A model generated the notes under the pieces. That model was given only the letters and a program-made list of their open reading frames with translations, ran no database searches and was not told the DNA's origin. Made by a program: the position numbers and the translations under genes. This document shows positions 1-64,000 of a stretch of DNA of 64,000 nucleotides, in pieces. Where the stretch lies: the NCBI RefSeq assembly GCF_004745485.1, contig NZ_RHFG01000005.1, positions 1 to 64,000 on the forward strand, read 5' to 3'. This stretch comes from Brevibacterium sp. S22 (GTDB lineage Bacteria > Actinomycetota > Actinomycetes > Actinomycetales > Brevibacteriaceae). Every line of letters begins with the position of its first letter. The stretch's first letter is position 1.

Positions 1-113
1 ACCGCGCCGAGGGCTGTTTCGTTGACGACTATGTCGAGATCCCAACCGTCTGGGTGCCGGGACTTCGACGTCGCTGAGGTTTCCTGCAATTTCGGGTCCA
101 GAACCGAAACCAT
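1..113 (-). CDS. Possible 5' end of an unidentified gene running off the window
   Basis: An ATG at 113-111 on the minus strand opens a frame that stays open to the window edge. The 37 or so visible residues contain DGWDLDIVVNETALGA, which looks protein-like, but I recognise no family and there is no clear ribosome binding site. The other frames of this 200-base edge are broken by stops. It lies downstream of and in the same orientation as the symporter, so it could be the next gene of that operon. Low confidence. Confidence 0.2.
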   Translation of the reverse strand, partial: MVSVLDPKLQETSATSKSRHPDGWDLDIVVNETALGA

Positions 114-203
114 TCGGCAACAGGCTCTCGAACTTGATGGCACGAACGGAAAGTGGCGATGATCCAGCGCCGCCCGGAGCTGCAGCGTCGCCCCGGCAGC
201 CTG

Positions 204-1766
204 TCAGCGGCCCAGGCGTTCCTTCCAGGCGGCCATGACCTCGGGAGGGGTCGGTTTCGAAGCGAAGGACCCGACGAGGTACCCGACCAGTGAGGCGATG
301 AGGCCCAGGTAGATGGCCGATTCGGCGTAGATGCCCGAGACGATCATGACGACCACGGTGGTCACGGCACCGAGGATCATGCCGGCCATCACGCCGACGA
401 TCGTTCCGCGCTTGAACACCAGACCGCCGAGGATCGGGATGAACAGGCCGGCGACCAGCAGGTTGTAGGCCACGGTGAGGGCCTCGACGACGCTGGGCAT
501 GAGCATTGCGAGCACCAGCGTGACGACACCGAGTCCGATGAGGTAGATGCGCGAATCGCGGATCTCATCGCCGGTCTCCCGGACGAGGGATCTCACCAGT
601 GTGGATTTCGTCCCGGATTCGCTCGCCGAGGCGGCCCCCTCCGCACCGTCACCCGACCCTGCACCGCCGGTCGGGTCCGACCCGACACCCGCACCGTCGC
701 CCGACCTGTCAGAGTCGACCGTCGTCACCGGGGCGACGTCCTTGCGTGCCAGCAGCGGTTCGACGATGTCCTGTCGGCACACGGTCGAGGCGGCCATGAG
801 CGAGCCCGAAGCCGTCGACATCATCGCGGCCAGCGCCGCTGCGAGGACGATTCCGCCGAGCAGCGGAGACATCGACGCGTCGACGACGGCGACGAACACA
901 TCGTCCTGGATCTCGATGCCGGGCACGATCTTCGTCGCTGCCATGCCGATGAGCGCCCCGGCCACAGCATAGAGCAGGCAGTACACGCCGGCGGAGAACC
1001 CGCCCCAGCGGGCCACACCCGGACTGCGCGCGGTGAATACGCGCTGCCAGATGTCCTGGCCGATGAGCAGGCCGAGGGTGTAGATGAGGATGTAGCCGAG
1101 GATCGCCTGCCAGCCGATGCCCACCGGTGAGGTGTGCGTGTCAGGCAGCGAGGAGAACAGTTCGGAGATGCCTCCGGACTTCGACAGCACGACCGGCAGC
1201 ATGATGAGGAAGATGCCGATCGTCTGGATGAAGAACTGCACGAAGTCCGTCAGCGTGATCGACCACATCCCGCCGAGCATCGAATAGAGGATGACGATGC
1301 CGCCGCCGATGAGCACCGACCACACCTTGTTGAGGTCGAACAGGGCATGGAAGACCGTGGCGTAGGCGACCGTCGACGTCGTCGAGATCATCAGACCGTA
1401 GGCGGTCATGATCGCTCCCGAGACGAACCTCGAGCCCTTCCCATAGCGGAGTTCGAGCATCTGCGAGACCGTGTAGATCTCGAGCTTCTGAATCTTCGGG
1501 GCGAAGAACAGCGAGAGCGCGATGATGCCCAGGCCGATCGACAGCACGAGCCACATTCCCGACAGGCCCGCCGTGTAGCCCAAGCCCACACCGCCGATCG
1601 TCGACGCGCCGCCGAGGACGACGGCCGACATCGTGCCGGTGTACAGCAGACCGCCGAGGCGTCGTCCGGCGACTAAGAAGTCCTCCTGGTTATGGGCCTT
1701 GAATCGGCCCCAGACTCCGAATCCCACCATGGCGGCGAGATAGATGATGACTACCAAAGAGTCCAC
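204..1766 (-). CDS. Sodium:solute symporter (SSS family)
   Basis: A 520-residue polytopic membrane protein with about 12-13 hydrophobic segments and the SSS-family layout: an N-terminal DFLVAGRRLG stretch near residues 29-38, GGASTIGGVGLGYTAG near 52-67 and GQDIWQRVFTA near 236-246. It should couple Na+ entry to uptake of a small organic solute. It starts with GTG behind a GAGAGGG ribosome binding site. It is the third gene of an operon with a ThDP enzyme and a ureohydrolase, so the likely cargo is a guanidino compound or polyamine; that is inference from context. Residues about 345-390 form a Gly/Ser/Asp/Ala-rich cytoplasmic insertion unlike the rest of the protein, encoded by DNA carrying the recurrent CGCCGAGGCGG motif. 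Confidence 0.85.
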   Translation of the reverse strand: MDSLVVIIYLAAMVGFGVWGRFKAHNQEDFLVAGRRLGGLLYTGTMSAVVLGGASTIGGVGLGYTAGLSGMWLVLSIGLGIIALSLFFAPKIQKLEIYTVSQMLELRYGKGSRFVSGAIMTAYGLMISTTSTVAYATVFHALFDLNKVWSVLIGGGIVILYSMLGGMWSITLTDFVQFFIQTIGIFLIMLPVVLSKSGGISELFSSLPDTHTSPVGIGWQAILGYILIYTLGLLIGQDIWQRVFTARSPGVARWGGFSAGVYCLLYAVAGALIGMAATKIVPGIEIQDDVFVAVVDASMSPLLGGIVLAAALAAMMSTASGSLMAASTVCRQDIVEPLLARKDVAPVTTVDSDRSGDGAGVGSDPTGGAGSGDGAEGAASASESGTKSTLVRSLVRETGDEIRDSRIYLIGLGVVTLVLAMLMPSVVEALTVAYNLLVAGLFIPILGGLVFKRGTIVGVMAGMILGAVTTVVVMIVSGIYAESAIYLGLIASLVGYLVGSFASKPTPPEVMAAWKERLGR

Positions 1767-1790
1767 AGCGACCCTCTCTGTTGGATCGGC

Positions 1791-3494
1791 TCAGTGGCCG
1801 ACGGTGATGTGAATGACGGTGGGAACGGTGCGGTTGAGTGCCTCGGCGATGGCCGCGGGCAGGGCGGAGTCGATGTCCGCCTCGGCGATCGTCACCCCGA
1901 CCCCGCCCATGGACTGACTGAGCTTCGCGAAGTCCGGACGGGCGAGCCGGACGGCGAAGGGTTCGATGTCGCGGTCGACCATCTGACCCTCGATCTCCGC
2001 ATAGCCTCCGTTGTCGACGACGACGAAGGGGATGCCCAATCCCAGCTCGGCCGCGGTCATGAGCTCCTGGATGGAGAACATGGCCGCACCGTCGCCGAGG
2101 ATGCACACGACCGGCCGCGCGGGATCGGCGAGCTTCGCCCCGAGTGCGGCGGGAATGCCGTAGCCCAGGGTCGCGAATCCGGGCATGTAGAGCAGCTGGT
2201 CGGGCGTGCTCGCTGTCAGCGCGTGCACCGTGCCGTCGTAGGTGACCTGCGAGGAGTCACCGGAGATGACGACGTTCGACCCCGCTCCCTCTGCGACGAG
2301 ACGCGTGACCCTGGCCCCGATCGCATCGAAGTCGAAATCGGTGCCCCAGCTCTCGCGAATCCGGGCGACCCGATCGGCACCGGAAACCCTCGCCGAGGCG
2401 GCCGAGCCGTTCGCTCCAGACGTTTCCGTCCCTTCGTCGCCGGCCGAGGCGGCCATGTCCGGTGGTGACCCGAGCGCGCTCATGAGCGCGGTGAGGAACT
2501 CGGAGGCGTCCGCGCAGGCGAGGATGTCCCCGGGCAGATTCTTGTTCAGCTGGTCGGGGTCGATATCGCAGCGGATGACGGTCTGCCGGGCAGACTCATC
2601 CCGGACGCCGATGCTCGTCTGCGCACCGATGACTCCGCCCCACAGGTCGGAGTCGGCCAGTTCGGACCCGAGCACGATGAGCACGTCGGCAGCCGCTGAT
2701 TCGGCCTGCACACTGGGGAAGCGCACATTCGACCCCAAAGACAGCGGATGCGTCTCAGCGACGATGCCCTTGCCGTTGGCTGTCGTCGCCAGGGGAACGT
2801 CGAGGGCTTCGATGAGTCTGGCAACCTCGGTGTGGGCGCTCCTGGCTCCGCCGCCGGCGATGACCATCGGACGCTTCGCCGAACGGATCACCTCGGCCGC
2901 ACGGGCCACGATATGCTCATCGAGTCCGGGCCGGTGCCCTGAGAACGATGCCGGAACACTGCCGTTCCAGGCGCCCTCGAGCACGTCGAGGGGAACCTCG
3001 ATGTGGACCGGTCCGGGGCGGGCGGAGTCGAACATGGCGAACGCCTCGGCGACGGCCTGCGCAGCACCTTCGGCGGTGCGGGTGCGCTGGGAGGACACGA
3101 GGAGGCGACCCACCGCCCCGGAGGAGTCCTTCGTCTCGTGCAGCATTCCGACGTCGGCGCGCTCGAACCCGGTGGGAACACCGGGGGAGAGGATGAGCAT
3201 GGGACGGGACTCCGCATAGGCGGTCGCAGCGGCCGTGAGGACGTTCGTCAGCCCCGGCCCCGAGGTCGTGATGACGACCCCGGGCTTGCCGGAGACGAGG
3301 AAGTACCCGTCGGCACCGTAGCCAGCTCCCTGCTCGTGGCGGGGAGTCACGGCGCGGATCCCGAACTCCGGCAGGTGCCGGTAGAACTCGAGGTTATGGG
3401 TGCCGGGGATGCCGAAGATCGTATCGACACCATGGGCGGCCAGCGTCGCCACCACTGCACGGCCGCCGTTGCGGATGTTCTGATCGGTGCTCAT
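1791..3494 (-). CDS. ThDP-dependent decarboxylase, acetolactate-synthase-like (candidate 2-ketoarginine decarboxylase)
   Basis: A 567-residue enzyme with the three-domain acetolactate-synthase fold. The catalytic glutamate is in RHEQGAG (E54), and the ThDP/Mg2+ motif begins at GDG (467) and ends at the Asn of VVVDNGG. The N-terminal GVDTIFGIPGTHNLEFYRHL resembles AruI, the 5-guanidino-2-oxopentanoate decarboxylase of the arginine transaminase pathway, more than anabolic IlvB. No small regulatory subunit or other ilv gene is nearby. The gene abuts the ureohydrolase without spacing, and AruI plus guanidinobutyrase would give 4-guanidinobutyraldehyde and then, after oxidation, GABA and urea. Residues about 335-370 are a low-complexity Ala/Ser/Gly insertion. 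The family call is secure; the substrate is inferred. Confidence 0.75.
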   Translation of the reverse strand: MSTDQNIRNGGRAVVATLAAHGVDTIFGIPGTHNLEFYRHLPEFGIRAVTPRHEQGAGYGADGYFLVSGKPGVVITTSGPGLTNVLTAAATAYAESRPMLILSPGVPTGFERADVGMLHETKDSSGAVGRLLVSSQRTRTAEGAAQAVAEAFAMFDSARPGPVHIEVPLDVLEGAWNGSVPASFSGHRPGLDEHIVARAAEVIRSAKRPMVIAGGGARSAHTEVARLIEALDVPLATTANGKGIVAETHPLSLGSNVRFPSVQAESAAADVLIVLGSELADSDLWGGVIGAQTSIGVRDESARQTVIRCDIDPDQLNKNLPGDILACADASEFLTALMSALGSPPDMAASAGDEGTETSGANGSAASARVSGADRVARIRESWGTDFDFDAIGARVTRLVAEGAGSNVVISGDSSQVTYDGTVHALTASTPDQLLYMPGFATLGYGIPAALGAKLADPARPVVCILGDGAAMFSIQELMTAAELGLGIPFVVVDNGGYAEIEGQMVDRDIEPFAVRLARPDFAKLSQSMGGVGVTIAEADIDSALPAAIAEALNRTVPTVIHITVGH

Positions 3495-4505
3495 TCAGAT
3501 ACCGAGGGCTTCGCCGGATGGACCGGAGGGAGTATTGACTCCGTTGTTCTCCGCCGCCCACAGGGACAGGATCTCGTAGCCGACATGGGCGGCGGCGAGT
3601 CCGGTGACTTCGGCATGGTCGTAGGCAGGGGCGACCTCGACGATCTCGGCGCCGACGATGTTGAGTCCTTGGAGCCCGCGGAGCGAGTTGAGCAGCTCAC
3701 GGCTGGTCATTCCGCCGGCCTCGGGGGTTCCGGTGCCGGGGGCGGCCGCCGGGTCGAGGACATCGATGTCGACGGAGACGTAGACGGGAGCATCGCCGAG
3801 GCGTCTGCGCATCCGGGCGACGACGTCGGTCACGGAGGTGAACTGGTACTCGTCGCTGCGGATGACCTGGAAGCCGAGCACCTCATCGTCCTCGAGGTCT
3901 TTCTGACCGTAGAGCGGTCCGCGGATGCCGACGTGCATTGAGGCAGTCATATCGATGAGCCCCTCTTCGCTGGCGCGACGGAACGGGGTGCCGTGGGTGT
4001 AAGGGGCGCCGAAGTAGGTGTCCCAGGTGTCCAGGTGCGCATCGAAGTGGAGGACGGCGATCTTGCCGTGTGTCTTGTGCAGAGAGCGCAGGTTCGGCAG
4101 GGCCAGGGTATGGTCCCCGCCGAGGGTGAGCAGCTTGGCCCCGTCGGCGCGCAGGGCGTCGGCATTGGCTTCGACAGTGGCGATGGCCTCTTCGATGTCG
4201 AAGGGGTTGACGCCCAGGTCACCGCAGTCGGCGACCTGCTGCCACGTGAACGGGTGGACGTTCGTGGCCTGGTTGTAGGGTCGCAGCAGCTTCGAGGACT
4301 GACGGATGTGGGCAGGGCCGAAGCGGGCACCGGGACGGTAGCTGACGCCGGCGTCGAAGGGGACGCCGACGACCTTGACGTCGATCTTCTCACCGGGACG
4401 CTGGGCCTCGACTTCGTCGATGCGCGGCAGCAGTCCGAACGTCGGGGGCCCTGCGTAACGGGGTGTCTTGCTGTAGTCGGCTGGGCCGAGCGGCTGAGAA
4501 GTCAC
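3495..4505 (-). CDS. speB: Agmatinase / guanidinobutyrase-type ureohydrolase
   Basis: A 336-residue arginase-superfamily enzyme that hydrolyses a guanidino group to an amine and urea. The binuclear Mn2+ ligands are visible: GGDHT (129-133), FDAHLDTWD (154-162) and SVDIDVLDP (244-252). Length and motifs fit the agmatinase branch; 4-guanidinobutyrate or guanidinopropionate are alternative substrates, and the neighbouring AruI-like enzyme favours 4-guanidinobutyrate. It starts with GTG after AAGGAG and is the first gene of the operon. The downstream ThDP enzyme starts directly after its stop codon. The promoter lies in the 145-bp gap shared with the divergent PucR-type regulator. Confidence 0.85.
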
Positions 4506-4595
4506 TGGCTTTCTCCTTCGTCGTGGCGGCTGATCCGACCCGGACGGGCCGGAGATCGTGTCCTCAGCCTAGGACGTGGCTCACACAACACCCAT

Positions 4596-4638
4596 ATCCA
4601 GAGTGGATCATTTGAAATCCTGGTTATCCAATGTGGAT
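4596..4638. promoter_or_regulatory. Twin palindromic operators ATCCA-N3-TGGAT, 30 bp apart
   Basis: Two copies of ATCCAnnnTGGAT lie at 4596-4608 and 4626-4638, with centres exactly 30 bp apart, about three helical turns. The second has six-base arms, TATCCA/TGGATA, and abuts the -10 hexamer of pucR. They are between the divergent ureohydrolase operon and pucR, so they are the natural binding site of the PucR-type protein for autoregulation and control of the catabolic operon. Confidence 0.75.
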
Positions 4639-4650
4639 AGAATCGGATGC
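4638..4650 (+). promoter_or_regulatory. -10 element of a leaderless pucR promoter
   Basis: TAGAAT at 4638-4643 matches the actinobacterial TANNNT -10 element and is followed by seven bases and then the ATG at 4651. Transcription would start at or next to the start codon, which fixes the start of the regulator and rules out longer upstream readings through the operators. Confidence 0.6.
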
Positions 4651-6072
4651 ATGGTCACTCTGGATCAGATCTGGTCGCGCGCAGAGCTCGCGCTCGAGGT
4701 CATCGTCGATTCGCCGACCGCTGCGGAACAGGAGGTCACGATCGTCCATTCCTCGGAGCTGCCGGAGGTCGACGAATGGCTCGCCGGAGGTGAGGTGCTG
4801 CTGACGATCGGGGTCGGTCAGGACCTCGGCGGGGACACGGTGTGGGACTATGTGCGCCGTCTCAAGACTGTCGGCGTTCATGCATTGGGCATCGGTTTGG
4901 GCTCCGACCTGCCGTGGCAGCAGGTCCCGCCGAAGCTGAAGGCTGCTGCCGAGGAGGCGGGACTGGCTCTGTTCGGCGTGCCCGAACCCGTACCGTTCGT
5001 CGCCGTCGTCGACGCCTTCACCAGGATGCGTGAGGCCGAGACCAACCGGGAGCTGACCCGGGCGAGCAGCGCCGCTCGTCGTTTTGCGACCGCGCTGGCA
5101 GGCGAGGGCCCCGCGGCGCTGGTGGCCGATCTGGCCCAGACGCTGGAGGCGCCGGCCCGGTTCGTCTCTCCCACCGGCAGGGCGCTGAGCGGCGACGACG
5201 CCGAGGCAGATGTGCGTTCAGCGCTCATCGAGGAGACCTTGAAACCGACGACAGGGCCGCGCCTGATCCGCACCGGTTCGCGGATCGTCGAGGCCGTTCC
5301 GATCGGGGGTGATCATCCGCTCGGATGGATCCTCACCCCCGCCGAGGCGGCCGGATCTCCGAAGACGCGTGCCCTGCTGCTCTCGACCGCTTCGGCCCTG
5401 TTGGCGATGACGCTGACAGATCTGCCCGATCCCTCCGGTCGTTCACCGCTGTTCGACACCGACCTCGGTGACGATGCGGCGCGCGAGGAATGGGTCCGGG
5501 CGACGGGGCTGGCTCCGGTCGCGACGGTGGGGATGCACATCTTCGGCGGGGTCCGCGGGGACATCGCCGAACGCCTCATCGCCGATATCGTCGGTCGGAG
5601 TCTGCTCACCCGCAGCGGTTCGCTGCTCGGAGTCGTCGGCGCGCAGGAGTGCGGGCTCGATGAACTGGTGACGAAGGCCGCCGAAGCCGCCGGCGTGGAT
5701 GTGCTTGCGGAGAAGCGGCTGCCGCTGCGGCAGCTCCACCACACGTGGATGCTCTGGCGGACTCAACACGAGTCGGAGGCCTCCGAGGTCAGGGCGCTGC
5801 TGTCGGCGGTCGATGAGGAGGCCGCCGACCGGTTCGTCGATCGGGTCCTCGGCGAACTCTTTCGGGCGCGCGGCGGTCAGGCGCTGCTGGAGACTCTGCG
5901 GGTCTTCATCGCCGCGTCCGGGGCACGGGAACGCATCGCCGCTGAGCTCGGCGTCCACCGGCATACGGTGCGGGCGCGGTTGGCGAAGATCGAGAAGCTG
6001 CTCGGCCGTGACCTCTCCCGCTCCGAAACCGTGCAGGCGGTGTCGCTGGCCCTCGAACTCGCTGAACTCTAA
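4651..6072 (+). CDS. PucR-family transcriptional regulator
   Basis: A 473-residue regulator. The N-terminal part (roughly residues 10-130) matches the PucR-like purine catabolism domain, and the C-terminus carries a helix-turn-helix of the PucR/CdaR type in ARERIAAELGVHRHTVRARLAKIEKLLGR, shown here only in outline, followed by a final helical segment. The start was placed at ATG 4651 because it sits seven bases after a TANNNT hexamer; an upstream ATG at 4576 would translate through both operators. It is divergent from the ureohydrolase operon, which it probably controls in response to the guanidino substrate. Its stop codon overlaps that of the convergent aminotransferase by four bases. Confidence 0.85.
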   Translation: MVTLDQIWSRAELALEVIVDSPTAAEQEVTIVHSSELPEVDEWLAGGEVLLTIGVGQDLGGDTVWDYVRRLKTVGVHALGIGLGSDLPWQQVPPKLKAAAEEAGLALFGVPEPVPFVAVVDAFTRMREAETNRELTRASSAARRFATALAGEGPAALVADLAQTLEAPARFVSPTGRALSGDDAEADVRSALIEETLKPTTGPRLIRTGSRIVEAVPIGGDHPLGWILTPAEAAGSPKTRALLLSTASALLAMTLTDLPDPSGRSPLFDTDLGDDAAREEWVRATGLAPVATVGMHIFGGVRGDIAERLIADIVGRSLLTRSGSLLGVVGAQECGLDELVTKAAEAAGVDVLAEKRLPLRQLHHTWMLWRTQHESEASEVRALLSAVDEEAADRFVDRVLGELFRARGGQALLETLRVFIAASGARERIAAELGVHRHTVRARLAKIEKLLGRDLSRSETVQAVSLALELAEL

Positions 6073-7238
6073 CCGAAGTGTTCGGTCCGGAAGGCCTGCG
6101 CGATCCCGAGGACACGGTCGAGAGCTTCGGGTTCTCCGATGCTGATGCGCACACCGGCACCGAGGTTGCGCACCGCCACGGCCTGATCGACACAGGCATC
6201 TTCGAATGCTGAGGACTTCTCACCCAGCGGCAGCCACACATAGTTCGATTGAGCTTCGGGCACGTCCCATCCCTGCTGCCGCAGGGCATCGGCGAAGACG
6301 TCGCGTGCGTGCCCGATACGGGCAGCACGATCGAGCACTTCGTCCCAGTGGTTGAGGGATTCGAGTGCGGCGGCTTGGCTGAGGTCGGTGACGCCGAAGG
6401 GGATGACGGCTTTGAGGAGACCCTCGACGACCCGCGGGTGGGCGACGGCGTAGCCGACGCGCAGTCCGGCGAGTCCGTGCGCCTTCGAGAAGGTGCGCAG
6501 CAGAACGAGATTCGGATAGTCGCGGACAAGACTCAGACCGTCCACACGTCCGGGTGCAGTGGCGAACTCCCAATAGGCCTCGTCGAGGGCGACGAGGACA
6601 TGGGCAGGCACCTGATCGAGGAAAGCCCGCACCTCGACATCGCGCAGCACCGGACCGGTCGGATTGTTCGGCGAGCACAGGATGATGAGGCTCGTGCGGT
6701 CTGTGATCGCCGCCGCCATCGCGTCGAGGTCGTGGCGCCCGTCCGCCGTCAGCGACACCTCGCGGCGCGTGGAACCGACGAGCCCGGTGGTCTGCGGATA
6801 CATCTCGAACGACGGCCAAGGATAGATCGCCTCGGTGGTGGCATCCGAGGTGATCTGGGTCAGTGCGACGAGCAGTTCACTGGCACCGGTGGTGACGACG
6901 AGCTGATCGAGGCCGACACCGAGGCGGGCGGCCAACCCCTGGCGCAGCGCCAGCGCCGCATCGTCTGGGTAGAGGGCGGGGTTCGTCGCATGAGCGACCA
7001 TGGTGTCGAGGACCGCCGGCAGGGGAGGCAGATAGTTCTCGTTCGAGGAGAGTTTGAATGACTCCAGACCCGCGACCCGGCGGGGAGGCTTGCCCGGAAT
7101 ATAGGGCGGGAATGTATCCAGAGCGGCCCGCAGACGCGGTGACGCCGCGGGATCGGGCCTCGCGGGGGAGGAAGAGCCGCCCACCGCAGGTGCGGCGGCA
7201 TCGGGAACAGCAGAGTCTGCAGGGTCGGGGGAGTTCAT
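6069..7238 (-). CDS. HisC/Pat-type PLP-dependent aminotransferase
   Basis: A 389-residue fold-type I aminotransferase of the histidinol-phosphate / aromatic amino acid (Pat) group. Visible motifs are FKLSSNENYLPP (61-72), the cofactor loop CSPNNPTGP (188-196), the catalytic lysine in RTFSKAHGLAGLRVGY (K252) and a C-terminal arginine in GAGVRISIGEPE. About 35 N-terminal residues are an Ala/Pro/Ser-rich extension. It is not in a his operon, so Pat-like phenylalanine/tyrosine transamination is more likely than histidine synthesis. It faces the pucR gene and overlaps its end. A role in making 2-ketoarginine for the adjacent operon is possible but unsupported by sequence. Confidence 0.75.
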   Translation of the reverse strand: MNSPDPADSAVPDAAAPAVGGSSSPARPDPAASPRLRAALDTFPPYIPGKPPRRVAGLESFKLSSNENYLPPLPAVLDTMVAHATNPALYPDDAALALRQGLAARLGVGLDQLVVTTGASELLVALTQITSDATTEAIYPWPSFEMYPQTTGLVGSTRREVSLTADGRHDLDAMAAAITDRTSLIILCSPNNPTGPVLRDVEVRAFLDQVPAHVLVALDEAYWEFATAPGRVDGLSLVRDYPNLVLLRTFSKAHGLAGLRVGYAVAHPRVVEGLLKAVIPFGVTDLSQAAALESLNHWDEVLDRAARIGHARDVFADALRQQGWDVPEAQSNYVWLPLGEKSSAFEDACVDQAVAVRNLGAGVRISIGEPEALDRVLGIAQAFRTEHFG

Positions 7239-7308
7239 GGACTCATGATGTCACAGGGGATCAGCGCTGCCGCCACTGACTGGAGAGATCAGGCGAACTC
7301 GATGGCGA

Positions 7309-8088
7309 TCACCACGGCTTCTCCGGGGTCGACCGGCCGCCGTCGCCGCCGGGACCCTGCTGGCGCTGCTGTCGTTCGGAGTCTTCCCGGCGCTTCTCCA
7401 GTTCGTCACGTTTCTGCTCACGCTCGGACTTGCCCGAGGAATCGTCCGACTTCTCGTCTTCGCCCGGATCCTGGCTCTCTTCGCCGGACGACTCGTCGTC
7501 CCCGGAGTCCTGATCCTTCTCATCCTCTTCGGAATCGCTGTCGTCGGTTCCCTCTTCCTTGGCCTTCTCGCCCTGCTTCTTGTCCTCGACGCGCTCCTTC
7601 GCCTGGTTGCTCTTCTGCTTCTCTTCGCTCTTCTTCGGCTGGCACTCCTCGGGAGCGTCATCGAGGGTCTTCAACGAACGGTCGTAGAGTTCCTGTGACT
7701 GATCGGGGTCCTGTGAGGCGATCTCATCTGCCTGCTTCTCATAGACATAGGACAGATTGATCCGCACCGCACATTCGGCCGAGGTCGGAGCGATCTCCAA
7801 AGCGGCTTCGAGATCGGTTTGGGCTGCATCGAAATCGCCGACGGCCGCCTCGGCGGTGCCGCGATTGAAATAGCCGATATGGCGTTGGATCGGGCTGACC
7901 CGAAGGAACGCCGTCGCCGCCTTCTTCGCTCCGGGAAAGTCATTCGAGGTGTATCGGACCTGCGAGGCGGTTCCGAAATAGGTGGCCATCGCGATATAGC
8001 CGAACAGCAGGGCGAAGATCATGCCGAGGATGAGGTTGATCTTCGTGATCCGGCGCAGACGCGACCACAGATTCTTCACGCGGTTCAT
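7309..8088 (-). CDS. TPR-like membrane protein with a charged tail (Bat operon)
   Basis: A 259-residue protein with one N-terminal membrane segment (around residues 14-35), a short TPR-like helical region (about 55-120, including YFNRGTAEAAVGDFDAAQTDLEAAL) and a long tail from about 150 onward made almost only of Glu, Asp, Lys, Ser and Gln, predicted to be disordered or coiled coil. The start at ATG 8088 overlaps the stop of the upstream VWA gene as ATGA; a longer reading into that gene is not needed. It is the last gene of the MoxR-DUF58-VWA operon, in the place of the BatC/BatE-type TPR proteins. Its biochemical role is unknown. Confidence 0.75.
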   Translation of the reverse strand: MNRVKNLWSRLRRITKINLILGMIFALLFGYIAMATYFGTASQVRYTSNDFPGAKKAATAFLRVSPIQRHIGYFNRGTAEAAVGDFDAAQTDLEAALEIAPTSAECAVRINLSYVYEKQADEIASQDPDQSQELYDRSLKTLDDAPEECQPKKSEEKQKSNQAKERVEDKKQGEKAKEEGTDDSDSEEDEKDQDSGDDESSGEESQDPGEDEKSDDSSGKSEREQKRDELEKRREDSERQQRQQGPGGDGGRSTPEKPW

Positions 8089-9218
8089 CGCGGACCTCCC
8101 TGTCGGCTGGGCACAGGCGGGTAGGGAACCGGGCCGCCGGGACCAGGCGGGCCGCCTCGGCGAGGGCGCTTCGGGGTGATCGCCTTGAGGCGAAGATATT
8201 CGCGGACTCCGAAGACGAGTTCCACGGCGATCCACGCGAAGACGAGGATGAGAGGGACCCAATAGTATTCGTCGACGGTGACCCGACCGTCCTTCTTCAC
8301 CAGGGCCTGATCGTATTTCGGAGCGGTGTAGACGCTGGAGATCGCACCATCTCCGTCGCGGTGGTGGTAGTCGACGCCGAGGTCCGAGGCGATCCGGCGC
8401 AGATTGCCCTCATCGATCTTCGAGACCCCCGGATTGCCGTTGCGGTCCTGGATGTATTCGTCTGGCGCCTGATCGTCGCTGGGATCGTCGGGGTCACCGA
8501 GGCCGGGAGCATTGCCGGGATCACCGACACCGGATCCGTAGCCGAACGGCTGTCGGTCGCGCATCTTCCCGCCTTCTTCGGTGCCGTAGCCGAATACGGC
8601 TCCGCTGTCGATGCGGGAGGCGAAGGACGACCACGAATCCGGTGTCTCCGATACGGTCTGCTCACCGTCGCCGAAGTAGAAGACGACGTTCTTGTTGTCC
8701 GGACGGTCCTCATCGTTGGAGGTCATCCGCTTTTCGAGCTCCTCACCGGCCTCGGTGATCGAAGACCCCTTGGAGTTCAGCGACGACTCGGGGTCGAGGA
8801 CGTCGACGGCGGAGGCGAAAGCGGCATGATCGGTCGTCAGCGGCATCACGGTGGCCGCGGTCGAGGCGAAGGTGATGATGCTCAGCCGGGTGCCGGGGAA
8901 GGCATCAGCGAGTTCGAGCATATCCTCCTTGACCCCTTCGAGGCGCGGCTCGTCCCCGTCGAAGTCCTCGGCGGCCATCGATGTCGTCACGTCGACGACG
9001 AAGTACACATCGGCACGCGCCTCGTACTCCTCGGTCGACGATTTGATCGGGATGCCCGGGCGAGCCAGTGCGACAGCGAGCACGGCGACGACACCCATCC
9101 GGGCGAACCACTTCCAGCGCGCTCCGTCGCCGCGGATCGCCGGGATGATGCACACGGTGAGCAGGGCGAGGACGACGAAGCCCCAGCCGAACCAGGAGAA
9201 GACGGGATCGAAGATCAT
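8085..9218 (-). CDS. VWA-domain membrane protein (BatB-like)
   Basis: A 377-residue protein with two membrane segments near the N-terminus (about 10-26 and 40-53), a von Willebrand factor A domain from about 70 to 270 and a C-terminal membrane segment followed by a Pro/Gly-rich tail. The metal-site motif reads DVTTSM (D76), a DxTxS form rather than DxSxS. The region 195-250 is an acidic, Gly/Asp/Pro-rich insertion within the domain. The start at ATG 9218 was chosen because GGAGGA precedes it by seven bases and it overlaps the upstream stop as ATGA. It probably pairs with the neighbouring VWA protein in the envelope complex served by the MoxR ATPase. Confidence 0.8.
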   Translation of the reverse strand: MIFDPVFSWFGWGFVVLALLTVCIIPAIRGDGARWKWFARMGVVAVLAVALARPGIPIKSSTEEYEARADVYFVVDVTTSMAAEDFDGDEPRLEGVKEDMLELADAFPGTRLSIITFASTAATVMPLTTDHAAFASAVDVLDPESSLNSKGSSITEAGEELEKRMTSNDEDRPDNKNVVFYFGDGEQTVSETPDSWSSFASRIDSGAVFGYGTEEGGKMRDRQPFGYGSGVGDPGNAPGLGDPDDPSDDQAPDEYIQDRNGNPGVSKIDEGNLRRIASDLGVDYHHRDGDGAISSVYTAPKYDQALVKKDGRVTVDEYYWVPLILVFAWIAVELVFGVREYLRLKAITPKRPRRGGPPGPGGPVPYPPVPSRQGGPR

Positions 9219-10189
9219 GATTTCGTCCTCCATGCCAGCACGAAGACCCCGGCGAGTCCGAAGACGGCGAGTCCGAGAGGGATCACCGGCATATCGTGGA
9301 CGATCGTGTACGAACGACCGGGAGTGTTCGCCGCTTCCTGGCTCTGGATCTCTTCGACGATGCGGTCGATCGTCGAGGCCGAGCCCATGTCGAACTGTTC
9401 GCCGCCGGTGCGGTCGGACACGGAACGCAGCTCCTTCGTCTGGGTGGTCGTCAGCACCGAGGGAGGGGAGAGGCTGTAGACGCGGACGTTCGCATCGACG
9501 GCGATGTCGGCGGCCTCGTTGAGTTCGAACAGCGGATCACCGGCGAGCATGTTGTCGGTGGCGAAGATGATCGACCGTGACCGCTCCTCGTCTTTCCGGT
9601 CGAAGTTGTCGACGCAGCTGACGAGCCCGTCGCCGATGAGGGAGGAGCCGCCGATGTTCGGAGGTGAGGTCGACCACGAGTAGTCGGTGCCCTCGGCACC
9701 CCAGGTGCGGAACCCGTCCTCGGCCTCGGCGAGGAAGTTCTGGACCATGTCATAGTCGTCGGTGAGCGGGAACGCGGAGACCGCGGTGGAATTGAACACG
9801 GTCAGGCCGATGCGTTCGCCGTCGAAGCGGTCGACGAGCTCCTGATAGGACTCGAGCAGATCGGCATCGTAGCCGAGCATCGACCCGGACACGTCGAGGC
9901 AGAGCATGACATCGCGCATCTTCCGCTCCGGGTTGACCGTCTCGACCCAGGCCGGGCGCGCGATCCCCGCGAGTGCCGAAAGCCCGGTGAGCACGACGAC
10001 GCCGAGGAGGGCGACCGTGGTGACCAGCCGTCTGCGCATGGCCCGACGGAAACTCGGCAGGCTGGTCATGCGCCCGCTGTGGGCCACGGCCAACGAGGAC
10101 TCCGTCGACTTCGGCCGGCGGAAGAAGAACACTGCGGCTGCGGCGAGGGCCAGGAGGATGAGCGCCAGCCACCAGAACATCAGGACCAT
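9215..10189 (-). CDS. VWA-domain membrane protein (BatA-like)
   Basis: A 324-residue protein: an N-terminal membrane helix (about 4-22), a second around 56-77, a VWA domain with a canonical metal site DVSGSM (D99), and a C-terminal membrane helix near 303-320. The architecture is that of BatA-type proteins encoded beside MoxR ATPases. It starts at ATG 10189 inside the end of the upstream small membrane protein gene (10-bp overlap), and its stop overlaps the start of the second VWA gene, so translation is probably coupled. In other bacteria such operons support envelope stress tolerance; the partner here is not known. Confidence 0.85.
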   Translation of the reverse strand: MVLMFWWLALILLALAAAAVFFFRRPKSTESSLAVAHSGRMTSLPSFRRAMRRRLVTTVALLGVVVLTGLSALAGIARPAWVETVNPERKMRDVMLCLDVSGSMLGYDADLLESYQELVDRFDGERIGLTVFNSTAVSAFPLTDDYDMVQNFLAEAEDGFRTWGAEGTDYSWSTSPPNIGGSSLIGDGLVSCVDNFDRKDEERSRSIIFATDNMLAGDPLFELNEAADIAVDANVRVYSLSPPSVLTTTQTKELRSVSDRTGGEQFDMGSASTIDRIVEEIQSQEAANTPGRSYTIVHDMPVIPLGLAVFGLAGVFVLAWRTKS

Positions 10190-10632
10190 CGCGCCACCAA
10201 CTTCCGGGCCTCGGCGATCTGCGGCTGCAGACCGGCCGGTTCGGCTTCGGCGAACTCCGCCTCATAGAGGCCGAGCAGGCAGTCCGCGAGGTCGTCGAGA
10301 CCGGCGACGGACGCATCCCGGTAAGTCAGATGCTCGGCTTTGACGCCCCATGCGTCATGGGCGAATTCCCGCACGATCTTCGCCAGCTGACGTGCCGACT
10401 CGCGCACGTCCGCCGACTCCGTGCTCAAACCGGTCTCCACTGCACTGATGCGCGAGAGGTAGGTGCTGCGCACGGGAATCGGGATGCGCGGCCCAGCCGA
10501 CGCGGTGGCTCCGGCCGCCGCGCGGAAGAGCGGGGCGAAGAAGTTCCCGAGCACCAGCAGCAGCACAAGGCAGGCTGCCGCGTACCACGCCGGTGAGACC
10601 TCCAGAGGTCCGATCAGCTCAGCGGGGCCCAC
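10180..10632 (-). CDS. Small membrane protein of the MoxR operon
   Basis: A 150-residue protein with one hydrophobic segment near residues 15-38 and a soluble, Ala/Glu-rich C-terminal part likely to be helical. It starts with GTG 14 bp inside the end of the DUF58 gene, behind GAGG, and overlaps the next gene by 10 bp. I recognise no family beyond its conserved position: many MoxR-DUF58-VWA operons have a short single-span protein between DUF58 and the first VWA gene. Function unknown. Confidence 0.7.
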   Translation of the reverse strand: MGPAELIGPLEVSPAWYAAACLVLLLVLGNFFAPLFRAAAGATASAGPRIPIPVRSTYLSRISAVETGLSTESADVRESARQLAKIVREFAHDAWGVKAEHLTYRDASVAGLDDLADCLLGLYEAEFAEAEPAGLQPQIAEARKLVARWS

Positions 10633-11503
10633 GGCGATGCCTCAGCAGAAGAGTGTGGAGCCGGCCGAGGGCCGACTTCGGATGATCGATTTCGATATGG
10701 GCGATGCCCAGCTTCGCGAGAAGGTCGATGCGCTGCTGACGGCGCGCCGCCTCGGCGAGGGCGAATTCCTGTCTGACTTCGGGTTTCGCCATCACCGAGG
10801 CGGGCAGACCGTGTTCGGGTCGGGCGACGTCGAACGGCGCTGAGGCGGCCGGCAGTCCGGCGAGGTCCGCGTCGGTGATCGTGATCCACAGGACCTCGTG
10901 TTGGGCGCGCAGCCGACGGATCGTCGCTTCGGCCTCCGGCCCCAGCGGAGCCTGATCGGAGATGACGACCAGCAGCATCCGATGGGTGATGTGGCTGGTG
11001 ATCCACTGCAGTTGGGTGTTGATCGATCCGGGGGAAGCGTTGCCGGTTTCGGCGAGGATCTGCTGCAGGAGGTGTTCGAGGTGGGCTTCGCTGCCCTTCC
11101 GCGGGGATGCGGTGGTGTGGTCGGCATGGCCGTGGATGAGCATCACGTCGTCGGCATGCCGGACGGCGAGGTAGCCGACCATCCCGGCCATGAGAATGGC
11201 CAGGTGGCGTTTGTCGGCTCCGGCGGAGGTGACGGCGTCGAAGTTCCGGGAGGTGTCGACGACGAGTCCGAGGATGTGCCGTCGGTGAGCGACATAGCGT
11301 TTGACCAGTGGTTCCGTGTGTCTGGCGGTGGCTTTCCAGTCGATGTCGCGGATCTCGTCACCGGGGATGTAGTCGCGCAGGTCGTCGAAGTCGAGGCTGT
11401 GGCCATGGAAGACAGAGGAGTAGTCGCCGTCGAGCAGACGCCGGGTCCGCCGGTGGGCGTGGATGGTCATCCGCGCCTTGATGCGATTGAGCAGGACAGT
11501 CAT
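10619..11503 (-). CDS. DUF58 domain protein
   Basis: A 294-residue soluble protein carrying the DUF58 signature: GDYSSVFHGHSLDFDDLRDY followed by IPGDEIRDIDWKATARH (about residues 26-62). The C-terminal half has VWA-like character (VVDTSRNFD near 121; LLVVISDQ near 191). DUF58 proteins are encoded with MoxR ATPases and VWA proteins in the same order as here and probably bridge them. It is 12 bp downstream of moxR and overlaps the next gene by 14 bp. Confidence 0.85.
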   Translation of the reverse strand: MTVLLNRIKARMTIHAHRRTRRLLDGDYSSVFHGHSLDFDDLRDYIPGDEIRDIDWKATARHTEPLVKRYVAHRRHILGLVVDTSRNFDAVTSAGADKRHLAILMAGMVGYLAVRHADDVMLIHGHADHTTASPRKGSEAHLEHLLQQILAETGNASPGSINTQLQWITSHITHRMLLVVISDQAPLGPEAEATIRRLRAQHEVLWITITDADLAGLPAASAPFDVARPEHGLPASVMAKPEVRQEFALAEAARRQQRIDLLAKLGIAHIEIDHPKSALGRLHTLLLRHRRGPR

Positions 11504-11515
11504 CGGTATCGCCGC

Positions 11516-12511
11516 TCAGGGGGTGGGCACGGCCATGAGGAGGGCATCGACGATCTGGGCGCTCGTGATGTTCTCGGCGGCGGCTTCGAAGCCGAGCTGG
11601 ATGCGGTGAGCCAGCACTCGGTGGGCGAGGTCCTTGATGTCTTCGGGGATGACGTAGTTGCGGCCGCGGATCATCGCCAGTGCCCGTCCGGCGTTCGTGA
11701 AGGCGATGGAGGCACGCGGGCTGGCGCCGTATTCGATGAACGGGGCGAATCGTCCGAGGTACTTCGCGGTATTGCGGGTGGCGTGGACGAGCTCGACGAG
11801 GTAGCGGGTGATGGCCGGGTCGATGTAGACGGTGCGGGCATAGCTCTGCATGGTCACGACATCGTCGAGTGAGCAGGCCGGATCGGGCACCGAATCCTTG
11901 TCGAAGACTCCGGAGTCGAGGCGGGAGAGGATCTCGACCTCTTCGCCGGGACTCGGATGGGTGAGCAGGTCCTTGATCATGAACCGGTCGAGCTGAGCTT
12001 CGGGAAGCTGGTAGGTGCCTTCCTGCTCGATCGGGTTCTGTGTGGCCATGACGAGGAAGGGACGAGGGAGTTCGAACCGTTTGCCGCCGATGGTCGTCTG
12101 CTTCTCCTGCATGGCTTCGAGCATCGCCGACTGGGTCTTCGCTGATGACCGGTTGATCTCGTCGAGGAGGACGATGTTCGCATGCACCGGACCGAGAACG
12201 GTATTGAACGAACCTTCGTGCGCATTGTAGATCTGCGAGCCGATGATGTCGGCCGGCAGCAGATCCGGGGTGCACTGGATGCGCGAGAACTTTCCGTCCA
12301 CGGCATTGGCCAGGGCGGCAGCCGCCGTGGTCTTCGCCAGGCCCGGCACGCTCTCCAACAGCAGGTGACCGCTGGAGAGGAGCCCGATGAGCAGAGACTC
12401 GCGCAGCCGCTGCTGCCCGACGACGAAATGGTCGAGATAGGACTCGAGGGCCTTGAGGATCGTCTGTGCGTGCGCGATCTCCTGCGTGTTCGCCGGTGCG
12501 GTTGCCGTCAT
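11516..12511 (-). CDS. moxR: MoxR-family AAA+ ATPase
   Basis: A 331-residue AAA+ ATPase. Walker A is ESVPGLAKT (53-61), Walker B IVLLDEINR (113-121), with the MoxR-typical NRSSAKTQSAMLEAMQE following and the sensor motif in MATQNPIEQEGTY. MoxR proteins act as chaperone-like ATPases that activate VWA partner proteins by metal or cofactor insertion. It is the first gene of a six-gene operon (moxR, DUF58, small membrane protein, two VWA proteins, TPR protein). The start ATG follows GAGG in the leader. Confidence 0.9.
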   Translation of the reverse strand: MTATAPANTQEIAHAQTILKALESYLDHFVVGQQRLRESLLIGLLSSGHLLLESVPGLAKTTAAAALANAVDGKFSRIQCTPDLLPADIIGSQIYNAHEGSFNTVLGPVHANIVLLDEINRSSAKTQSAMLEAMQEKQTTIGGKRFELPRPFLVMATQNPIEQEGTYQLPEAQLDRFMIKDLLTHPSPGEEVEILSRLDSGVFDKDSVPDPACSLDDVVTMQSYARTVYIDPAITRYLVELVHATRNTAKYLGRFAPFIEYGASPRASIAFTNAGRALAMIRGRNYVIPEDIKDLAHRVLAHRIQLGFEAAAENITSAQIVDALLMAVPTP

Positions 12512-12915
12512 GGTTCCTCAGCCTCTCGGTGTCACTGTGATCGTTCGAACACGCAGTTGTGGTGCATGCGTGTGGTCTCCAGCATATTGGCTGGCTCTGA
12601 CATGGAACAGCCGACGACGTTGCAGTGCTGACACACCCGCCGCCTCGTCCCGCCTTCGACGCTTCGCCACCCGCCATTCACGGCGGAGACATCTCATGTC
12701 AGGACCGAGCTGTAGCGTCGTTAGGACCAGCAGAGGAATGGAGGGAGGCAGCGAAGAGAAACCCCGGCCTCATCCGGAGAAGACCACCATCACCGAGGCG
12801 GCCGACCGCGGCTCGCACCGCGGCAGAGCGGCGATGTGATGATCGCCTCCGTCTCGACGTGACCGGCACCGCACGAAGAGGTTCGGAATCGTCGATCGAT
12901 GGTTCCGCGACATGC

Positions 12916-13087
12916 CCACAGGCAAAATTTTTTCCTGTGGAAAGCGGTGGAAAACGATGCTGAGGAATGGGCCGAAAATCGGCTCGAAAGCCGTCGAGGT
13001 CAGTGTCCGCGCAGGTGATCGAACTACATGCGTGTCGTTCGCTGCCTGTGGACGATTGTGGACGGTGAAGACACAGGCTGTGGAACC
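12916..13087. promoter_or_regulatory. Cluster of TGTGGA (DnaA-box-like) repeats upstream of nrd
   Basis: TGTGGA occurs at 12936, 13047, 13057 and 13079, with GGTGGA at 12946. TGTGGACGA at 13047-13055 is one base from the reverse complement of an actinobacterial DnaA box (TTGTCCACA). The repeats are framed by two dyads, CCACAGG/CCTGTGG (12916-12922 with 12934-12940) and GCCTGTG/CACAGGC (13044-13050 with 13072-13078). DnaA control of ribonucleotide reductase is known in E. coli; applying it here is inference. Confidence 0.4.
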
Positions 13088-13106
13088 TTCGAATGACACT
13101 GGTGTA

Positions 13107-13153
13107 ACACTGGATATAGGGGTAAGGTCTAACCCGAACACAACATCTAGTGG
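13107..13153 (+). promoter_or_regulatory. Tandem NrdR boxes upstream of nrdHIEF
   Basis: Two 16-bp boxes, ACACTGGATATAGGGG (13107-13122) and ACACAACATCTAGTGG (13138-13153), match the ACAC-N8-GTGT-like NrdR consensus and start 31 bp apart, the usual spacing for cooperative NrdR binding. They overlap a plausible promoter (ATGACA near 13093 and TATAGG near 13115), so NrdR would repress the operon when dATP is high. Confidence 0.7.
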
Positions 13154-13260
13154 TCATCCCTGAGCCTGCGTCTCGTGATCTTCATCATGATCGAGCAGTT
13201 GACGGGACACGGTCACAGCCATCAGAATGCCGAACTGCACAGCAGAATGAAGGAGTCGTC

Positions 13261-13506
13261 ATGATCACCGTGTACACCAAGCCGGCTTGCGTCCAGTGCA
13301 ACGCCACCTACCGCGCGCTCGACGCCAAGGGCCTGAAGTACAAGTCGGTCGATCTCAGCGTCGACGAGAACGCCCTCGACGTCGTCAAGGCCATGGGCTA
13401 CATGCAGGCTCCCGTCGTCGTCACCGACAACGACCACTGGTCGGGCTTCCGTCCGGACAAGATCGCCACCCTGACCGGCGAGCAGTCAGCTTCTGTCGTG
13501 GCCTGA
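13261..13506 (+). CDS. nrdH: Glutaredoxin-like protein NrdH
   Basis: An 81-residue redoxin that delivers electrons to class Ib ribonucleotide reductase. The redox centre is CVQC (C10, C13), and the C-terminal part contains the NrdH-typical WSGFRPDKI. The start ATG follows AAGGAG by seven bases; longer upstream readings would run through the promoter. It is the first gene of nrdHIEF, with nrdI starting two bases after its stop. Confidence 0.95.
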
Positions 13507-13508
13507 CA

Positions 13509-13922
13509 ATGCTGCTGGTCTACTTCTCTGCCAACTCCGAGTACACGCACCGCTTCGTCGGCAAGCTGCGTCACCCGGCAGTGCGGTTGCCGACGTTGAC
13601 CAAGGAGCCGACGCTGCGAGTGGATGAACCATTCGTTCTCGTCACCCCCACCTATGGGGCCGGTCGCAATCGCGGGGCTGTTCCCAAACAAGTCATCAAA
13701 TTCCTCAATGTCGAAGAGAACCGGCGCCATCTGGTCGGTGTCATCGGTGCCGGAAACACGAACTTCGGCGAGGACTATTGCCGCGCGGCTTTCAAGGTCG
13801 CGGCAAAGTGCCAAGTACCCCTCATGTATCGAGTCGAACTCCTGGGCACCCAGGAGGATGTCGACGCTGTTAACCAAGGATTGGACAAACTGTGCGCGAG
13901 CTCGCTGAAGACCGCAATGTAG
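13509..13922 (+). CDS. nrdI: Flavodoxin-like NrdI
   Basis: A 137-residue flavodoxin-fold protein that supplies the oxidant used to build the Mn-tyrosyl cofactor of NrdF. The FMN-binding regions [15 protein letters not shown] (3-17), TPTYGAG (43-49) and GNTNFG (79-84) are clear. It starts two bases after nrdH and its last 31 bp overlap the start of nrdE. Confidence 0.93.
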
Positions 13923-16054
13923 AGGACATCATCCGCGAAGAGACGGATCTGGATTACCACGCGCTCAACGCGATGCTGAACTTGTACGACGAGGACGGCA
14001 GGATCCAGTTCGAGCGCGATAAACAGGCTGCTCGGCAGTACTTCCTGCAGCACGTGAACAACAACACCGTCTTCTTCCACAACCTCAAGGAGAAGCTCGA
14101 CTACCTCGTCGAGAAGGACTACTACGAGCCCGAGGTCCTTGAGCAGTACTCCTTCGAGTTCATCGAGGGGCTGTCGAAGCGCGCCTACGATCAGAAGTTC
14201 CGCTTCCAGACCTTCCTCGGCGCCTTCAAGTTCTACACCTCCTATACGCTCAAGACCTTCGACGGAAAGCGTTACCTCGAACGCTTCGAGGACCGCGTCG
14301 TCATGGTCGCTCTCTTCCTGGCTCGCGGGGACGAGACGCTGGCCGTGCAGCTCGTCGACGAGATCATCTCCGGTCGTTTCCAGCCGGCCACCCCGACGTT
14401 CCTCAACGCCGGCAAGAAGCAGCGCGGCGAGCTCGTCTCCTGCTTCCTGCTGCGCATCGAAGACAATATGGAGTCGATCGGCCGCTCCATCAACTCCGCT
14501 CTGCAGCTGTCCAAGCGCGGCGGCGGTGTGGCCTTCGCTCTGACGAACATCCGCGAGTCCGGTGCCCCGATCAAGAAGATCGAGAACCAGTCCTCCGGCG
14601 TCATCCCTGTGATGAAGCTGCTTGAGGATTCGTTCTCCTACGCGAATCAGCTCGGAGCCCGTCAGGGTGCCGGTGCCGTGTACCTGCACGCCCACCACCC
14701 CGACATCTACAACTTCCTCGACACCAAGCGCGAGAACGCCGATGAGAAGATCCGGATCAAGACTCTTTCGCTGGGCGTCGTGATCCCGGACATCACCTTC
14801 GATCTGGCCAAGCGCAACGAGGACATGTACCTCTTCAGCCCCTACGACGTCGAACGCGTCTACGGTGTGCCCTTCTCCGATATCAACGTCACCGAGAAGT
14901 ACACCGAGCTCGTCGACAACGCGGCGATCAAGAAGAAGAAGATCAATGCCCGCGAGTTCTTCCAGACTCTGGCCGAGATCCAGTTCGAGTCCGGCTATCC
15001 GTATGTGATGTTCGAGGACACCGTCAACAAGGCGAATCCGATCGACGGCAAGATCATCATGTCGAACCTGTGCTCGGAGATCCTCCAGGTCTCCGAACCC
15101 AGCAAGTACGACGATGACCTCGGCTATGACGAGATCGGCAAGGACATCTCCTGCAACCTCGGTTCGCTCAATATCGCTCTGACGATGGACTCGAACAACT
15201 TCGGTCAGACCATCGAAACTGCGATCCGCGGACTCACCGCCGTCGCCGAGACCTCGAACATCCAGTCCGTGCCTTCGATCGCACGCGGCAACGACATGTC
15301 GCATGCCATCGGCCTGGGACAGATGAACCTCCACGGCTACCTGGCTCGCGAGCACATCTACTACGGCTCCGATGAGGGCCTGGACTTCACGAACATGTAC
15401 TTCTACACCGTCGCCTACCACTGTGTGCGGGCGTCGATGGAGATCGCGAAGGAGCGCGGTGAGACCTTCGCCGGCTTCGAGCGGTCGAAGTACGCCTCGG
15501 GCGAATACTTCGACAAGTACACCGACGAGGTCTGGCAGCCGCGGACTGCACGTGTGTCCGAACTGTTCTCCGAAGCGGACGTGCACATCCCTACGCAGGA
15601 CGACTGGCGCGAGCTCAAGGCTCAAGTGGCCGAGCACGGCATCTACAACCAGAACCTCCAGGCCGTGCCGCCGACCGGTTCGATCTCGTACATCAACAAC
15701 TCGACCTCGTCGATCCACCCGGTGGCCTCGAAGATCGAAATCCGCAAGGAGGGCAAGGTCGGTCGTGTGTACTACCCGGCTCCCTTCATGGACAACGACA
15801 ACCTCGAGTACTACCAGGATGCCTACGAGATCGGCTACGAGAAGATCATCGATACATACGCCGAGGCTACGAAGCACGTGGATCAGGGTCTGTCGCTGAC
15901 TCTGTTCTTCATGGACACCGCCACCACACGTGACATCAACAAGGCGCAGATCTACGCCTGGCGCAAGGGAATCAAGACCATCTACTACATCCGGCTCCGG
16001 CAGCTCGCGCTGCAGGGCACGGAGGTCGAAGGCTGCGTTTCCTGCATGCTCTGA
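13892..16054 (+). CDS. nrdE: Class Ib ribonucleoside-diphosphate reductase, alpha subunit
   Basis: A 720-residue catalytic subunit converting NDPs to dNDPs. The active-site region NLCSEILQ, the [18 protein letters not shown] loop and the C-terminal electron-shuttle pair in GCVSCML (C715, C718) are present. It has the short N-terminus typical of NrdE, without the ATP-cone of class Ia. The GTG start lies within nrdI. The gene has slightly different codon use from its neighbours (more AAG and TAC), as expected of a highly expressed gene. Confidence 0.95.
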
Positions 16055-16064
16055 TCAATGGAGT

Positions 16065-17169
<1,105 letters not shown>

Positions 17170-17202
17170 AGCCCAGGGCTCGAACACTGCCCTCGGCAGT
17201 GA

Positions 17203-17252
17203 CAGAACAGCGGCCGACCCCGGCAGGAATGCTGGGGTCGGCCGCTGTTCTG
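17203..17252 (+). terminator. Strong terminator after nrdF
   Basis: Perfect 19-bp arms (CAGAACAGCGGCCGACCCC and its complement) enclose a 12-base loop, beginning 34 bp after the nrdF stop. It closes the nrd operon and could also stop readthrough from the convergent acyltransferase gene. Confidence 0.85.
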
Positions 17253-17517
17253 CTCGTCGGCACACAGCGCGGTCAACAGCGAGAAGCCTCGGAGAGCTCG
17301 ATGAGACCACTGCCGGTCGACCGGGCACGGATCGAACACCCGGTTCCACTCCTCGGCTCAGGTCGGATCTCACGTCGAACGGTCCTGACCGGAGGTGCGG
17401 GGAGCTGTGGGCCCGGAGGGACGGGGTCGAAGCGCAGCCGGCTGCAGAGGGCGATCGATCGGAGACTGCCGCGGCCCGGGAGCTGATGACCGCAGGCACT
17501 GCATCCGGTGGGGTCAG
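17253..17517. other. Non-coding gap between nrdF terminator and acyltransferase gene
   Basis: No supported gene. A plus-strand frame contains a short SRRTVLTGGAG stretch that resembles a Tat motif, but it has no start signal and no continuation, so it is probably chance. Confidence 0.5.
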
Positions 17518-19629
17518 CTATGAATCGGCGTCTGGGAACATCTGCCGTTCGACCTCCGTGGCCAGAGTGCGCACATACTGATGAGTCAGATGATTCCAGT
17601 CACGGAAGACCAGGACATTGCCGATCACCGGCTGGACCTGATCGTCTTGGATGAGTGATTCGCTCAAGTCGAGATGGATGAAGCTGTCGGTATCGAAGAC
17701 TTCCTCGGCGGGGTTGGCTTCGGCCAGAACCGACTTCGCGGGGACGGTGCATGAACGTCGGCTCGGGTCCTCGCCGACGCAGACACGCGGGTCGACATGC
17801 TCGCCGTCGCGAAGTTGCAGCCACGGATTGTCGCGAACGGCGAAGATCGTGTTCCCCTCTTCGGCCAGACGCTCGAAGACGTCGATGTACTCGTCCGGGA
17901 CGTAGTCAGGCTCCTCCTCCTGCTCTCCGTTGGGTCTGGTCGAGGACATGAAGATGCCCTCCGACGGCGGATGCATTCTGATGTGTTCTTCGACCTTTCG
18001 TGACCACGAGATGCACTTCGGTTCATCTGCGGGACTGTAGTACAGAGGGCAGCCGGCACGGGTGAACGGCACGATCCGGATGCCTCGGCGCTTGCCGATG
18101 ATGTCGAGGGCTCCGATCCACTGTTCGCTGTGTGACCCGCCGACGACATACAGCGATCGCTCCGAGTCGGTGTCCCCGTACGAGCACGGATCGGCGTCGC
18201 CTTTGTCGAAGATGATCGAGTCGTCGCTCTGCGGGGTCGTGCATCGGTCGGCCTCCGTCGGTGGCATCATCGGGTCCCGTGAGGCCAGTCCCGGCATGAT
18301 CGGCACATCGGTGCGTGGTTCGATTCCGTCGAGGATCTCGCCAGCGCCCGGGTAGGAGTCGGGACGGCCTTCAGCAACGACCGCCTTGATCGTGTGCTCG
18401 ACATAGATCCTGTTCGCGACCAGGCCAGCAGCCCAGGCCGGGGGAGAGACGAGGAGGAAGACCAGAACCGCCGCCATACCGACCCGCGCCCGGCGGACAG
18501 CGAGAGGCAGCGGCCCCGGCCCCGTCCGCTGGCGCAGAGGAGTTTCCAACCACCGATGCGTGAGCTCGGCCAGCAGCAGAGAAGCGAGAATCACCGGGAC
18601 GCCGACGAGAGGGTTCTTCGCATCGATGCCGGTGACTCTGACGGTGAGGATGAGCAGCGGCCAATGCCACAGGTACAAGGAGTAGGCGATCGTGCCGAGG
18701 CGGGTCAGCGGTGCCGACTCCAAAACTCGGATGATGATCGGCGGCTTCCTCTGGCGAACGAGCCCGGCCCCGATGAGAAGCAGAGCACCGAGGAGGGGGA
18801 CGAGAGTCAGCGGTCCCGGGAACTGCTCGGCACCGTCGAAGAACAGCCCGACGGAGAAGATCATGACCACTCCGACCCATGACAGCACGGCACTGAGCCA
18901 CCGTGGCCATGATGAGTCCCGGATGCGCTCGGCGTCGAACAGCACCAGGCCGAGGAGCGCACCGGCACCGATCTCCCAGAAGCGCGAGAAGGTCGAGTAG
19001 TAGTTCACCCCCTGATCGCCGGCGAGGGTCATCCAGGTCGCACAGAGGAGCGAGAGCATCGACAGCAGGGCGATGATCCACACCAGTGGACGCATCCGCA
19101 CCCGTGCCGAACGGCCACGTGAGGCGAAGACGAGTGCGATGATCGCAATATAGATTTGGAACTGGACCGACATCGACCACAGGTGCTGCAGGGGACTGCT
19201 GTCGATCCCCGCTGCATCGTAATCGGAACCGAGAGAGACGAAACGCCAGTTGATCCAGAAGCTCGCGGCGGCTGAAGCATCCGTCAGCCACTGTCCCCAA
19301 TCCAAGTGCGGGTAGAAGATGAGGACTCCGCCGACGGTTGCGGCGACGACTGCGAGGAGTGCAGGGAGGAGGCGCAGGAGGACGCGCAGCACCGATTGAG
19401 TGAAGGAACGTCCATCGAGGCGATCGGCGTTGCGGATCTGTGAAGACAGGAGGAGTGTGCCGCCGAGGAAGAGGAACACATCCACCCCGGAGGAGACGCG
19501 TCCGATGAAGACATGGAAGACGACGACCAAGGCGATGGAGAACCCGCGGATCCCCTCGAGATGCTGAAATCGGGTTGACGTCGCGAGGGGAGCGCTCAGA
19601 TTCGCGGAATCAGTACGAAGGTCAGACAT
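17518..19629 (-). CDS. Membrane acyltransferase with C-terminal SGNH domain (OafA-like)
   Basis: A 703-residue protein. The N-terminal two thirds is an acyltransferase-3 domain: RFQHLEGIRGFSIALVVVFH near residues 20-39 carries the conserved Arg and the catalytic-region His, followed by about ten membrane helices including PLQHLWSMSVQFQIY and AYSLYLWHWPLLIL. The C-terminal third is an extracytoplasmic SGNH hydrolase-like domain with VVGGSHSEQW (block I) and a terminal DWNHL (catalytic Asp and His). Such proteins O-acylate cell-wall or surface polysaccharides. The start at ATG 19629 was preferred; GTG 19659 is possible but only four bases from a GATAAT hexamer. It stands alone between terminators. 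Confidence 0.85.
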   Translation of the reverse strand: MSDLRTDSANLSAPLATSTRFQHLEGIRGFSIALVVVFHVFIGRVSSGVDVFLFLGGTLLLSSQIRNADRLDGRSFTQSVLRVLLRLLPALLAVVAATVGGVLIFYPHLDWGQWLTDASAAASFWINWRFVSLGSDYDAAGIDSSPLQHLWSMSVQFQIYIAIIALVFASRGRSARVRMRPLVWIIALLSMLSLLCATWMTLAGDQGVNYYSTFSRFWEIGAGALLGLVLFDAERIRDSSWPRWLSAVLSWVGVVMIFSVGLFFDGAEQFPGPLTLVPLLGALLLIGAGLVRQRKPPIIIRVLESAPLTRLGTIAYSLYLWHWPLLILTVRVTGIDAKNPLVGVPVILASLLLAELTHRWLETPLRQRTGPGPLPLAVRRARVGMAAVLVFLLVSPPAWAAGLVANRIYVEHTIKAVVAEGRPDSYPGAGEILDGIEPRTDVPIMPGLASRDPMMPPTEADRCTTPQSDDSIIFDKGDADPCSYGDTDSERSLYVVGGSHSEQWIGALDIIGKRRGIRIVPFTRAGCPLYYSPADEPKCISWSRKVEEHIRMHPPSEGIFMSSTRPNGEQEEEPDYVPDEYIDVFERLAEEGNTIFAVRDNPWLQLRDGEHVDPRVCVGEDPSRRSCTVPAKSVLAEANPAEEVFDTDSFIHLDLSESLIQDDQVQPVIGNVLVFRDWNHLTHQYVRTLATEVERQMFPDADS

Positions 19630-19759
19630 AGTTGAAGGGGGTCGGGAGGTCTTCGGCACTCACATTATCGGGAATCGATGCGCCGAGCGAATGGGCATGC
19701 TTATGGTGATCGTCGGCTGGGGCAGACCTGGCGGCTGAGGACCGAAGTGAATGAGCAGC

Positions 19760-19795
19760 GCCCACCCGCTGCGTAAAACCCGGCAGCGAGTGGGC
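19760..19795 (-). terminator. Terminator after the 56-residue orphan gene
   Basis: GCCCAC-cc-GCTGC pairs with GCAGC-ga-GTGGGC around a ten-base A-rich loop, 37 bp past the stop of the small gene on the minus strand. A two-by-two internal mismatch breaks the stem. Confidence 0.65.
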
Positions 19796-19831
19796 GTCTT
19801 CTGTGGTTCAAGCGATCAGGAGATCACACGT

Positions 19832-20002
19832 TCAGGCGGCGGCCATCGGCGTGATCTCACGCAGCGACGTGCCGGTGAACAGCACGAGGCGGCCGGTCGC
19901 ATCCTCGATCGTGATCTCACCAGGAGTCTGGTGGCTGATCTGGGGATCGATCATTCCTGCGTGGATGAGTCCGCGCTGGACCCACTGTGGGAACTCAGAC
20001 AT
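19832..20002 (-). CDS. Orphan 56-residue protein
   Basis: A 56-residue protein whose start is well supported: AAAGGAGGG lies six to eight bases before ATG 20002. It has no signal peptide or membrane segment; the sequence begins MSEFPQWVQRGLIHAG and has a beta-rich middle (EITIEDATGRLVLF) and a short Ala tail. A terminator follows, so it is a monocistronic gene. I recognise no family. The excellent ribosome binding site and own terminator argue that it is real and well expressed. Confidence 0.65.
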   Translation of the reverse strand: MSEFPQWVQRGLIHAGMIDPQISHQTPGEITIEDATGRLVLFTGTSLREITPMAAA

Positions 20003-20420
20003 GGTTCCCTCCTTTCTTCGGTTGTGAATAGCAGGCAACTACGCACGCTATTCGTCAGGTTCTGAAGTCGGCGACTGGGTGATCGCCAATGGGGATCTGC
20101 GTTTCGAAGAGACACGGTGTCCGGAACATTCATCTGCAAAGTCAAACCATGATCGGGGCCTACGACTTCAAAAGCCTGTCGTCAGGAGCAACGCAACGAT
20201 CGGTTCGATGAATGCGGACAACTTCGAACGCAAAGAAACAGCATATCCTGTTCCTGCAGGTGATGTCCACTCGATGTCACACACAACACATCGCGGGTCA
20301 GCGAATACCGTCGGTGGTGTCGGGGACAGCGGTCAGTGAACCACGCCAACGGACGACACCAGTGAATCACGATAACAGACGACGTCAGTCAGCCACGACA
20401 ACGCACGTGGACGATGGGCG
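20003..20420. other. Intergenic region upstream of the small gene, with tandem repeats
   Basis: No gene is supported. The right end (20334-20411) carries the 26-bp tandem repeats listed separately; the left part should hold the promoter of the 56-residue gene, but I cannot name convincing -35 and -10 elements. Confidence 0.5.
20334..20411. repeat. Three tandem copies of a 26-bp repeat
   Basis: Units begin at 20334, 20360 and 20386, each starting CAGT(G/C)A and continuing with a CACG..AAC..ACG pattern. The period is exactly 26 bp and the copies differ at several positions. They lie immediately after the stop of the carboxypeptidase gene. Confidence 0.7.
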
Positions 20421-21656
20421 TCAGCGACGTCCTGGTGCGCGATTGCGCAGCCGCGTCCAGAGCACCGCGGTGAGGATCAGCAGGACCACCCCGGCCGCCA
20501 GGAGGCCGAGGGCCAAGGGGTTGTCGAGTGCGGCCTGCAGCGAACGCGCACCGAGGTCGGAACTCGCGGAATCGTCCGCCTCTTCGGCTGTCGTCTGTCC
20601 GGTCTGGGGCTCGGTGGCACCGCCTGCGTCACTGTCGGTGCCAGGGGGCGTGGGGGCCGCCTCGGCGGTGGCCTGAACTCCTACGGGAACGGACTGCAGA
20701 GATTTCGGGTCCTTCTGAGCGAAATCCCATTCGAGGAGGTCCTCGGCGACCTGGCGGGAGTTGTTGTCGATGCCGAGCATCGTCGCAGCCACCCGGTGAC
20801 CGTCACGTTCGGCCACGGCCACATAGGATCCCTTCGCCGCCCGAGTGAATCCGTTCTTCAGACCCAGCCCGCCGTCGACCTGACCGACGATCTTCGTATG
20901 GTTCTGGATCTCGTATCCCTTGAATTTCTCTTTCGTCTGCGGGTTCTTCCCGCCCGGGAACTTATAGGTCTCCGTCCCGATGACCTTCATCAGATAGTCG
21001 TTCTCACACACGGCCCACGCGAGCTTCATCAGATCCTCGGCCGTCGTGTACTGGCCCTTGGCGTCGAGGCCCGAGGTGTTCTTCGCCTGTGTGTTCGACA
21101 GGCCCAGCTCCGCCGCCTTTTCGTTCATGAGCTTCACGGCCTTGTCCTGCCCGCCGACTGCTCGGCCCAGAGCATTCGCGGCATCATTGGCACTCGACAT
21201 CAGCATCGCGTGGAAGAGCAGATCGATGGAGTACTTGTTCGTCTGCATGAGACCGACCTTCGTCCCATCGACTTCCATGTCCTCGAACTCGGCGGTCACT
21301 TTCTTCTTCTTGTCGTCGAACTCGTCGACGAGTGCCAGAGCCGTGAGCAGTTTGATCGTCGAGGCCGGAGCGTGCCGCTTCTCCACGTTCTTCGCCACAT
21401 GCAGCTCTCCGGAGTCGAGGTCGCCCACGAGCCAGGAGGTGCCCGTCGGCTTCGGCGGCTTCGCATCATCGCCGAGGTCGTCGGGGCTGACATACGCCGG
21501 TGCCGTCGATTCCGCCGGTGAGGGAACCGCCTGCGCAGGTGCGGGGGAGTGGACGAGCTGGGCGGCAAGCACCAGCAGTGCGGCAACGGCGGCGAGGACG
21601 CTCAGGACCACGGCACGTGGTGAGGAAGAATTCGGGCGGGTGAAACGCATGCGCAC
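20421..21656 (-). CDS. D-alanyl-D-alanine carboxypeptidase (DacC/PBP5 type, S11)
   Basis: A 411-residue penicillin-binding protein that trims the terminal D-Ala of peptidoglycan stem peptides. An N-terminal signal/membrane segment (about 15-33) is followed by the catalytic domain with SxxK as ASTIK (S99, K102) and SxN as SSAND (S155-A-N157). The third motif, normally KTG, reads KNG (K267-N268-G269) in GLKNGFTRAAKG. A Thr/Ala/Asp-rich linker (about 325-370) leads to a C-terminal membrane helix (about 385-403) and a basic tail, so it is anchored outside the membrane. It is monocistronic. Confidence 0.88.
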   Translation of the reverse strand: MRMRFTRPNSSSPRAVVLSVLAAVAALLVLAAQLVHSPAPAQAVPSPAESTAPAYVSPDDLGDDAKPPKPTGTSWLVGDLDSGELHVAKNVEKRHAPASTIKLLTALALVDEFDDKKKKVTAEFEDMEVDGTKVGLMQTNKYSIDLLFHAMLMSSANDAANALGRAVGGQDKAVKLMNEKAAELGLSNTQAKNTSGLDAKGQYTTAEDLMKLAWAVCENDYLMKVIGTETYKFPGGKNPQTKEKFKGYEIQNHTKIVGQVDGGLGLKNGFTRAAKGSYVAVAERDGHRVAATMLGIDNNSRQVAEDLLEWDFAQKDPKSLQSVPVGVQATAEAAPTPPGTDSDAGGATEPQTGQTTAEEADDSASSDLGARSLQAALDNPLALGLLAAGVVLLILTAVLWTRLRNRAPGRR

Positions 21657-21698
21657 CAGTCTACTTTCGCCTCGGTCCCAACGTCCTCAGGTTTCCCT

Positions 21699-21943
21699 CA
21701 CCCACACCGAGGCTGCTCACACGGGACGCCCACCCACACCGAGGCTGCGCGCACGAGAGGCCAGAGTCTGCCGGTAGCCCAGTCTGAGGCGAATAGCCCA
21801 CGTTCAAATATGGGCTGTTCACCCTAAACTGTGCCGCGGCGAAATGTACGTCGTGGAGGCACCCCCACCGAGGCGCTCACACGGAGCGGGCGGCACCCGA
21901 ACCGAGGCGCTCACACGGAGGCGCCCGCACTCCACCGAGGCGG
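21699..21943. repeat. ACCGAGGC direct-repeat cluster
   Basis: CACCCACACCGAGGCTGC occurs perfectly at 21699-21716 and 21731-21748 (32-bp period). ACCGAGGCGCTCACACGGAG occurs perfectly at 21867-21886 and 21901-21920 (34-bp period). A fifth ACCGAGGC is at 21934. The dispersed hairpin repeat sits between the two sets. Confidence 0.8.
21769..21838 (-). repeat. Dispersed ~70-bp hairpin repeat, copy 1
   Basis: Read on the minus strand it matches 50078-50148 at all but about ten positions. Both copies share GGTTTAGGGTGA-type and GGGCTATTCGCCTCA blocks (copy 1 has AGTTTAGGGTGA) and contain a dyad AGCCCA-N10-TGGGCT. It encodes nothing and resembles a REP- or MITE-like element. Confidence 0.75.
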
Positions 21944-21954
21944 GGCAGACGAAA

Positions 21955-21984
21955 GCGGCCCCGCACCGTGTGGTGCGGGGCCGC
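21955..21984 (-). terminator. Terminator of the sdhCDAB operon
   Basis: Thirteen-base perfect arms (GCGGCCCCGCACC and its complement) with a four-base loop lie 26 bp after the sdhB stop. On the minus strand the stem is followed by TTTCGTCT, a short U-rich tail. Confidence 0.85.
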
Positions 21985-22009
21985 TGCGGTCTGACTCAGG
22001 CTGACGCGA

Positions 22010-22798
22010 TCAGAACGCGCGCTGCAGGATCGCCTGCTTCACCTCGGCGATGGCCTTGGTGATCTCGATGCCGCGCGGGCAGGCCTCGGTGCAGTTGAAG
22101 GTGGTGCGGCAGCGCCACACGCCTTCCTTGTCGTTGAGGACCTCGAGGCGCATGTCTCCGCCTTCGTCACGCGAATCGAAGATGAAACGGTGCGCGTTGA
22201 CGATCGCGGCCGGACCGAAGTACTGCCCGTCGGTCCAGAACACGGGGCACGACGAGGTGCACGCTGCGCAGAGGATGCACTTCGTGGTGTCGTCGAAGGC
22301 GGCGCGCTGTTCGGCCGACTGCAGACGCTCACGCGTGGGCTCGTGTCCCGAGGTGACGAGGAACGGCATGACCTCGCGGTACGACTGGAAGAAGGGCTCC
22401 ATGTCGACGATCATGTCCTTCTCGAGCGGAAGGCCCTTGATCGCCTCGACGGTGATCGGCTTGGACGTGTCGAGGTCCTTGAGCAGGGTCTTGCAGGCCA
22501 GGCGGTTGCGGCCGTTGATGCGCATCGCATCGGAACCGCAGACGCCGTGGGCGCACGACCGGCGGAAGGACAGCGAACCGTCGATTTCCCATTTGATCTT
22601 GTGGAGAGCATCGAGGACACGGTCGGTGCCGTACATCGTGATGCTGTATTCCTCCCAGTGCGGCTCGGAATCGACCTCGGGGTCGAAGCGAGCGATCCGG
22701 AAGGTGCAGTCGAAGGACGGAATCGAACCGCTGTCGCCTGCCACATGGTCGGGCAGGTCGATCTTCGAGGCTGGCTCTGTGGTGGTATCGGTGCTCAT
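22010..22798 (-). CDS. sdhB: Succinate dehydrogenase iron-sulfur subunit
   Basis: A 262-residue subunit carrying electrons from the flavoprotein to quinone. The [2Fe-2S] ligands are in RRSCAHGVCGSDAM and RLACKTLL, the [4Fe-4S] cluster in CILCAACTSSCPVFW and the [3Fe-4S] cluster in CRTTFNCTEACPRGI. Its ATG overlaps the sdhA stop (TGATG), so the two are translationally coupled. It is the last gene of sdhCDAB. Confidence 0.96.
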   Translation of the reverse strand: MSTDTTTEPASKIDLPDHVAGDSGSIPSFDCTFRIARFDPEVDSEPHWEEYSITMYGTDRVLDALHKIKWEIDGSLSFRRSCAHGVCGSDAMRINGRNRLACKTLLKDLDTSKPITVEAIKGLPLEKDMIVDMEPFFQSYREVMPFLVTSGHEPTRERLQSAEQRAAFDDTTKCILCAACTSSCPVFWTDGQYFGPAAIVNAHRFIFDSRDEGGDMRLEVLNDKEGVWRCRTTFNCTEACPRGIEITKAIAEVKQAILQRAF

Positions 22799-24558
22799 CA
22801 GTACTTACGCTCCATCGGCTGGTAACGGGTGACGATGACGGGCTTCGTCTCCAGACGCATGCCCTTGATGCCGTCGGTCTCCGCTTCGGGATCGAGGTAG
22901 GTCATCGTGTGGTGCATGAAGTTCTCGTCGTCGCGATCCGGGAAGTCCTCGCGGAAGTGTCCTCCGCGCGATTCCTTGCGGTGGATGGCGGCGACAGAGA
23001 TGACCTCGGCGAGCTCGAGCAGGAAGCCGAGCTCGACAGCCTCGAGCAGATCGAGGTTGTAGCGCTTGCCGCGGTCCTGGATGCCCACGTTGTTGTAGCG
23101 TTCGCGCAGCTTCGCGATCTGGTCGAGGGCTTCCCGGAGAGTCTCGTCGGTGCGGAAAACCTGGACGTTGGCGTCCATGAGGTCCTGCAGGTCCTTGCGG
23201 ATGGCGGCGATGCGTTCGGTGCCGTCCGAAGTGCGCATCTTCTCGAGCATATCGACGACCTCGGTCTCCGAGTTCTCCGGAAGCTCGACGACCTCCGCGG
23301 TCTTCGCGTATTCCGCGGCGGCGATGCCGGCGCGCTTGCCGAAGACGTTGATGTCGAGCAGCGAGTTCGTGCCCAGACGGTTCGAACCGTGCACGGACAC
23401 GCAGGCGCACTCACCGGCGGCGTAGAGGCCGGGGATGATGTTGTCGTTGTCGCCGAGGACTTCGGCTTCGATGTTCGTCGGGATGCCGCCCATCGCGTAG
23501 TGCGCGGTCGGGAAGACCGGCACCGGCTCCGTGTAGGGCTCGACACCGAGGTAGGTGCGAGCGAACTCGGTGATGTCGGGCAGCTTCTCGTCGATGTGCG
23601 AAGGCTCGAGGTGGGTGAGGTCGAGCAGGACGTAGTCCTTGTTCGGCCCACAGCCGCGGCCCTCACGGACTTCGTTGGCCATCGAACGGGCCACGATGTC
23701 GCGCGGGGCGAGGTCCTTGATCGTGGGGGCGTAGCGCTCCATGAAGCGCTCACCCTCCGAGTTGCGGAGGATTCCGCCCTCGCCGCGGGCCGCCTCGGAG
23801 AGCAGGATGCCCAGTCCGGCCAGCCCTGTGGGGTGGAACTGGAAGAACTCCATGTCTTCGAGCGGAATGCCGCGGTTGTAGGTCACGGCCATGCCGTCAC
23901 CGGTCAGGGTGTGGGCATTCGACGTGGTCTTGAAGACCTTGCCGACGCCGCCGGTGGCGAAGACGACCGACTTGGCCTGGAAGACGTGGATCTCACCGGT
24001 GGCCAGTTCGTAGGACACGACACCGGCAGGACGCTTGACCCCGTCGACCTCGGTCATGATGAGGTCGAGGACGTAGAACTCGTTGTAGAATTCCACGCCG
24101 TGCTTGACGCACTGTTGGTACAGGGTCTGGAGGATCATATGACCGGTGCGGTCAGCGGCGTAGCAGGAGCGGCGCACGGCGGACTTGCCGTGGTCGCGGG
24201 TGTGTCCGCCGAAGCGACGCTGGTCGATCTTGCCCTCGGGGGTGCGGTTGAACGGCAGCCCCATCTTCTCGAGGTCGAGCACTGCGTCGATGGCTTCCTT
24301 GGCCATCACCTCGGCGGCGTCCTGGTCGACGAGGTAGTCACCGCCCTTGACGGTGTCGAAGGTGTGCCATTCCCAGTTGTCCTCTTCCACGTTCGCCAGT
24401 GCCGCGCACATTCCGCCCTGGGCGGCTCCGGTGTGCGAACGGGTGGGGTAGAGCTTGGTGAGAACGGCGGTGCGGGCACGCTGGCCCGACTCGATCGCCG
24501 CACGCATGCCGGCGCCGCCTGCGCCGACGATGACGACGTCGTAATGATGTACCTGCAT
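22798..24558 (-). CDS. sdhA: Succinate dehydrogenase flavoprotein subunit
   Basis: A 586-residue catalytic subunit oxidising succinate to fumarate. The FAD-binding [13 protein letters not shown] (9-21), the covalent-flavin histidine in [11 protein letters not shown] (H42) and the active-site HPTGL and Arg-rich [11 protein letters not shown] motifs are present. It is nine bases downstream of sdhD and overlaps sdhB by one base. The N-terminal organisation and the operon order CDAB match the actinobacterial Sdh2-type/E. coli-like enzyme with two separate anchor subunits. Confidence 0.96.
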
Positions 24559-24567
24559 GTTTCTCCT

Positions 24568-25017
24568 TTAGGCCTTGCAGAACTCAGCCAGGACCGAGGG
24601 GTCCGCTCCGGCCGGGCAGGGATCGAACGTGAAGATGACGAGCGTGCCGAGCACGATGACGATGACCGAGGCGATGTAGAGGATCACCTGCAGGGACATG
24701 CGCGTGCCGGGTTTCTCGGAGTAGTCCATGATGATGGTGCGCAGTCCGTTGGTGCCGTGCAGCATTGCCAGCCACAGCATGAGCAGATCCCAGATCTGCC
24801 AGAACGGGTTGGCCCACTTGCCCGCGACGAAGCCGAAGTCGATGGCTTGGACGCCGTCGCCGACCCACAGGTTGACGAACAGGTGACCGAAGATGAGGAT
24901 CACGAGGACGACGCCGGAGATGCGCATGAACAGCCATGCGAACATCTCGAACTTCGAGCGCGTGGACTTGTGCCGGGAGTAGCCGGTCCGCGGGGCCGGA
25001 ATGGATGTTGTGCTCAT
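24568..25017 (-). CDS. sdhD: Succinate dehydrogenase membrane anchor SdhD
   Basis: A 149-residue membrane anchor with three transmembrane helices (about 24-50, 72-93 and 107-128) and the heme-ligand region MLHGTNGLRTIIMDY at the end of the second helix, the SdhD counterpart of the histidine-containing motif in SdhC. It follows sdhC after one base. Confidence 0.9.
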   Translation of the reverse strand: MSTTSIPAPRTGYSRHKSTRSKFEMFAWLFMRISGVVLVILIFGHLFVNLWVGDGVQAIDFGFVAGKWANPFWQIWDLLMLWLAMLHGTNGLRTIIMDYSEKPGTRMSLQVILYIASVIVIVLGTLVIFTFDPCPAGADPSVLAEFCKA

Positions 25018-25018
25018 G

Positions 25019-25396
25019 TCAGCCTCCGAAGGTGTGCATCAGCTGGCGGGGGATGAAGGCGATCATGATGATGAGCCACACAACCATGACTCCCCAGAAC
25101 AGCTTCTTCTGATTTTTCGGGCCACTCTTCGAGAAATCGACGAGAATGACGCGCAGACCGTTGAACGCATGGAATGCGATGGCGGCGACGAGCGCGATCT
25201 CACCGAATGCCATGACCGGTGTCTTATAGGTTCCGATCACTGCGTTGTAGGCCTCGGGCGAGACGCGGACGAGTGCAGTATCGAGCACGTGGACCAGAAG
25301 GAAGAAGAAGATTCCGACGCCTGTGACGCGATGCGCGACCCAGGACCACATTCCTTCGTTTCCTCGGTACAGAGTGCCCGTAGACGCTTTGGCCAC
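25019..25396 (-). CDS. sdhC: Succinate dehydrogenase cytochrome b556 subunit
   Basis: A 125-residue membrane subunit with three helices; SWVAHRVTGVGIFFFLLVHV near residues 18-37 and AFHAFNGLRVILVDF near 74-88 carry the conserved quinone- and heme-site residues. It starts with GTG after GGAGG and is the first gene of sdhCDAB. Confidence 0.92.
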   Translation of the reverse strand: MAKASTGTLYRGNEGMWSWVAHRVTGVGIFFFLLVHVLDTALVRVSPEAYNAVIGTYKTPVMAFGEIALVAAIAFHAFNGLRVILVDFSKSGPKNQKKLFWGVMVVWLIIMIAFIPRQLMHTFGG

Positions 25397-25741
25397 GGAG
25401 CATCCTCCATCTTGATTATTCGGGTGTGTACGTCTAGAAACTACGCCGAAGACCGCTTCCGTGCCAGTCGAGACACGGCTGAGCGTCCCGGATCACACCA
25501 CAACCCTGGCAATTCCCTCAAAAGTGGGATTTGCCGTCTCACGATTTTTCAATTACGGCACAAGCGTGTGCTCTAAATGATTTCGCTCCCGCTCTGACCT
25601 GGACGGCCCCGGAACTCAAGCGAACCATCACCGAGGAGGCCCTGAGGTGGGGTTGTCCCCACCGGAGGCATGAGGATCGTCCCGTCCGACACGGCGGGCA
25701 ACCTCGGGGAACGCATGCCCGAACTCTGAGACACTGAAATC
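25397..25741. other. 345-bp divergent intergenic region between sdhC and the guanylyltransferase gene
   Basis: No gene is supported. It must contain the sdh promoter on the minus strand; the AT-richer stretch around 25530-25575 is the best candidate but no clear hexamer pair stands out. At the right end, GACACT (25730-25735) lies six bases before the GTG of the next gene and may be the -10 of a leaderless transcript. Confidence 0.5.
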
Positions 25742-26851
25742 GTGAACACGCACTTCCACGCCATCATCCCCGCAGGCGGATCCGGAACGCGCCTGTGGCC
25801 GCTGTCTCGTCGCGCGACGCCGAAGTTCCTCCACGATGTCCTCGGCCTCGGCCGCAGCCTCATCCAGGCCACCTGGGACCGGGTCGCGCCGATCGTCGGC
25901 GAGGACAGGGTCTGGGTGGTCACCGGTGAGAGCCACCTCGATCAGGTGGCCGCACAGCTGCCGGACATCGCTCGCTCGCAGATCGTCACCGAACCCTCGC
26001 CGAAGGATTCCGCGGCGGCGATCGGACTGGCCGCCATGCTCATCGCCCGCGAGGATCCCGAGGCCATCGTCGGTTCGTTCTCTGCCGATCATTCGATCAC
26101 CAACGTCGACGAGTTCCGTCTCGTCATCGATCAGGCCGTTGCCGCCGCTGAGACCGGGGACATCGTCACGATCGGCATCATGCCCCGCAATCCCGCAACC
26201 GCTTACGGCTATATCGAGACCGGGGACCTGCTCGGACTCGACGGGGCGCCCACGGCCAGGCGGGCACTGGCCTTCGCAGAGAAGCCGGAGGCGAGCACGG
26301 CCCGTCAGTATGTGAACTCCGGGCGCTACCGCTGGAACGCCGGCATGTTCATCGCCAAGGCGTCCTCCCTGCTCGACATCCTCGCCGAGGAGGACCCCGC
26401 CCTCTACTCCGGACTCGCCCGGATCGCCGAGGCGTGGGACACCCCCGACCATGACGAGGTCCTTCGCACCGTGTGGCCCGGTCTGGAGAAGCGAGCCATC
26501 GACTATGTGGTGGCCGAACCCGCGGCCGCGGCCGGCCGTGTCATCGTCATCCCCGGTGACTTCGGCTGGGACGACGTCGGCGACTTCGATTCGGTGGCCC
26601 GACTGCGCCAGCCGGTGCCCGGTGAGCCGCGCGGAGTGATCTCGATCGGCGGAAACACCGACCTGCTCGAAGTCGATGCCTCGGGAGTCGTGTTCTCCGA
26701 AGGGCCGCGGACCGTAGCGATCGTCGGGCTCGAAGACCTCGTCGTCGTCGACACCGACGACGTCCTGCTCATCACCTCCCGCTCGCACGCCCAAGACGTG
26801 AAGAAGGCCGTGTCCGTCGCCGGTGAGCGCGGACTCGACGAACTGCTCTGA
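25742..26851 (+). CDS. manC: Mannose-1-phosphate guanylyltransferase
   Basis: A 369-residue nucleotidyltransferase making GDP-mannose from mannose-1-phosphate and GTP for cell-wall mannans and glycolipids. The N-terminal GGSGTRLWPLSRRATPKF (12-29) is the nucleotide-binding signature; EPSPKDSAAAIGLAA, FAEKPE, WNAGMF and GDFGWDDVG follow in order. It lacks the C-terminal isomerase domain of bifunctional ManC/AlgA proteins, as usual in actinobacteria. The GTG start lies six bases after a possible -10, consistent with a leaderless message. Confidence 0.9.
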   Translation: MNTHFHAIIPAGGSGTRLWPLSRRATPKFLHDVLGLGRSLIQATWDRVAPIVGEDRVWVVTGESHLDQVAAQLPDIARSQIVTEPSPKDSAAAIGLAAMLIAREDPEAIVGSFSADHSITNVDEFRLVIDQAVAAAETGDIVTIGIMPRNPATAYGYIETGDLLGLDGAPTARRALAFAEKPEASTARQYVNSGRYRWNAGMFIAKASSLLDILAEEDPALYSGLARIAEAWDTPDHDEVLRTVWPGLEKRAIDYVVAEPAAAAGRVIVIPGDFGWDDVGDFDSVARLRQPVPGEPRGVISIGGNTDLLEVDASGVVFSEGPRTVAIVGLEDLVVVDTDDVLLITSRSHAQDVKKAVSVAGERGLDELL

Positions 26852-26911
26852 GCCGACGAGCCGCCTCGGGGCGCGAGGATTCTGAGCGGACCGACCTCCT
26901 CGGGCAGGGCT

Positions 26912-26950
26912 GATCGGCTACCTCGGGGCTGGTCGATCGGCTGCCTCGGG
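26912..26950. repeat. Direct repeat GATCGGCT(A/G)CCTCGGG
   Basis: Two 16-base copies at 26912-26927 and 26935-26950 differ at one position. They lie in the 220-bp gap between the guanylyltransferase and the M20 amidohydrolase genes and contain the CCTCGG half of the recurrent motif. The rest of the gap shows a TAATAT at 27011 that may be a -10. Confidence 0.6.
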
Positions 26951-27072
26951 ACCGAAGCGGGAAGTATGTCGAAATTGGTCGCACTGCGCACATCTATGAC
27001 ATCGAGTCCCTAATATTGCTCTCAATGTTCGACATCGCCCATCCCCGACCTCCCCGCACTGAAGGACACGAC

Positions 27073-28245
27073 GTGATCAGCTCGACAATCGCTGAGATCG
27101 GTGCAGAACTCATCGATTTCCGCCGCGATATCCATGCCCATCCGGAACTGTCCTTCCAGGAGTTCGAAACCACCGACAAGATCGTCGCCCGCCTCGAAGC
27201 CGCCGGTCTCACGCCTCGGCGCCTCGAAGGCACCGGAGTCGTCTGCGAAGTCGGCGAAGGACCGGTGGCCGTGGGACTGCGGGCCGATATCGACGCACTG
27301 CCCGTCGACGACCTCATCGATGAGGAGTTCCGCTCCACGGTGCCGGGCGTCGCTCACGCCTGCGGCCACGATGTCCACCTGACCTCTCTCATCGGGGCGG
27401 GAATCGCCCTGCAGAAGATCCACGACTCACGGCCCGGCGGACTCGGCGGACGGGTGCGCCTGATCTTCCAGCCCGGTGAGGAGGTCACCCCCGGTGGGGC
27501 ACTGCGCGTGATCTCCCAAGGCGTCCTCGACGACGTGCCCGAGGTCTACGCCGTCCACTGCGACCCGAACGTCGACATCGGCAAGGTCGGCTCACGCATC
27601 GGCGCCATCACCGCCGCCGGTGACACCGTCATCATCCGCCTGTCCGGCCACGGCGGGCACACCTCGCGTCCGCACCTGACCGAGGACCTCGTCTACGCGC
27701 TGGGCAAACTCGCCACCGACCTGCCCTCGACGCTGGGCCGCCTCATCGATCCCAGGCACGCGATCTCTCTGGTGTGGGGCGAGATCAGCGCCGGCCATGC
27801 CGCGAACGTCGTCCCCAGCGAGGGGATCCTGCGCGGAACCCTGCGCTGCCTCGACGTCGACGGCTGGAACCAGGTCGCCGAGGTGCTGCCTGAGCTCGTC
27901 GATCGCATCGCCGGTCCCTACGGAGTCGAGGTCGACCTCGAACATCGCCGAGGCGTCCCACCGGTGGTCAACACCGAAGACCAGGTCACCCTCATCGAAT
28001 CCGCGGTCCGCGGCGAGCTCGGAGAGAACTCGGTCCAGCTGACCCCGCAGTCGATGGGCGGTGAGGATTTCGCCTGGTACCTCACCCACTGTCCGGGTGC
28101 GCTCATCCGGCTGGGCACCCGCACACCCGGCGGCATCACCTATGACATCCACCAGGGCGATCTGCTCATCGACGAACGCGCCGTGGAGATCGCCGCACGC
28201 GTGTTCACAGCCACCGCGCTCAAGGTCCTCGACCGCGAACGCTGA
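27073..28245 (+). CDS. M20-family amidohydrolase
   Basis: A 390-residue metallopeptidase-fold amidohydrolase (peptidase M20D group: hippuricase, IAA-amino acid hydrolase, N-acyl-amino-acid deacylase). Metal-binding motifs are visible: ACGHDVH, GEEVTPGGA, SGHGGHTSRPH in the dimerisation domain and MGGEDFAWY near the end. The GTG at 27073 was chosen because AAGGA precedes it at good spacing; an ATG at 27025 is possible. It stands alone between manC and the BMP lipoprotein gene. The natural substrate cannot be read from sequence. Confidence 0.85.
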   Translation: MISSTIAEIGAELIDFRRDIHAHPELSFQEFETTDKIVARLEAAGLTPRRLEGTGVVCEVGEGPVAVGLRADIDALPVDDLIDEEFRSTVPGVAHACGHDVHLTSLIGAGIALQKIHDSRPGGLGGRVRLIFQPGEEVTPGGALRVISQGVLDDVPEVYAVHCDPNVDIGKVGSRIGAITAAGDTVIIRLSGHGGHTSRPHLTEDLVYALGKLATDLPSTLGRLIDPRHAISLVWGEISAGHAANVVPSEGILRGTLRCLDVDGWNQVAEVLPELVDRIAGPYGVEVDLEHRRGVPPVVNTEDQVTLIESAVRGELGENSVQLTPQSMGGEDFAWYLTHCPGALIRLGTRTPGGITYDIHQGDLLIDERAVEIAARVFTATALKVLDRER

Positions 28246-28270
28246 TTACCCGACCGAGGTGCCGGGCCGA

Positions 28271-28283
28271 TAATCTGGATGCC
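28271..28283 (+). promoter_or_regulatory. -10 element of a leaderless promoter (BMP lipoprotein)
   Basis: TAATCT at 28271-28276 followed by seven bases and ATG 28284 fits a leaderless actinobacterial transcript. Confidence 0.5.
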
Positions 28284-29447
28284 ATGAGTCCCAGAGCCCG
28301 CAGCACCTCCGTCGCCGCCTTCGCCGCGGCAGGCGCACTGGTGCTGACCGGCTGCTCGGTCGCCGCCCCCGAAGCCTTCGAGGAGGAGCGACTGGGCTGC
28401 CTCGTCTCAGCTCCGGCCGGATTCGACGATCACTCCGCCGGTGCGCTGACTCTGGAGGAGGCGGAACTGGCCCGCGGAGCAGGGGTCTTCTCCGGCACCT
28501 CGAGTCAGCGCGTCTCGAGCGGGTCGGCCACCTCGGCGGCATTGGAACGGATGCACAGACACGACTGCGCACTGACCACGGTCATCGGACCCGGCGGAGC
28601 CGACGAACTCGCCGACTTCGCCGCAGCTCACCCCGACGATCTGTTCCTCGGGGTCTCCAGCGGCACCGATGAGCTGCCGAAGAACGTGCTGAGCATGAAT
28701 TTCGACCTCGTGCCGCCGGCGTTCATCGCCGGCTACACCGCGGCCACCGCCTCGGAGACGGGGAAGGTCGGGGTCGTCGTCTCGCACGGATTCCCGCAGT
28801 CCTCAGGTGTCCTGAGCGCCTTCGACGCCGGCGTCGATCTGTACAACAAGGAGAAGGACGAGGACCAGCCGGAGGCGGAGTCCTACCGTCCCTCGGAGGG
28901 GGCCGCCTCAGCGGTGGGGTCGCCCCGGGCGATCGCCGATACCCGGGAGGCGGGGCAGGAGTACTTCGAGGGGTCCTTCGACGACGACGTCGACGTTCTC
29001 GTCCCGTTCGGTTCGGCCGCCGCAATGGGAGTGGTCACCTCGGCGGATGAGAAGCGGACGGATCTGACCACGGCCACGGAGGATCCGGAGGGCGACGAGG
29101 AGGGGCCGAGCCTGCCGAAGATCGTCTGGTACGGCACCGCGGGCGGATTCTCCAAGGCGATCGTGGCCACCGTGGAGCCGAACGTGCGCCGTGGACTGCG
29201 CACGATGTTCCCGGATTGGCCGCAGAGCAAGAACCCCGACGAGGTGGCCCCCGCGCCGCAGAGCGGGCCCGAGGAGATCGGCGACTTCCGCGTCGCCGAT
29301 CGCCACTACCGGGGCACCCTCGACAACGGCGGGGTGCGCATCGTCGCCGAGGACGGATTCCTCTCCCGCGTCTCCGACGCCGGGCGCGGAATCACGGACC
29401 TGCGGGAGCGGATCAAGAGCGGGGAGATCGACCCGGAGAAAGGATGA
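28284..29447 (+). CDS. BMP-family lipoprotein (putative nucleoside-binding protein)
   Basis: A 387-residue exported lipoprotein with lipobox LTGC (C25) after a short hydrophobic signal. The body has features of the basic membrane protein/PnrA-like periplasmic binding fold: the DLFLGVSSGTDELPKNVLS segment, FIAGYTAATASETGKVGVV, and VDVLVPFGSAAAMGV with later KAIVATVEPNV. Such proteins bind purine nucleosides for ABC uptake. Two acidic inserts (about 190-210 and 255-275) are unusual. The adjacent adenosine deaminase gene 32 bp downstream fits a nucleoside-salvage role, but no ABC transporter genes are nearby. Confidence 0.75.
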   Translation: MSPRARSTSVAAFAAAGALVLTGCSVAAPEAFEEERLGCLVSAPAGFDDHSAGALTLEEAELARGAGVFSGTSSQRVSSGSATSAALERMHRHDCALTTVIGPGGADELADFAAAHPDDLFLGVSSGTDELPKNVLSMNFDLVPPAFIAGYTAATASETGKVGVVVSHGFPQSSGVLSAFDAGVDLYNKEKDEDQPEAESYRPSEGAASAVGSPRAIADTREAGQEYFEGSFDDDVDVLVPFGSAAAMGVVTSADEKRTDLTTATEDPEGDEEGPSLPKIVWYGTAGGFSKAIVATVEPNVRRGLRTMFPDWPQSKNPDEVAPAPQSGPEEIGDFRVADRHYRGTLDNGGVRIVAEDGFLSRVSDAGRGITDLRERIKSGEIDPEKG

Positions 29448-29467
29448 GGGGCTCACGCGTCATCGGA

Positions 29468-29479
29468 TAAGCTGAGACG
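29468..29479 (+). promoter_or_regulatory. -10 element of a leaderless add promoter
   Basis: TAAGCT at 29468-29473 is followed by six bases and the GTG at 29480, pointing to a leaderless transcript independent of the upstream gene. Confidence 0.55.
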
Positions 29480-30586
29480 GTGATGAATGTACCCGCCGGC
29501 GTCGCATCGGACGACCCCATCCTGCAGCTGCCCAAAGTCTCCCTCCACGATCACCTCGACGGCGGTCTGCGCCCGTCGACGATGATCGAACTGGCCGACT
29601 CGATCGGCCACACCCTGCCCGCCAGCGATGCCGAATCGCTGCGGCGGTGGTTATCGGAGTCCGCGAACTCCGGTGACCTCGTCCGCTACCTCGAGACGTT
29701 CTCGCACACAGTCGCGGTCATGCAGAGCGCGGACAACCTGCGTCGTGTCGCCAAGGAATGGGTCCTCGACCAGGTGGCCGACGGAGTGTTCTACGCCGAA
29801 GCTCGGTGGGCACCCGAACAGCACCTCGAAGGCGGACTCGAACTCGACGCCGTCGTCGAAGCCGTCCAGGACGGTCTGGAGGCCGGTGTCTCCGAAGCCG
29901 CATCCGATGGCAAGTACATCCGCGTCGGACAGCTCATCACGGCCATGCGTCAGGCCGACAACTCGCTGGCGATCGCCGAACTGGCCATCCGCCACCGTGA
30001 GAAGGGCGCGGACTCCGGCGTCGTCGGCTTCGACATCGCCGGGCCCGAGAACGGCTTCCCGCCGTCGTCCCACCTCTCCGCCTTCAATGCCCTGCACCAG
30101 GCGTATGTGCCGGTGACGATCCACGCCGGCGAGGCTGCCGGCAAGGAATCCATCCACGAGGCGGTCACCATCTGCCACGCCCAGCGTCTGGGCCATGGTG
30201 CTCGCATCGTCGAGGACATGGACATCGTCGACGGTCAGGGTCAGCTCGGCAGCCTCGCCGCCTGGGTCCTGGATCAGCAGATCCCGCTCGAGCTGTGCCC
30301 GAGCTCCAACCTGCAGACCGACATCGGCGGCACCATCGCCGGCCACCCGATCACCGGCCTGAAGGACCTCGGCTTCGCGGTCACCATCAACCCGGACAAC
30401 CGGCTCATGTCAGGCACTTCGGTCTCACGTGAGATGCGTCTGCTCGTCGACGAGGCCGGCTGGAACCAGACCGACCTCGAATGGGCGACGGTCAATGCTG
30501 TGACCGCCGCCTTCCTGCCGCTGGATGTGCGTGAGCGCATGCTCGATGAGATCCTCATCCCCGGATTCGCCCGGGTGAACATTTGA
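29480..30586 (+). CDS. add: Adenosine deaminase
   Basis: A 368-residue amidohydrolase converting adenosine to inosine. Zinc ligands and catalytic residues are in LHDHLDGG (H23, H25), TIHAGEA, GHGARI and ELCPSSNLQT, and the metal aspartate in TINPDNRLMSGTS. The GTG start is six bases after a TANNNT hexamer. The stop overlaps the TTG start of the following membrane protein gene by four bases. Confidence 0.93.
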   Translation: MMNVPAGVASDDPILQLPKVSLHDHLDGGLRPSTMIELADSIGHTLPASDAESLRRWLSESANSGDLVRYLETFSHTVAVMQSADNLRRVAKEWVLDQVADGVFYAEARWAPEQHLEGGLELDAVVEAVQDGLEAGVSEAASDGKYIRVGQLITAMRQADNSLAIAELAIRHREKGADSGVVGFDIAGPENGFPPSSHLSAFNALHQAYVPVTIHAGEAAGKESIHEAVTICHAQRLGHGARIVEDMDIVDGQGQLGSLAAWVLDQQIPLELCPSSNLQTDIGGTIAGHPITGLKDLGFAVTINPDNRLMSGTSVSREMRLLVDEAGWNQTDLEWATVNAVTAAFLPLDVRERMLDEILIPGFARVNI

Positions 30587-31023
30587 GTTCACGCAATGGC
30601 CGGGCCGCCGCACCCGGTGCTTCACCGGATCCTGAGGGGCACGGCGTTCCGACCCCGCGGGTGATGCTGGTGCCCGTGACCGTCCTCGGCATGCAGGCGC
30701 TGGCCTTGGTCGGGGCGGCGGTGTCGTTCGTCATCACGGCGATCAGTGCAGGTCCGCTGGCGACCTCGCTGATCGGTCTGGCCGTCATGTTCCTCATCTT
30801 CGCGGCTGGTGTCGGTGCCGCGGCCAGAGGCGCCTGGCGTCTGCACCGGTGGGCGCGACCGGCGTCGATCGCCTTCGAGCTGCTCGTCATCGTCTTCGCC
30901 TTCAGCGTCATCGGCGGCTCCCTGTTGCTGGGGCTGGCCTGCCTGGTCACTGCCATCGCCGTGATCATGGGGTTCTTCCTGCCCGCTGTCGTCGACGCCT
31001 ACAACCGCGCCCTGACCGACTGA
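30583..31023 (+). CDS. Four-helix membrane protein of unknown function
   Basis: A 146-residue protein with four predicted membrane helices (about 27-50, 55-78, 94-110 and 112-132) after a short Pro/Gly-rich N-terminus. The TTG start overlaps the add stop (TTGA), so it is translated with adenosine deaminase. The 3' end overlaps the convergent FAD monooxygenase gene by 25 bp. I recognise no functional family. Confidence 0.7.
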   Translation: MSSRNGRAAAPGASPDPEGHGVPTPRVMLVPVTVLGMQALALVGAAVSFVITAISAGPLATSLIGLAVMFLIFAAGVGAAARGAWRLHRWARPASIAFELLVIVFAFSVIGGSLLLGLACLVTAIAVIMGFFLPAVVDAYNRALTD

Positions 31024-32366
31024 GGCGCCGGAGGCGACCACTTCTGCACGCTCGCGGCCTGAGCCGCAATGATTCTCGACGGAACCGCTGAGAAGACAGC
31101 ATTGCGCAGACGCGCCAGCAGCGGCGACTCGAGTTGGAACAGCTGCCCCATGAGGCGGGACTTCTGTGCGATCGACTGCGTCCGCGGCCGGCGCAGCGAG
31201 TCATAGCGGCCCAATGCCGCAGCGAGGTTTGGCGGTGCTGAGGCGCTTTTGCCCGGGTCCTGGTCCGGGGTCACACCGGCGCGTGGGCCCGCACCTGTGG
31301 CGGAGTCTTGCTCCACCGTTCGTCCGGGCCGACTCGTCCCAGATCCCGGAGACTTCCCAATCAGCGGGGTCAGCAGAACAGTGAGCGTGGCAGCGTCCTC
31401 GAGTGCCTGCCCGCCACCTTGGCCGAGGTTCGGCGTCATCGAATGTGCGGCATCGCCGAGGAGCACGACACGCCCACGATGGAATCGGGCCAACCGACGG
31501 GAGAGGTCGGAGATCGGAGTGCGGCGGACCTCCTCGGCGGGGGTGGCGGCGATGAGGTCGGCGATGGGGGAGTGCCAACCGGTGAACATCTGCTCGACGG
31601 TGGCCTTCTCATCGGCGAAGACAGCGTTCTGCGGCATGTTGGCCACCCCGAACCAGTAGACGCGGCCATCGGCGAGTGGGGCGATGCCGAAGCGGCGTCC
31701 GTGCCCGACCGATTCCCCGGCCTCACCGGCGAGATCCACCGGCACCGAGGTGATGCCCCGCCACGCGGAATACCCGGAGTACTGCGGTGCCGCCGGCTCA
31801 CCGTCGACGACGGTGCGGACCCGACTGTGCAGGCCGTCAGCACCGATGACAAGGTCGAAATTCTCCTCGGTGGACGGGGGCGCGCCGGAGTTCTTGGAGC
31901 CGGATGCGGAACCGGGCACCGGCGTCGAGGTGGTGCCGGTCGTGTCGACGGATTCGGAACCTGCGGTGATCGACAGTGTTCCGTCGGTGCCGGTCACTGT
32001 CACCGCGGAGCCGGTGCGCACCGTCTCCGGTGCGAGAGCGTCGAGGAGGATGCGGTGGAGATCGGCACGGTCGACGATGCGCAGCGCACCGACCGAATCG
32101 TTGGGCACCTGGGCGATCCAGCGTCCGTCGGCGCGCCGCTGACCTGCGGCGAAACCTTCGACACTGGGGTCGGTCACGGCATCGAACGCTTCGCGCAATC
32201 CCAGCGTCTCCAGAGCGGACAGACCATTGGCGAAGATCGACAGCCCCGAACCTCCCGCCCGCAGCGTGCGGGCACGCTCGAACACAGTCACGTCGGCACC
32301 GGCTCTCTGCAGGCCCACGGCCGTTGAGAGTCCGCCGATTCCAGCTCCGACTATCGCGATCTTCAC
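30999..32366 (-). CDS. FAD-dependent aromatic-hydroxylase-type monooxygenase
   Basis: A 455-residue group A flavin monooxygenase. The N-terminal dinucleotide site is IVGAGIGGLSTAVGL (4-18); DLVIGADGLHSRVR is the DG motif and VVLLGDAAHSMTPNLGQGG the GD motif. Two Ser/Thr/Pro/Gly-rich insertions (about 130-165 and 355-395) are not part of the family fold. The substrate is unknown; related enzymes act on salicylate, 6-hydroxynicotinate or urate. It is monocistronic, downstream of a lipoprotein gene with a hairpin between. Confidence 0.85.
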   Translation of the reverse strand: MKIAIVGAGIGGLSTAVGLQRAGADVTVFERARTLRAGGSGLSIFANGLSALETLGLREAFDAVTDPSVEGFAAGQRRADGRWIAQVPNDSVGALRIVDRADLHRILLDALAPETVRTGSAVTVTGTDGTLSITAGSESVDTTGTTSTPVPGSASGSKNSGAPPSTEENFDLVIGADGLHSRVRTVVDGEPAAPQYSGYSAWRGITSVPVDLAGEAGESVGHGRRFGIAPLADGRVYWFGVANMPQNAVFADEKATVEQMFTGWHSPIADLIAATPAEEVRRTPISDLSRRLARFHRGRVVLLGDAAHSMTPNLGQGGGQALEDAATLTVLLTPLIGKSPGSGTSRPGRTVEQDSATGAGPRAGVTPDQDPGKSASAPPNLAAALGRYDSLRRPRTQSIAQKSRLMGQLFQLESPLLARLRNAVFSAVPSRIIAAQAASVQKWSPPAPQSVRARL

Positions 32367-32483
32367 GATGCCATCGTCGCATGCAGGACGCCGGCGGGCG
32401 AGGGGGCTCGGAATCGCAGCTGAGCGGCACCTTGCACACGGGACCTGTCACAGGACGCTCAGGTGGTCAGAACGCTCACACTG

Positions 32484-32536
32484 GGTGGTCGAAATAGTCA
32501 CGTCCGCCACAGTTTTCTGTGACCATTTCGACCACC
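32484..32536 (-). terminator. Long hairpin after the lipoprotein gene
   Basis: GGTGGTCGAAATaGTCAC at 32484-32501 pairs with 32519-32536 (17 of 18 positions) around a 17-base loop, 33 bp past the lipoprotein stop. It is the probable terminator of that gene on the minus strand and is upstream of the monooxygenase. Confidence 0.65.
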
Positions 32537-32568
32537 GAGGCAACGGCAATCGGCAGTGCCGTGGTGAG

Positions 32569-33279
32569 CTACTGGAGGAACTCTCCGCAGGCTTCGGTGA
32601 GGAAGTCGCCGGCGACTCCGCCCTCTTCGCCGAGGCTGACGGCGGTCTTCTGGATGCCCCACCACACGCGCGGCGAGCCGCCCCACTGCTGGCGGAACTC
32701 CTCGCGACGGCCGGGATCCTCGGCGAGGTCGTCGGCGGCCAGACCGATGCGGTCCTGAGCGTCATCGGCGGTGCAGCGCTTCTCGTCGTCCGGACCCTTC
32801 GGATCGAGCTCGGGGATGTCTTTGTCATCGACGGTCTTGAGCGTGTAGGCGGAGTTGCCGATCTCCTCGACGTCGAAGGTGCCGTGGATGAGCAGGAATG
32901 GGGAGGCGCCGTCGTCGACGTTCTCAGAATCGACGGTGACGCTGACGCTGTCGGGGCTGTCGGCGGTCACGGTCATCTCGCCGGAATCGGGGACCTCTGG
33001 GTTGCCGGTGTGCACATAGACCTTGAGGTAGGCCTCGGTCTTCTTCTCGGCCGCCTCGGCGAGGCCCTGCCACAGCGGATCGGTGTCCTTCTCTCCGCCG
33101 GGGGAGGAGTCGACGATGGTGACATCGGGTGCGTCCTTCGGCGTCTCGATCGGAGTGACCTCCTCCTTGCTCACCGAAGGACGGGGCTGCGGGCGGGTCT
33201 CCTCGGGCGTCGACACGCACGCCGATGTCGTGGCCAGCAGAGCGGCGGCGGACAGCAGGGCAAGGGGACGAAGTCGCAT
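32569..33279 (-). CDS. Lipoprotein of unknown function
   Basis: A 236-residue exported lipoprotein: signal peptide with lipobox TTSAC (C21), a Pro/Glu/Lys-rich linker (about 25-60), then a globular part with a beta-rich segment EMTVTADSPDSVSVTVDSEN. The start ATG follows GAGG at normal spacing. I recognise no family. It is alone between a hairpin and the GNAT gene. Confidence 0.75.
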   Translation of the reverse strand: MRLRPLALLSAAALLATTSACVSTPEETRPQPRPSVSKEEVTPIETPKDAPDVTIVDSSPGGEKDTDPLWQGLAEAAEKKTEAYLKVYVHTGNPEVPDSGEMTVTADSPDSVSVTVDSENVDDGASPFLLIHGTFDVEEIGNSAYTLKTVDDKDIPELDPKGPDDEKRCTADDAQDRIGLAADDLAEDPGRREEFRQQWGGSPRVWWGIQKTAVSLGEEGGVAGDFLTEACGEFLQ

Positions 33280-33396
33280 GGTTCCTCGAGATGTCGTCAG
33301 GGTCCGAGTGATATCGCTCCCAGCCTAATGCGCGGGACCGCTCTCACTCCGGCGGACGCGCGGTGGAGGGTCGGAAAGCGACGGGAAGCGCGGTGC

Positions 33397-33447
33397 TGCG
33401 CCTCAGCTGCAGTCTGCCGGGAGCGATGGCTGCCTGCGCCTCAGCTG
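33397..33447. repeat. Direct repeat TGCGCCTCAGCTG
   Basis: Two perfect 13-base copies at 33397-33409 and 33435-33447 in the 185-bp gap between the lipoprotein and GNAT genes. Confidence 0.5.
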
Positions 33448-33464
33448 GGATGACCGTCGAAGCT

Positions 33465-34154
33465 TCAGCCGCGGCGGGCTGCGGAGATGAGGTCGCGCAG
33501 GCTCCGGCGCTGGGCACCTGAAGCATCGAAATTCGCTTCGTCGAGCCACGTTTCGTAGGCCGACCGCAGCACGGGCCACTCGGTGTCGATGATCGAGAAC
33601 CACGCGGTGTCGCGGTTGCGGCGCTTGTACACGAGGTGCTGGCGAAACACTCCTTCGAAGGTGAACCCGAAGCGTTCAGCTGCCCGCTTCGACGGCGCAT
33701 TCGCGTCATCGCACTTCCACTCGAAGCGGCGGTAGCCGTGGGTGAACGCGAATTCGGCGCAGAGGAAGAGCGCCTCGGTGGCCGCCCGGGTCCGCGACAG
33801 GGCAGGGCCCCACAGGACGTGTCCGATCTCGATGACGCCGTTGTCCGTGTCGATGCGCATGAGCGCCTGCCGGCCCACAGCGTCACCGGTGGACCGGTCG
33901 ACGACGGCGAAGAAGAGGGGATCGGGACTGGCGGTCGCCTCGGCGATCCAGGAATCGAAGTCCGCACGACCGGTCTGCGGGGCCTGCGGCAGGTAGCGGA
34001 ACCGCTCCTCGATCCCCTCGGGCGCGGAGACCGCGGCGAAGAGCGCATCACCGTGCGCGGCGGGGTCGAGCGGTTCCAGGTCGACGGAGCGACCATGGAT
34101 CGTCTCGCGCCGAGGCGGCTGTGCGCCCGCGTAGTCCGTGAGCTCATCGGTCAT
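33465..34154 (-). CDS. GNAT-family N-acetyltransferase (RimJ/RimL type)
   Basis: A 229-residue acetyltransferase of the RimJ/RimL-like group that uses acetyl-CoA. SVDLEPLDPAAHGDALFAAV near the N-terminus, DNGVIEIGHVLWGPALSRTRAATEA (acetyl-CoA region) and FEWKCDDANAPSKRAAERFGFTFEGVFRQHLVYKRR-type sequence near 150-185, given here in outline, match the family. GAGGAG precedes ATG 34154. It lies 106 bp downstream of the MarR-family gene in the same direction, so the pair may be an operon. Substrate unknown. Confidence 0.8.
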   Translation of the reverse strand: MTDELTDYAGAQPPRRETIHGRSVDLEPLDPAAHGDALFAAVSAPEGIEERFRYLPQAPQTGRADFDSWIAEATASPDPLFFAVVDRSTGDAVGRQALMRIDTDNGVIEIGHVLWGPALSRTRAATEALFLCAEFAFTHGYRRFEWKCDDANAPSKRAAERFGFTFEGVFRQHLVYKRRNRDTAWFSIIDTEWPVLRSAYETWLDEANFDASGAQRRSLRDLISAARRG

Positions 34155-34260
34155 GGTCGGCTCCTCGTCGTCGGGGTCGGCGGTGTGGGCATGTCGTCGG
34201 GGTTCGCCCGGTCGCGGGCGGTTTGAGGCCGGGGCGGTCGGGGCCGGGGGATCGGCGGGT

Positions 34261-34755
34261 TCACTCTTCGTCGCTGTCGAACCCGGTGGACAGTTCTCGC
34301 AGGAGTATGGCGAGCTTGCGGCTTCCGGCGGGGGTGAGGCCGCTGAGGATCTCGCGTTCCTTGACCAGCAGATCCGCCAGAGCGGAGTCGACGGTGGCAC
34401 GGCCGCTTTCGGTCAGCTGGACGAGGACCCCGCGTCGATCTCCGGGGTCGGGGCTGCGTTCGACCCAGCCGCGGGCGACGAGCCGGTCGATGCGATTGGT
34501 CATCGTGCCGCTGGTGACCAGCGTCTCCTGAAGGAGCGTCGACGGTGAGAGCTGATAGGGCTCACCGGCTCGGCGGAGGGCGGAGAGCACGTCGAAGGCC
34601 CACCCCTCGATGCCGTAGTCGGAGAAGCTCGACTTCCGTGCCAGGTCCAACTGTCTGGCCAGACGCGAGACGCGGGAGAGGATCTCCATCGGGGAGACGT
34701 CGAGATCCGGGCGTTCACGTCGCCAGGCTGCGACTATTCGATCCACTTCGTCCAT
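34261..34755 (-). CDS. MarR-family transcriptional regulator
   Basis: A 164-residue winged-helix regulator. The recognition region lies in QLSPSTLLQETLVTSGTMTNRIDRLVARGWVER (about 68-100, described in part) and the wing in PGDRRGVLVQLTESGR. A palindrome of MarR-operator type and a TANNNT -10 six bases before the ATG lie directly upstream, so autoregulation is likely. The downstream GNAT gene is a probable target. Confidence 0.88.
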   Translation of the reverse strand: MDEVDRIVAAWRRERPDLDVSPMEILSRVSRLARQLDLARKSSFSDYGIEGWAFDVLSALRRAGEPYQLSPSTLLQETLVTSGTMTNRIDRLVARGWVERSPDPGDRRGVLVQLTESGRATVDSALADLLVKEREILSGLTPAGSRKLAILLRELSTGFDSDEE

Positions 34756-34761
34756 GAATCG

Positions 34762-34788
34762 ATTTTACGTCCATATCAAGAATCTTGA
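34762..34788 (-). promoter_or_regulatory. MarR operator and leaderless -10 element
   Basis: TCAAGAATCTTGA at 34776-34788 is a palindrome with six-base arms and a one-base centre. On the minus strand TAAAAT (34767-34762) lies eight bases beyond it and six bases before ATG 34755. The operator would therefore cover the spacer and -35 region of a leaderless marR promoter. Confidence 0.6.
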
Positions 34789-34837
34789 CCACAAAGATAC
34801 TTTTTAACGAGAGATTCCTTACGCTCAGGGTCCATTT

Positions 34838-34916
34838 AACCTGCAGGTTTGGATGGACGGGTGCGTTTGGGAATATGGTTGTCCTTGGTTGTTGCATCCG
34901 TCAACGAACCTGCAGG
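34838..34916. promoter_or_regulatory. Paired AACCTGCAGG elements upstream of sucC
   Basis: AACCTGCAGGTT, a perfect 12-bp palindrome, is at 34838-34849 and AACCTGCAGG recurs at 34907-34916, 69 bp away, ending 36 bp before sucC. The pair lies where the sucCD promoter must be and could bind a TCA-cycle regulator; I cannot name the regulator. Confidence 0.4.
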
Positions 34917-34952
34917 GGCCAACCACCCGGCAGCAGAAACGAAGGAAAACAC

Positions 34953-36122
34953 GTGGATCTTTTCGAGTATCAAGCACGTGACCTGTTCGAGAAGCACGGA
35001 GTGCCCGTGCTCAAGGCCCAGGTCGCGACGACGCCAGAAGCAGCGAAGAAGGCAGCCGAAGATCTTGGCGGCGGAGTCGTCGTCGTCAAATCTCAGGTCA
35101 AGATCGGTGGCCGTGGAAAGGCCGGCGGCGTCAAGGTCGCCAAGAACCCCGACGAGGCCGAAGCGCGCGCTGAGGAAATCCTGGGACTCGACATCAAGGG
35201 CCACATCACCGAAAAGGTGATGATCGCCGAAGGTGCCGACATTGCTGAGGAGTACTACTTCTCCGTCCTCCTCGACCGGTCCAACCGCACCTATCTGGCC
35301 ATGTGCTCGAAGGAAGGCGGCATGGAGATCGAGCAGCTGGCCGTCGAACGTCCGGAAGCGCTCGCTAGGATCCCCGTCTCCGCCATCGACGGAATCAACG
35401 ATGCCAAGGCAGCAGAAATCGCCGAGGCGGCCGGCTTCGACGCCGACACCGCAGCGAAGGTCGCCCCCGTTCTGACCAGCCTGTGGACCGTCTTCGAAAA
35501 CGAAGACGCCACCCTCGTCGAGGTCAACCCGCTGGTCAAGACCGGAGCCGGCGACATCATTGCGCTGGACGGCAAGGTCTCCCTGGATGACAACGCCGAC
35601 TTCCGTCACAAGGAGCACGAGGAGCTGCGCGACATCAGCGCGGAGAACCCGCTCGAGCTCAAGGCCAAGAAGCTCGACCTCAACTACGTCAAGCTCGACG
35701 GTGAGGTCGGAATCATCGGCAACGGTGCAGGACTGGTCATGTCGACCCTCGACGTCGTCGCCTACGCCGGTGAGAACCACGACGGGGTCAAGCCCGCGAA
35801 CTTCCTCGACATCGGAGGCGGCGCCTCGGCCGAGGTCATGGCCAACGGACTCGACGTCATCCTCGGCGATGACCAGGTGAAGTCCGTGTTCGTCAACGTC
35901 TTCGGCGGAATCACCGCGTGTGACGCTGTGGCCGACGGCATCGTCAAGGCCCTCGAGATCCTTGGTGACCAGGCCACGAAGCCGCTGGTCGTCCGCCTCG
36001 ACGGCAACAACGTGGAAGAGGGACGCGCGATCCTCGAGAAGGCCGCGCACCCGCTCGTCACGCTCACTGACACGATGGACGGTGGAGCCGACAAGGCCGC
36101 CGAACTGGCTGCTGCCAAGTAA
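34953..36122 (+). CDS. sucC: Succinyl-CoA synthetase beta subunit
   Basis: A 389-residue ADP/GDP-forming succinyl-CoA ligase subunit. It starts [22 protein letters not shown], given in outline, with an ATP-grasp domain ([18 protein letters not shown] near 44-61) and the C-terminal CoA-ligase region including [17 protein letters not shown]. The GTG at 34953 was chosen because AAGGAAA precedes it and the family N-terminus begins there; the upstream in-frame extension is non-coding promoter sequence. sucD follows after 18 bp. Confidence 0.95.
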
Positions 36123-36140
36123 GGAAAGGTCTTTACAACA

Positions 36141-37037
36141 ATGTCTATCTTCCTGAATTCCGATTCGAAGATCATCGTCCAGGGCATCACCGGCGGAGAG
36201 GGCTCGAAGCACACCGCCCGCATGCTCGCCGCCGGATCGAACGTCGTCGGCGGTGTCAACGCCCGCAAGGCCGGCACCACCGTGACGCACAACGATAAGG
36301 ACGCCAACGAGGTCGAGCTGCCCGTCTTCGCCTCCGTGGGCGAAGCCATGGAAGCCACCGGTGCCGACGTGTCAGTGGCCTTCGTGCCGCCGGCCTTCTC
36401 CAAGGACGCCGCGATCGAGGCCATCGACGCCAAGATCGGTCTGCTCGTCATCATCACCGAGGGCATCCCGGTCCAGGATGCCGCCGAGGTCTGGGCCCGT
36501 GCGCAGGCCGCCGACAATGCGACCCGCATCATCGGACCCAACTGCCCCGGCATCATCTCGCCCGACGCATCGCTGGCCGGCATCATCCCGGCCAACATCA
36601 CGAAGAAGGGCAAGCTTGGCCTCGTCTCGAAGTCCGGCACCCTGACCTACCAGATGATGTACGAGCTGCGTGACCTCGGCTTCTCCACTGCCATCGGCAT
36701 CGGCGGAGACCCGGTCATCGGCACCACGCACATCGATGCGCTCGAGGCGTTCGAGAACGATCCCGAGACCGAAGCCATCGTCATGATCGGCGAGATCGGC
36801 GGCGACGCCGAAGAGCGTGCCGCTGCCTACATCAAGGACAATGTGTCGAAGCCGGTCGTCGGCTACGTCGCAGGCTTCACCGCTCCCGAGGGCAAGACCA
36901 TGGGCCACGCCGGCGCCATCGTCTCCGGTTCCTCGGGAACCGCGGCCGCCAAGAAGGAAGCCCTCGAAGCTGCAGGCGTCAAGGTCGGCAAGACCCCGAC
37001 CGAGACCGCCGAGCTCATGCGCGGACTCCTCGCCTGA
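36141..37037 (+). CDS. sucD: Succinyl-CoA synthetase alpha subunit
   Basis: A 298-residue subunit with the CoA-binding Rossmann domain ([19 protein letters not shown] near 10-28) and the phosphorylated catalytic histidine in the C-terminal region [13 protein letters not shown]. Together with SucC it converts succinyl-CoA to succinate with substrate-level phosphorylation. It follows sucC closely, forming a two-gene operon closed by a long hairpin. Confidence 0.95.
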
Positions 37038-37072
37038 GTCGAGCACTCCCGCAGGCAGCCTGTCTGCACGTC

Positions 37073-37136
37073 ACTGTCCCCTTGAAGTGCACACGTAGTG
37101 AATCTATGCACTGCGTATGCACTTCAAGGGGACAGT
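37073..37136 (+). terminator. Long-arm hairpin after sucCD
   Basis: ACTGTCCCCTTGAAGTGCA at 37073-37091 is perfectly complementary to 37118-37136 (19 bp) with a 26-base loop, 36 bp after the sucD stop. It is the likely terminator, although the loop is long and there is no U-run. Confidence 0.6.
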
Positions 37137-37210
37137 TGTCGTTTGGAAGCCCTGCAGGCAGGCATCGGAAGCGACGACTGACGGTGCTGTGTGCCGCTGT
37201 GGGGAGGGGA

Positions 37211-37222
37211 TAGTCTATGGAT
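37211..37222 (+). promoter_or_regulatory. -10 element of a leaderless promoter (threonine aldolase)
   Basis: TAGTCT at 37211-37216 is followed by six bases and GTG 37223. An ATG directly abutting the hexamer at 37217 would lie upstream of the expected transcription start, which favours the GTG. Confidence 0.5.
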
Positions 37223-38365
37223 GTGAACTCCCAGACATCTGACCAGACACCGCAGTCCCAGAATCCCACGGAAACTCTCACCAACACCGGCACCGCGGCC
37301 CCACCTGTCGACACCAACCCCGAGGCGCATCCGCGCAACTTCGGCTCCGACAACTGGGCAGGTGTCCACCCCGAGGTGCTCGCCGCCGTCGCCGAGGCCA
37401 ATATCGGTCACGCTCCCGGTTACGGCGGAGACCCCTGGACCGCCCGCTTCCACGAGGTGATGAAGGCCCACTTCGGCCCCGATGCCAACGCGTTCCCGGT
37501 CTTCAACGGCACCGGTGCCAATGTTTTGGCCCTGCAGTCGGCGCTGCCGCGCTGGGCCGCGGTGATCACGACCGCCTCGGCGCATATCAACTACGACGAG
37601 ACCGGCGCTCCGGAGAAGGTCGGCGGACTGAAGATCGTCGGTGCCTCCACCGAGAACGGCAAGCTCACTCCCGAAACCATCAAGGGCGCGATCATCGGCC
37701 GCGGCCACGAACACAATGCGCAGCCGCTGGCCGTGAGCATCTCCGAGTCCACCGAATGGGGCACCACCTACACCCCTGACGAGATCGCGGCGATCACCTC
37801 GACCGCCCACGACCTCGACATGATCGTCCACGTCGACGGGTCCCGACTCGGCAATGCCGCCGCCCACCTCGGCGTCGGCCTCGGCGACATCACCACCGCG
37901 GTCGGTGTCGACATCGTCAGCCTCGGCGGGACGAAGAACGGACTGCTCGGCGCCGAGGCGGTCGTCGTCCTGAACCCCGATGTCGGCCACGGCATGCGGT
38001 TCCTGCGCAAGATGAACCTGCAGCTGGCCTCGAAGATGCGGTTCCTCTCCGCGCAGCTGAACGCCCTGTACGAGGATGATCTGTGGCGGAACTCCGCCAC
38101 CCGGTCGAACGCGATGGCACAGTATCTCGCCGACAGCCTCGCCGAGGCGGTCGCTCAGGGCCGTGTGCACGGCGTCGAGATCGTGCAGAAGGTCGAGTCG
38201 AACGTCGTGTTCGTCCGCATGCCGGCCGAGGTGGCCACTCGCGCCAGGCAGAAGTTCGCCTTCGCGGACTGGCCCTTGGAAGAGGGCATCGTCCGCCTCA
38301 TGTGTGCCTTCGACACGACCGAGGACGACGTCGACGCCCTCATCGCCGTGATCGCGGGAGACTGA
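37223..38365 (+). CDS. ltaE: Low-specificity threonine aldolase
   Basis: A 380-residue PLP enzyme splitting L-threonine or allo-threonine to glycine and acetaldehyde. The family motif FGSDNWAGVHPEVLAAV is near residue 40, the aspartate in VHVDGSRLGNAA holds the cofactor ring and the Schiff-base lysine is in SLGGTKNGLLGAEAVV. About 35 N-terminal residues are a Thr/Pro/Gln-rich extension. The start was set at GTG 37223 from its position six bases after a TANNNT; ATG 37217 would add two residues. Confidence 0.85.
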   Translation: MNSQTSDQTPQSQNPTETLTNTGTAAPPVDTNPEAHPRNFGSDNWAGVHPEVLAAVAEANIGHAPGYGGDPWTARFHEVMKAHFGPDANAFPVFNGTGANVLALQSALPRWAAVITTASAHINYDETGAPEKVGGLKIVGASTENGKLTPETIKGAIIGRGHEHNAQPLAVSISESTEWGTTYTPDEIAAITSTAHDLDMIVHVDGSRLGNAAAHLGVGLGDITTAVGVDIVSLGGTKNGLLGAEAVVVLNPDVGHGMRFLRKMNLQLASKMRFLSAQLNALYEDDLWRNSATRSNAMAQYLADSLAEAVAQGRVHGVEIVQKVESNVVFVRMPAEVATRARQKFAFADWPLEEGIVRLMCAFDTTEDDVDALIAVIAGD

Positions 38366-38396
38366 CCTAGAACACAGCCGCCAGCCGCGGGAATCG

Positions 38397-38466
38397 TCGA
38401 GACAACGGCGGAGCGCCGAGACCACTGTGCCCACAGCGTGGTCTCGGCGCTCCGCCGTTGTCTCGA
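38397..38466. terminator. 29-bp perfect bidirectional terminator
   Basis: The arms 38397-38425 and 38438-38466 are perfectly complementary over 29 bp with a 12-base loop. It lies between the convergent threonine aldolase and universal stress genes, 12 bp from the latter's stop, and would stop transcription from both sides. Confidence 0.88.
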
Positions 38467-38477
38467 GGAGGTGCCGG

Positions 38478-38885
38478 CTACTTCTTCCGGCGGTCGACCT
38501 TCACAGAGACGACGGGGACCTCGGAATCGAGGATGATGCGCTGAGCGGTCGAACCCATGATGAGCTTGCCGACAGGGGAGCGGCGACGCGAACCGATGAC
38601 GATCATGCGGGTGTCGGCGGTCGCCTCGGCGAGAGCCAGGAGCTCTTCGACGGGATCATTGCCGCGGAGGAACTGGAGGATCTCGTGGGAGACCTCGGAT
38701 GCCTGCAGGGTCTCCTTGAGCTCGTCGATGTCCTTGCTCGTGGCCACGCCGCGTTCGTCGGGGGTCTCACCGATTCCGGCATTGAGCACGACGAGGACGT
38801 CGTCGAATGCGCGGGCCTGCTTGATGCCGAATTCGACAGCGGCCTTGCCTTCGGGCGAGGGGGAATAACCGACGAGAATTGTCAT
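38478..38885 (-). CDS. Universal stress protein (UspA family)
   Basis: A 135-residue single-domain Usp with MTILVGYSPSPEGKAAVEFG at the N-terminus and the ATP-binding pattern VIGSRRRSPVGKLIMGSTAQ (G-x2-G-x9-GS type) near residues 93-112. AGGAGA precedes ATG 38885. It is monocistronic. Role in stress physiology is known only at family level. Confidence 0.88.
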   Translation of the reverse strand: MTILVGYSPSPEGKAAVEFGIKQARAFDDVLVVLNAGIGETPDERGVATSKDIDELKETLQASEVSHEILQFLRGNDPVEELLALAEATADTRMIVIGSRRRSPVGKLIMGSTAQRIILDSEVPVVSVKVDRRKK

Positions 38886-39180
38886 GATCTCTCCTGGTGC
38901 GACATTGGACGAAGCTCCCTCAATTTGTAGCACATCCGGCCTGGTCGCTCGGGTGGCGGTTCACTCTGCGGGGAGGGAATCGGACTGGTTCGTCTGAGAT
39001 CTTCCTCACCCCAAACGATGAGAAGTCGGTCACCATCGGGCGATTCCGCGCTGTACCCGCGCGGAATCGGGCTTCGGAGCGCGGATCTCAATTTCTGACC
39101 GAAGCGTCGGCCGCGCTGACGCAGCAGTAAGGTGACCTGGGCACTTTGTGCCTCTCCTCATGTATTAGAAAGTTGTATCA

Positions 39181-40566
39181 GTGACAGAATCGAATAAGAA
39201 CCCCGGCGCTGCCGACGCACACGGCGCGAGTACCGGCAAGGGCGAGAAGAAATCGGAATGGCAGACGGTCAAGGCCATCATGGCCGCATCCTCGGGCAAC
39301 CTCGTCGAATGGTTCGACTTCTACATCTACGCCTTCTTCAGCGTCTACTTCGCTGACCAGTTCTTCGTCGGTGACGATGAGGCTGCCAAGCTCATGCAGG
39401 CGGCGGCAGTGTTCTTCGTCGGCTTCCTCATGCGTCCCATCGGCGGGTACATCTTCGGGCGGGCCGCCGATCGCATCGGCCGCAAGAACTCCATGCTCAT
39501 CTCGATCCTGCTCATGTGCGCCGGATCGCTATGCATGGCGATCCTGCCCACCTACGCAGCTGTCGGTGTCTGGTCGCCGCTCCTGCTGCTCCTCGTGCGT
39601 ATGATCCAGGGACTCGCCGTCGGCGGCGAGTACGGTGCGACCGCGACCTACATGTCCGAGGTCGCCACCGAGGGCAAGCGCGGCTTCTACTCTTCGTTCC
39701 AGTACGTCACCCTCATCGGCGGTCAGCTGCTGGCCAGCCTGCTCGCCGTCGTCATGACCCACACGCTGGGCACCGACCAGATCGAAGCCGGCTGGTGGCG
39801 ACTGCCCTTCGTCATCGGCGCCGCAGCCGCGATCGTCTCGCTGTGGCTGCGTCGCGGACTCGAGGAGACCACCTCGGCGGATACGCGCAAGGACGAGAAC
39901 TCCGGAAGCTTCCGCGAGGTGCTGCGCCACCCGCGGGCGTTCCTCGTGGTCCTCGGCATCACCAGCGTCGGCTCGCTCGTCTTCTACGTCTTCACCACGT
40001 ACATGCAGAAGTACCTGCTGCTGTCCAACCAGGGAACGCCGAGCGAGGAGGTCTTCGACAAGGGCTCGATCGCCGACCTGATGTCGGTCTGCCTGCTCAT
40101 CTTCGTCGTCATGCAGCCCATCGCCGGAGCTATCTCGGACAAGATCGGCCGGAAGAACAATATGCTCATCTTCGTCATCGGAATGATTGCGCTGCCCATC
40201 CCGCTGCTGAGCATGATCGGCAAGGCCGAATCCGTCGTCACCGCCGGTATTCTCATCATCATCGCCATGGCATTCATCAGCATGTACACGTCGATCTCCG
40301 GCATCGTCAAGGCTGAGATGTTCCCGGCCCACATTCGTGGAATCGGCGTCGGATTCACTTACGCCATCGGCAACTCTCTGTTCGGCGGATCCGCCGAGTA
40401 CGTCGCCCTGTGGTTCCGAAACGCCGGAATCGGCACATGGTTTGCGGTCTACGTCGTCATCATCGCGGTCGTCGGCTTTGTGGCCGTGCTCTATATGCAC
40501 GACAACCGCAGACACTCGACGATCGACAACGCCGAATCCTCGGCGTACAAGCGCATCGGCAGCTGA
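39181..40566 (+). CDS. kgtP: MHS-family permease, KgtP-like (2-oxoglutarate/H+ symporter)
   Basis: A 461-residue major facilitator protein with 12 helices. GNLVEWFDFYIYAFFSVYFA (about 39-58), FLMRPIGGYIFGRAADRIGRK, GLAVGGEYGATATYMSEVA and GFYSSFQYVTLIGGQLLA closely follow E. coli KgtP as I know it, which imports 2-oxoglutarate with protons. Other dicarboxylates or citrate are alternatives. The GTG start has only a weak AGAAAG ribosome binding site. Placement near sucCD fits TCA-cycle substrate use. A UUCG-loop terminator follows. Confidence 0.78.
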   Translation: MTESNKNPGAADAHGASTGKGEKKSEWQTVKAIMAASSGNLVEWFDFYIYAFFSVYFADQFFVGDDEAAKLMQAAAVFFVGFLMRPIGGYIFGRAADRIGRKNSMLISILLMCAGSLCMAILPTYAAVGVWSPLLLLLVRMIQGLAVGGEYGATATYMSEVATEGKRGFYSSFQYVTLIGGQLLASLLAVVMTHTLGTDQIEAGWWRLPFVIGAAAAIVSLWLRRGLEETTSADTRKDENSGSFREVLRHPRAFLVVLGITSVGSLVFYVFTTYMQKYLLLSNQGTPSEEVFDKGSIADLMSVCLLIFVVMQPIAGAISDKIGRKNNMLIFVIGMIALPIPLLSMIGKAESVVTAGILIIIAMAFISMYTSISGIVKAEMFPAHIRGIGVGFTYAIGNSLFGGSAEYVALWFRNAGIGTWFAVYVVIIAVVGFVAVLYMHDNRRHSTIDNAESSAYKRIGS

Positions 40567-40700
40567 TCCGCAGGCAGCCGACCCCTCGCCGAGGCGGCCC
40601 ACCTCAGCCGTCCCGACGAACCTTGCGTAGGCGCTGGCCGTCCAGTCGGTGCGGGGCCGCGCCCCGTCGGCGCGACGCCCCGGGCTGTGTCCGGCCCAGT

Positions 40701-40738
40701 CATTCGTGCCCCGGAGCTTCGGCTCCGGGGCACGAATG
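40701..40738 (+). terminator. UUCG-tetraloop terminator after kgtP
   Basis: A 17-bp perfect stem (CATTCGTGCCCCGGAGC and its complement) is closed by the very stable C(UUCG)G-type loop at 40718-40721. It is 135 bp after the permease stop. Confidence 0.8.
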
Positions 40739-40745
40739 CGTCCCA

Positions 40746-40837
40746 AGTGCGCTGTGCCTGTTTCTTCCCGCGCGTCTCGAGTGCGCTGTGCCTGTTCCGG
40801 CCTCTGAGGTCTCTGCGCACTCAGGTCTGTGCGCACT
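40746..40837. repeat. Direct and inverted AGTGCGC array
   Basis: AGTGCGCTGTGCCTGTT occurs perfectly at 40746-40762 and 40780-40796 (34-bp period), followed by two GCGCACT elements in inverse orientation at 40815-40821 and 40831-40837. Confidence 0.65.
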
Positions 40838-40865
40838 CCACCCAACGGGTCTCCGCCACATGGTC

Positions 40866-40896
40866 ATGTTGGAATGATTGGAAAAATGTTGGAATG
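40866..40896. promoter_or_regulatory. Direct repeats ATGTTGGAATG upstream of the fructose regulator
   Basis: Two perfect 11-base copies, 40866-40876 and 40886-40896, are spaced 20 bp apart and each is followed by a GATTG element. DeoR-type regulators often bind such direct repeats, so this is a candidate autoregulatory operator for the fru-pts operon. Confidence 0.5.
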
Positions 40897-41023
40897 TGAT
40901 TGACCATAGATGAATGCCGCCCTAAGATCAATCAAACCAACAGATAGCCAAGTGGCTGTCGGAGGAGAATCATTGTGGCCCGACAGGGGAGTCGGAGTGG
41001 CCACGCGGAAGAAAGGGCCGGAC

Positions 41024-41818
41024 ATGTTCGCTGAAGAACGGCAGCGCCGCATCGCTGAACTGGTCAGCGACGCCGGACGAGTGAACGTCACCGACCTGGC
41101 CGCCGACTTCGACATCACCACCGAAACCGTTCGCCGCGACCTCGCCGCACTCGAGAAGGCAGGAATCCTGCAGCGCGTCCACGGAGGCGCCGTCCCGAGG
41201 CGCGCCGACAGCGTGGACGAGCCCACCTTCGATGACCGGGAGATCCACCGCCTCGAGGAGAAGACGGCGATCGCGCAGTCCGCTCTCGGACTGCTGCGCG
41301 AGACGATGAGCATCTCCCTCGACGGCGGAACCACCTGTGCCGCACTGGCCCGCGCCATCGCGCAGGAGGCGAATGAGCGCAAGACCGCCGGGCAGACTCT
41401 GCGTCGGCTGCGGATCATCACGAACTCGCTGTCCGCGATCGACCACCTGGCCAATGCTCCGGGCATCGAGATCTTCGTCCTGCCGGGACGTTTCCGCCCC
41501 GTGACCCGAGCGATGGTCGGCCCGCAGACGATCGCAGCCATCGACGAGCACCGGGTCGATCTTGCCGTTCTCGGCGCCAACGGACTGAGTGAAGACGGGC
41601 TGTCGACTCCCGACCACGACGAGGCGGCGACGAAGTCTGCGTATGTGCGCTCGGGTCGCAAGGTCGCTGTGCTCGCCGACTCCGCCAAGTTCGGGGAGAT
41701 CTCGCTCGTCCGCTTCGCCGGTCTCGACTGCATCGACCACCTCATCACCGACACCGTGCCGCAGTCGCCGATGTCCACCCACCTGGACAACGCAGAAATC
41801 GAGGTCCGCACTCCATGA
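41024..41818 (+). CDS. DeoR-family regulator of the fructose PTS operon
   Basis: A 264-residue DeoR regulator: N-terminal winged helix MFAEERQRRIAELVSDAGRV with ITTETVRRDLAALEKAGILQRVHGGAV, then a DeoRC sensor domain containing SLDGGTTCAAL, ITNSLSAIDHL and VDLAVLGANGLSEDGLSTPD-type phosphosugar-binding motifs. ATG 41024 was chosen because the family N-terminus starts here, with AAAGGG upstream. Its stop overlaps the fruK start as ATGA. It likely senses fructose-1-phosphate or fructose-1,6-bisphosphate, as FruR/SugR-type proteins do. Confidence 0.88.
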   Translation: MFAEERQRRIAELVSDAGRVNVTDLAADFDITTETVRRDLAALEKAGILQRVHGGAVPRRADSVDEPTFDDREIHRLEEKTAIAQSALGLLRETMSISLDGGTTCAALARAIAQEANERKTAGQTLRRLRIITNSLSAIDHLANAPGIEIFVLPGRFRPVTRAMVGPQTIAAIDEHRVDLAVLGANGLSEDGLSTPDHDEAATKSAYVRSGRKVAVLADSAKFGEISLVRFAGLDCIDHLITDTVPQSPMSTHLDNAEIEVRTP

Positions 41819-42984
41819 TCCTCACCCTGACAGCCAATCCGAGCCTCGATCGGACCATCGAGCTCGCCGGCCCGGTGCTGCGCGGACAGGTGCAGCGAGC
41901 CGTCTGGGCCGGCCAGCAGCTCGGAGGCAAAGGCGTCAACGTCTCCCGCGCGGTCGCCTCGGCGGACCGTCCCACCCGGGCAGTCCTGCCCGGCGACGGC
42001 GGAGACCCCGTGCTCAGCGGCCTCGACGCGATCGGACTGGCCCATGACTCGGTGCGCACGGGTGCTCCCATCCGCTCGAACATCACCGTGACGGAGCCGG
42101 ACGGGACGACCACGAAGATCAACGAACCCGGCTCGTGCCTGAGCCCGGAGACGCAGGCAGAACTGCTCGACCTCGTGGCCGCACACGCGACCGACGCCGA
42201 CTGGGTGGTCCTGGCGGGATCGCTTCCTCCCGGCGTCGACGATGACTTCTACGCCCGTGCCATCGCCGTCATCCGCACACTGCCTCAGCCGCCGGCGATC
42301 GCCGTGGACACCTCCGGGGCACCTCTGGCCGCAGCGCTGACCCAGTCGCCGGACCTCATCAAACCCAATGCCGAAGAACTCGCCGAGCTTCTCTGCGCCG
42401 CCGGCCTCCTGGCCAAAACCGGGTTAGCCGAAACCGGACTGGACGAAGCCGGGCAGGGTGAAGCCGCAGCGCAGCTGACGACCGGTGAACTCCACACGAT
42501 CGCCGCACGCCTCGAGGCCTCACCAGAACTCACCGCGCGGGCCACGCGGGCGCTGCTCGACGCGTCCGTCCCCGGGCCGCGGTCGATCCTGGCCACGCTC
42601 GGTGCCGGGGGAGCGGTGCTCGCCACGCGCGATGCCGCCTGGCATGCCTCGCACCCGCCGATGAAGGTCGTGAGCACCGTGGGCGCAGGCGACTGCACCC
42701 TGGCCGGCTATCTGCTCGGCGGCACCGATGGTGAGTCACCGCAGGACGCCCTGGCCAGGGCCGTCGCCTACGGGGCAGCGGCCGCATCCTTGCGCGGCAC
42801 CGGCGTGCCGAAACCCGATGACATCGACCTCGGCGCCGTCACCGTCACACCGCTGACGGCTCCGGCTTCGACATCCGCCCCGACACAGCAGTCCACACCG
42901 ACCCCAGCACCGGGGTCCACACCGACCACCGACCAACCGAACCAGCACGCGGGGACAGCCCCCGAAGCCGAGGAGGCACGATGA
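41815..42984 (+). CDS. fruK: 1-phosphofructokinase
   Basis: A 389-residue PfkB-family sugar kinase phosphorylating fructose-1-phosphate made by FruA. It begins MILTLTANPSLDRTIEL; GGKGVNVSRAV, AGSLPPGVDDDFYA and the catalytic TVGAGDCTLAGYL are present. It is longer than the roughly 310-residue norm: one Ala/Leu/Glu-rich insert near 200-225 and a Thr/Pro/Gln-rich tail of about 45 residues. It overlaps the regulator and fruA by four bases each. Confidence 0.93.
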   Translation: MILTLTANPSLDRTIELAGPVLRGQVQRAVWAGQQLGGKGVNVSRAVASADRPTRAVLPGDGGDPVLSGLDAIGLAHDSVRTGAPIRSNITVTEPDGTTTKINEPGSCLSPETQAELLDLVAAHATDADWVVLAGSLPPGVDDDFYARAIAVIRTLPQPPAIAVDTSGAPLAAALTQSPDLIKPNAEELAELLCAAGLLAKTGLAETGLDEAGQGEAAAQLTTGELHTIAARLEASPELTARATRALLDASVPGPRSILATLGAGGAVLATRDAAWHASHPPMKVVSTVGAGDCTLAGYLLGGTDGESPQDALARAVAYGAAAASLRGTGVPKPDDIDLGAVTVTPLTAPASTSAPTQQSTPTPAPGSTPTTDQPNQHAGTAPEAEEAR

Positions 42985-45203
42985 CATCGCTCATCACAAC
43001 AGAACTGGTGACCCTCGACGCGGACCAGGGGACGGAGTCGTCCACTGTCATCCGCGCCCTGGCCGCCGTCGTCGCCGAGCAGGGACGGGCGACGTCCGCC
43101 GAGGACCTGGCCCAAGCGGCGATCGCCCGCGAAGAGAAGACCCCGACCGGTGTGCCCGGCGGCATCGCCATCCCGCACGCCCGCACCGAGGCGGTCACCG
43201 AACCCAGCCTGGCGATGGCTCGTCTGAACCCGCCGGTCGACTTCGGAGCCAAAGACGGCCCCGCCGACCTCGTCTTCATGATCGCCGCTCCCGACGGCGC
43301 CGGGAAGGACCACCTCAAACTGCTGTCGAAGCTCGCCCGATCGCTGGTGAAGAAGGACTTCGTCGCTTCCCTGCGTGCCGCCGGCGATCCGCAGGAGGTC
43401 GTCGACCTCGTCGAAACCGCGCTCGGCCTGCGCGAATCGGCAGAAGCGCAGACCCCCGCCGAGGCAGCCCCCACCGAAACTTCCGCCGCACCGTCGGCAG
43501 CCCGGGCCGGTGCCGACACACCCACAGGCACACCGACCGACACCCCCGACGAGGATCCGACTGCCTCCGAGCGCCCCCGCCGCGTCGTCGCCGTCACGGC
43601 CTGCCCGACAGGGATCGCCCACACCTATATGGCCGCCGACGCCCTCGTCCAGGCCGGGTCCGATCTCGGAATCGACGTCGTGGCCGAGACCCAGGGCTCA
43701 TCCGGCACGACCCCGATCGATCAGTCCGTCATCGAGGCCGCCGATGCCGTCGTCTTCGCCGTCGACGTCGACGTCCGCGACAAGGCCCGGTTCGCCGGCA
43801 AACCCTATGTGCAGGTGCCGGTCAAGGCCGGAATCGACGACCCGCAGGGGCTCATCCACAGTGCCCTCGCCGAGGCGGACGCCCCGAACGGCCGCAGGAT
43901 CGCAGCCGCTCACGCCGCCGACGAGGAGGACACGTCGTCCTCGGCGGGCTCACGTGAGAGCGTCGGTGCCCACCTCAAACGCGTTCTGCTGACCGGTGTC
44001 AGCTATATGATCCCCTTCGTCGCCGCGGGCGGTCTGCTCATGGCGCTGGGCTTCCTCCTCGGCGGATTCGACATCCCCGACTACGCGGAGGACATCGTCC
44101 TGGGCAACTCCCTGTGGAACCTGCCCACCGAATACGGTGACCTGGCACTGGGGCCGGTCGGCGCCTATCTGGGTGCCGTGGCCTTCCAGATCGGCAACCT
44201 GTCGATGAGCTTCCTCGTCGCCGTCCTGGCCGGCTACATCGCCTACGGAATCGCCGACCGTCCCGGAATCGCCCCCGGCTTCACCGTCGGCGCCGTGGCC
44301 GTGCTTATGGGAGCCGGCTTCATCGGCGGCATCATCGGCGGACTGCTGGCCGGCTATGTCGCCCACTGGATCGGCTCCTTCGCCGCCCCGAGGTGGCTGC
44401 GCGGGCTGATGCCGGTCGTGATCATCCCGCTGGTGGCCTCCCTCGTCTCCTCGGGCCTGATGTTCATGGTCCTCGGCGGACCGATCAGCGCACTGACGAC
44501 GGGACTCGATGCGTGGCTGAGCTCGATGACCGGAACCGCCGCCGTCATCCTCGGACTCATCCTCGGCGCCATGATGGCCGTCGACCTGGGCGGACCGGTC
44601 AACAAGGTCGCGTACTCGTTCGCCGTCGCCGGACTCGCCGCAGGCTCCGTCGAGAACCCCGTGCCGTGGGAGATCATGGCCACGGTCATGGCCGCCGGAA
44701 TGGTTCCGCCCTTGGCCATGGCGTTGGCCACCGCACTGCGTCCTCGCATCTTCTCCCAAGCGGAGAAGGAGAACGGGAAGGCCGCGTGGCTGCTCGGGGC
44801 TGCGTTCATCTCCGAAGGAGCGATCCCCTTCGCCGCCTCCGATCCGCTGCGTGTGATCCCCGCCTCGGTCGTCGGCGCCGGCGTCACGGGCGGGATGACG
44901 ATGGCCTTCTCCGTCACCAGCCAGGCCCCGCACGGGGGAGTGTTCGTCTTCTTCGCGATCGACTCGTTCCTGCTGTTCCTGCTCTCCGTCGTCGTCGGCA
45001 CGATCATCAGCGCCGCGGTGGTGCTGGCGCTGAAGATCTTCGTCCGCAAGGGTGGAGCGGCAGGCCTCGCCGAGGCGGCCGATCCGTCCGCAGCGCCGAC
45101 GACCGCAGCCGCGTCGACCGGTTCTACCACGGGATCCGATTCGGCCGACGAGGCGAAGACCGCCGAACCGGTATCGTCGACCGCTGACGCTTCGCGAGTC
45201 TGA
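42981..45203 (+). CDS. fruA: Fructose-specific PTS permease, EIIABC
   Basis: A 740-residue fused permease. EIIA is first with phosphorylated His in GIAIPHART (H66); a Pro/Thr/Ala linker (about 155-198) leads to EIIB with Cys in VAVTACPTGIAHTYMAADA (C208); EIIC with about nine helices begins near residue 325 and ends near 695, followed by a low-complexity Ala/Ser/Thr tail. It imports fructose as fructose-1-phosphate. AGGAGG precedes the ATG, which overlaps fruK. Several CGCCGAGGCGG motifs lie in its linker-coding DNA. Confidence 0.94.
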   Translation: MTSLITTELVTLDADQGTESSTVIRALAAVVAEQGRATSAEDLAQAAIAREEKTPTGVPGGIAIPHARTEAVTEPSLAMARLNPPVDFGAKDGPADLVFMIAAPDGAGKDHLKLLSKLARSLVKKDFVASLRAAGDPQEVVDLVETALGLRESAEAQTPAEAAPTETSAAPSAARAGADTPTGTPTDTPDEDPTASERPRRVVAVTACPTGIAHTYMAADALVQAGSDLGIDVVAETQGSSGTTPIDQSVIEAADAVVFAVDVDVRDKARFAGKPYVQVPVKAGIDDPQGLIHSALAEADAPNGRRIAAAHAADEEDTSSSAGSRESVGAHLKRVLLTGVSYMIPFVAAGGLLMALGFLLGGFDIPDYAEDIVLGNSLWNLPTEYGDLALGPVGAYLGAVAFQIGNLSMSFLVAVLAGYIAYGIADRPGIAPGFTVGAVAVLMGAGFIGGIIGGLLAGYVAHWIGSFAAPRWLRGLMPVVIIPLVASLVSSGLMFMVLGGPISALTTGLDAWLSSMTGTAAVILGLILGAMMAVDLGGPVNKVAYSFAVAGLAAGSVENPVPWEIMATVMAAGMVPPLAMALATALRPRIFSQAEKENGKAAWLLGAAFISEGAIPFAASDPLRVIPASVVGAGVTGGMTMAFSVTSQAPHGGVFVFFAIDSFLLFLLSVVVGTIISAAVVLALKIFVRKGGAAGLAEAADPSAAPTTAAASTGSTTGSDSADEAKTAEPVSSTADASRV

Positions 45204-45242
45204 ATGCTTTCTCAAGGAGAGGCAAGAGAGGAAGGAATGGGG

Positions 45243-46913
45243 ATGTCCGCAGAGTTCCCAGGCATCGGTGTCGTACCCGGACGGGTCATCGCCCCGGCGC
45301 TGAGCATGCCCGAGACCGTGGCAGCACCCGTGGCGAAGCCGGCGCCTGCCGACACTGAGGCGGAGGCGAACAGGATCCGTGAGGCCTCGGCCGCCGTGCA
45401 CGCCGAACTGCGTGAGCGGGCCGAGACCGTCAACGGGGACGCCCGCGACGTACTCAGAGCCACAGCCCTCATGGCCAAGGACCCCACCCTGGTGAAGACG
45501 GCGATCAAACGCCTGTCCGAGACCGACGCGGAGACCGCGATCTGGACCGTGGCCGCGGAGACCGCAGCACAGCTGGAGAAGCTGGGCGGCTATATGGCCG
45601 AACGCGCAGCCGATGTCCTCGACGTCCGTGCCCGCCTCGTCGCCCATCTGCGCGGAGTGCAGGCACCCGGCATCCCGCACTCGCAGGAACCCTTCGTGCT
45701 CATCGCCGCCGATCTCGCTCCTGCCGACACCGCGACCCTGGACCCCGCGCTCGTACTCGGCCTCGTCTGCGAAGAGGGCGGACCGCAGAGCCATACGGCC
45801 ATCCTCGCCCGGGCCTTGGGTATCCCTGCCGTGGTCGCAGCCACCGGGGTCCGCGACATCCCCGACCACACGCCGGTCTTCGTCGACGGCGGCTCCGGCA
45901 TACTGCGCACCGAACCCGGTGCGACAGAGACCGGCCTCGTCGAGGCGTGGACGGAGACAGCCGGTCGGCTGCAGTCATTCACCGGACCCTGTCTCCTGAG
46001 CGACGGCACACGGATTCCGCTGCGTGCGAATGTCGGAGACGGCGCTCAAGCACGGGCAGCGGCGGCCGCCGGTGCCGAAGGCGTCGGTCTGCTGCGCACC
46101 GAGTTCTGCTTCCTCGATCGCGACACCGAACCCAGCGTCGAAGAACAGGCCGAAGCCTACGGGCAGGTATTCGCGGCCTTCGACGATCACAAGGTCGTCG
46201 TGCGCACCCTCGACGCCGGAGCCGACAAACCTCTGCCGTTCCTCACCGACTCCGATGAACCGAACCCGGCCCTGGGTGTACGTGGCTTCCGGACCAGCCG
46301 CAGGGCTCAGGGCGTCCTCGAACGTCAGCTCGAGGCAATCGCGCTGGCCGCCTCGAAGCATGCGGTGACCGTCCACGTCATGGCTCCGATGATCGCCACC
46401 GCAGACGAAGCCCGGCAGTTCTCCGAACTCGTCCATGCGGCAGGACTCCCCACTGCCGGTGTCATGGTCGAGGTTCCCTCAGCAGCGTTGCAGGCGGCCA
46501 CGATCCTCGAGGAAGTCGAGTTCGCGTCCATCGGCACGAACGATCTCACCCAGTACGTCATGGCCTCCGACCGCATGCTCGGCGGTCTGGCCGAGCTCAG
46601 CGACTCGTGGCAGCCGGCAGTCCTGCAGCTCATCGGCATGGCCGCAGCCCAAGGTGCTGCGGCGGAGAAGTCGGTGGGCGTGTGCGGAGAGGCTGCGGCC
46701 GATCCGGCATTGGCCGTAGTGCTCGTCGGCCTCGGAGTCACCAGCCTGTCCATGGCGCCCCGAGCACTGCCTGCCGTCGCCGAGGTGCTGTCCGGTGTCT
46801 CCCCGAACCGGGCGCAGCAGATCGCCCGCAGCGCACTTGCGGCACGCAGCCCGAGCGAGGCGAAGGCCGCAGTCCGAGCCGAGCTGCCGATCCTCGACGA
46901 GCTCGGCCTGTGA
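45243..46913 (+). CDS. ptsI: PTS enzyme I
   Basis: A 556-residue phosphoenolpyruvate:protein phosphotransferase passing phosphate to HPr. The active-site histidine is in GGPQSHTAILARALGIP (H184), the PEP-binding region in EGVGLLRTEFCFLDRD and GVRGFRTSRRAQGVLERQ, and the catalytic region in SIGTNDLTQYVMASDR. The start ATG 45243 was chosen because AGGAAGGA lies six bases upstream; ATG 45237 is the alternative. It is 39 bp after fruA and in the same operon. Confidence 0.93.
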   Translation: MSAEFPGIGVVPGRVIAPALSMPETVAAPVAKPAPADTEAEANRIREASAAVHAELRERAETVNGDARDVLRATALMAKDPTLVKTAIKRLSETDAETAIWTVAAETAAQLEKLGGYMAERAADVLDVRARLVAHLRGVQAPGIPHSQEPFVLIAADLAPADTATLDPALVLGLVCEEGGPQSHTAILARALGIPAVVAATGVRDIPDHTPVFVDGGSGILRTEPGATETGLVEAWTETAGRLQSFTGPCLLSDGTRIPLRANVGDGAQARAAAAAGAEGVGLLRTEFCFLDRDTEPSVEEQAEAYGQVFAAFDDHKVVVRTLDAGADKPLPFLTDSDEPNPALGVRGFRTSRRAQGVLERQLEAIALAASKHAVTVHVMAPMIATADEARQFSELVHAAGLPTAGVMVEVPSAALQAATILEEVEFASIGTNDLTQYVMASDRMLGGLAELSDSWQPAVLQLIGMAAAQGAAAEKSVGVCGEAAADPALAVVLVGLGVTSLSMAPRALPAVAEVLSGVSPNRAQQIARSALAARSPSEAKAAVRAELPILDELGL

Positions 46914-47034
46914 GTCCGGCCGTCGGGGGAGTGACCCCGTGACATACTCAGCACCACCACAGACACCACCAACAGAAAATGCCGAAACACCGGGCAGGCC
47001 GAACCACGGCCGGTCTGACAAGGAAGGACAACTC

Positions 47035-47316
47035 ATGGCAGAGACCATCGCAACAGTCGGAAGCACCGTCGGCCTGCACGCCCGTCCAGCAGCACTTCTG
47101 GCCGAGGCCGCCGCAGACTATGACCTCGAGATCACCATCGCCCTGGAGGGCGAACCGGCCGAGGACGCCCTCGATGCGGCCAGCGTGCTCTCCCTCATGG
47201 GCCTCGGCGCGGAATACGGTCAGAAGGTCGTTCTGCGCGCCGAGGGTGACGGAGCCGACGAAGCACTGGCCAACCTCAAACAGCTCATCGAGACCGACCA
47301 CGACGCCGAAGGCTGA
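47035..47316 (+). CDS. ptsH: Phosphocarrier protein HPr
   Basis: A 93-residue phosphocarrier with the phosphorylated histidine in VGLHARPAAL (H15). The middle region DAASVLSLMGLGA corresponds to the serine site region of HPr. AAGGAAGG precedes the ATG. It ends the fru-pts operon, so the general PTS proteins are made together with the fructose permease. Confidence 0.93.
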   Translation: MAETIATVGSTVGLHARPAALLAEAAADYDLEITIALEGEPAEDALDAASVLSLMGLGAEYGQKVVLRAEGDGADEALANLKQLIETDHDAEG

Positions 47317-47357
47317 GCGGCGAACCGTCGAGGAGGCGGCGACCGGTCCGCTCGGTT

Positions 47358-47369
47358 TAGACTGATCGA
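47358..47369 (+). promoter_or_regulatory. -10 element of a leaderless promoter (methyltransferase)
   Basis: TAGACT at 47358-47363 followed by six bases and ATG 47370. Confidence 0.5.
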
Positions 47370-48638
47370 ATGTCCGCCTCCCTGCTGCCTCCTGACTCTG
47401 CCGCCGCCCTTCGCAGTCGGGATCTGCTGGCGGTATTCCCTCAGCTGAGCGACTTGCCCGGTCTGCCGCAGGCGCGGATGCTCATCGACTACGTCCTCGG
47501 TCGTCGCTGCGGAGCCCTCGACGTCTCGGGCCGAGACACCGAAGGCACATTCGTCGCCGCCGAATTCTCAGCCGAGGTCCCCGAGAACCTCATCCTCGTC
47601 GACGATGCGCACGGTCTGCAGGCGACCCTGCTCAGCCGTCTGACGCAGGTATGCACATACAACGACCGCATCGACGAGGCACGAACCTTGGCCGCGGCGG
47701 TCGAGTCCCTGGCCGGAGCCGGCGAATCCGCCGGAGAGGTCGTCACCGAGGCGGCCCCCGTGCTGGCGGTGAGCGAGCTCAGTGAGATCGCGGGACTGGC
47801 CGAACTCGGTGTGGGGGAGACGTGGGCCGTCGTCAACGTTCCGAAGGCGATGAATGCGCTCACCGAGACGATCGCGGTGCTGCAGCCATTCGTGAGCACC
47901 ATCATCGTCATCGGCCGCAGCGATGCGATGAGCCGCGGCGTCAACAAGGAGCTCGCCCGCGGCTTCGGCCGAGTCGATGTCTCGCCCGGGGTCGGCAAAC
48001 ACCGGATGATCATCGGCAGCCGCCCCCTGTCCTCGCCGAGCCTGCCGGAATTCCCGCGCCGCGGGGTGATCACCCAGGGCGGCGTCGGTGAGCTCGAAGT
48101 CCGCGCTCATGGGGCCTGCTTCTCAGGGACTAAGAGCGACGAGGGCTCGGAGCTGCTCGTCGACGCGCTGCTGGGACTGCTCGCTGACGATGCGCCGGAA
48201 TCCGTGCTCGACCTCGGCTGCGGCAACGGCTGGCTGCTCACCGCGGCCATGCGAGCCTCGGGGGCGAATACGGGACTCGGCATCGACGTGTCGAAGGCGG
48301 CGGTCGCCTCGGCGAGGGCCACAGCGGAGGCGAACGGAGTTGGAATCGACGTCATCCTCGGCGATGCCGCGGACTCGGAGGAGCCGGCGCTCGCGGGACT
48401 GGGTGAATTCGACCTCATCCTGCTCAATCCGCCGTTCCATCAGGGGACGGCCATCGAGACCGAGACGGCCGCGGCGCTCATGGCCGCGGCCGCCGAGCAT
48501 CTGGCTCCGGGCGGGCAGGTGCTCACGGTGTTCAATTCGCACCTGCGCTACCGGGATCGTCTCGAATCGATCATCGGACCGAGTCGGCAGCTGGCCCGGA
48601 ACAAGAAGTTCACGGTCATCGCCAGTCGCCGCGACTGA
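47370..48638 (+). CDS. RlmG/RsmC-type rRNA guanine-N2 methyltransferase
   Basis: A 422-residue two-domain methyltransferase. The N-terminal half is a degenerate methyltransferase-like domain, and the C-terminal half has the SAM-binding VLDLGCGNGWLL (about 280-291) and the catalytic LLNPPFHQG (about 356-364) typical of RsmC and RlmG, which methylate guanine N2 in 16S or 23S rRNA. Assignment between the two is not possible from sequence alone. The ATG is six bases after a TANNNT. Confidence 0.82.
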   Translation: MSASLLPPDSAAALRSRDLLAVFPQLSDLPGLPQARMLIDYVLGRRCGALDVSGRDTEGTFVAAEFSAEVPENLILVDDAHGLQATLLSRLTQVCTYNDRIDEARTLAAAVESLAGAGESAGEVVTEAAPVLAVSELSEIAGLAELGVGETWAVVNVPKAMNALTETIAVLQPFVSTIIVIGRSDAMSRGVNKELARGFGRVDVSPGVGKHRMIIGSRPLSSPSLPEFPRRGVITQGGVGELEVRAHGACFSGTKSDEGSELLVDALLGLLADDAPESVLDLGCGNGWLLTAAMRASGANTGLGIDVSKAAVASARATAEANGVGIDVILGDAADSEEPALAGLGEFDLILLNPPFHQGTAIETETAAALMAAAAEHLAPGGQVLTVFNSHLRYRDRLESIIGPSRQLARNKKFTVIASRRD

Positions 48639-48694
48639 TATCTCTCAGCAGCTGTGCGATCGGGTCGGCTGGTGGCCGTCCCGATCGCATAAAC

Positions 48695-49666
48695 TCACCG
48701 ACGATTGCGGCGATAGATCCGCCAGGTGCTCGCCTGGTCCCAGACGGTGATGATCCAGATCGCGATGGCTGTGATGATCTGCTGGATGTCGGCATTCGCG
48801 GTACTCGTGAGTTCCGGGTGGAGGACGGGCTGGGTGAGCAGGGCGATGGTGAGGAAGATGGCCATTGCCACATCGATGATTCCGCCGATGATCGCCACTG
48901 TCGGTTTCGCCGAGGCAGTCGTGAACTTGATGATCTCCACTGCGGCCATCAGGGCGAGGAAGGCCCAGTAGCCGATCAGCCAACCAAGGCCCAGATCGGG
49001 GTTGATGAAGGTTCCGCCGCGGTTGAGGTGGCCGACGTAGAGCAGGGTCGTCGGGATGAAGGGAACCGTTGCCAAGGCCGCGATGAAGACCAATCCGAGG
49101 GCCGCCTCGGCGCGGATCTGCTTACTGCGGTAGTCACGACGATCGAGGTCATCGATCGACCATGTCCGCGTCTTCCGTCCCCGCAGGGTTGCGGTCGTGC
49201 CACCGTCCTTTTGGCGGTCGCCGAGGCCGATGATGATCGTGATGACGGCGAAGGTGGTCAGCAGGGCGTTGACGGTATTGCCGACCGCCGGCCCGATGGC
49301 CGCGCCGAGCTGGGTCTGCGGGGCAGTGGCGAAGGTGGTGATGAAGCTGGCGATCAGGGCGATGAAGCCGACGATGGGCAGGGCCCAGCGCAGCGCCCAG
49401 ATGAAGAGCGGGTACGAGTTGGGGCCGATGAGGTGCTGCGGGGTGTTCGAGTACTCCCGCGACAGCACTACCGGATCGCCGAGTTCTTCGAGGACTTCGC
49501 GTTCGACGGCGGCTGAGCGATCGGGGGAGGGATTCGCATCCTCGCCGAGGCGGTCATCGACCATGTCATCGATCGTGGCGGTGATCTCGGCGGCGATGTC
49601 CGGGCGAGTGTCTTCGGGGAGGTGGCGGGTGACGTTGTCGACGTAAATGTCGGTGAGGGCACTCAT
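48695..49666 (-). CDS. HAAS/DUF1700-like membrane protein
   Basis: A 323-residue protein with a soluble N-terminal HAAS-type helical domain (YVDNVTRHLPEDTRPDIAAE, and VLEELGDPVVLSREY near 60-75) and about six membrane helices from residue 88 onward. Proteins of this type are encoded after PadR regulators and act in membrane signalling or sigma-factor control in some bacteria; the function here is unknown. Its ATG overlaps the PadR stop (ATGA), and an upstream reading through PadR is out of frame with it. Confidence 0.8.
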   Translation of the reverse strand: MSALTDIYVDNVTRHLPEDTRPDIAAEITATIDDMVDDRLGEDANPSPDRSAAVEREVLEELGDPVVLSREYSNTPQHLIGPNSYPLFIWALRWALPIVGFIALIASFITTFATAPQTQLGAAIGPAVGNTVNALLTTFAVITIIIGLGDRQKDGGTTATLRGRKTRTWSIDDLDRRDYRSKQIRAEAALGLVFIAALATVPFIPTTLLYVGHLNRGGTFINPDLGLGWLIGYWAFLALMAAVEIIKFTTASAKPTVAIIGGIIDVAMAIFLTIALLTQPVLHPELTSTANADIQQIITAIAIWIITVWDQASTWRIYRRNRR

Positions 49667-50010
49667 GGTGTGCCGTCCTTCCATAGCGTTGTGATGCTGG
49701 AGTTGAGTTCGAGCCAGTGGGCGTGGAGCGCGGCGGCGACTTCGGCACCGCTCTCCGTGACCGTGTAGTACTTGCGGGGGCGGGCCTGCTCGGTGTTCCA
49801 CTCAGCTGTGAGCAGGCCTTGTTTCTCGAGTCTTCGCAGCAGGGGATAGAGGGTGTTGGCCTCGGTGGGGATGCCCGCTTCGGTCAGCGTCGTCAGCAGC
49901 GAGTAGCCGTACTGCGGGCGTCTGCAGGCGACGAGGCCGGCGAAGACGACGGTACCGCGCCGCAGCTCTTGTTCGTGCGTGGCCAGTGCCTTGTCTGTGT
50001 CCTCGTCCAT
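49663..50010 (-). CDS. PadR-family transcriptional regulator
   Basis: A 115-residue PadR regulator with the winged helix in RRPQYGYSLLTTLTEAGIPT and NTLYPLLRRLEKQGLLTAEW and the wing RPRKYYTVTESGAE. ATG 50010 is preferred because a -35/-10 pair with 17-bp spacing ends seven bases before it; a GTG at 50034 would be upstream of the transcription start. It is coupled to the HAAS-like membrane protein it presumably regulates. Confidence 0.88.
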   Translation of the reverse strand: MDEDTDKALATHEQELRRGTVVFAGLVACRRPQYGYSLLTTLTEAGIPTEANTLYPLLRRLEKQGLLTAEWNTEQARPRKYYTVTESGAEVAAALHAHWLELNSSITTLWKDGTP

Positions 50011-50017
50011 GTGTGAC

Positions 50018-50046
50018 ACGATAGTGTGTGCCACACAGTATTACAA
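50018..50046 (-). promoter_or_regulatory. padR promoter
   Basis: On the minus strand TTGTAA (50046-50041), a 17-bp spacer and TATCGT (50023-50018) precede ATG 50010 by seven bases, a leaderless arrangement. ACAC-GATA-GTGT (50016-50027) overlaps the -10 and could be the PadR operator. Confidence 0.6.
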
Positions 50047-50077
50047 GAGGCGGGGTATTCTTTGCTGCGGCACGGTG

Positions 50078-50148
50078 CGCGGCACGGTTTAGGGTGAGCA
50101 GCCCACGTTGGAACATGGGCTATTCGCCTCAACCTGGGCTTTCCGGCA
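50078..50148 (+). repeat. Dispersed ~70-bp hairpin repeat, copy 2
   Basis: Same element as 21769-21838 in opposite orientation. It contains AGCCCACGTT and AACATGGGCT, an almost perfect ten-base dyad, within the gap between padR and the HAD gene. Confidence 0.75.
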
Positions 50149-50173
50149 CACGAGTAGCGCGAGCATCGGTAGG

Positions 50174-50185
50174 TAGTCTTGCCTC
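50174..50185 (+). promoter_or_regulatory. -10 element of a leaderless promoter (HAD protein)
   Basis: TAGTCT at 50174-50179 followed by six bases and ATG 50186. Confidence 0.5.
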
Positions 50186-50806
50186 ATGAGTTTGAGGAAG
50201 TGGGTGCTCTTCGATATCGGGGGAGTGCTGGAGGTCGTTGATGATGACACCTGGGGACAGCTTTTCGTTCGCCGGTGGCAGGAGCGCTCTGGATTCTCAG
50301 CGGAGGAGTATCGGGCGCGCATTCTGGCGGCGGACTTGCCGGTCATCGACCGTAGAGCGGACACGCGGGACGAGTACTGGTCGAAGCTGGGTCGAGCGCT
50401 CGAGATGGATTCGAACCTGATCGAGGCTATGCAGGCCGAGATGTGGGACGAATACTGCGGGAGTCTCAATACAGAGTTGTTTGAGTATGCAGCTGCGCTG
50501 AGGCCACGCGCCGGTGTGGCGATTCTGTCGAACTCAGTGGACGGGGCGCGGCGCGAGGAAGAACGGCGGTTCGGGTTCAGTGAAGTCTTTGACCCGATTC
50601 TCTACAGTCACGAGACCGGTCTGCTCAAGCCGGAACCGGAGGCCTATGAGAATGCGCTTGAGCGGATGGCTGCGGACGCCGGAGACGTGTTCTTCATTGA
50701 TGACCACGAAGTCTGTGCTGAAGGCGCCCGTGCCGTCGGCATGGATGCGATCGTGCACCGTGACAATCGGTCGACGATTGATGAGATAGAGCAGTTTCTT
50801 CTTTAG
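50186..50806 (+). CDS. HAD-superfamily hydrolase
   Basis: A 206-residue haloacid-dehalogenase-fold protein. The nucleophile motif is FDIGGVL (D10), with the second aspartate of DxD replaced by glycine as in dehalogenase- and epoxide-hydrolase-domain-like members; ILSNS is motif II, the lysine in GLLKPEPEAYE motif III and FIDDHEV motif IV. Substrate unknown; the lack of the acid/base aspartate argues against an ordinary phosphatase. Codon use is less G+C-biased than in the surrounding genes. Confidence 0.8.
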   Translation: MSLRKWVLFDIGGVLEVVDDDTWGQLFVRRWQERSGFSAEEYRARILAADLPVIDRRADTRDEYWSKLGRALEMDSNLIEAMQAEMWDEYCGSLNTELFEYAAALRPRAGVAILSNSVDGARREEERRFGFSEVFDPILYSHETGLLKPEPEAYENALERMAADAGDVFFIDDHEVCAEGARAVGMDAIVHRDNRSTIDEIEQFLL

Positions 50807-50834
50807 GCGGCTTGACTGAACAGGAGTGAATGAA

Positions 50835-51023
50835 ATGGCGAACAACAGTGCTTTGGCTGGTTTCATCCTCGGGCTGGCAGTGTCTGCTGGGGTGTTGATG
50901 CTGTTGATTCCTGGGCTTCTTGAAGAGCCTGAGGCATGGCAGGTGTGGGTAGCTTGGATGGCTGCCGGATGTGCCATCGCCTGCGCGCTCGGGACGGTAT
51001 TGTCTCGAGCCCGCGGGCGATGA
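50835..51023 (+). CDS. Small two-helix membrane protein
   Basis: A 62-residue protein with two hydrophobic segments (about 7-27 and 37-57) and a basic end RARGR. AGGAG precedes ATG 50835 by eight bases; a GTG at 50826 is the alternative. It is 28 bp downstream of the HAD gene and may be cotranscribed. No family recognised. Confidence 0.6.
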   Translation: MANNSALAGFILGLAVSAGVLMLLIPGLLEEPEAWQVWVAWMAAGCAIACALGTVLSRARGR

Positions 51024-51039
51024 TCGAAGCGCATCCTCT

Positions 51040-51192
51040 TCAGGCTTTTGCCACGGATCCCGGCTGATCTGAGTCGGCCGAGTCAACGGCGAGCTCGGAC
51101 GGTTGGGTGCGGAAGCCCTTCGTTGTCACCGCGAGGATGACTGCGCCGATGACAAGCCAGATCGTGCCGAGGGTGATCGCGTGCCCGTTGAG
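51040..51192 (-). pseudogene. Remnant of a second APC-family permease (C-terminus only)
   Basis: Read on the minus strand, 50 codons and a stop encode LNGHAITLGTIWLVIGAV, then ILAVTTKGFRTQPSELAV and a hydrophilic tail. This aligns with the last membrane helix of the intact permease next door, where IGAIWLVLGVGYLAFVTRGF occupies the same place. There is an in-frame stop just upstream and no start, so it is a truncated paralogue left by deletion or recombination, beginning 16 bp after the stop of the intact gene. Confidence 0.7.
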
Positions 51193-51207
51193 CCGAGTAG
51201 GTCAATG

Positions 51208-52572
51208 TCAGTCCGTCAGGTCGAGCATTGGTGTCGGCCGACGGAATCCCCGTGTGACGAAAGCGAGGTATCCGACTCCGAGAACCAGCCAGATGGCGCC
51301 GATGAGAAGAGTTCGCGGAGACAGGCTCGTCCACAGCCACAGGGTCAGACAGAATCCGATTCCCGGTAGAACGATCGAACTGAGAACAGCACGTGAACCA
51401 CGATTCTTCTCGTCGATGATGAAGTGCTTGATAACCGACAGATTCACTGCTGAGAACGCGATCAGAGCACCGAAGCTGACCATCTCCGATATGAATGCGA
51501 GGTCGACGGCGAGTGCGAGCAGGGAGACTGCGCCGACAGTCAGGGTTGCAATCGTGGGTGTGTGAAAGCGCGGTGACAAGTGGCTGAAGTAGCTTTTCGG
51601 GAGCACGCCGTCTCGACCCATCGCGAAGAGAATGCGTGAGACCGATGCCTGCGAGGTCAGAGCCGAGCCGCATGCTCCGGCGACATAGGCGGCGGTGAAG
51701 AAGGCGGTGAGGAATTCGCCGCCGGCCGCCGCCATGACGTCAAGCGCGCCTGAATCGACATCGGCGAACTGATTCGACGGGTAGACCAGCTGAGCCAGGT
51801 ACGACAGAACAATGTAGATGAGGCCGCCGGTGACAGTGGCGATGACGATCGCGCAGGGAACTGCTCTCTTCGCGTCCTTGGCTTCCTCGGACAAAGTCGA
51901 GACCGCATCGAAGCCGAGGAAAGACAGACACAGAATCGCTGCGCCGGCCATGACGTTGTCGAATCCGGGTGCAGAGCCGTCACCGGTGAAAGGCGCCGCT
52001 AGGTCGACAGAACCGGATCCGGTGAACGAAGCGATGCCCAGTGCTGCGAAGACAACGATGAAAATAGCTTGAGCGGCGATGATGACGATGTTGGCCCGCG
52101 CAACGGAAACGATTCCGATGACGTTGAGGACCGTGACGAGAACAATGGCAGTGACGACGAAGACCCAGGCCGGAATCATTGGGAATGCTGCGCTGAGGTA
52201 GATGCCGATGACGAGATAATTGATCATCGGCAAGAACAGGTAGTCGAGAAGCAGTGCCCAGCCGGCAACGAAACCGATTCCAGCTCCGAAGCTCTTCTGC
52301 GTGTACGTGTATGCCGAACCGGCAAACGGCATCGCCCCGGCCATCTTCGCGTATGACCTGGCGGTGAACACCATTGCCAGCAGAGTGATGACGTAAGCGG
52401 CCGGGACGCGGCCGCCGGTGACCTGAGTGACGATTCCGTAAGTCGTGAAGACGGTCAACGGAACCATGTAGACGAGACCGAAGAAGACGAGCGAAGGTAC
52501 TCCGAGCGCTCGCTTCAGCTGGGTCTCGGAGGTGTCTTGGGTGGTGGCGCTGTGATTGGAATGGGACATCAT
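51208..52572 (-). CDS. APC-family amino acid/amine permease
   Basis: A 454-residue permease with 12 predicted helices. GVPSLVFFGLVYMVPLTVFTT (about 24-44), AGAMPFAGSAYTYTQKSFG and LGFDAVSTLSEEAKDAKRAVP (about 220-240) are family landmarks and resemble the PuuP/putrescine importer branch. The start follows AAAGGA; two ATGs are adjacent. It lies 12 bp downstream of the YtcJ-type amidohydrolase gene in the same operon, so it probably imports that enzyme's amide or amine substrate. The stop is followed by the remnant of a second permease. Confidence 0.85.
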   Translation of the reverse strand: MMSHSNHSATTQDTSETQLKRALGVPSLVFFGLVYMVPLTVFTTYGIVTQVTGGRVPAAYVITLLAMVFTARSYAKMAGAMPFAGSAYTYTQKSFGAGIGFVAGWALLLDYLFLPMINYLVIGIYLSAAFPMIPAWVFVVTAIVLVTVLNVIGIVSVARANIVIIAAQAIFIVVFAALGIASFTGSGSVDLAAPFTGDGSAPGFDNVMAGAAILCLSFLGFDAVSTLSEEAKDAKRAVPCAIVIATVTGGLIYIVLSYLAQLVYPSNQFADVDSGALDVMAAAGGEFLTAFFTAAYVAGACGSALTSQASVSRILFAMGRDGVLPKSYFSHLSPRFHTPTIATLTVGAVSLLALAVDLAFISEMVSFGALIAFSAVNLSVIKHFIIDEKNRGSRAVLSSIVLPGIGFCLTLWLWTSLSPRTLLIGAIWLVLGVGYLAFVTRGFRRPTPMLDLTD

Positions 52573-52584
52573 TGTCCTTTCGAT

Positions 52585-54231
52585 TCAGTCCGCTGAATGG
52601 ACGGCCACGCCGCGCAGGTATGTGCGGCGAACAGGGGCATCAGACAGTTCTTGGGGGAGCAGTGTTCGAGGATCCGAATCGAGAATGATGAAGTCGGCGC
52701 TCGCGCCCGGACGGATCACTCCCCACTCTTCGGGTCTACGGTCTGCAAATGCTTGGTGGGCCACCGCAGTCGAGTAGGCGTCGAGAGAGCGTTCGATGTC
52801 AAGGATCTCATCGGGAGTCCACCCGCCGTCGGGCTCACCGTCGTCGGTCTGTCTGCTCACGGCAACCGCGAGACCCTCGAACGGGGTCCCCGAAGTGCAG
52901 GGCCAGTCCGAACCGAACGCAAGGTGCCCGCCGCTGTCGAGGACACTGCGCATCCGATATTGCGCCACGGCGCGTTCTCTGCCGATCCGGGGGACGGTGA
53001 GGACCGTCATGAGGTCATCGAGCTGAGCCCACAGGGGCTGCATATTCGCGATGACGCCGAGTTCAGCAAAGCGGGACAGGTCGGCAGAGTCGATGATCTG
53101 GGCATGTGCGATCACCGGCCGCCGATCACGGGCACCGTTGTGCCGGATTGTGTACTCGATGGCATCCAACGCCTGTCGAACGGCCGCGTCGCCGATGGCG
53201 TGGATGTGGATCTGAAACCCTGCCGCGTCGACCTCGCGAACCGCCTCCGCCAGCGAATCTCCTTCCCAGACTCGCATGCCGTGGTTGTGAAGGGAGGCGC
53301 AGTAGGGCTCGATGAGCGCACCGGTTTCGTTCTCAATGACTCCGTCGGCGAAGAACTTCACGGTCTGAGCGGTCAGGAACGGATCCGAAAGTTCTTCGAT
53401 CCGTTGCCGCGCAGAGAGCATTTCGCGCAGCTGTTGCGTGAAGCGGCGGGGATCGGCGTAGAACGCGAGGTTGAATCTCAGTTTGAGCCGATCCTGCTGA
53501 GAGGCGGACACATAGGTCTCGACATCGGCTGGCTCCACCCACGCGTCCTGGACCCAAGTGACACCTCGAGCGAGGTAATATTCGGCTGCCCGATCGAGAG
53601 CGCGGAGTCGGACGGATTCGTGGTGCGGCGGACGAAAAGCATCGATCAGATCTACCGCACCCCATTCACGCAGAGTGCCAAGCGGTGAGCCGTCGTCTCG
53701 ACGAGGAATCTCGCCTATCTGCGGTTCGGGTGTTGCAGCGGTGATCCCTGCCAGTTCCAATGCTCGAGAATTGCACCACACGGTGTGGTAGTCCCAAGCG
53801 CGAAGGACGACCGGTCGGTCGGACACGGCTCTGTCAAGCCATTCGGCGTCGAAGAGGCCGTCGCGTACGAGGCTGCCGTCATATGAGGCACCAGTGATCC
53901 AGTCGTCGTCGGGATGAGCCTCGGCGTACCGTTTCACTTCAGCGATGATCTCTTCGACGCTCGTGCACGATCTCACCTGTGGGCCCTCTGCTTCCATGCC
54001 ACCGAAGATCGGATGAGCATGGCCGTCGCCGAAGGACGGCATGAGGAACCCGCCGTCGAGATCGATGGACTCAAACTCTGCGCCGTCGTGGCTCGAAACT
54101 TGATCGAGGACGGCCGCCACCGCATGTGAACCAGAGGCAACGACTATGCCATCTTGAACCACAAGGGAATCCTCAGTTTGGGCGCCGGCGCCCAACCAGA
54201 TGGTGCCGTTGTGGAAGTGCTGCGTCGTCAA
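52585..54231 (-). CDS. YtcJ-type metal-dependent amidohydrolase
   Basis: A 548-residue member of the amidohydrolase 3/YtcJ group, which hydrolyses N-acyl or N-formyl amines. Metal motifs are GDGHAHPI, a catalytic-lysine region TVKFFADGVIENETG, IHIHAIGD and AHAQIID, with the final aspartate in FGSDWPCTSGTPFEG. The start was set at TTG 54231, preceded by AGGAGG at nine bases; readings starting further upstream would cross the divergent promoter. It is first in an operon with the APC permease and divergent from tetR. Confidence 0.85.
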   Translation of the reverse strand: MTTQHFHNGTIWLGAGAQTEDSLVVQDGIVVASGSHAVAAVLDQVSSHDGAEFESIDLDGGFLMPSFGDGHAHPIFGGMEAEGPQVRSCTSVEEIIAEVKRYAEAHPDDDWITGASYDGSLVRDGLFDAEWLDRAVSDRPVVLRAWDYHTVWCNSRALELAGITAATPEPQIGEIPRRDDGSPLGTLREWGAVDLIDAFRPPHHESVRLRALDRAAEYYLARGVTWVQDAWVEPADVETYVSASQQDRLKLRFNLAFYADPRRFTQQLREMLSARQRIEELSDPFLTAQTVKFFADGVIENETGALIEPYCASLHNHGMRVWEGDSLAEAVREVDAAGFQIHIHAIGDAAVRQALDAIEYTIRHNGARDRRPVIAHAQIIDSADLSRFAELGVIANMQPLWAQLDDLMTVLTVPRIGRERAVAQYRMRSVLDSGGHLAFGSDWPCTSGTPFEGLAVAVSRQTDDGEPDGGWTPDEILDIERSLDAYSTAVAHQAFADRRPEEWGVIRPGASADFIILDSDPRTLLPQELSDAPVRRTYLRGVAVHSAD

Positions 54232-54282
54232 GACTGCCGTCCTCCTGCTCCATTGCTTGTGGCCGGCCGCACCGGCGTTTAC

Positions 54283-54321
54283 ACGAACAGTGTTCGTATG
54301 TGACTGGGAGCACGATACACT
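54283..54321 (+). promoter_or_regulatory. TetR operator and promoter between the amidohydrolase and tetR
   Basis: ACGAACA-G-TGTTCGT at 54283-54297 is a perfect dyad with seven-base arms, typical of TetR operators. TACACT at 54316-54321 is a TANNNT -10 for the tetR side, so the operator covers its -35 region and sits 52 bp before the divergent amidohydrolase start. Confidence 0.7.
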
Positions 54322-54330
54322 GCTCGAAAG

Positions 54331-54369
54331 ATGGAGGGAAGTGCGAAATTGAGAGCGAGCATTCTGTGA
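54331..54369 (+). CDS. 12-codon leader ORF coupled to tetR
   Basis: ATG at 54331, nine bases after the -10 TACACT, opens MEGSAKLRASIL and stops at TGA 54367-54369. The stop overlaps the tetR GTG (54366) as GTGA. It would be translated first on a nearly leaderless message and hand ribosomes to tetR, which lacks a good ribosome binding site of its own. Confidence 0.4.
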   Translation: MEGSAKLRASIL

Positions 54370-54995
54370 GATTGAATCAGGATCGGCTGGTTGATGCCGC
54401 GCTCGCGCTTGTCGACGACCTCGGCGAAGAGTCATTGTCGATGCGAACTCTGGCGGCTCGCGTCGACAGGCAGGTGTCCTCTCTGTACAACCATGTCTCC
54501 GGCCGAGGTGAACTCATCGAATTGATGCGCGCACGTATCGTGGCCGGAATCGACGTTCAAGTATTTTCTGGGATCGAGGAATCGTCGGAGAGCGTGCCGT
54601 GGGACAGAGCTCTGGAGCTGTGGGCCCGGTCGTATCTCAGGGCCTTTGCCGACCATCCGAACCTCATTCGATTGTTGGCCACGACCTCGATTCGAGACCT
54701 CTCAACGTATGAAATGTATGACTCAGTGATCGGTGGACTTCGTCGAGGGGGGTGGCCGCAGGGTCGGACTGTGGCGGTGATGCGGTCCGTTGAGGCCTAT
54801 GTCCTCGGTTCCGCTCTGGACATCGTCGCTCCGGTCGACCTCATCACTCAAGAATCGGCCGGAGACAGATTTGCGGAGATTCGAGGTGCGCTGGATCCTC
54901 GATTCGGCGAGAACTCGTCAGCGGTGGCGTCCTTCGAGTTTGGGCTGACTAGCTTGATCCAAGGTCTGAAGCATCGGCTTGAGGCCTTGTCGTGA
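54366..54995 (+). CDS. TetR-family transcriptional regulator
   Basis: A 209-residue TetR regulator. The DNA-binding helices are in RLVDAALALVDDLGEESLSM and RTLAARVDRQVSSLYNHVSG (about residues 6-46), and the C-terminal ligand domain resembles the TetR_C type with WDRALELWARSYLRAFADHP. The GTG 54366 start coincides with the stop of a short leader ORF. A dyad operator lies upstream, so it is expected to repress the divergent amidohydrolase-permease operon. Its stop overlaps the ASCH gene as GTGA. Confidence 0.85.
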   Translation: MRLNQDRLVDAALALVDDLGEESLSMRTLAARVDRQVSSLYNHVSGRGELIELMRARIVAGIDVQVFSGIEESSESVPWDRALELWARSYLRAFADHPNLIRLLATTSIRDLSTYEMYDSVIGGLRRGGWPQGRTVAVMRSVEAYVLGSALDIVAPVDLITQESAGDRFAEIRGALDPRFGENSSAVASFEFGLTSLIQGLKHRLEALS

Positions 54996-55513
54996 GTCAT
55001 TCGGCAAGGCTCGATGTCACACTCGACTCGTTCTGGGTGCGGGTCCGCACCCGGAATCCAGACCTTCCGGAGAGGATGCCTGAAGCATGGGCCTTCGGCG
55101 CGACTCCCGAGCATGCGGACGACCTCCTCGCTCTCCTGCTGGCTGGGACCAAGACGGGCACCGCCTCGGCGCTGTGGGACATCGAAGCCGACGACGAATC
55201 CGTCCCCGAGGTGGGCGAACTGAGCATCATCCTCGACGGCCGAGACCGGCCGAGAGCCCTCATTGAAACCACGGCGATCGACATCGTCCCGTTCTCCGAG
55301 GTGACCGCCGAGCATGCCCATGCGGAAGGGGAGGGCGACCGAACCCTGGCCGCCTGGCGCGAGATCCATGAGCGCTTTTGGCAAGAGCATGGCCGGCGCG
55401 GGTTCTCGTTCGAGATGCCGGTCGTGTGCGAACGCTTCCGGTTGCTGTTCGACGGAGAAGACGAGGGGTGCGTCAGCGTCTCCGGCGACGAATCACAGGG
55501 GACGAGCAGATGA
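54992..55513 (+). CDS. ASCH-domain protein
   Basis: A 173-residue protein with an ASCH (PUA-like) domain: the AWAFGATPEHADDLLALLLA and GTKTGTASALWDIE segments near 30-65 and ALIETTAIDIVPFSEVT near 88-104 are characteristic. ASCH proteins bind RNA or modified nucleosides; some are N4-acetylcytidine amidohydrolases. It overlaps tetR and the following gene by four bases each, so the three form one transcription unit. Confidence 0.82.
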   Translation: MSHSARLDVTLDSFWVRVRTRNPDLPERMPEAWAFGATPEHADDLLALLLAGTKTGTASALWDIEADDESVPEVGELSIILDGRDRPRALIETTAIDIVPFSEVTAEHAHAEGEGDRTLAAWREIHERFWQEHGRRGFSFEMPVVCERFRLLFDGEDEGCVSVSGDESQGTSR

Positions 55514-56139
55514 ACGAAGCCGAATACTGGGACCTCCTCCACGCGGAACGCGCGCGCCTGGCCGATCTGCTCTCCACGCTCGAAGCAGAGCAGTGGGCGC
55601 TCGCCACTCTGTGTGCAGACTGGACGGTCGAGCAGGTCGTCGCCCACCTGACAGCCGCAGCTAACACCGGGAAGTGGGCCTGGATCCGCAGCATCGTTCG
55701 GGCAGGATTCGACCCGGCAAAGCACAACGCGCGACTGCTCGAGCGCCGCCTCGGTGGCTCACCTGAGGAGACCCTGGCGAAGTTCCGCGACTCGTCCGCT
55801 CTGACGATCGCCCCGACCAAAGACTTCGCAGCCTTCCTCGGCGAAGTCATCGTCCACGGACAGGACATCGCACGACCACTGGAACTCGACCTGACCCCTG
55901 GCGCCGAGGCGACCGTCGAGGTGGCCCGATACTTCGCCGCAAAAGACTTCGCAGTGAACTCGAAAACCCTGGTCAAAGGGCTGAAGCTCAGCGCTGCCGA
56001 CGCCGACTTCGAATCCGGAAGCGGGCCGGAGGCGACCGGTCGTGTCCTCGACCTCGTCATGGCCATGGCCGGCCGACCGGAATCACTGACAGAGCTGACG
56101 GGCGGCGGAGCCGCCGAGCTCCGGCGACGGATGGACTGA
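55510..56139 (+). CDS. Maleylpyruvate-isomerase-family (DinB-like) protein
   Basis: A 209-residue protein of the TIGR03083/maleylpyruvate isomerase N-terminal family, with LLSTLEAEQWALATLCADWTVEQVVAHL-type sequence near 18-45, given here in outline, and GEVIVHGQDIARPLEL around 120, which includes a metal-binding histidine. Such proteins form a DinB-like four-helix bundle and may act in mycothiol- or metal-dependent chemistry; the actual function is unknown. It is coupled to the ASCH gene by an ATGA overlap. Confidence 0.78.
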   Translation: MNEAEYWDLLHAERARLADLLSTLEAEQWALATLCADWTVEQVVAHLTAAANTGKWAWIRSIVRAGFDPAKHNARLLERRLGGSPEETLAKFRDSSALTIAPTKDFAAFLGEVIVHGQDIARPLELDLTPGAEATVEVARYFAAKDFAVNSKTLVKGLKLSAADADFESGSGPEATGRVLDLVMAMAGRPESLTELTGGGAAELRRRMD

Positions 56140-56212
56140 AACCTCAGCGGTCGGAGCACTGCGACGCGCGTGCCGGAACAGCCCTGACGACGAGATGAAC
56201 GTTGACGGGTGC

Positions 56213-56653
56213 TCAGCCGAACCCGACGACTCCGATCGCCACCAGGACGAATCCGATCAGCTGCAGTGAAGCGCGCACGATCTGGAAGGCATCCCACCGT
56301 CTGCGCATGGCGATGAAGCCCTCGGGAGCGGTCTCCTCGGTGATTCGTCCCGTCCGGGAATTGATCGGGACGTTCCCGACGATCGTTACGACGAGAGCGA
56401 CGCCGAGGCTGATTGCGGCCGAAACCAGCCATGCATTGGGCTCATCGATGGCAATGATAATGGCCAGCGCGGTCGCCGCGGTCATCCCCACCGGCATCAC
56501 CCGGCCGAACGTCTTCAGCAGGCCCCTCTCCATGACCAGCTGATCGTCCGTCCGCAACTGACGGATTACGGGATGAACCAAGGCGGCCGACCCGGATTCC
56601 GCTGAACCGACGAAGCCGGTGGCGAGGACCGCAGCCAATGTCAAGGCATCCAT
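56213..56653 (-). CDS. DUF1772 membrane protein
   Basis: A 146-residue protein with four membrane helices and the DUF1772 features: a helix ending near a conserved His/Pro (ALVHPVIRQL), then NVPINSRTGRI and RRRWDAFQIVRASLQLIGFV. Members include anthrone-oxygenase-like proteins, but most have no known role. ATG 56653 follows GGAGGGG. It is divergent from a MerR-family gene which probably controls it. Confidence 0.78.
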   Translation of the reverse strand: MDALTLAAVLATGFVGSAESGSAALVHPVIRQLRTDDQLVMERGLLKTFGRVMPVGMTAATALAIIIAIDEPNAWLVSAAISLGVALVVTIVGNVPINSRTGRITEETAPEGFIAMRRRWDAFQIVRASLQLIGFVLVAIGVVGFG

Positions 56654-56679
56654 GGCCCCTCCTCTTAATAGGTAGCTGA

Positions 56680-56698
56680 ACTATCCATAATAGATAGT
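56680..56698. promoter_or_regulatory. Dyad between DUF1772 and merR genes
   Basis: ACTATC-N7-GATAGT at 56680-56698 lies in an unusually A+T-rich 127-bp divergent gap with further TAGGTAG and GGTATC half-sites. It is a candidate MerR operator. Confidence 0.5.
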
Positions 56699-56780
56699 AG
56701 AGGTATCTGCTAGGGTCGAGCAAGGAGGGAATGAGCACAGGCGCGCGGTTGCGGCGGCCGTAACAAGAAAAGGAGCTGGG

Positions 56781-57428
56781 TTGTCGGAGTCCGCGGAGAA
56801 GTCGGGGATGAGGATGGCGGAGCTGTCCCGTCGTTCGGAGCTCAGCGTGCCGACCATCAAGTACTACCTCCGCGAAGGACTGCTGCAGCCGGGACGACGG
56901 ACAAGCGTGAATCAAGCCGTCTATGATCGCACTCATCTCGAGCGGCTGCGCCTCATCGGGGCGCTGACGTCGGTGGCCGGACTGCCGTTGGCGAAGGTGC
57001 GAGCCGTCGTTGATGCTGTGGACGGGCAGGCCTCGGAAGTCGAAGCGATGGGCGTCGTCCAGGACGCGCTCATCGACGAGGCCGAGGCGGACGATACAGC
57101 CGCCTCGGCGATACTCGACCGCGCGATCACTGCGCGAGGGTGGCACTGCGCGAAGTCGTCACCGGCCTATCGGGCGGCTGTGAAGGCGGTTGCCATGTTG
57201 ACTGCGGAGAACCTGACTCCGATCCTCGACCGGCTCGACGCCTATGTCGAGGCCGCTGAAGACGTCGGTCGCACCGACCTCGACGCGATCAGCGACGCAG
57301 ACAGCCTGGAGGAGCGGATCCGCGGAGTCGTCCTCGGCAGCGTGCTGCGCCGACCGCTGCTCGAGGCGCTGGTCCTGCTCGCACAGCAGCACTTCGCGCA
57401 GGACCTCACTCGGTCGGAAGAAAGCTGA
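56781..57428 (+). CDS. MerR-family transcriptional regulator
   Basis: A 215-residue regulator with the MerR DNA-binding domain at the N-terminus (MRMAELSRRSELSVPTIKYY near 10-29, then REGLLQPGR). The C-terminal part is helical and has no cysteine metal site, so a small organic ligand is more likely than a metal. It starts with TTG behind AAGGAG. Its 3' end overlaps the convergent gene by 23 bp. Confidence 0.85.
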   Translation: MSESAEKSGMRMAELSRRSELSVPTIKYYLREGLLQPGRRTSVNQAVYDRTHLERLRLIGALTSVAGLPLAKVRAVVDAVDGQASEVEAMGVVQDALIDEAEADDTAASAILDRAITARGWHCAKSSPAYRAAVKAVAMLTAENLTPILDRLDAYVEAAEDVGRTDLDAISDADSLEERIRGVVLGSVLRRPLLEALVLLAQQHFAQDLTRSEES

Positions 57429-57786
57429 CCGGGAACAGCTCCGTCCTGGCGATGACGCGATCGCGTTCGGCGGCCTGCGCCTGACGTCGCGGATCTGCGA
57501 GGTAGGAATCGAGCGCTTCCGTGGATTCGAACCGATAGAACTGCACCTCGTTGGGACGCCCCTGGGCCCCGTCGCTCTTGGCACGTTTGACGACGCGCCC
57601 TCCGTGCTCGGAGATGAGCGCGAGAACACCGTTCTCGTAGGCTGTCAGTGCCTCGGCCTGCCCTTCGCGCGCCCACAGCAGGCAGCACAGAAGCACCTCG
57701 CGGTCAGCGCTGGTCTTCGCTGAGCTTGCCTGTTCTTCCGACTCCACCGAGCTGGGCCTCTCCTCACTCGGCAACTCCGCGCTCAC
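57406..57786 (-). CDS. Small dimeric alpha/beta-barrel-type protein (DUF1330-like)
   Basis: A 126-residue protein. After a Ser/Glu-rich N-terminus of about 28 residues, LLCCLLWAREGQAEALTAYE and EVQFYRFESTEALDSYLADP match the ferredoxin-like fold of DUF1330/YCII/antibiotic-monooxygenase-type proteins. No catalytic residues can be assigned. The GTG start overlaps the stop of the upstream GNAT gene. Confidence 0.6.
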   Translation of the reverse strand: MSAELPSEERPSSVESEEQASSAKTSADREVLLCCLLWAREGQAEALTAYENGVLALISEHGGRVVKRAKSDGAQGRPNEVQFYRFESTEALDSYLADPRRQAQAAERDRVIARTELFPVSFLPTE

Positions 57787-58247
57787 GAGTTCGTCGGCTT
57801 CGCGTCGTAGGTGAGCCAGTTCGTCTTCGCTGCGACATCGTCATAGAGCACCTGAGCCTGAGCGTTGTCATCGGCGGTGATCCACCGGACCACCGAACAG
57901 CCTTCGGCAACCGCGATCGTCTGCAGCCGGGAGATCAGTGCGCGACCGGCGCCTCGGCCGCGCGCCTCGGGGTCGGTGAAGAGATCGTCGAGCCAGATGC
58001 CGACGCTGCCGGTCGAGGGACGGGAGAAACGACGGTAGTCGGCGATTCCGACGATCGATCCGTCCGCCTCGGCGACGAGTCCCTGGCACTCATGGGCGGA
58101 GTCGGTCAGCCACGACCACACGCGGGAGACGATCTCCTCGGACGGTTCCAGTCGGTAGAACTCACGGTAGGCGCGGAAGAGCTCCTTCCACCGGGCCTCG
58201 TCGGCGGGCGCGGTGGGGCGGACGGAGAGTGTCTGGAAATCTGTCAT
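57783..58247 (-). CDS. GNAT-family N-acetyltransferase
   Basis: A 154-residue acetyltransferase with the acetyl-CoA motif A in LDDLFTDPEARGRGAGRALI (about 90-109) and motif B near the C-terminus (ITADDNAQAQVLYDDVA). Substrate unknown. The start at ATG 58247 gives the usual GNAT length. It is translationally coupled to the following small protein. Confidence 0.85.
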   Translation of the reverse strand: MTDFQTLSVRPTAPADEARWKELFRAYREFYRLEPSEEIVSRVWSWLTDSAHECQGLVAEADGSIVGIADYRRFSRPSTGSVGIWLDDLFTDPEARGRGAGRALISRLQTIAVAEGCSVVRWITADDNAQAQVLYDDVAAKTNWLTYDAKPTNS

Positions 58248-58362
58248 GCGAGTATGACCTCTCTGTTTGCTGGCTGCTGCCCTAGGACGGAGTCTGCATT
58301 TCACTGTATGCCCATCAGGTGGCCTTGCAACACTCTTCGGGCGAAATCCTTATTCGATCTTG

Positions 58363-58710
58363 TCAGCCCGCGCTGATGACTCGGCTGATGGCATCACGCG
58401 ACTGAGTGAGAGACTCGATTGATGCTTCTATCCGCGCCCGTTCGCGTTCGAGATCGGCGACGGTGACCGAGCAGGTCGGTGCAAGCTGACCGGCCTTGTC
58501 CCTCAGGCAGGGGAGGACAGTGCGAATTGCGGCGGTGCTCATTCCGGCATCGAGCAGCTGGCGGATGTGTGTCGCGATTGCGACGTCTTGTTCGCTGTAT
58601 TCGCGGTATCCCGAGGAATTGCGGGAGGGGACCAGAAGGTCCCTTTCTTCGTAATAGCGCAGCAATCGGGATGGAATGCCTGTTCGTTCGGCGACGTCAG
58701 AGATCCTCAT
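58363..58710 (-). CDS. MerR-family transcriptional regulator
   Basis: A 115-residue regulator: MRISDVAERTGIPSRLLRYY at the N-terminus, then EERDLLVPSRNSSGYREYS, and a dimerisation helix. Two cysteines (in LPCLRDKAG and APTCSV) could bind a metal but the SoxR/CueR patterns are absent. It is divergent from an MFS exporter gene whose promoter carries a 20-bp palindrome. Confidence 0.87.
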   Translation of the reverse strand: MRISDVAERTGIPSRLLRYYEERDLLVPSRNSSGYREYSEQDVAIATHIRQLLDAGMSTAAIRTVLPCLRDKAGQLAPTCSVTVADLERERARIEASIESLTQSRDAISRVISAG

Positions 58711-58736
58711 CGTTTCGGCCTTTCTGCTTCAGCCAC

Positions 58737-58767
58737 TTGCCTTCACATCGATGTGAAGGATCAGTCT
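58737..58767 (+). promoter_or_regulatory. MerR-type promoter with 19-bp spacer and 20-bp palindrome
   Basis: TTGCCT (58737-58742) and CAGTCT (58762-58767) are 19 bp apart, the overlong spacing of MerR-activated promoters, and the perfect palindrome CCTTCACATCGATGTGAAGG (58740-58759) fills the spacer. The ATG of the exporter is six bases past the -10, so the message is probably leaderless. Confidence 0.65.
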
Positions 58768-58773
58768 ATCAGT

Positions 58774-59979
58774 ATGAATGTCGAACAAACAGCAAATGCA
58801 TACCTCCTCAAACGGCCGATTCTCATCCTGGCGGGATTCGTCCTGTTGGTATTCTGCACCGGAACTGCTGAATACCTCGTTGCCGGTATCCTGCCGCAAC
58901 TGGCCGCCGATCTGGACGTGAGCATCGCGACCGCCGGACAGACCGTTACCGCCTATGCGCTCGGAGTTGCGATCGGCGGCCCCATAGTGACCGTCATGAC
59001 AGCACGGTTCCCCCGCAAAGGACTCGCTCTCTGCCTGGGACTTCTATTCGTTGTCGGCACGTTGGTGACAGTCCTGGCGCCGACTTACCTTGTGGTGATC
59101 ATCGGTCGAGTGCTGTCCGCGTGCAGTCAGGCCACACTGTTCGCGATCGGGCTCACCGCGTCCGCAGAGATCATGGGACCCGGCCGGCAGGGTCAGGCGA
59201 TTGCCATCGTCGGTTCCGGACTGACCGTCGCAACCGTGCTCGGCGTGCCGCTCGGGGCCCTGCTGGGCGGCAACACGAACTGGCGGATTCCGTTCGTCTT
59301 CGTGGCCGTCGCCGCAATCATCGGTGTGGGGTTGCTGGCAGCGGCGATGCCGCGTACTCCGGCCCCTGCGACCGGGGTCAGAGACGAGATTCGAACCCTC
59401 CTGCGAGGGCCGGTTCTGCTGGCCGTGGCGACGACGGTCATCGGTTTCGCCGGGGTGAGCATCGTCTTCACCTATCTGGTGCCGCTCCTCTCGGACATCA
59501 GCGGCATCACCGACGCCGCAATTCCCGGACTACTGTTGGCCTATGGGGTCGGAGGCTTCGTCGGTAACCTCATTGCCGGGCGTCTCGCCGATCTCTCACT
59601 CGGCAGAACCTTGGTGGGAGTGTTCTGCGCACTCATCATCACATTGTCCGCGTTCCCCTTGTTTGCAAGGCTCCCGGTGCCGATGATCGCCCTCGTTCTC
59701 CTCTTGGGCCTTTTGTCGACGGCGACCATTGCACCATTGCAATCGCTGGTGATGCGTCACACCGGTGCTGCGCCGACGCTGTCGCTGGCGGTCAACGTCG
59801 GAGCCTTCAACCTGGCGAATGCCATCGGCTCCACCCTCGGCGGCTTCACCGTTGCTGCAGGTCTTCTGCAGTGGGGCGGGTTCGGTGGCGCCGCATTCGC
59901 ACTGTTCGGCCTCGTCCTCACTGCTCTGGCGCTGCGGGCTACCCCGCAATCAGAGTCTGAGCCGGCGGTCTCGGCATGA
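58774..59979 (+). CDS. MFS drug exporter (DHA1 family)
   Basis: A 401-residue major facilitator with 12 helices. EYLVAGILPQLAADLDVSIATAG near 26-48 (in outline), the motif A-like RFPRKG, and SEIMGPGRQGQAIAIVGSGL-type motif C region near 125-150 match AraJ/Cmx-like DHA1 exporters. ATG 58774 was chosen from the promoter and family length; a longer frame upstream would cross the palindrome. The adjacent MerR regulator suggests drug-inducible expression. Confidence 0.85.
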   Translation: MNVEQTANAYLLKRPILILAGFVLLVFCTGTAEYLVAGILPQLAADLDVSIATAGQTVTAYALGVAIGGPIVTVMTARFPRKGLALCLGLLFVVGTLVTVLAPTYLVVIIGRVLSACSQATLFAIGLTASAEIMGPGRQGQAIAIVGSGLTVATVLGVPLGALLGGNTNWRIPFVFVAVAAIIGVGLLAAAMPRTPAPATGVRDEIRTLLRGPVLLAVATTVIGFAGVSIVFTYLVPLLSDISGITDAAIPGLLLAYGVGGFVGNLIAGRLADLSLGRTLVGVFCALIITLSAFPLFARLPVPMIALVLLLGLLSTATIAPLQSLVMRHTGAAPTLSLAVNVGAFNLANAIGSTLGGFTVAAGLLQWGGFGGAAFALFGLVLTALALRATPQSESEPAVSA

Positions 59980-59983
59980 GGAA

Positions 59984-60022
59984 GGCCCCTGATCGGAGCT
60001 GAGGAGCTCACGGTCAGGGGCC
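59984..60022 (+). terminator. Terminator after the MFS exporter
   Basis: GGCCCCTGA at 59984-59992 pairs with TCAGGGGCC at 60014-60022, with an inner GAGCT/AGCTC pairing in the loop, five bases past the stop. Confidence 0.75.
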
Positions 60023-60032
60023 AGTCGTGTCG

Positions 60033-60114
<82 letters not shown>

Positions 60115-60157
60115 CGAAGCTGCCACAGACGCGGCCACAACGTCCTCAAGATTAGCA

Positions 60158-60193
60158 GGGGCGGCCCGAGTTGTTGAAAACTCGGACCGCCCC
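60158..60193 (-). terminator. Terminator after bcp
   Basis: GGGGCGG-c-CCGAGTT pairs with AACTCGG-a-CCGCCCC around a six-base loop. It is 57 bp past the bcp stop on the minus strand and lies just upstream of the tRNA gene. Confidence 0.75.
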
Positions 60194-60194
60194 G

Positions 60195-60211
60195 GTGCTC
60201 ACGTTGAGCAC
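60195..60211. repeat. Short dyad GTGCTCA-CGT-TGAGCAC
   Basis: A perfect seven-base dyad with a three-base loop adjoining the bcp terminator stem; it may be part of the same termination structure. Confidence 0.5.
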
Positions 60212-60250
60212 GGGCAGTTCAGACCGCCCGACGCCCAAACGGCAGCCGAC

Positions 60251-60724
60251 TCAGGCTGCGTCGATGCCGAGCTCCTTGCGCACGCGGGCGACGTGCCCGG
60301 TGGCCTTGACGTTGTACTGGGCGAGTTCGACCTTGCCCTCGGCATCGACGACGACGGTCGAGCGGATGACACCCTGGACGACCTTGCCGTAGTTCTTCTT
60401 CTCGCCGAAGGCGCCCCACTCGGTCATCATCGTCTTGTCCTCATCGGAGAGGAGGTCGAAGTTGAGACCCTCCTTCTCGATGAACTGCTGCAGCTTCTCC
60501 GGCTTGTCCGGGGAGATGCCGACGACGGCGATTCCGGCGGCCTTGAGTGCCGACAGCGAGTCCCGGAAATCGCAGGCCTCGGTCGTGCAGCCCGGGGTCA
60601 TAGCGGCGGGGTAGAAGTACACGACGACCCGCTGACCTCGGAAATCGCTGAGGCTGACGGACTTCCCGTCCTGATTAACGAGGGTGAAATCCGGGGCGGT
60701 GTCGCCGACCGACAGACGTGACAT
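60251..60724 (-). CDS. bcp: Peroxiredoxin Q / Bcp
   Basis: A 157-residue thiol peroxidase reducing hydroperoxides. The peroxidatic and resolving cysteines are in TPGCTTEACDFRD (C46 and C51, the CxxxxC arrangement of atypical two-cysteine Bcp). GGAGGAG precedes ATG 60724. It is monocistronic with its own terminator. Confidence 0.93.
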   Translation of the reverse strand: MSRLSVGDTAPDFTLVNQDGKSVSLSDFRGQRVVVYFYPAAMTPGCTTEACDFRDSLSALKAAGIAVVGISPDKPEKLQQFIEKEGLNFDLLSDEDKTMMTEWGAFGEKKNYGKVVQGVIRSTVVVDAEGKVELAQYNVKATGHVARVRKELGIDAA

Positions 60725-60863
60725 GAATGCTCCTCCTGATTGGGGTGGTCTCCGTGATGGACCACCATTGCTGACCACCACTCTATTCCGTTGCCGAGCC
60801 CGATGCTCAGGCCGATGCAGACAGCCGCCTCGACCGATCCTTTCGCCGAGGCGGCTCGCCGTC

Positions 60864-62633
<1,770 letters not shown>

Positions 62634-62636
62634 TGT

Positions 62637-64000
62637 TCAGCCTTCGTTCTCGTTGGTGCGGGGTCCTGCGGCGGTGCGGGATGCCTCGGTCGGATGGGCG
62701 TTCGGCGTTGGTTCGGCAGAGGTGGTGAAGCGCAGCTTCAGGCCGGGAGGCAGCTGCGCGGCGAGGTCGACATCATTGACGCTGGCGATGATCGGATAGC
62801 CGCCGGTGAGCGGATGGTCGGGCCCGAAGAGCACCGGCTGACCGTTCGGCGGAACCTGCAGGGCACCGGTGACCGCGCCTTCGCTGGGCAGCTCTCCGAT
62901 TCGGGCACGTTCGAGTGGAACCTCACTGTCCAGGCGCAGTCCGACCCGGTCGGATTCGTGGGTGACCGTCCACTCCTGTGACAGCAGAGTCTTGATCCCG
63001 GCTTCGGTGAACCAGTCCTCACGCGGTCCCAGCGTCACGCTCAGGGTCACGGTCTCACCCGCCTGCGGCAGGTCCCTTGGCTGCGTGGGATTGGGATCGA
63101 CGAGGTGGGGCGCCGTCCGCGGATCGTGCACTTCCACCGTGGTGCCTTTGTCGACAGCGGCCGGACCGAGCCCGGCCAGGGTGTCGGCGGAGCTGCTGTC
63201 GAGAGCCGTCTCGACAGCGATTCCACCGCGCACGGCGAGGTAGCGGCGGACTCCGCGCTCGGTTGGTCCGAGCTCGAGTTCGTCCCCGTCGGCCAGGGCA
63301 AAGGCCTCGCCGAGGCGGGGCGTGAGCACCGTGCCATCGGCAGCGGTCACGGTGATCGCTCCGGTGGCCCCGGTGACAGCGGCGACGCCGTCACCCGTGG
63401 AGCGCAGGAGCACTGCGCCCCCGAAGCTCTCCAGGCCGGCAGCAGACTCGGCATTGCCGACGAGACGGTTGGCAGTCGTCAAGGCGGTGCGATCGGCGGC
63501 ACCGGCGGCGGAGACTCCCATCGAAGCGAAACCGGGGCGACCGAGATCCTGGATGAGCAGCTGCAGCCCGGGACGCAGCACCTCGAGGGAGTGGGAAGCC
63601 GCGGCGAAGTCGGAGGTGGCAGCTGCGGACTCTGCAGCATCCGTCGCACCTGACGAACCCTGCGAACCTGGGGCACCCGACCCCACACTCGAGCTCGCGA
63701 CCTCCACCGTCTGGCGCCCCGCCTCGGCGAATTTCACGATCGTGCCGGGGACGAACAAGGCCGGCGGTTCCCGTTCGAGGTCCCACAGCTTTGCATCGGT
63801 GCGGCCGATGAGCTGCCAGCCGCCGGGGGAGGAACGAGGGTAGACGCCGGTGAACTCGCCGGCCAGAGCCACCGATCCCACGGGCACGCGGGTGCGCGGG
63901 GAGGAACGGCGGGGCACGTTGAACAGCTCATCGTCACCGGCGAGGTAGCCGAAGCCGGGAGCGAATCCGGCGAACGCGACCTGCCAGGTGGCGGCTTGGT
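62637..64000 (-). CDS. 5-oxoprolinase subunit, PxpB-PxpC fusion (partial)
   Basis: The frame is open to the window edge, so the 5' end is missing. The visible N-terminal part, with [33 protein letters not shown] and [17 protein letters not shown], is PxpB (allophanate hydrolase subunit 1-like, KipI). A Ser/Gly/Ala linker joins it to PxpC (subunit 2-like, KipA), with [20 protein letters not shown] and [17 protein letters not shown]. PxpABC cleaves 5-oxoproline to glutamate with ATP. PxpA would be expected further upstream. The biotin carboxylase gene follows after three bases. Confidence 0.85.

Follow-up and report, generated by a model that had tools for sequence, protein, structure and literature searches.

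Genes and features of the locus

The DNA analyzed here (the window) is a 64,000-nt stretch from Brevibacterium sp. S22, whose genome is designated G000 below. It contains a locus in which an intact APC permease gene (permB), an Amidohydro_3 enzyme gene, and a TetR-type regulator gene, together called cassette B, lie between PadR-like and HAD-type genes on one side and ASCH-domain and MDMPI_N genes on the other (Table 1). Directly behind permB, a short stump of another APC permease, named permA, was detected.

Table 1. Features of the permease locus in the window
Feature	Position	Strand	Remark
Putative PadR-like regulator, left flank marker	49663..50034	-	label assigned by reading the sequence
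HAD-type hydrolase, left flank	50186..50806	+	
Small ORF, 65 aa, membrane-protein-like by eye	50826..51023	+	convergent with the stump
permA remnant (last ~50 codons; final TM helix and tail of APC permease)	51040..51198	-	
Stump interior sharing sites with intact permA of G027/G014	51077..51167	-	putative recombination tract, approximate bounds
Junction of permB stop and permA homology	51199..51207	-	J1 form
permB, intact APC permease (AA_permease_2), cassette B	51208..52572	-	
Amidohydro_3 enzyme, cassette B	52585..54435	-	longest ORF, start uncertain
TetR-type regulator (TetR_C_1), cassette B	54216..54995	+	divergent from amidohydrolase, start uncertain
ASCH-domain gene, right flank	54992..55513	+	overlaps TetR stop
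MDMPI_N / TIGR03083-type gene, right flank marker	55495..56139	+	

Both permA and permB exceed the Pfam cut-offs for AA_permease_2 / AA_permease over most of the protein, in agreement with their family assignment, and both fall below the cut-off of every NCBIfam transporter model listed. Loci matched by permB include those of B. permense (98%), B. linens ATCC 9172 (97%), and B. sediminis (96%). For the Amidohydro_3 ORF, several more distant homologs align only from about codon 27-37. On the left side, the HAD-type hydrolase gene also adjoins permA in G027, G009, and G053, and a relative of the small ORF, for which no Pfam match was found, also follows intact permA in G053. A scan of positions 50700-52700 detected neither a terminator nor a promoter in the scar; the one terminator-like site in this region lies inside permB, with 1.2 expected in shuffles.

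Identity of the stump

The permB stop is followed by CAT-TGA and then by about 50 codons in the permB frame. No stop interrupts this frame (...LNGHAITLGTIWLVIGAVILAVTTKGFRTQPSELAVDSADSDQPGSVAKA and the stop) between the TGA two codons past the permB stop and permA's own TGA at 51040-51042 (minus strand), and it has the same orientation as permB. The start and most of the coding sequence of permA are lost, and no permA ortholog was found in G000 at E <= 1e-180.

When aligned with related permeases, the stump matches the ends of intact permA genes at the same locus. Its protein sequence is 91% (G027; E 6.4e-23), 89%, 80%, and 81% identical to full-length Brevibacterium permeases, and the DNA at 51061-51198 is 95.7% identical to the intact permA of G027 (E 4e-59), which argues that it is the end of a permease other than permB. 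Identity to the end of the neighboring permB is 45% over 30 residues (E 0.0014); permA and permB are paralogs of ~43% identity. The best local DNA score of the stump against intact permA ends was 246, compared to a maximum of 32 among 200 mononucleotide shuffles, and thus the homology is far beyond chance. On sequence grounds, the stump derives from the 3' end of another, distinct APC permease gene. The preliminary description of this DNA, which had proposed the C-terminal remnant of a paralogous APC permease in an open stretch of about 50 codons, with a final helix and tail homologous to but distinct from the neighbor's end, is borne out.

Two cassettes at one locus in Brevibacterium

The locus was mapped in 42 of 57 genomes of the genus (43 loci plus the window), and orthologs were counted in all 57 genomes at E <= 1e-180 for permA and at least 78% identity for permB. 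Depending on the genome, the region from PadR to ASCH/MDMPI_N holds cassette B, cassette A (an FCD-GntR regulator, a C-N hydrolase, and permA), both, or neither. permA is present in 13 genomes and permB in 26: eight have permA only, 21 have permB only, five have both (G005, G024, G028, G044, and G046), and the remaining 23 have neither in complete form. Cassette A lies between the PadR/HAD and ASCH/MDMPI_N genes in G027, G014, G009, and G053. In the window, cassette B occupies the position that cassette A has in close relatives, and the C-N hydrolase and GntR genes of cassette A are missing from the locus.

The order of genes was also examined where both permeases occur. G024 has the order PadR-HAD-permB-amidohydrolase-TetR-permA-hydrolase-GntR-ASCH, and G028, G044, and G046 have PadR-permB-amidohydrolase-TetR-ASCH-permA-hydrolase-GntR; the G005 locus is split over two contigs and fits the latter order. 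In all four two-permease genomes that are readable on one contig, permA and the position of the stump thus lie on different sides of permB.

Remnants of cassette B were observed as well. In G049, one of the 23 genomes with neither permease (L077, about 1-5200), permB residues 362-454 (the last 93) lie beside TetR residues 191-252, and in G002, which has permA only (L042 6668-6970), TetR residues 156-256 lie beside ASCH and permA without permB. Thus, cassette B leaves stumps too. Outside the genus, permB and an adjacent amidohydrolase with 62-66% identity were found in seven of the 20 loci examined (Mycolicibacterium/Mycobacterium/Mycobacteriaceae; L152-L154, L156-L158, and L160), four of which have a TetR relative near the pair. 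The permB-amidohydrolase pair is thus not confined to Brevibacterium; these loci did not decide the history of cassette B.

Forms of the scar in related genomes

We scanned the 260 bases behind the permB stop at 26 permB loci for the permA tail, using 200 mononucleotide shuffles for each locus. The tail scored above all 200 shuffles in eight of them, namely G000 (the genome of the window), G048, G039, G018, G019, G029, G036, and G026, with weak scores in G036 and G026 (39 and 34, compared to null maxima of 31 and 29). No clear permA tail was seen at the other 18 loci, including the borderline G042 and G044, which were counted as unscarred (score equaled by one of 200 shuffles). None of the eight scarred genomes has a permA ortholog at the threshold given above.

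Two junction forms were distinguished. The J1 junction is common to G000, G048, G039, and G018, which represent four species, and the J2 form, about 90 bases shorter, occurs in G029, G019, G036, and G026. Among the J1 genomes, the tail of G048 has an in-frame insertion and substitutions with the frame still open, that of G039 has lost the permA stop, and that of G018 is cut to about half. Taken together with the short pieces in the four J2 genomes, the state of the tail across relatives is one of decay, not conservation.

Some further irregularities were noted at scarred loci. permB of G039 (L053, about 8525) shifts from one frame to another near codon 53, and the scarred allele of this genome may thus itself be broken. 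In G036 (L056), the small ORF is separated from a broken HAD copy by ~1.5 kb (5472-6974) with several open stretches, for example of 139 and 165 aa on the minus strand, and G026 has a contig break at the corresponding place.

Distribution of the scar among species

A core tree (rpoB+gyrB, 30 genomes), a permB tree (26 genomes), and a cassette B tree (the eight scarred genomes) were compared. In the core tree, the eight scarred genomes fall inside one clade of 12 with a bootstrap of 100, which also holds the intact cassette A genomes G009, G014, and G027 and the scarless cassette B genome G043. AU tests showed a strong conflict, each data set rejecting the tree of the other: p is 1.2e-4 for the core topology on the cassette B data and 2.1e-70 for the cassette topology on the core data. 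The J2 carriers form a group of low bootstrap in the permB tree (aLRT 95.6/UFB 47; second tree 95.5/68) and are scattered in the core tree. Accordingly, the scarred allele has passed, in whole or in part, from species to species. As a whole, the scarred group stands beside G012/G032 in the permB tree, roughly as in the core tree, on a long stem. Cassette B may therefore have been long in or near this lineage, which counts against a distant donor.

Unequal divergence was also observed to the left of the scar. The HAD gene and the small ORF (50186-51023) are 99% identical to those of G036 (HAD 99.0%), with 100% of fourfold sites equal, and PadR beyond them is only 88.6% identical; the segment 50186-51023 is probably a recent exchange tract. 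Furthermore, a methyltransferase-like gene at 47370-48638 has two divergent alleles in the clade of 12, with 74-76% nucleotide identity to G009 and G018 (despite ~96% rpoB+gyrB identity) and 89-96% to the other nine members.

Age of the scar

The preliminary description took the intact reading frame as a sign that the locus was remodeled recently, and this claim is not supported. Of 5000 shuffled versions of the segment, 28.7% contain no stop over 50 codons, and after a simulated neutral change of 10%, a 44-codon tail is still open in 74% of cases. Moreover, the window stump is a mosaic: both of its ends match the scarred G048 allele, and its middle matches the intact permA of G027. None of 20000 permutations gave a block pattern as strong, and at five sites in an alignment of nine sequences, the stump agrees with G027 and G014 and with no other sequence. 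Over 41 inner codons, all differences between the stump and the permA of G027 are synonymous, as read from the sequences. The mosaic points to later recombination of the stump interior with an intact permA lineage; in our reading, the direction of exchange would be the overwriting of the scar by intact permA. Because so many shuffles are open, the junction is common to four species, and the stump is mosaic, the open frame is no sign of recency, and the fresh appearance of the stump does not date the replacement discussed below.

Origin of the scar

The two borders of cassette B in the window differ in character. On the right, TetR leads directly into ASCH, and a remnant of GntR was not detected at this border. 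Codons 1-20 of ASCH in the window are 90-98% identical to those of five other scarred genomes, compared to 42-60% for four cassette A genomes (8-20 codons aligned). At codons 61-110, the window is 97% identical to the cassette A genomes G027/G014, a level that certain scarred genomes, such as G019 (also 97%), reach as well. The clean TetR-ASCH join and the apparently mosaic ASCH gene might fit homologous recombination, but in scarred G039 and G018 the identity to the window at codons 1-20 is no more than 65% and 53%. Together with the scarred genomes' codons 61-110, this indicates that the ASCH crossover was not one simple event. On the left, the permB stop is followed by the last helix of permA, which comes in addition to permB's own last helix and does not take its place, as would be produced by an illegitimate join; a deletion would give the same appearance.

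We consider that the stump is probably the scar of a replacement of the cassette A operon by cassette B, followed by spread and decay. As for the mechanism, we infer that a permB-amidohydrolase-TetR fragment, probably with adjoining ASCH sequence, entered a chromosome that carried cassette A. Its ASCH end would have been joined by ordinary homologous recombination and its other end illegitimately inside the 3' end of permA, and the C-N hydrolase, GntR, and all of permA upstream of the join would have been displaced. Recombination through the flanks would then have spread the scarred allele between species while the useless tail eroded, and in the window the tail interior would have recombined with an intact permA lineage, which helps its fresh look.

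The main competitor is the history given in the preliminary description, namely two tandem permeases of which one was deleted: an ancestral permA directly downstream of permB would have lost everything except its end. The position of the stump just behind permB, in the same frame and orientation, suits such a history, as do the co-residence of both permeases at the locus in five of the 57 genomes and the pieces in G049 (93 C-terminal residues of permB beside part of TetR) and G002 (part of TetR); the G049 case indicates that deletions leaving permease tails do occur here. However, none of the relatives mapped has the two genes in the order that the stump demands. In the four one-contig genomes (with G005 compatible), permA lies beyond TetR or TetR-ASCH, and its deletion from these orders would leave a remnant there and not behind permB. 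Replacement thus fits better than deletion from a known tandem. It is also simpler, since the C-N hydrolase and GntR genes are gone too, with cassette B in their place, and a deletion would require their additional loss. Accordingly, the remodeling of the locus stands, while the tandem arrangement and deletion appear unlikely.

Far less probable is that the tail is kept as a small membrane protein or is added to the C-terminus of permB by stop read-through. In favor of this, the frame is open in the window and in G048, it is in frame with permB, and the differences from the permA of G027 over the 41 inner codons are synonymous. Nevertheless, no ATG, GTG, or TTG occurs in the 26 codons after the permB stop, and two in-frame stops (TGA CAT TGA) follow permB in the window. 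Relatives also differ from the window: G039 has lost the stop, about half is lost in G018, four genomes keep a short piece, and 18 of the 26 permB loci are without a clear tail. With no start codon nearby and a frame eroded differently from species to species, both a conserved small protein, the finding that would have overturned the preliminary description, and read-through were rejected, and the stump is a non-coding scar with no function as a protein. Finally, a duplicated end of permB, conceivable for paralogs of ~43% identity, is ruled out by the DNA identity of 95.7% to intact permA, since the protein identity to the permB end is 45% over 30 residues.

Beyond the replacement itself, it is a speculative and rather doubtful extension that the locus is an exchange site at which Brevibacterium species carry now one, now the other of two analogous operons (regulator, hydrolase, permease). 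The permA tail would then still serve as a homology arm for recombination with incoming DNA, in line with the mosaic of the window stump, and with this arm and ASCH on the other side a genome could switch back to cassette A. The intact cassette A genomes G009, G027, and G014, which fall within the clade of the scarred genomes, would be reversals.

Comparison with known systems

In-situ (xenologous) displacement of genes or operons between related bacteria usually displaces an orthologous gene. The locus described here is similar in that one operon appears to have taken the place of a resident one without a change of chromosomal site, but it differs in that the enzyme and regulator families are not the same and only the permeases are paralogous. 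It clearly illustrates what appears to be the exchange of an entire catabolic operon for an unrelated one at a constant position, and its junction forms allow the scarred allele to be traced moving between species. It is also a warning that the age of a short remnant can hardly be judged from an intact frame. The findings imply no new biochemistry; the scar of gene exchange is real and fairly ordinary. Literature searches, including one combining Brevibacterium, amidohydrolase, amino acid permease, and pseudogene, returned no description of this locus, and in PMC5719810 three permease passages concern other genes and the word 'amidohydrolase' does not occur.

A close parallel is provided by the type VI effector-immunity modules of Vibrio cholerae, for which passages of PMC5361080 describe displacement that leaves 3' remnants and propose homology at one end, illegitimate joining at the other, and subsequent strain-to-strain homologous recombination. 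As in those modules, an incoming unit would here have replaced the resident one at a fixed locus, with a downstream part left behind. The leftover immunity genes of V. cholerae are retained, with a selective advantage suggested in the same passages (PMC5361080), whereas the Brevibacterium remnant is a startless, decaying stub, and the Brevibacterium cassettes are predicted transport/catabolism operons, unlike effector-immunity modules. A possible mechanism is homology-facilitated illegitimate recombination, for which the relevant passages of PMC3240628 name three naturally competent species and conjugation in E. coli. Brevibacterium is not among the organisms named there, and the process is inferred here from sequence; it would give one homologous and one illegitimate end (PMC3240628), as proposed for this locus.
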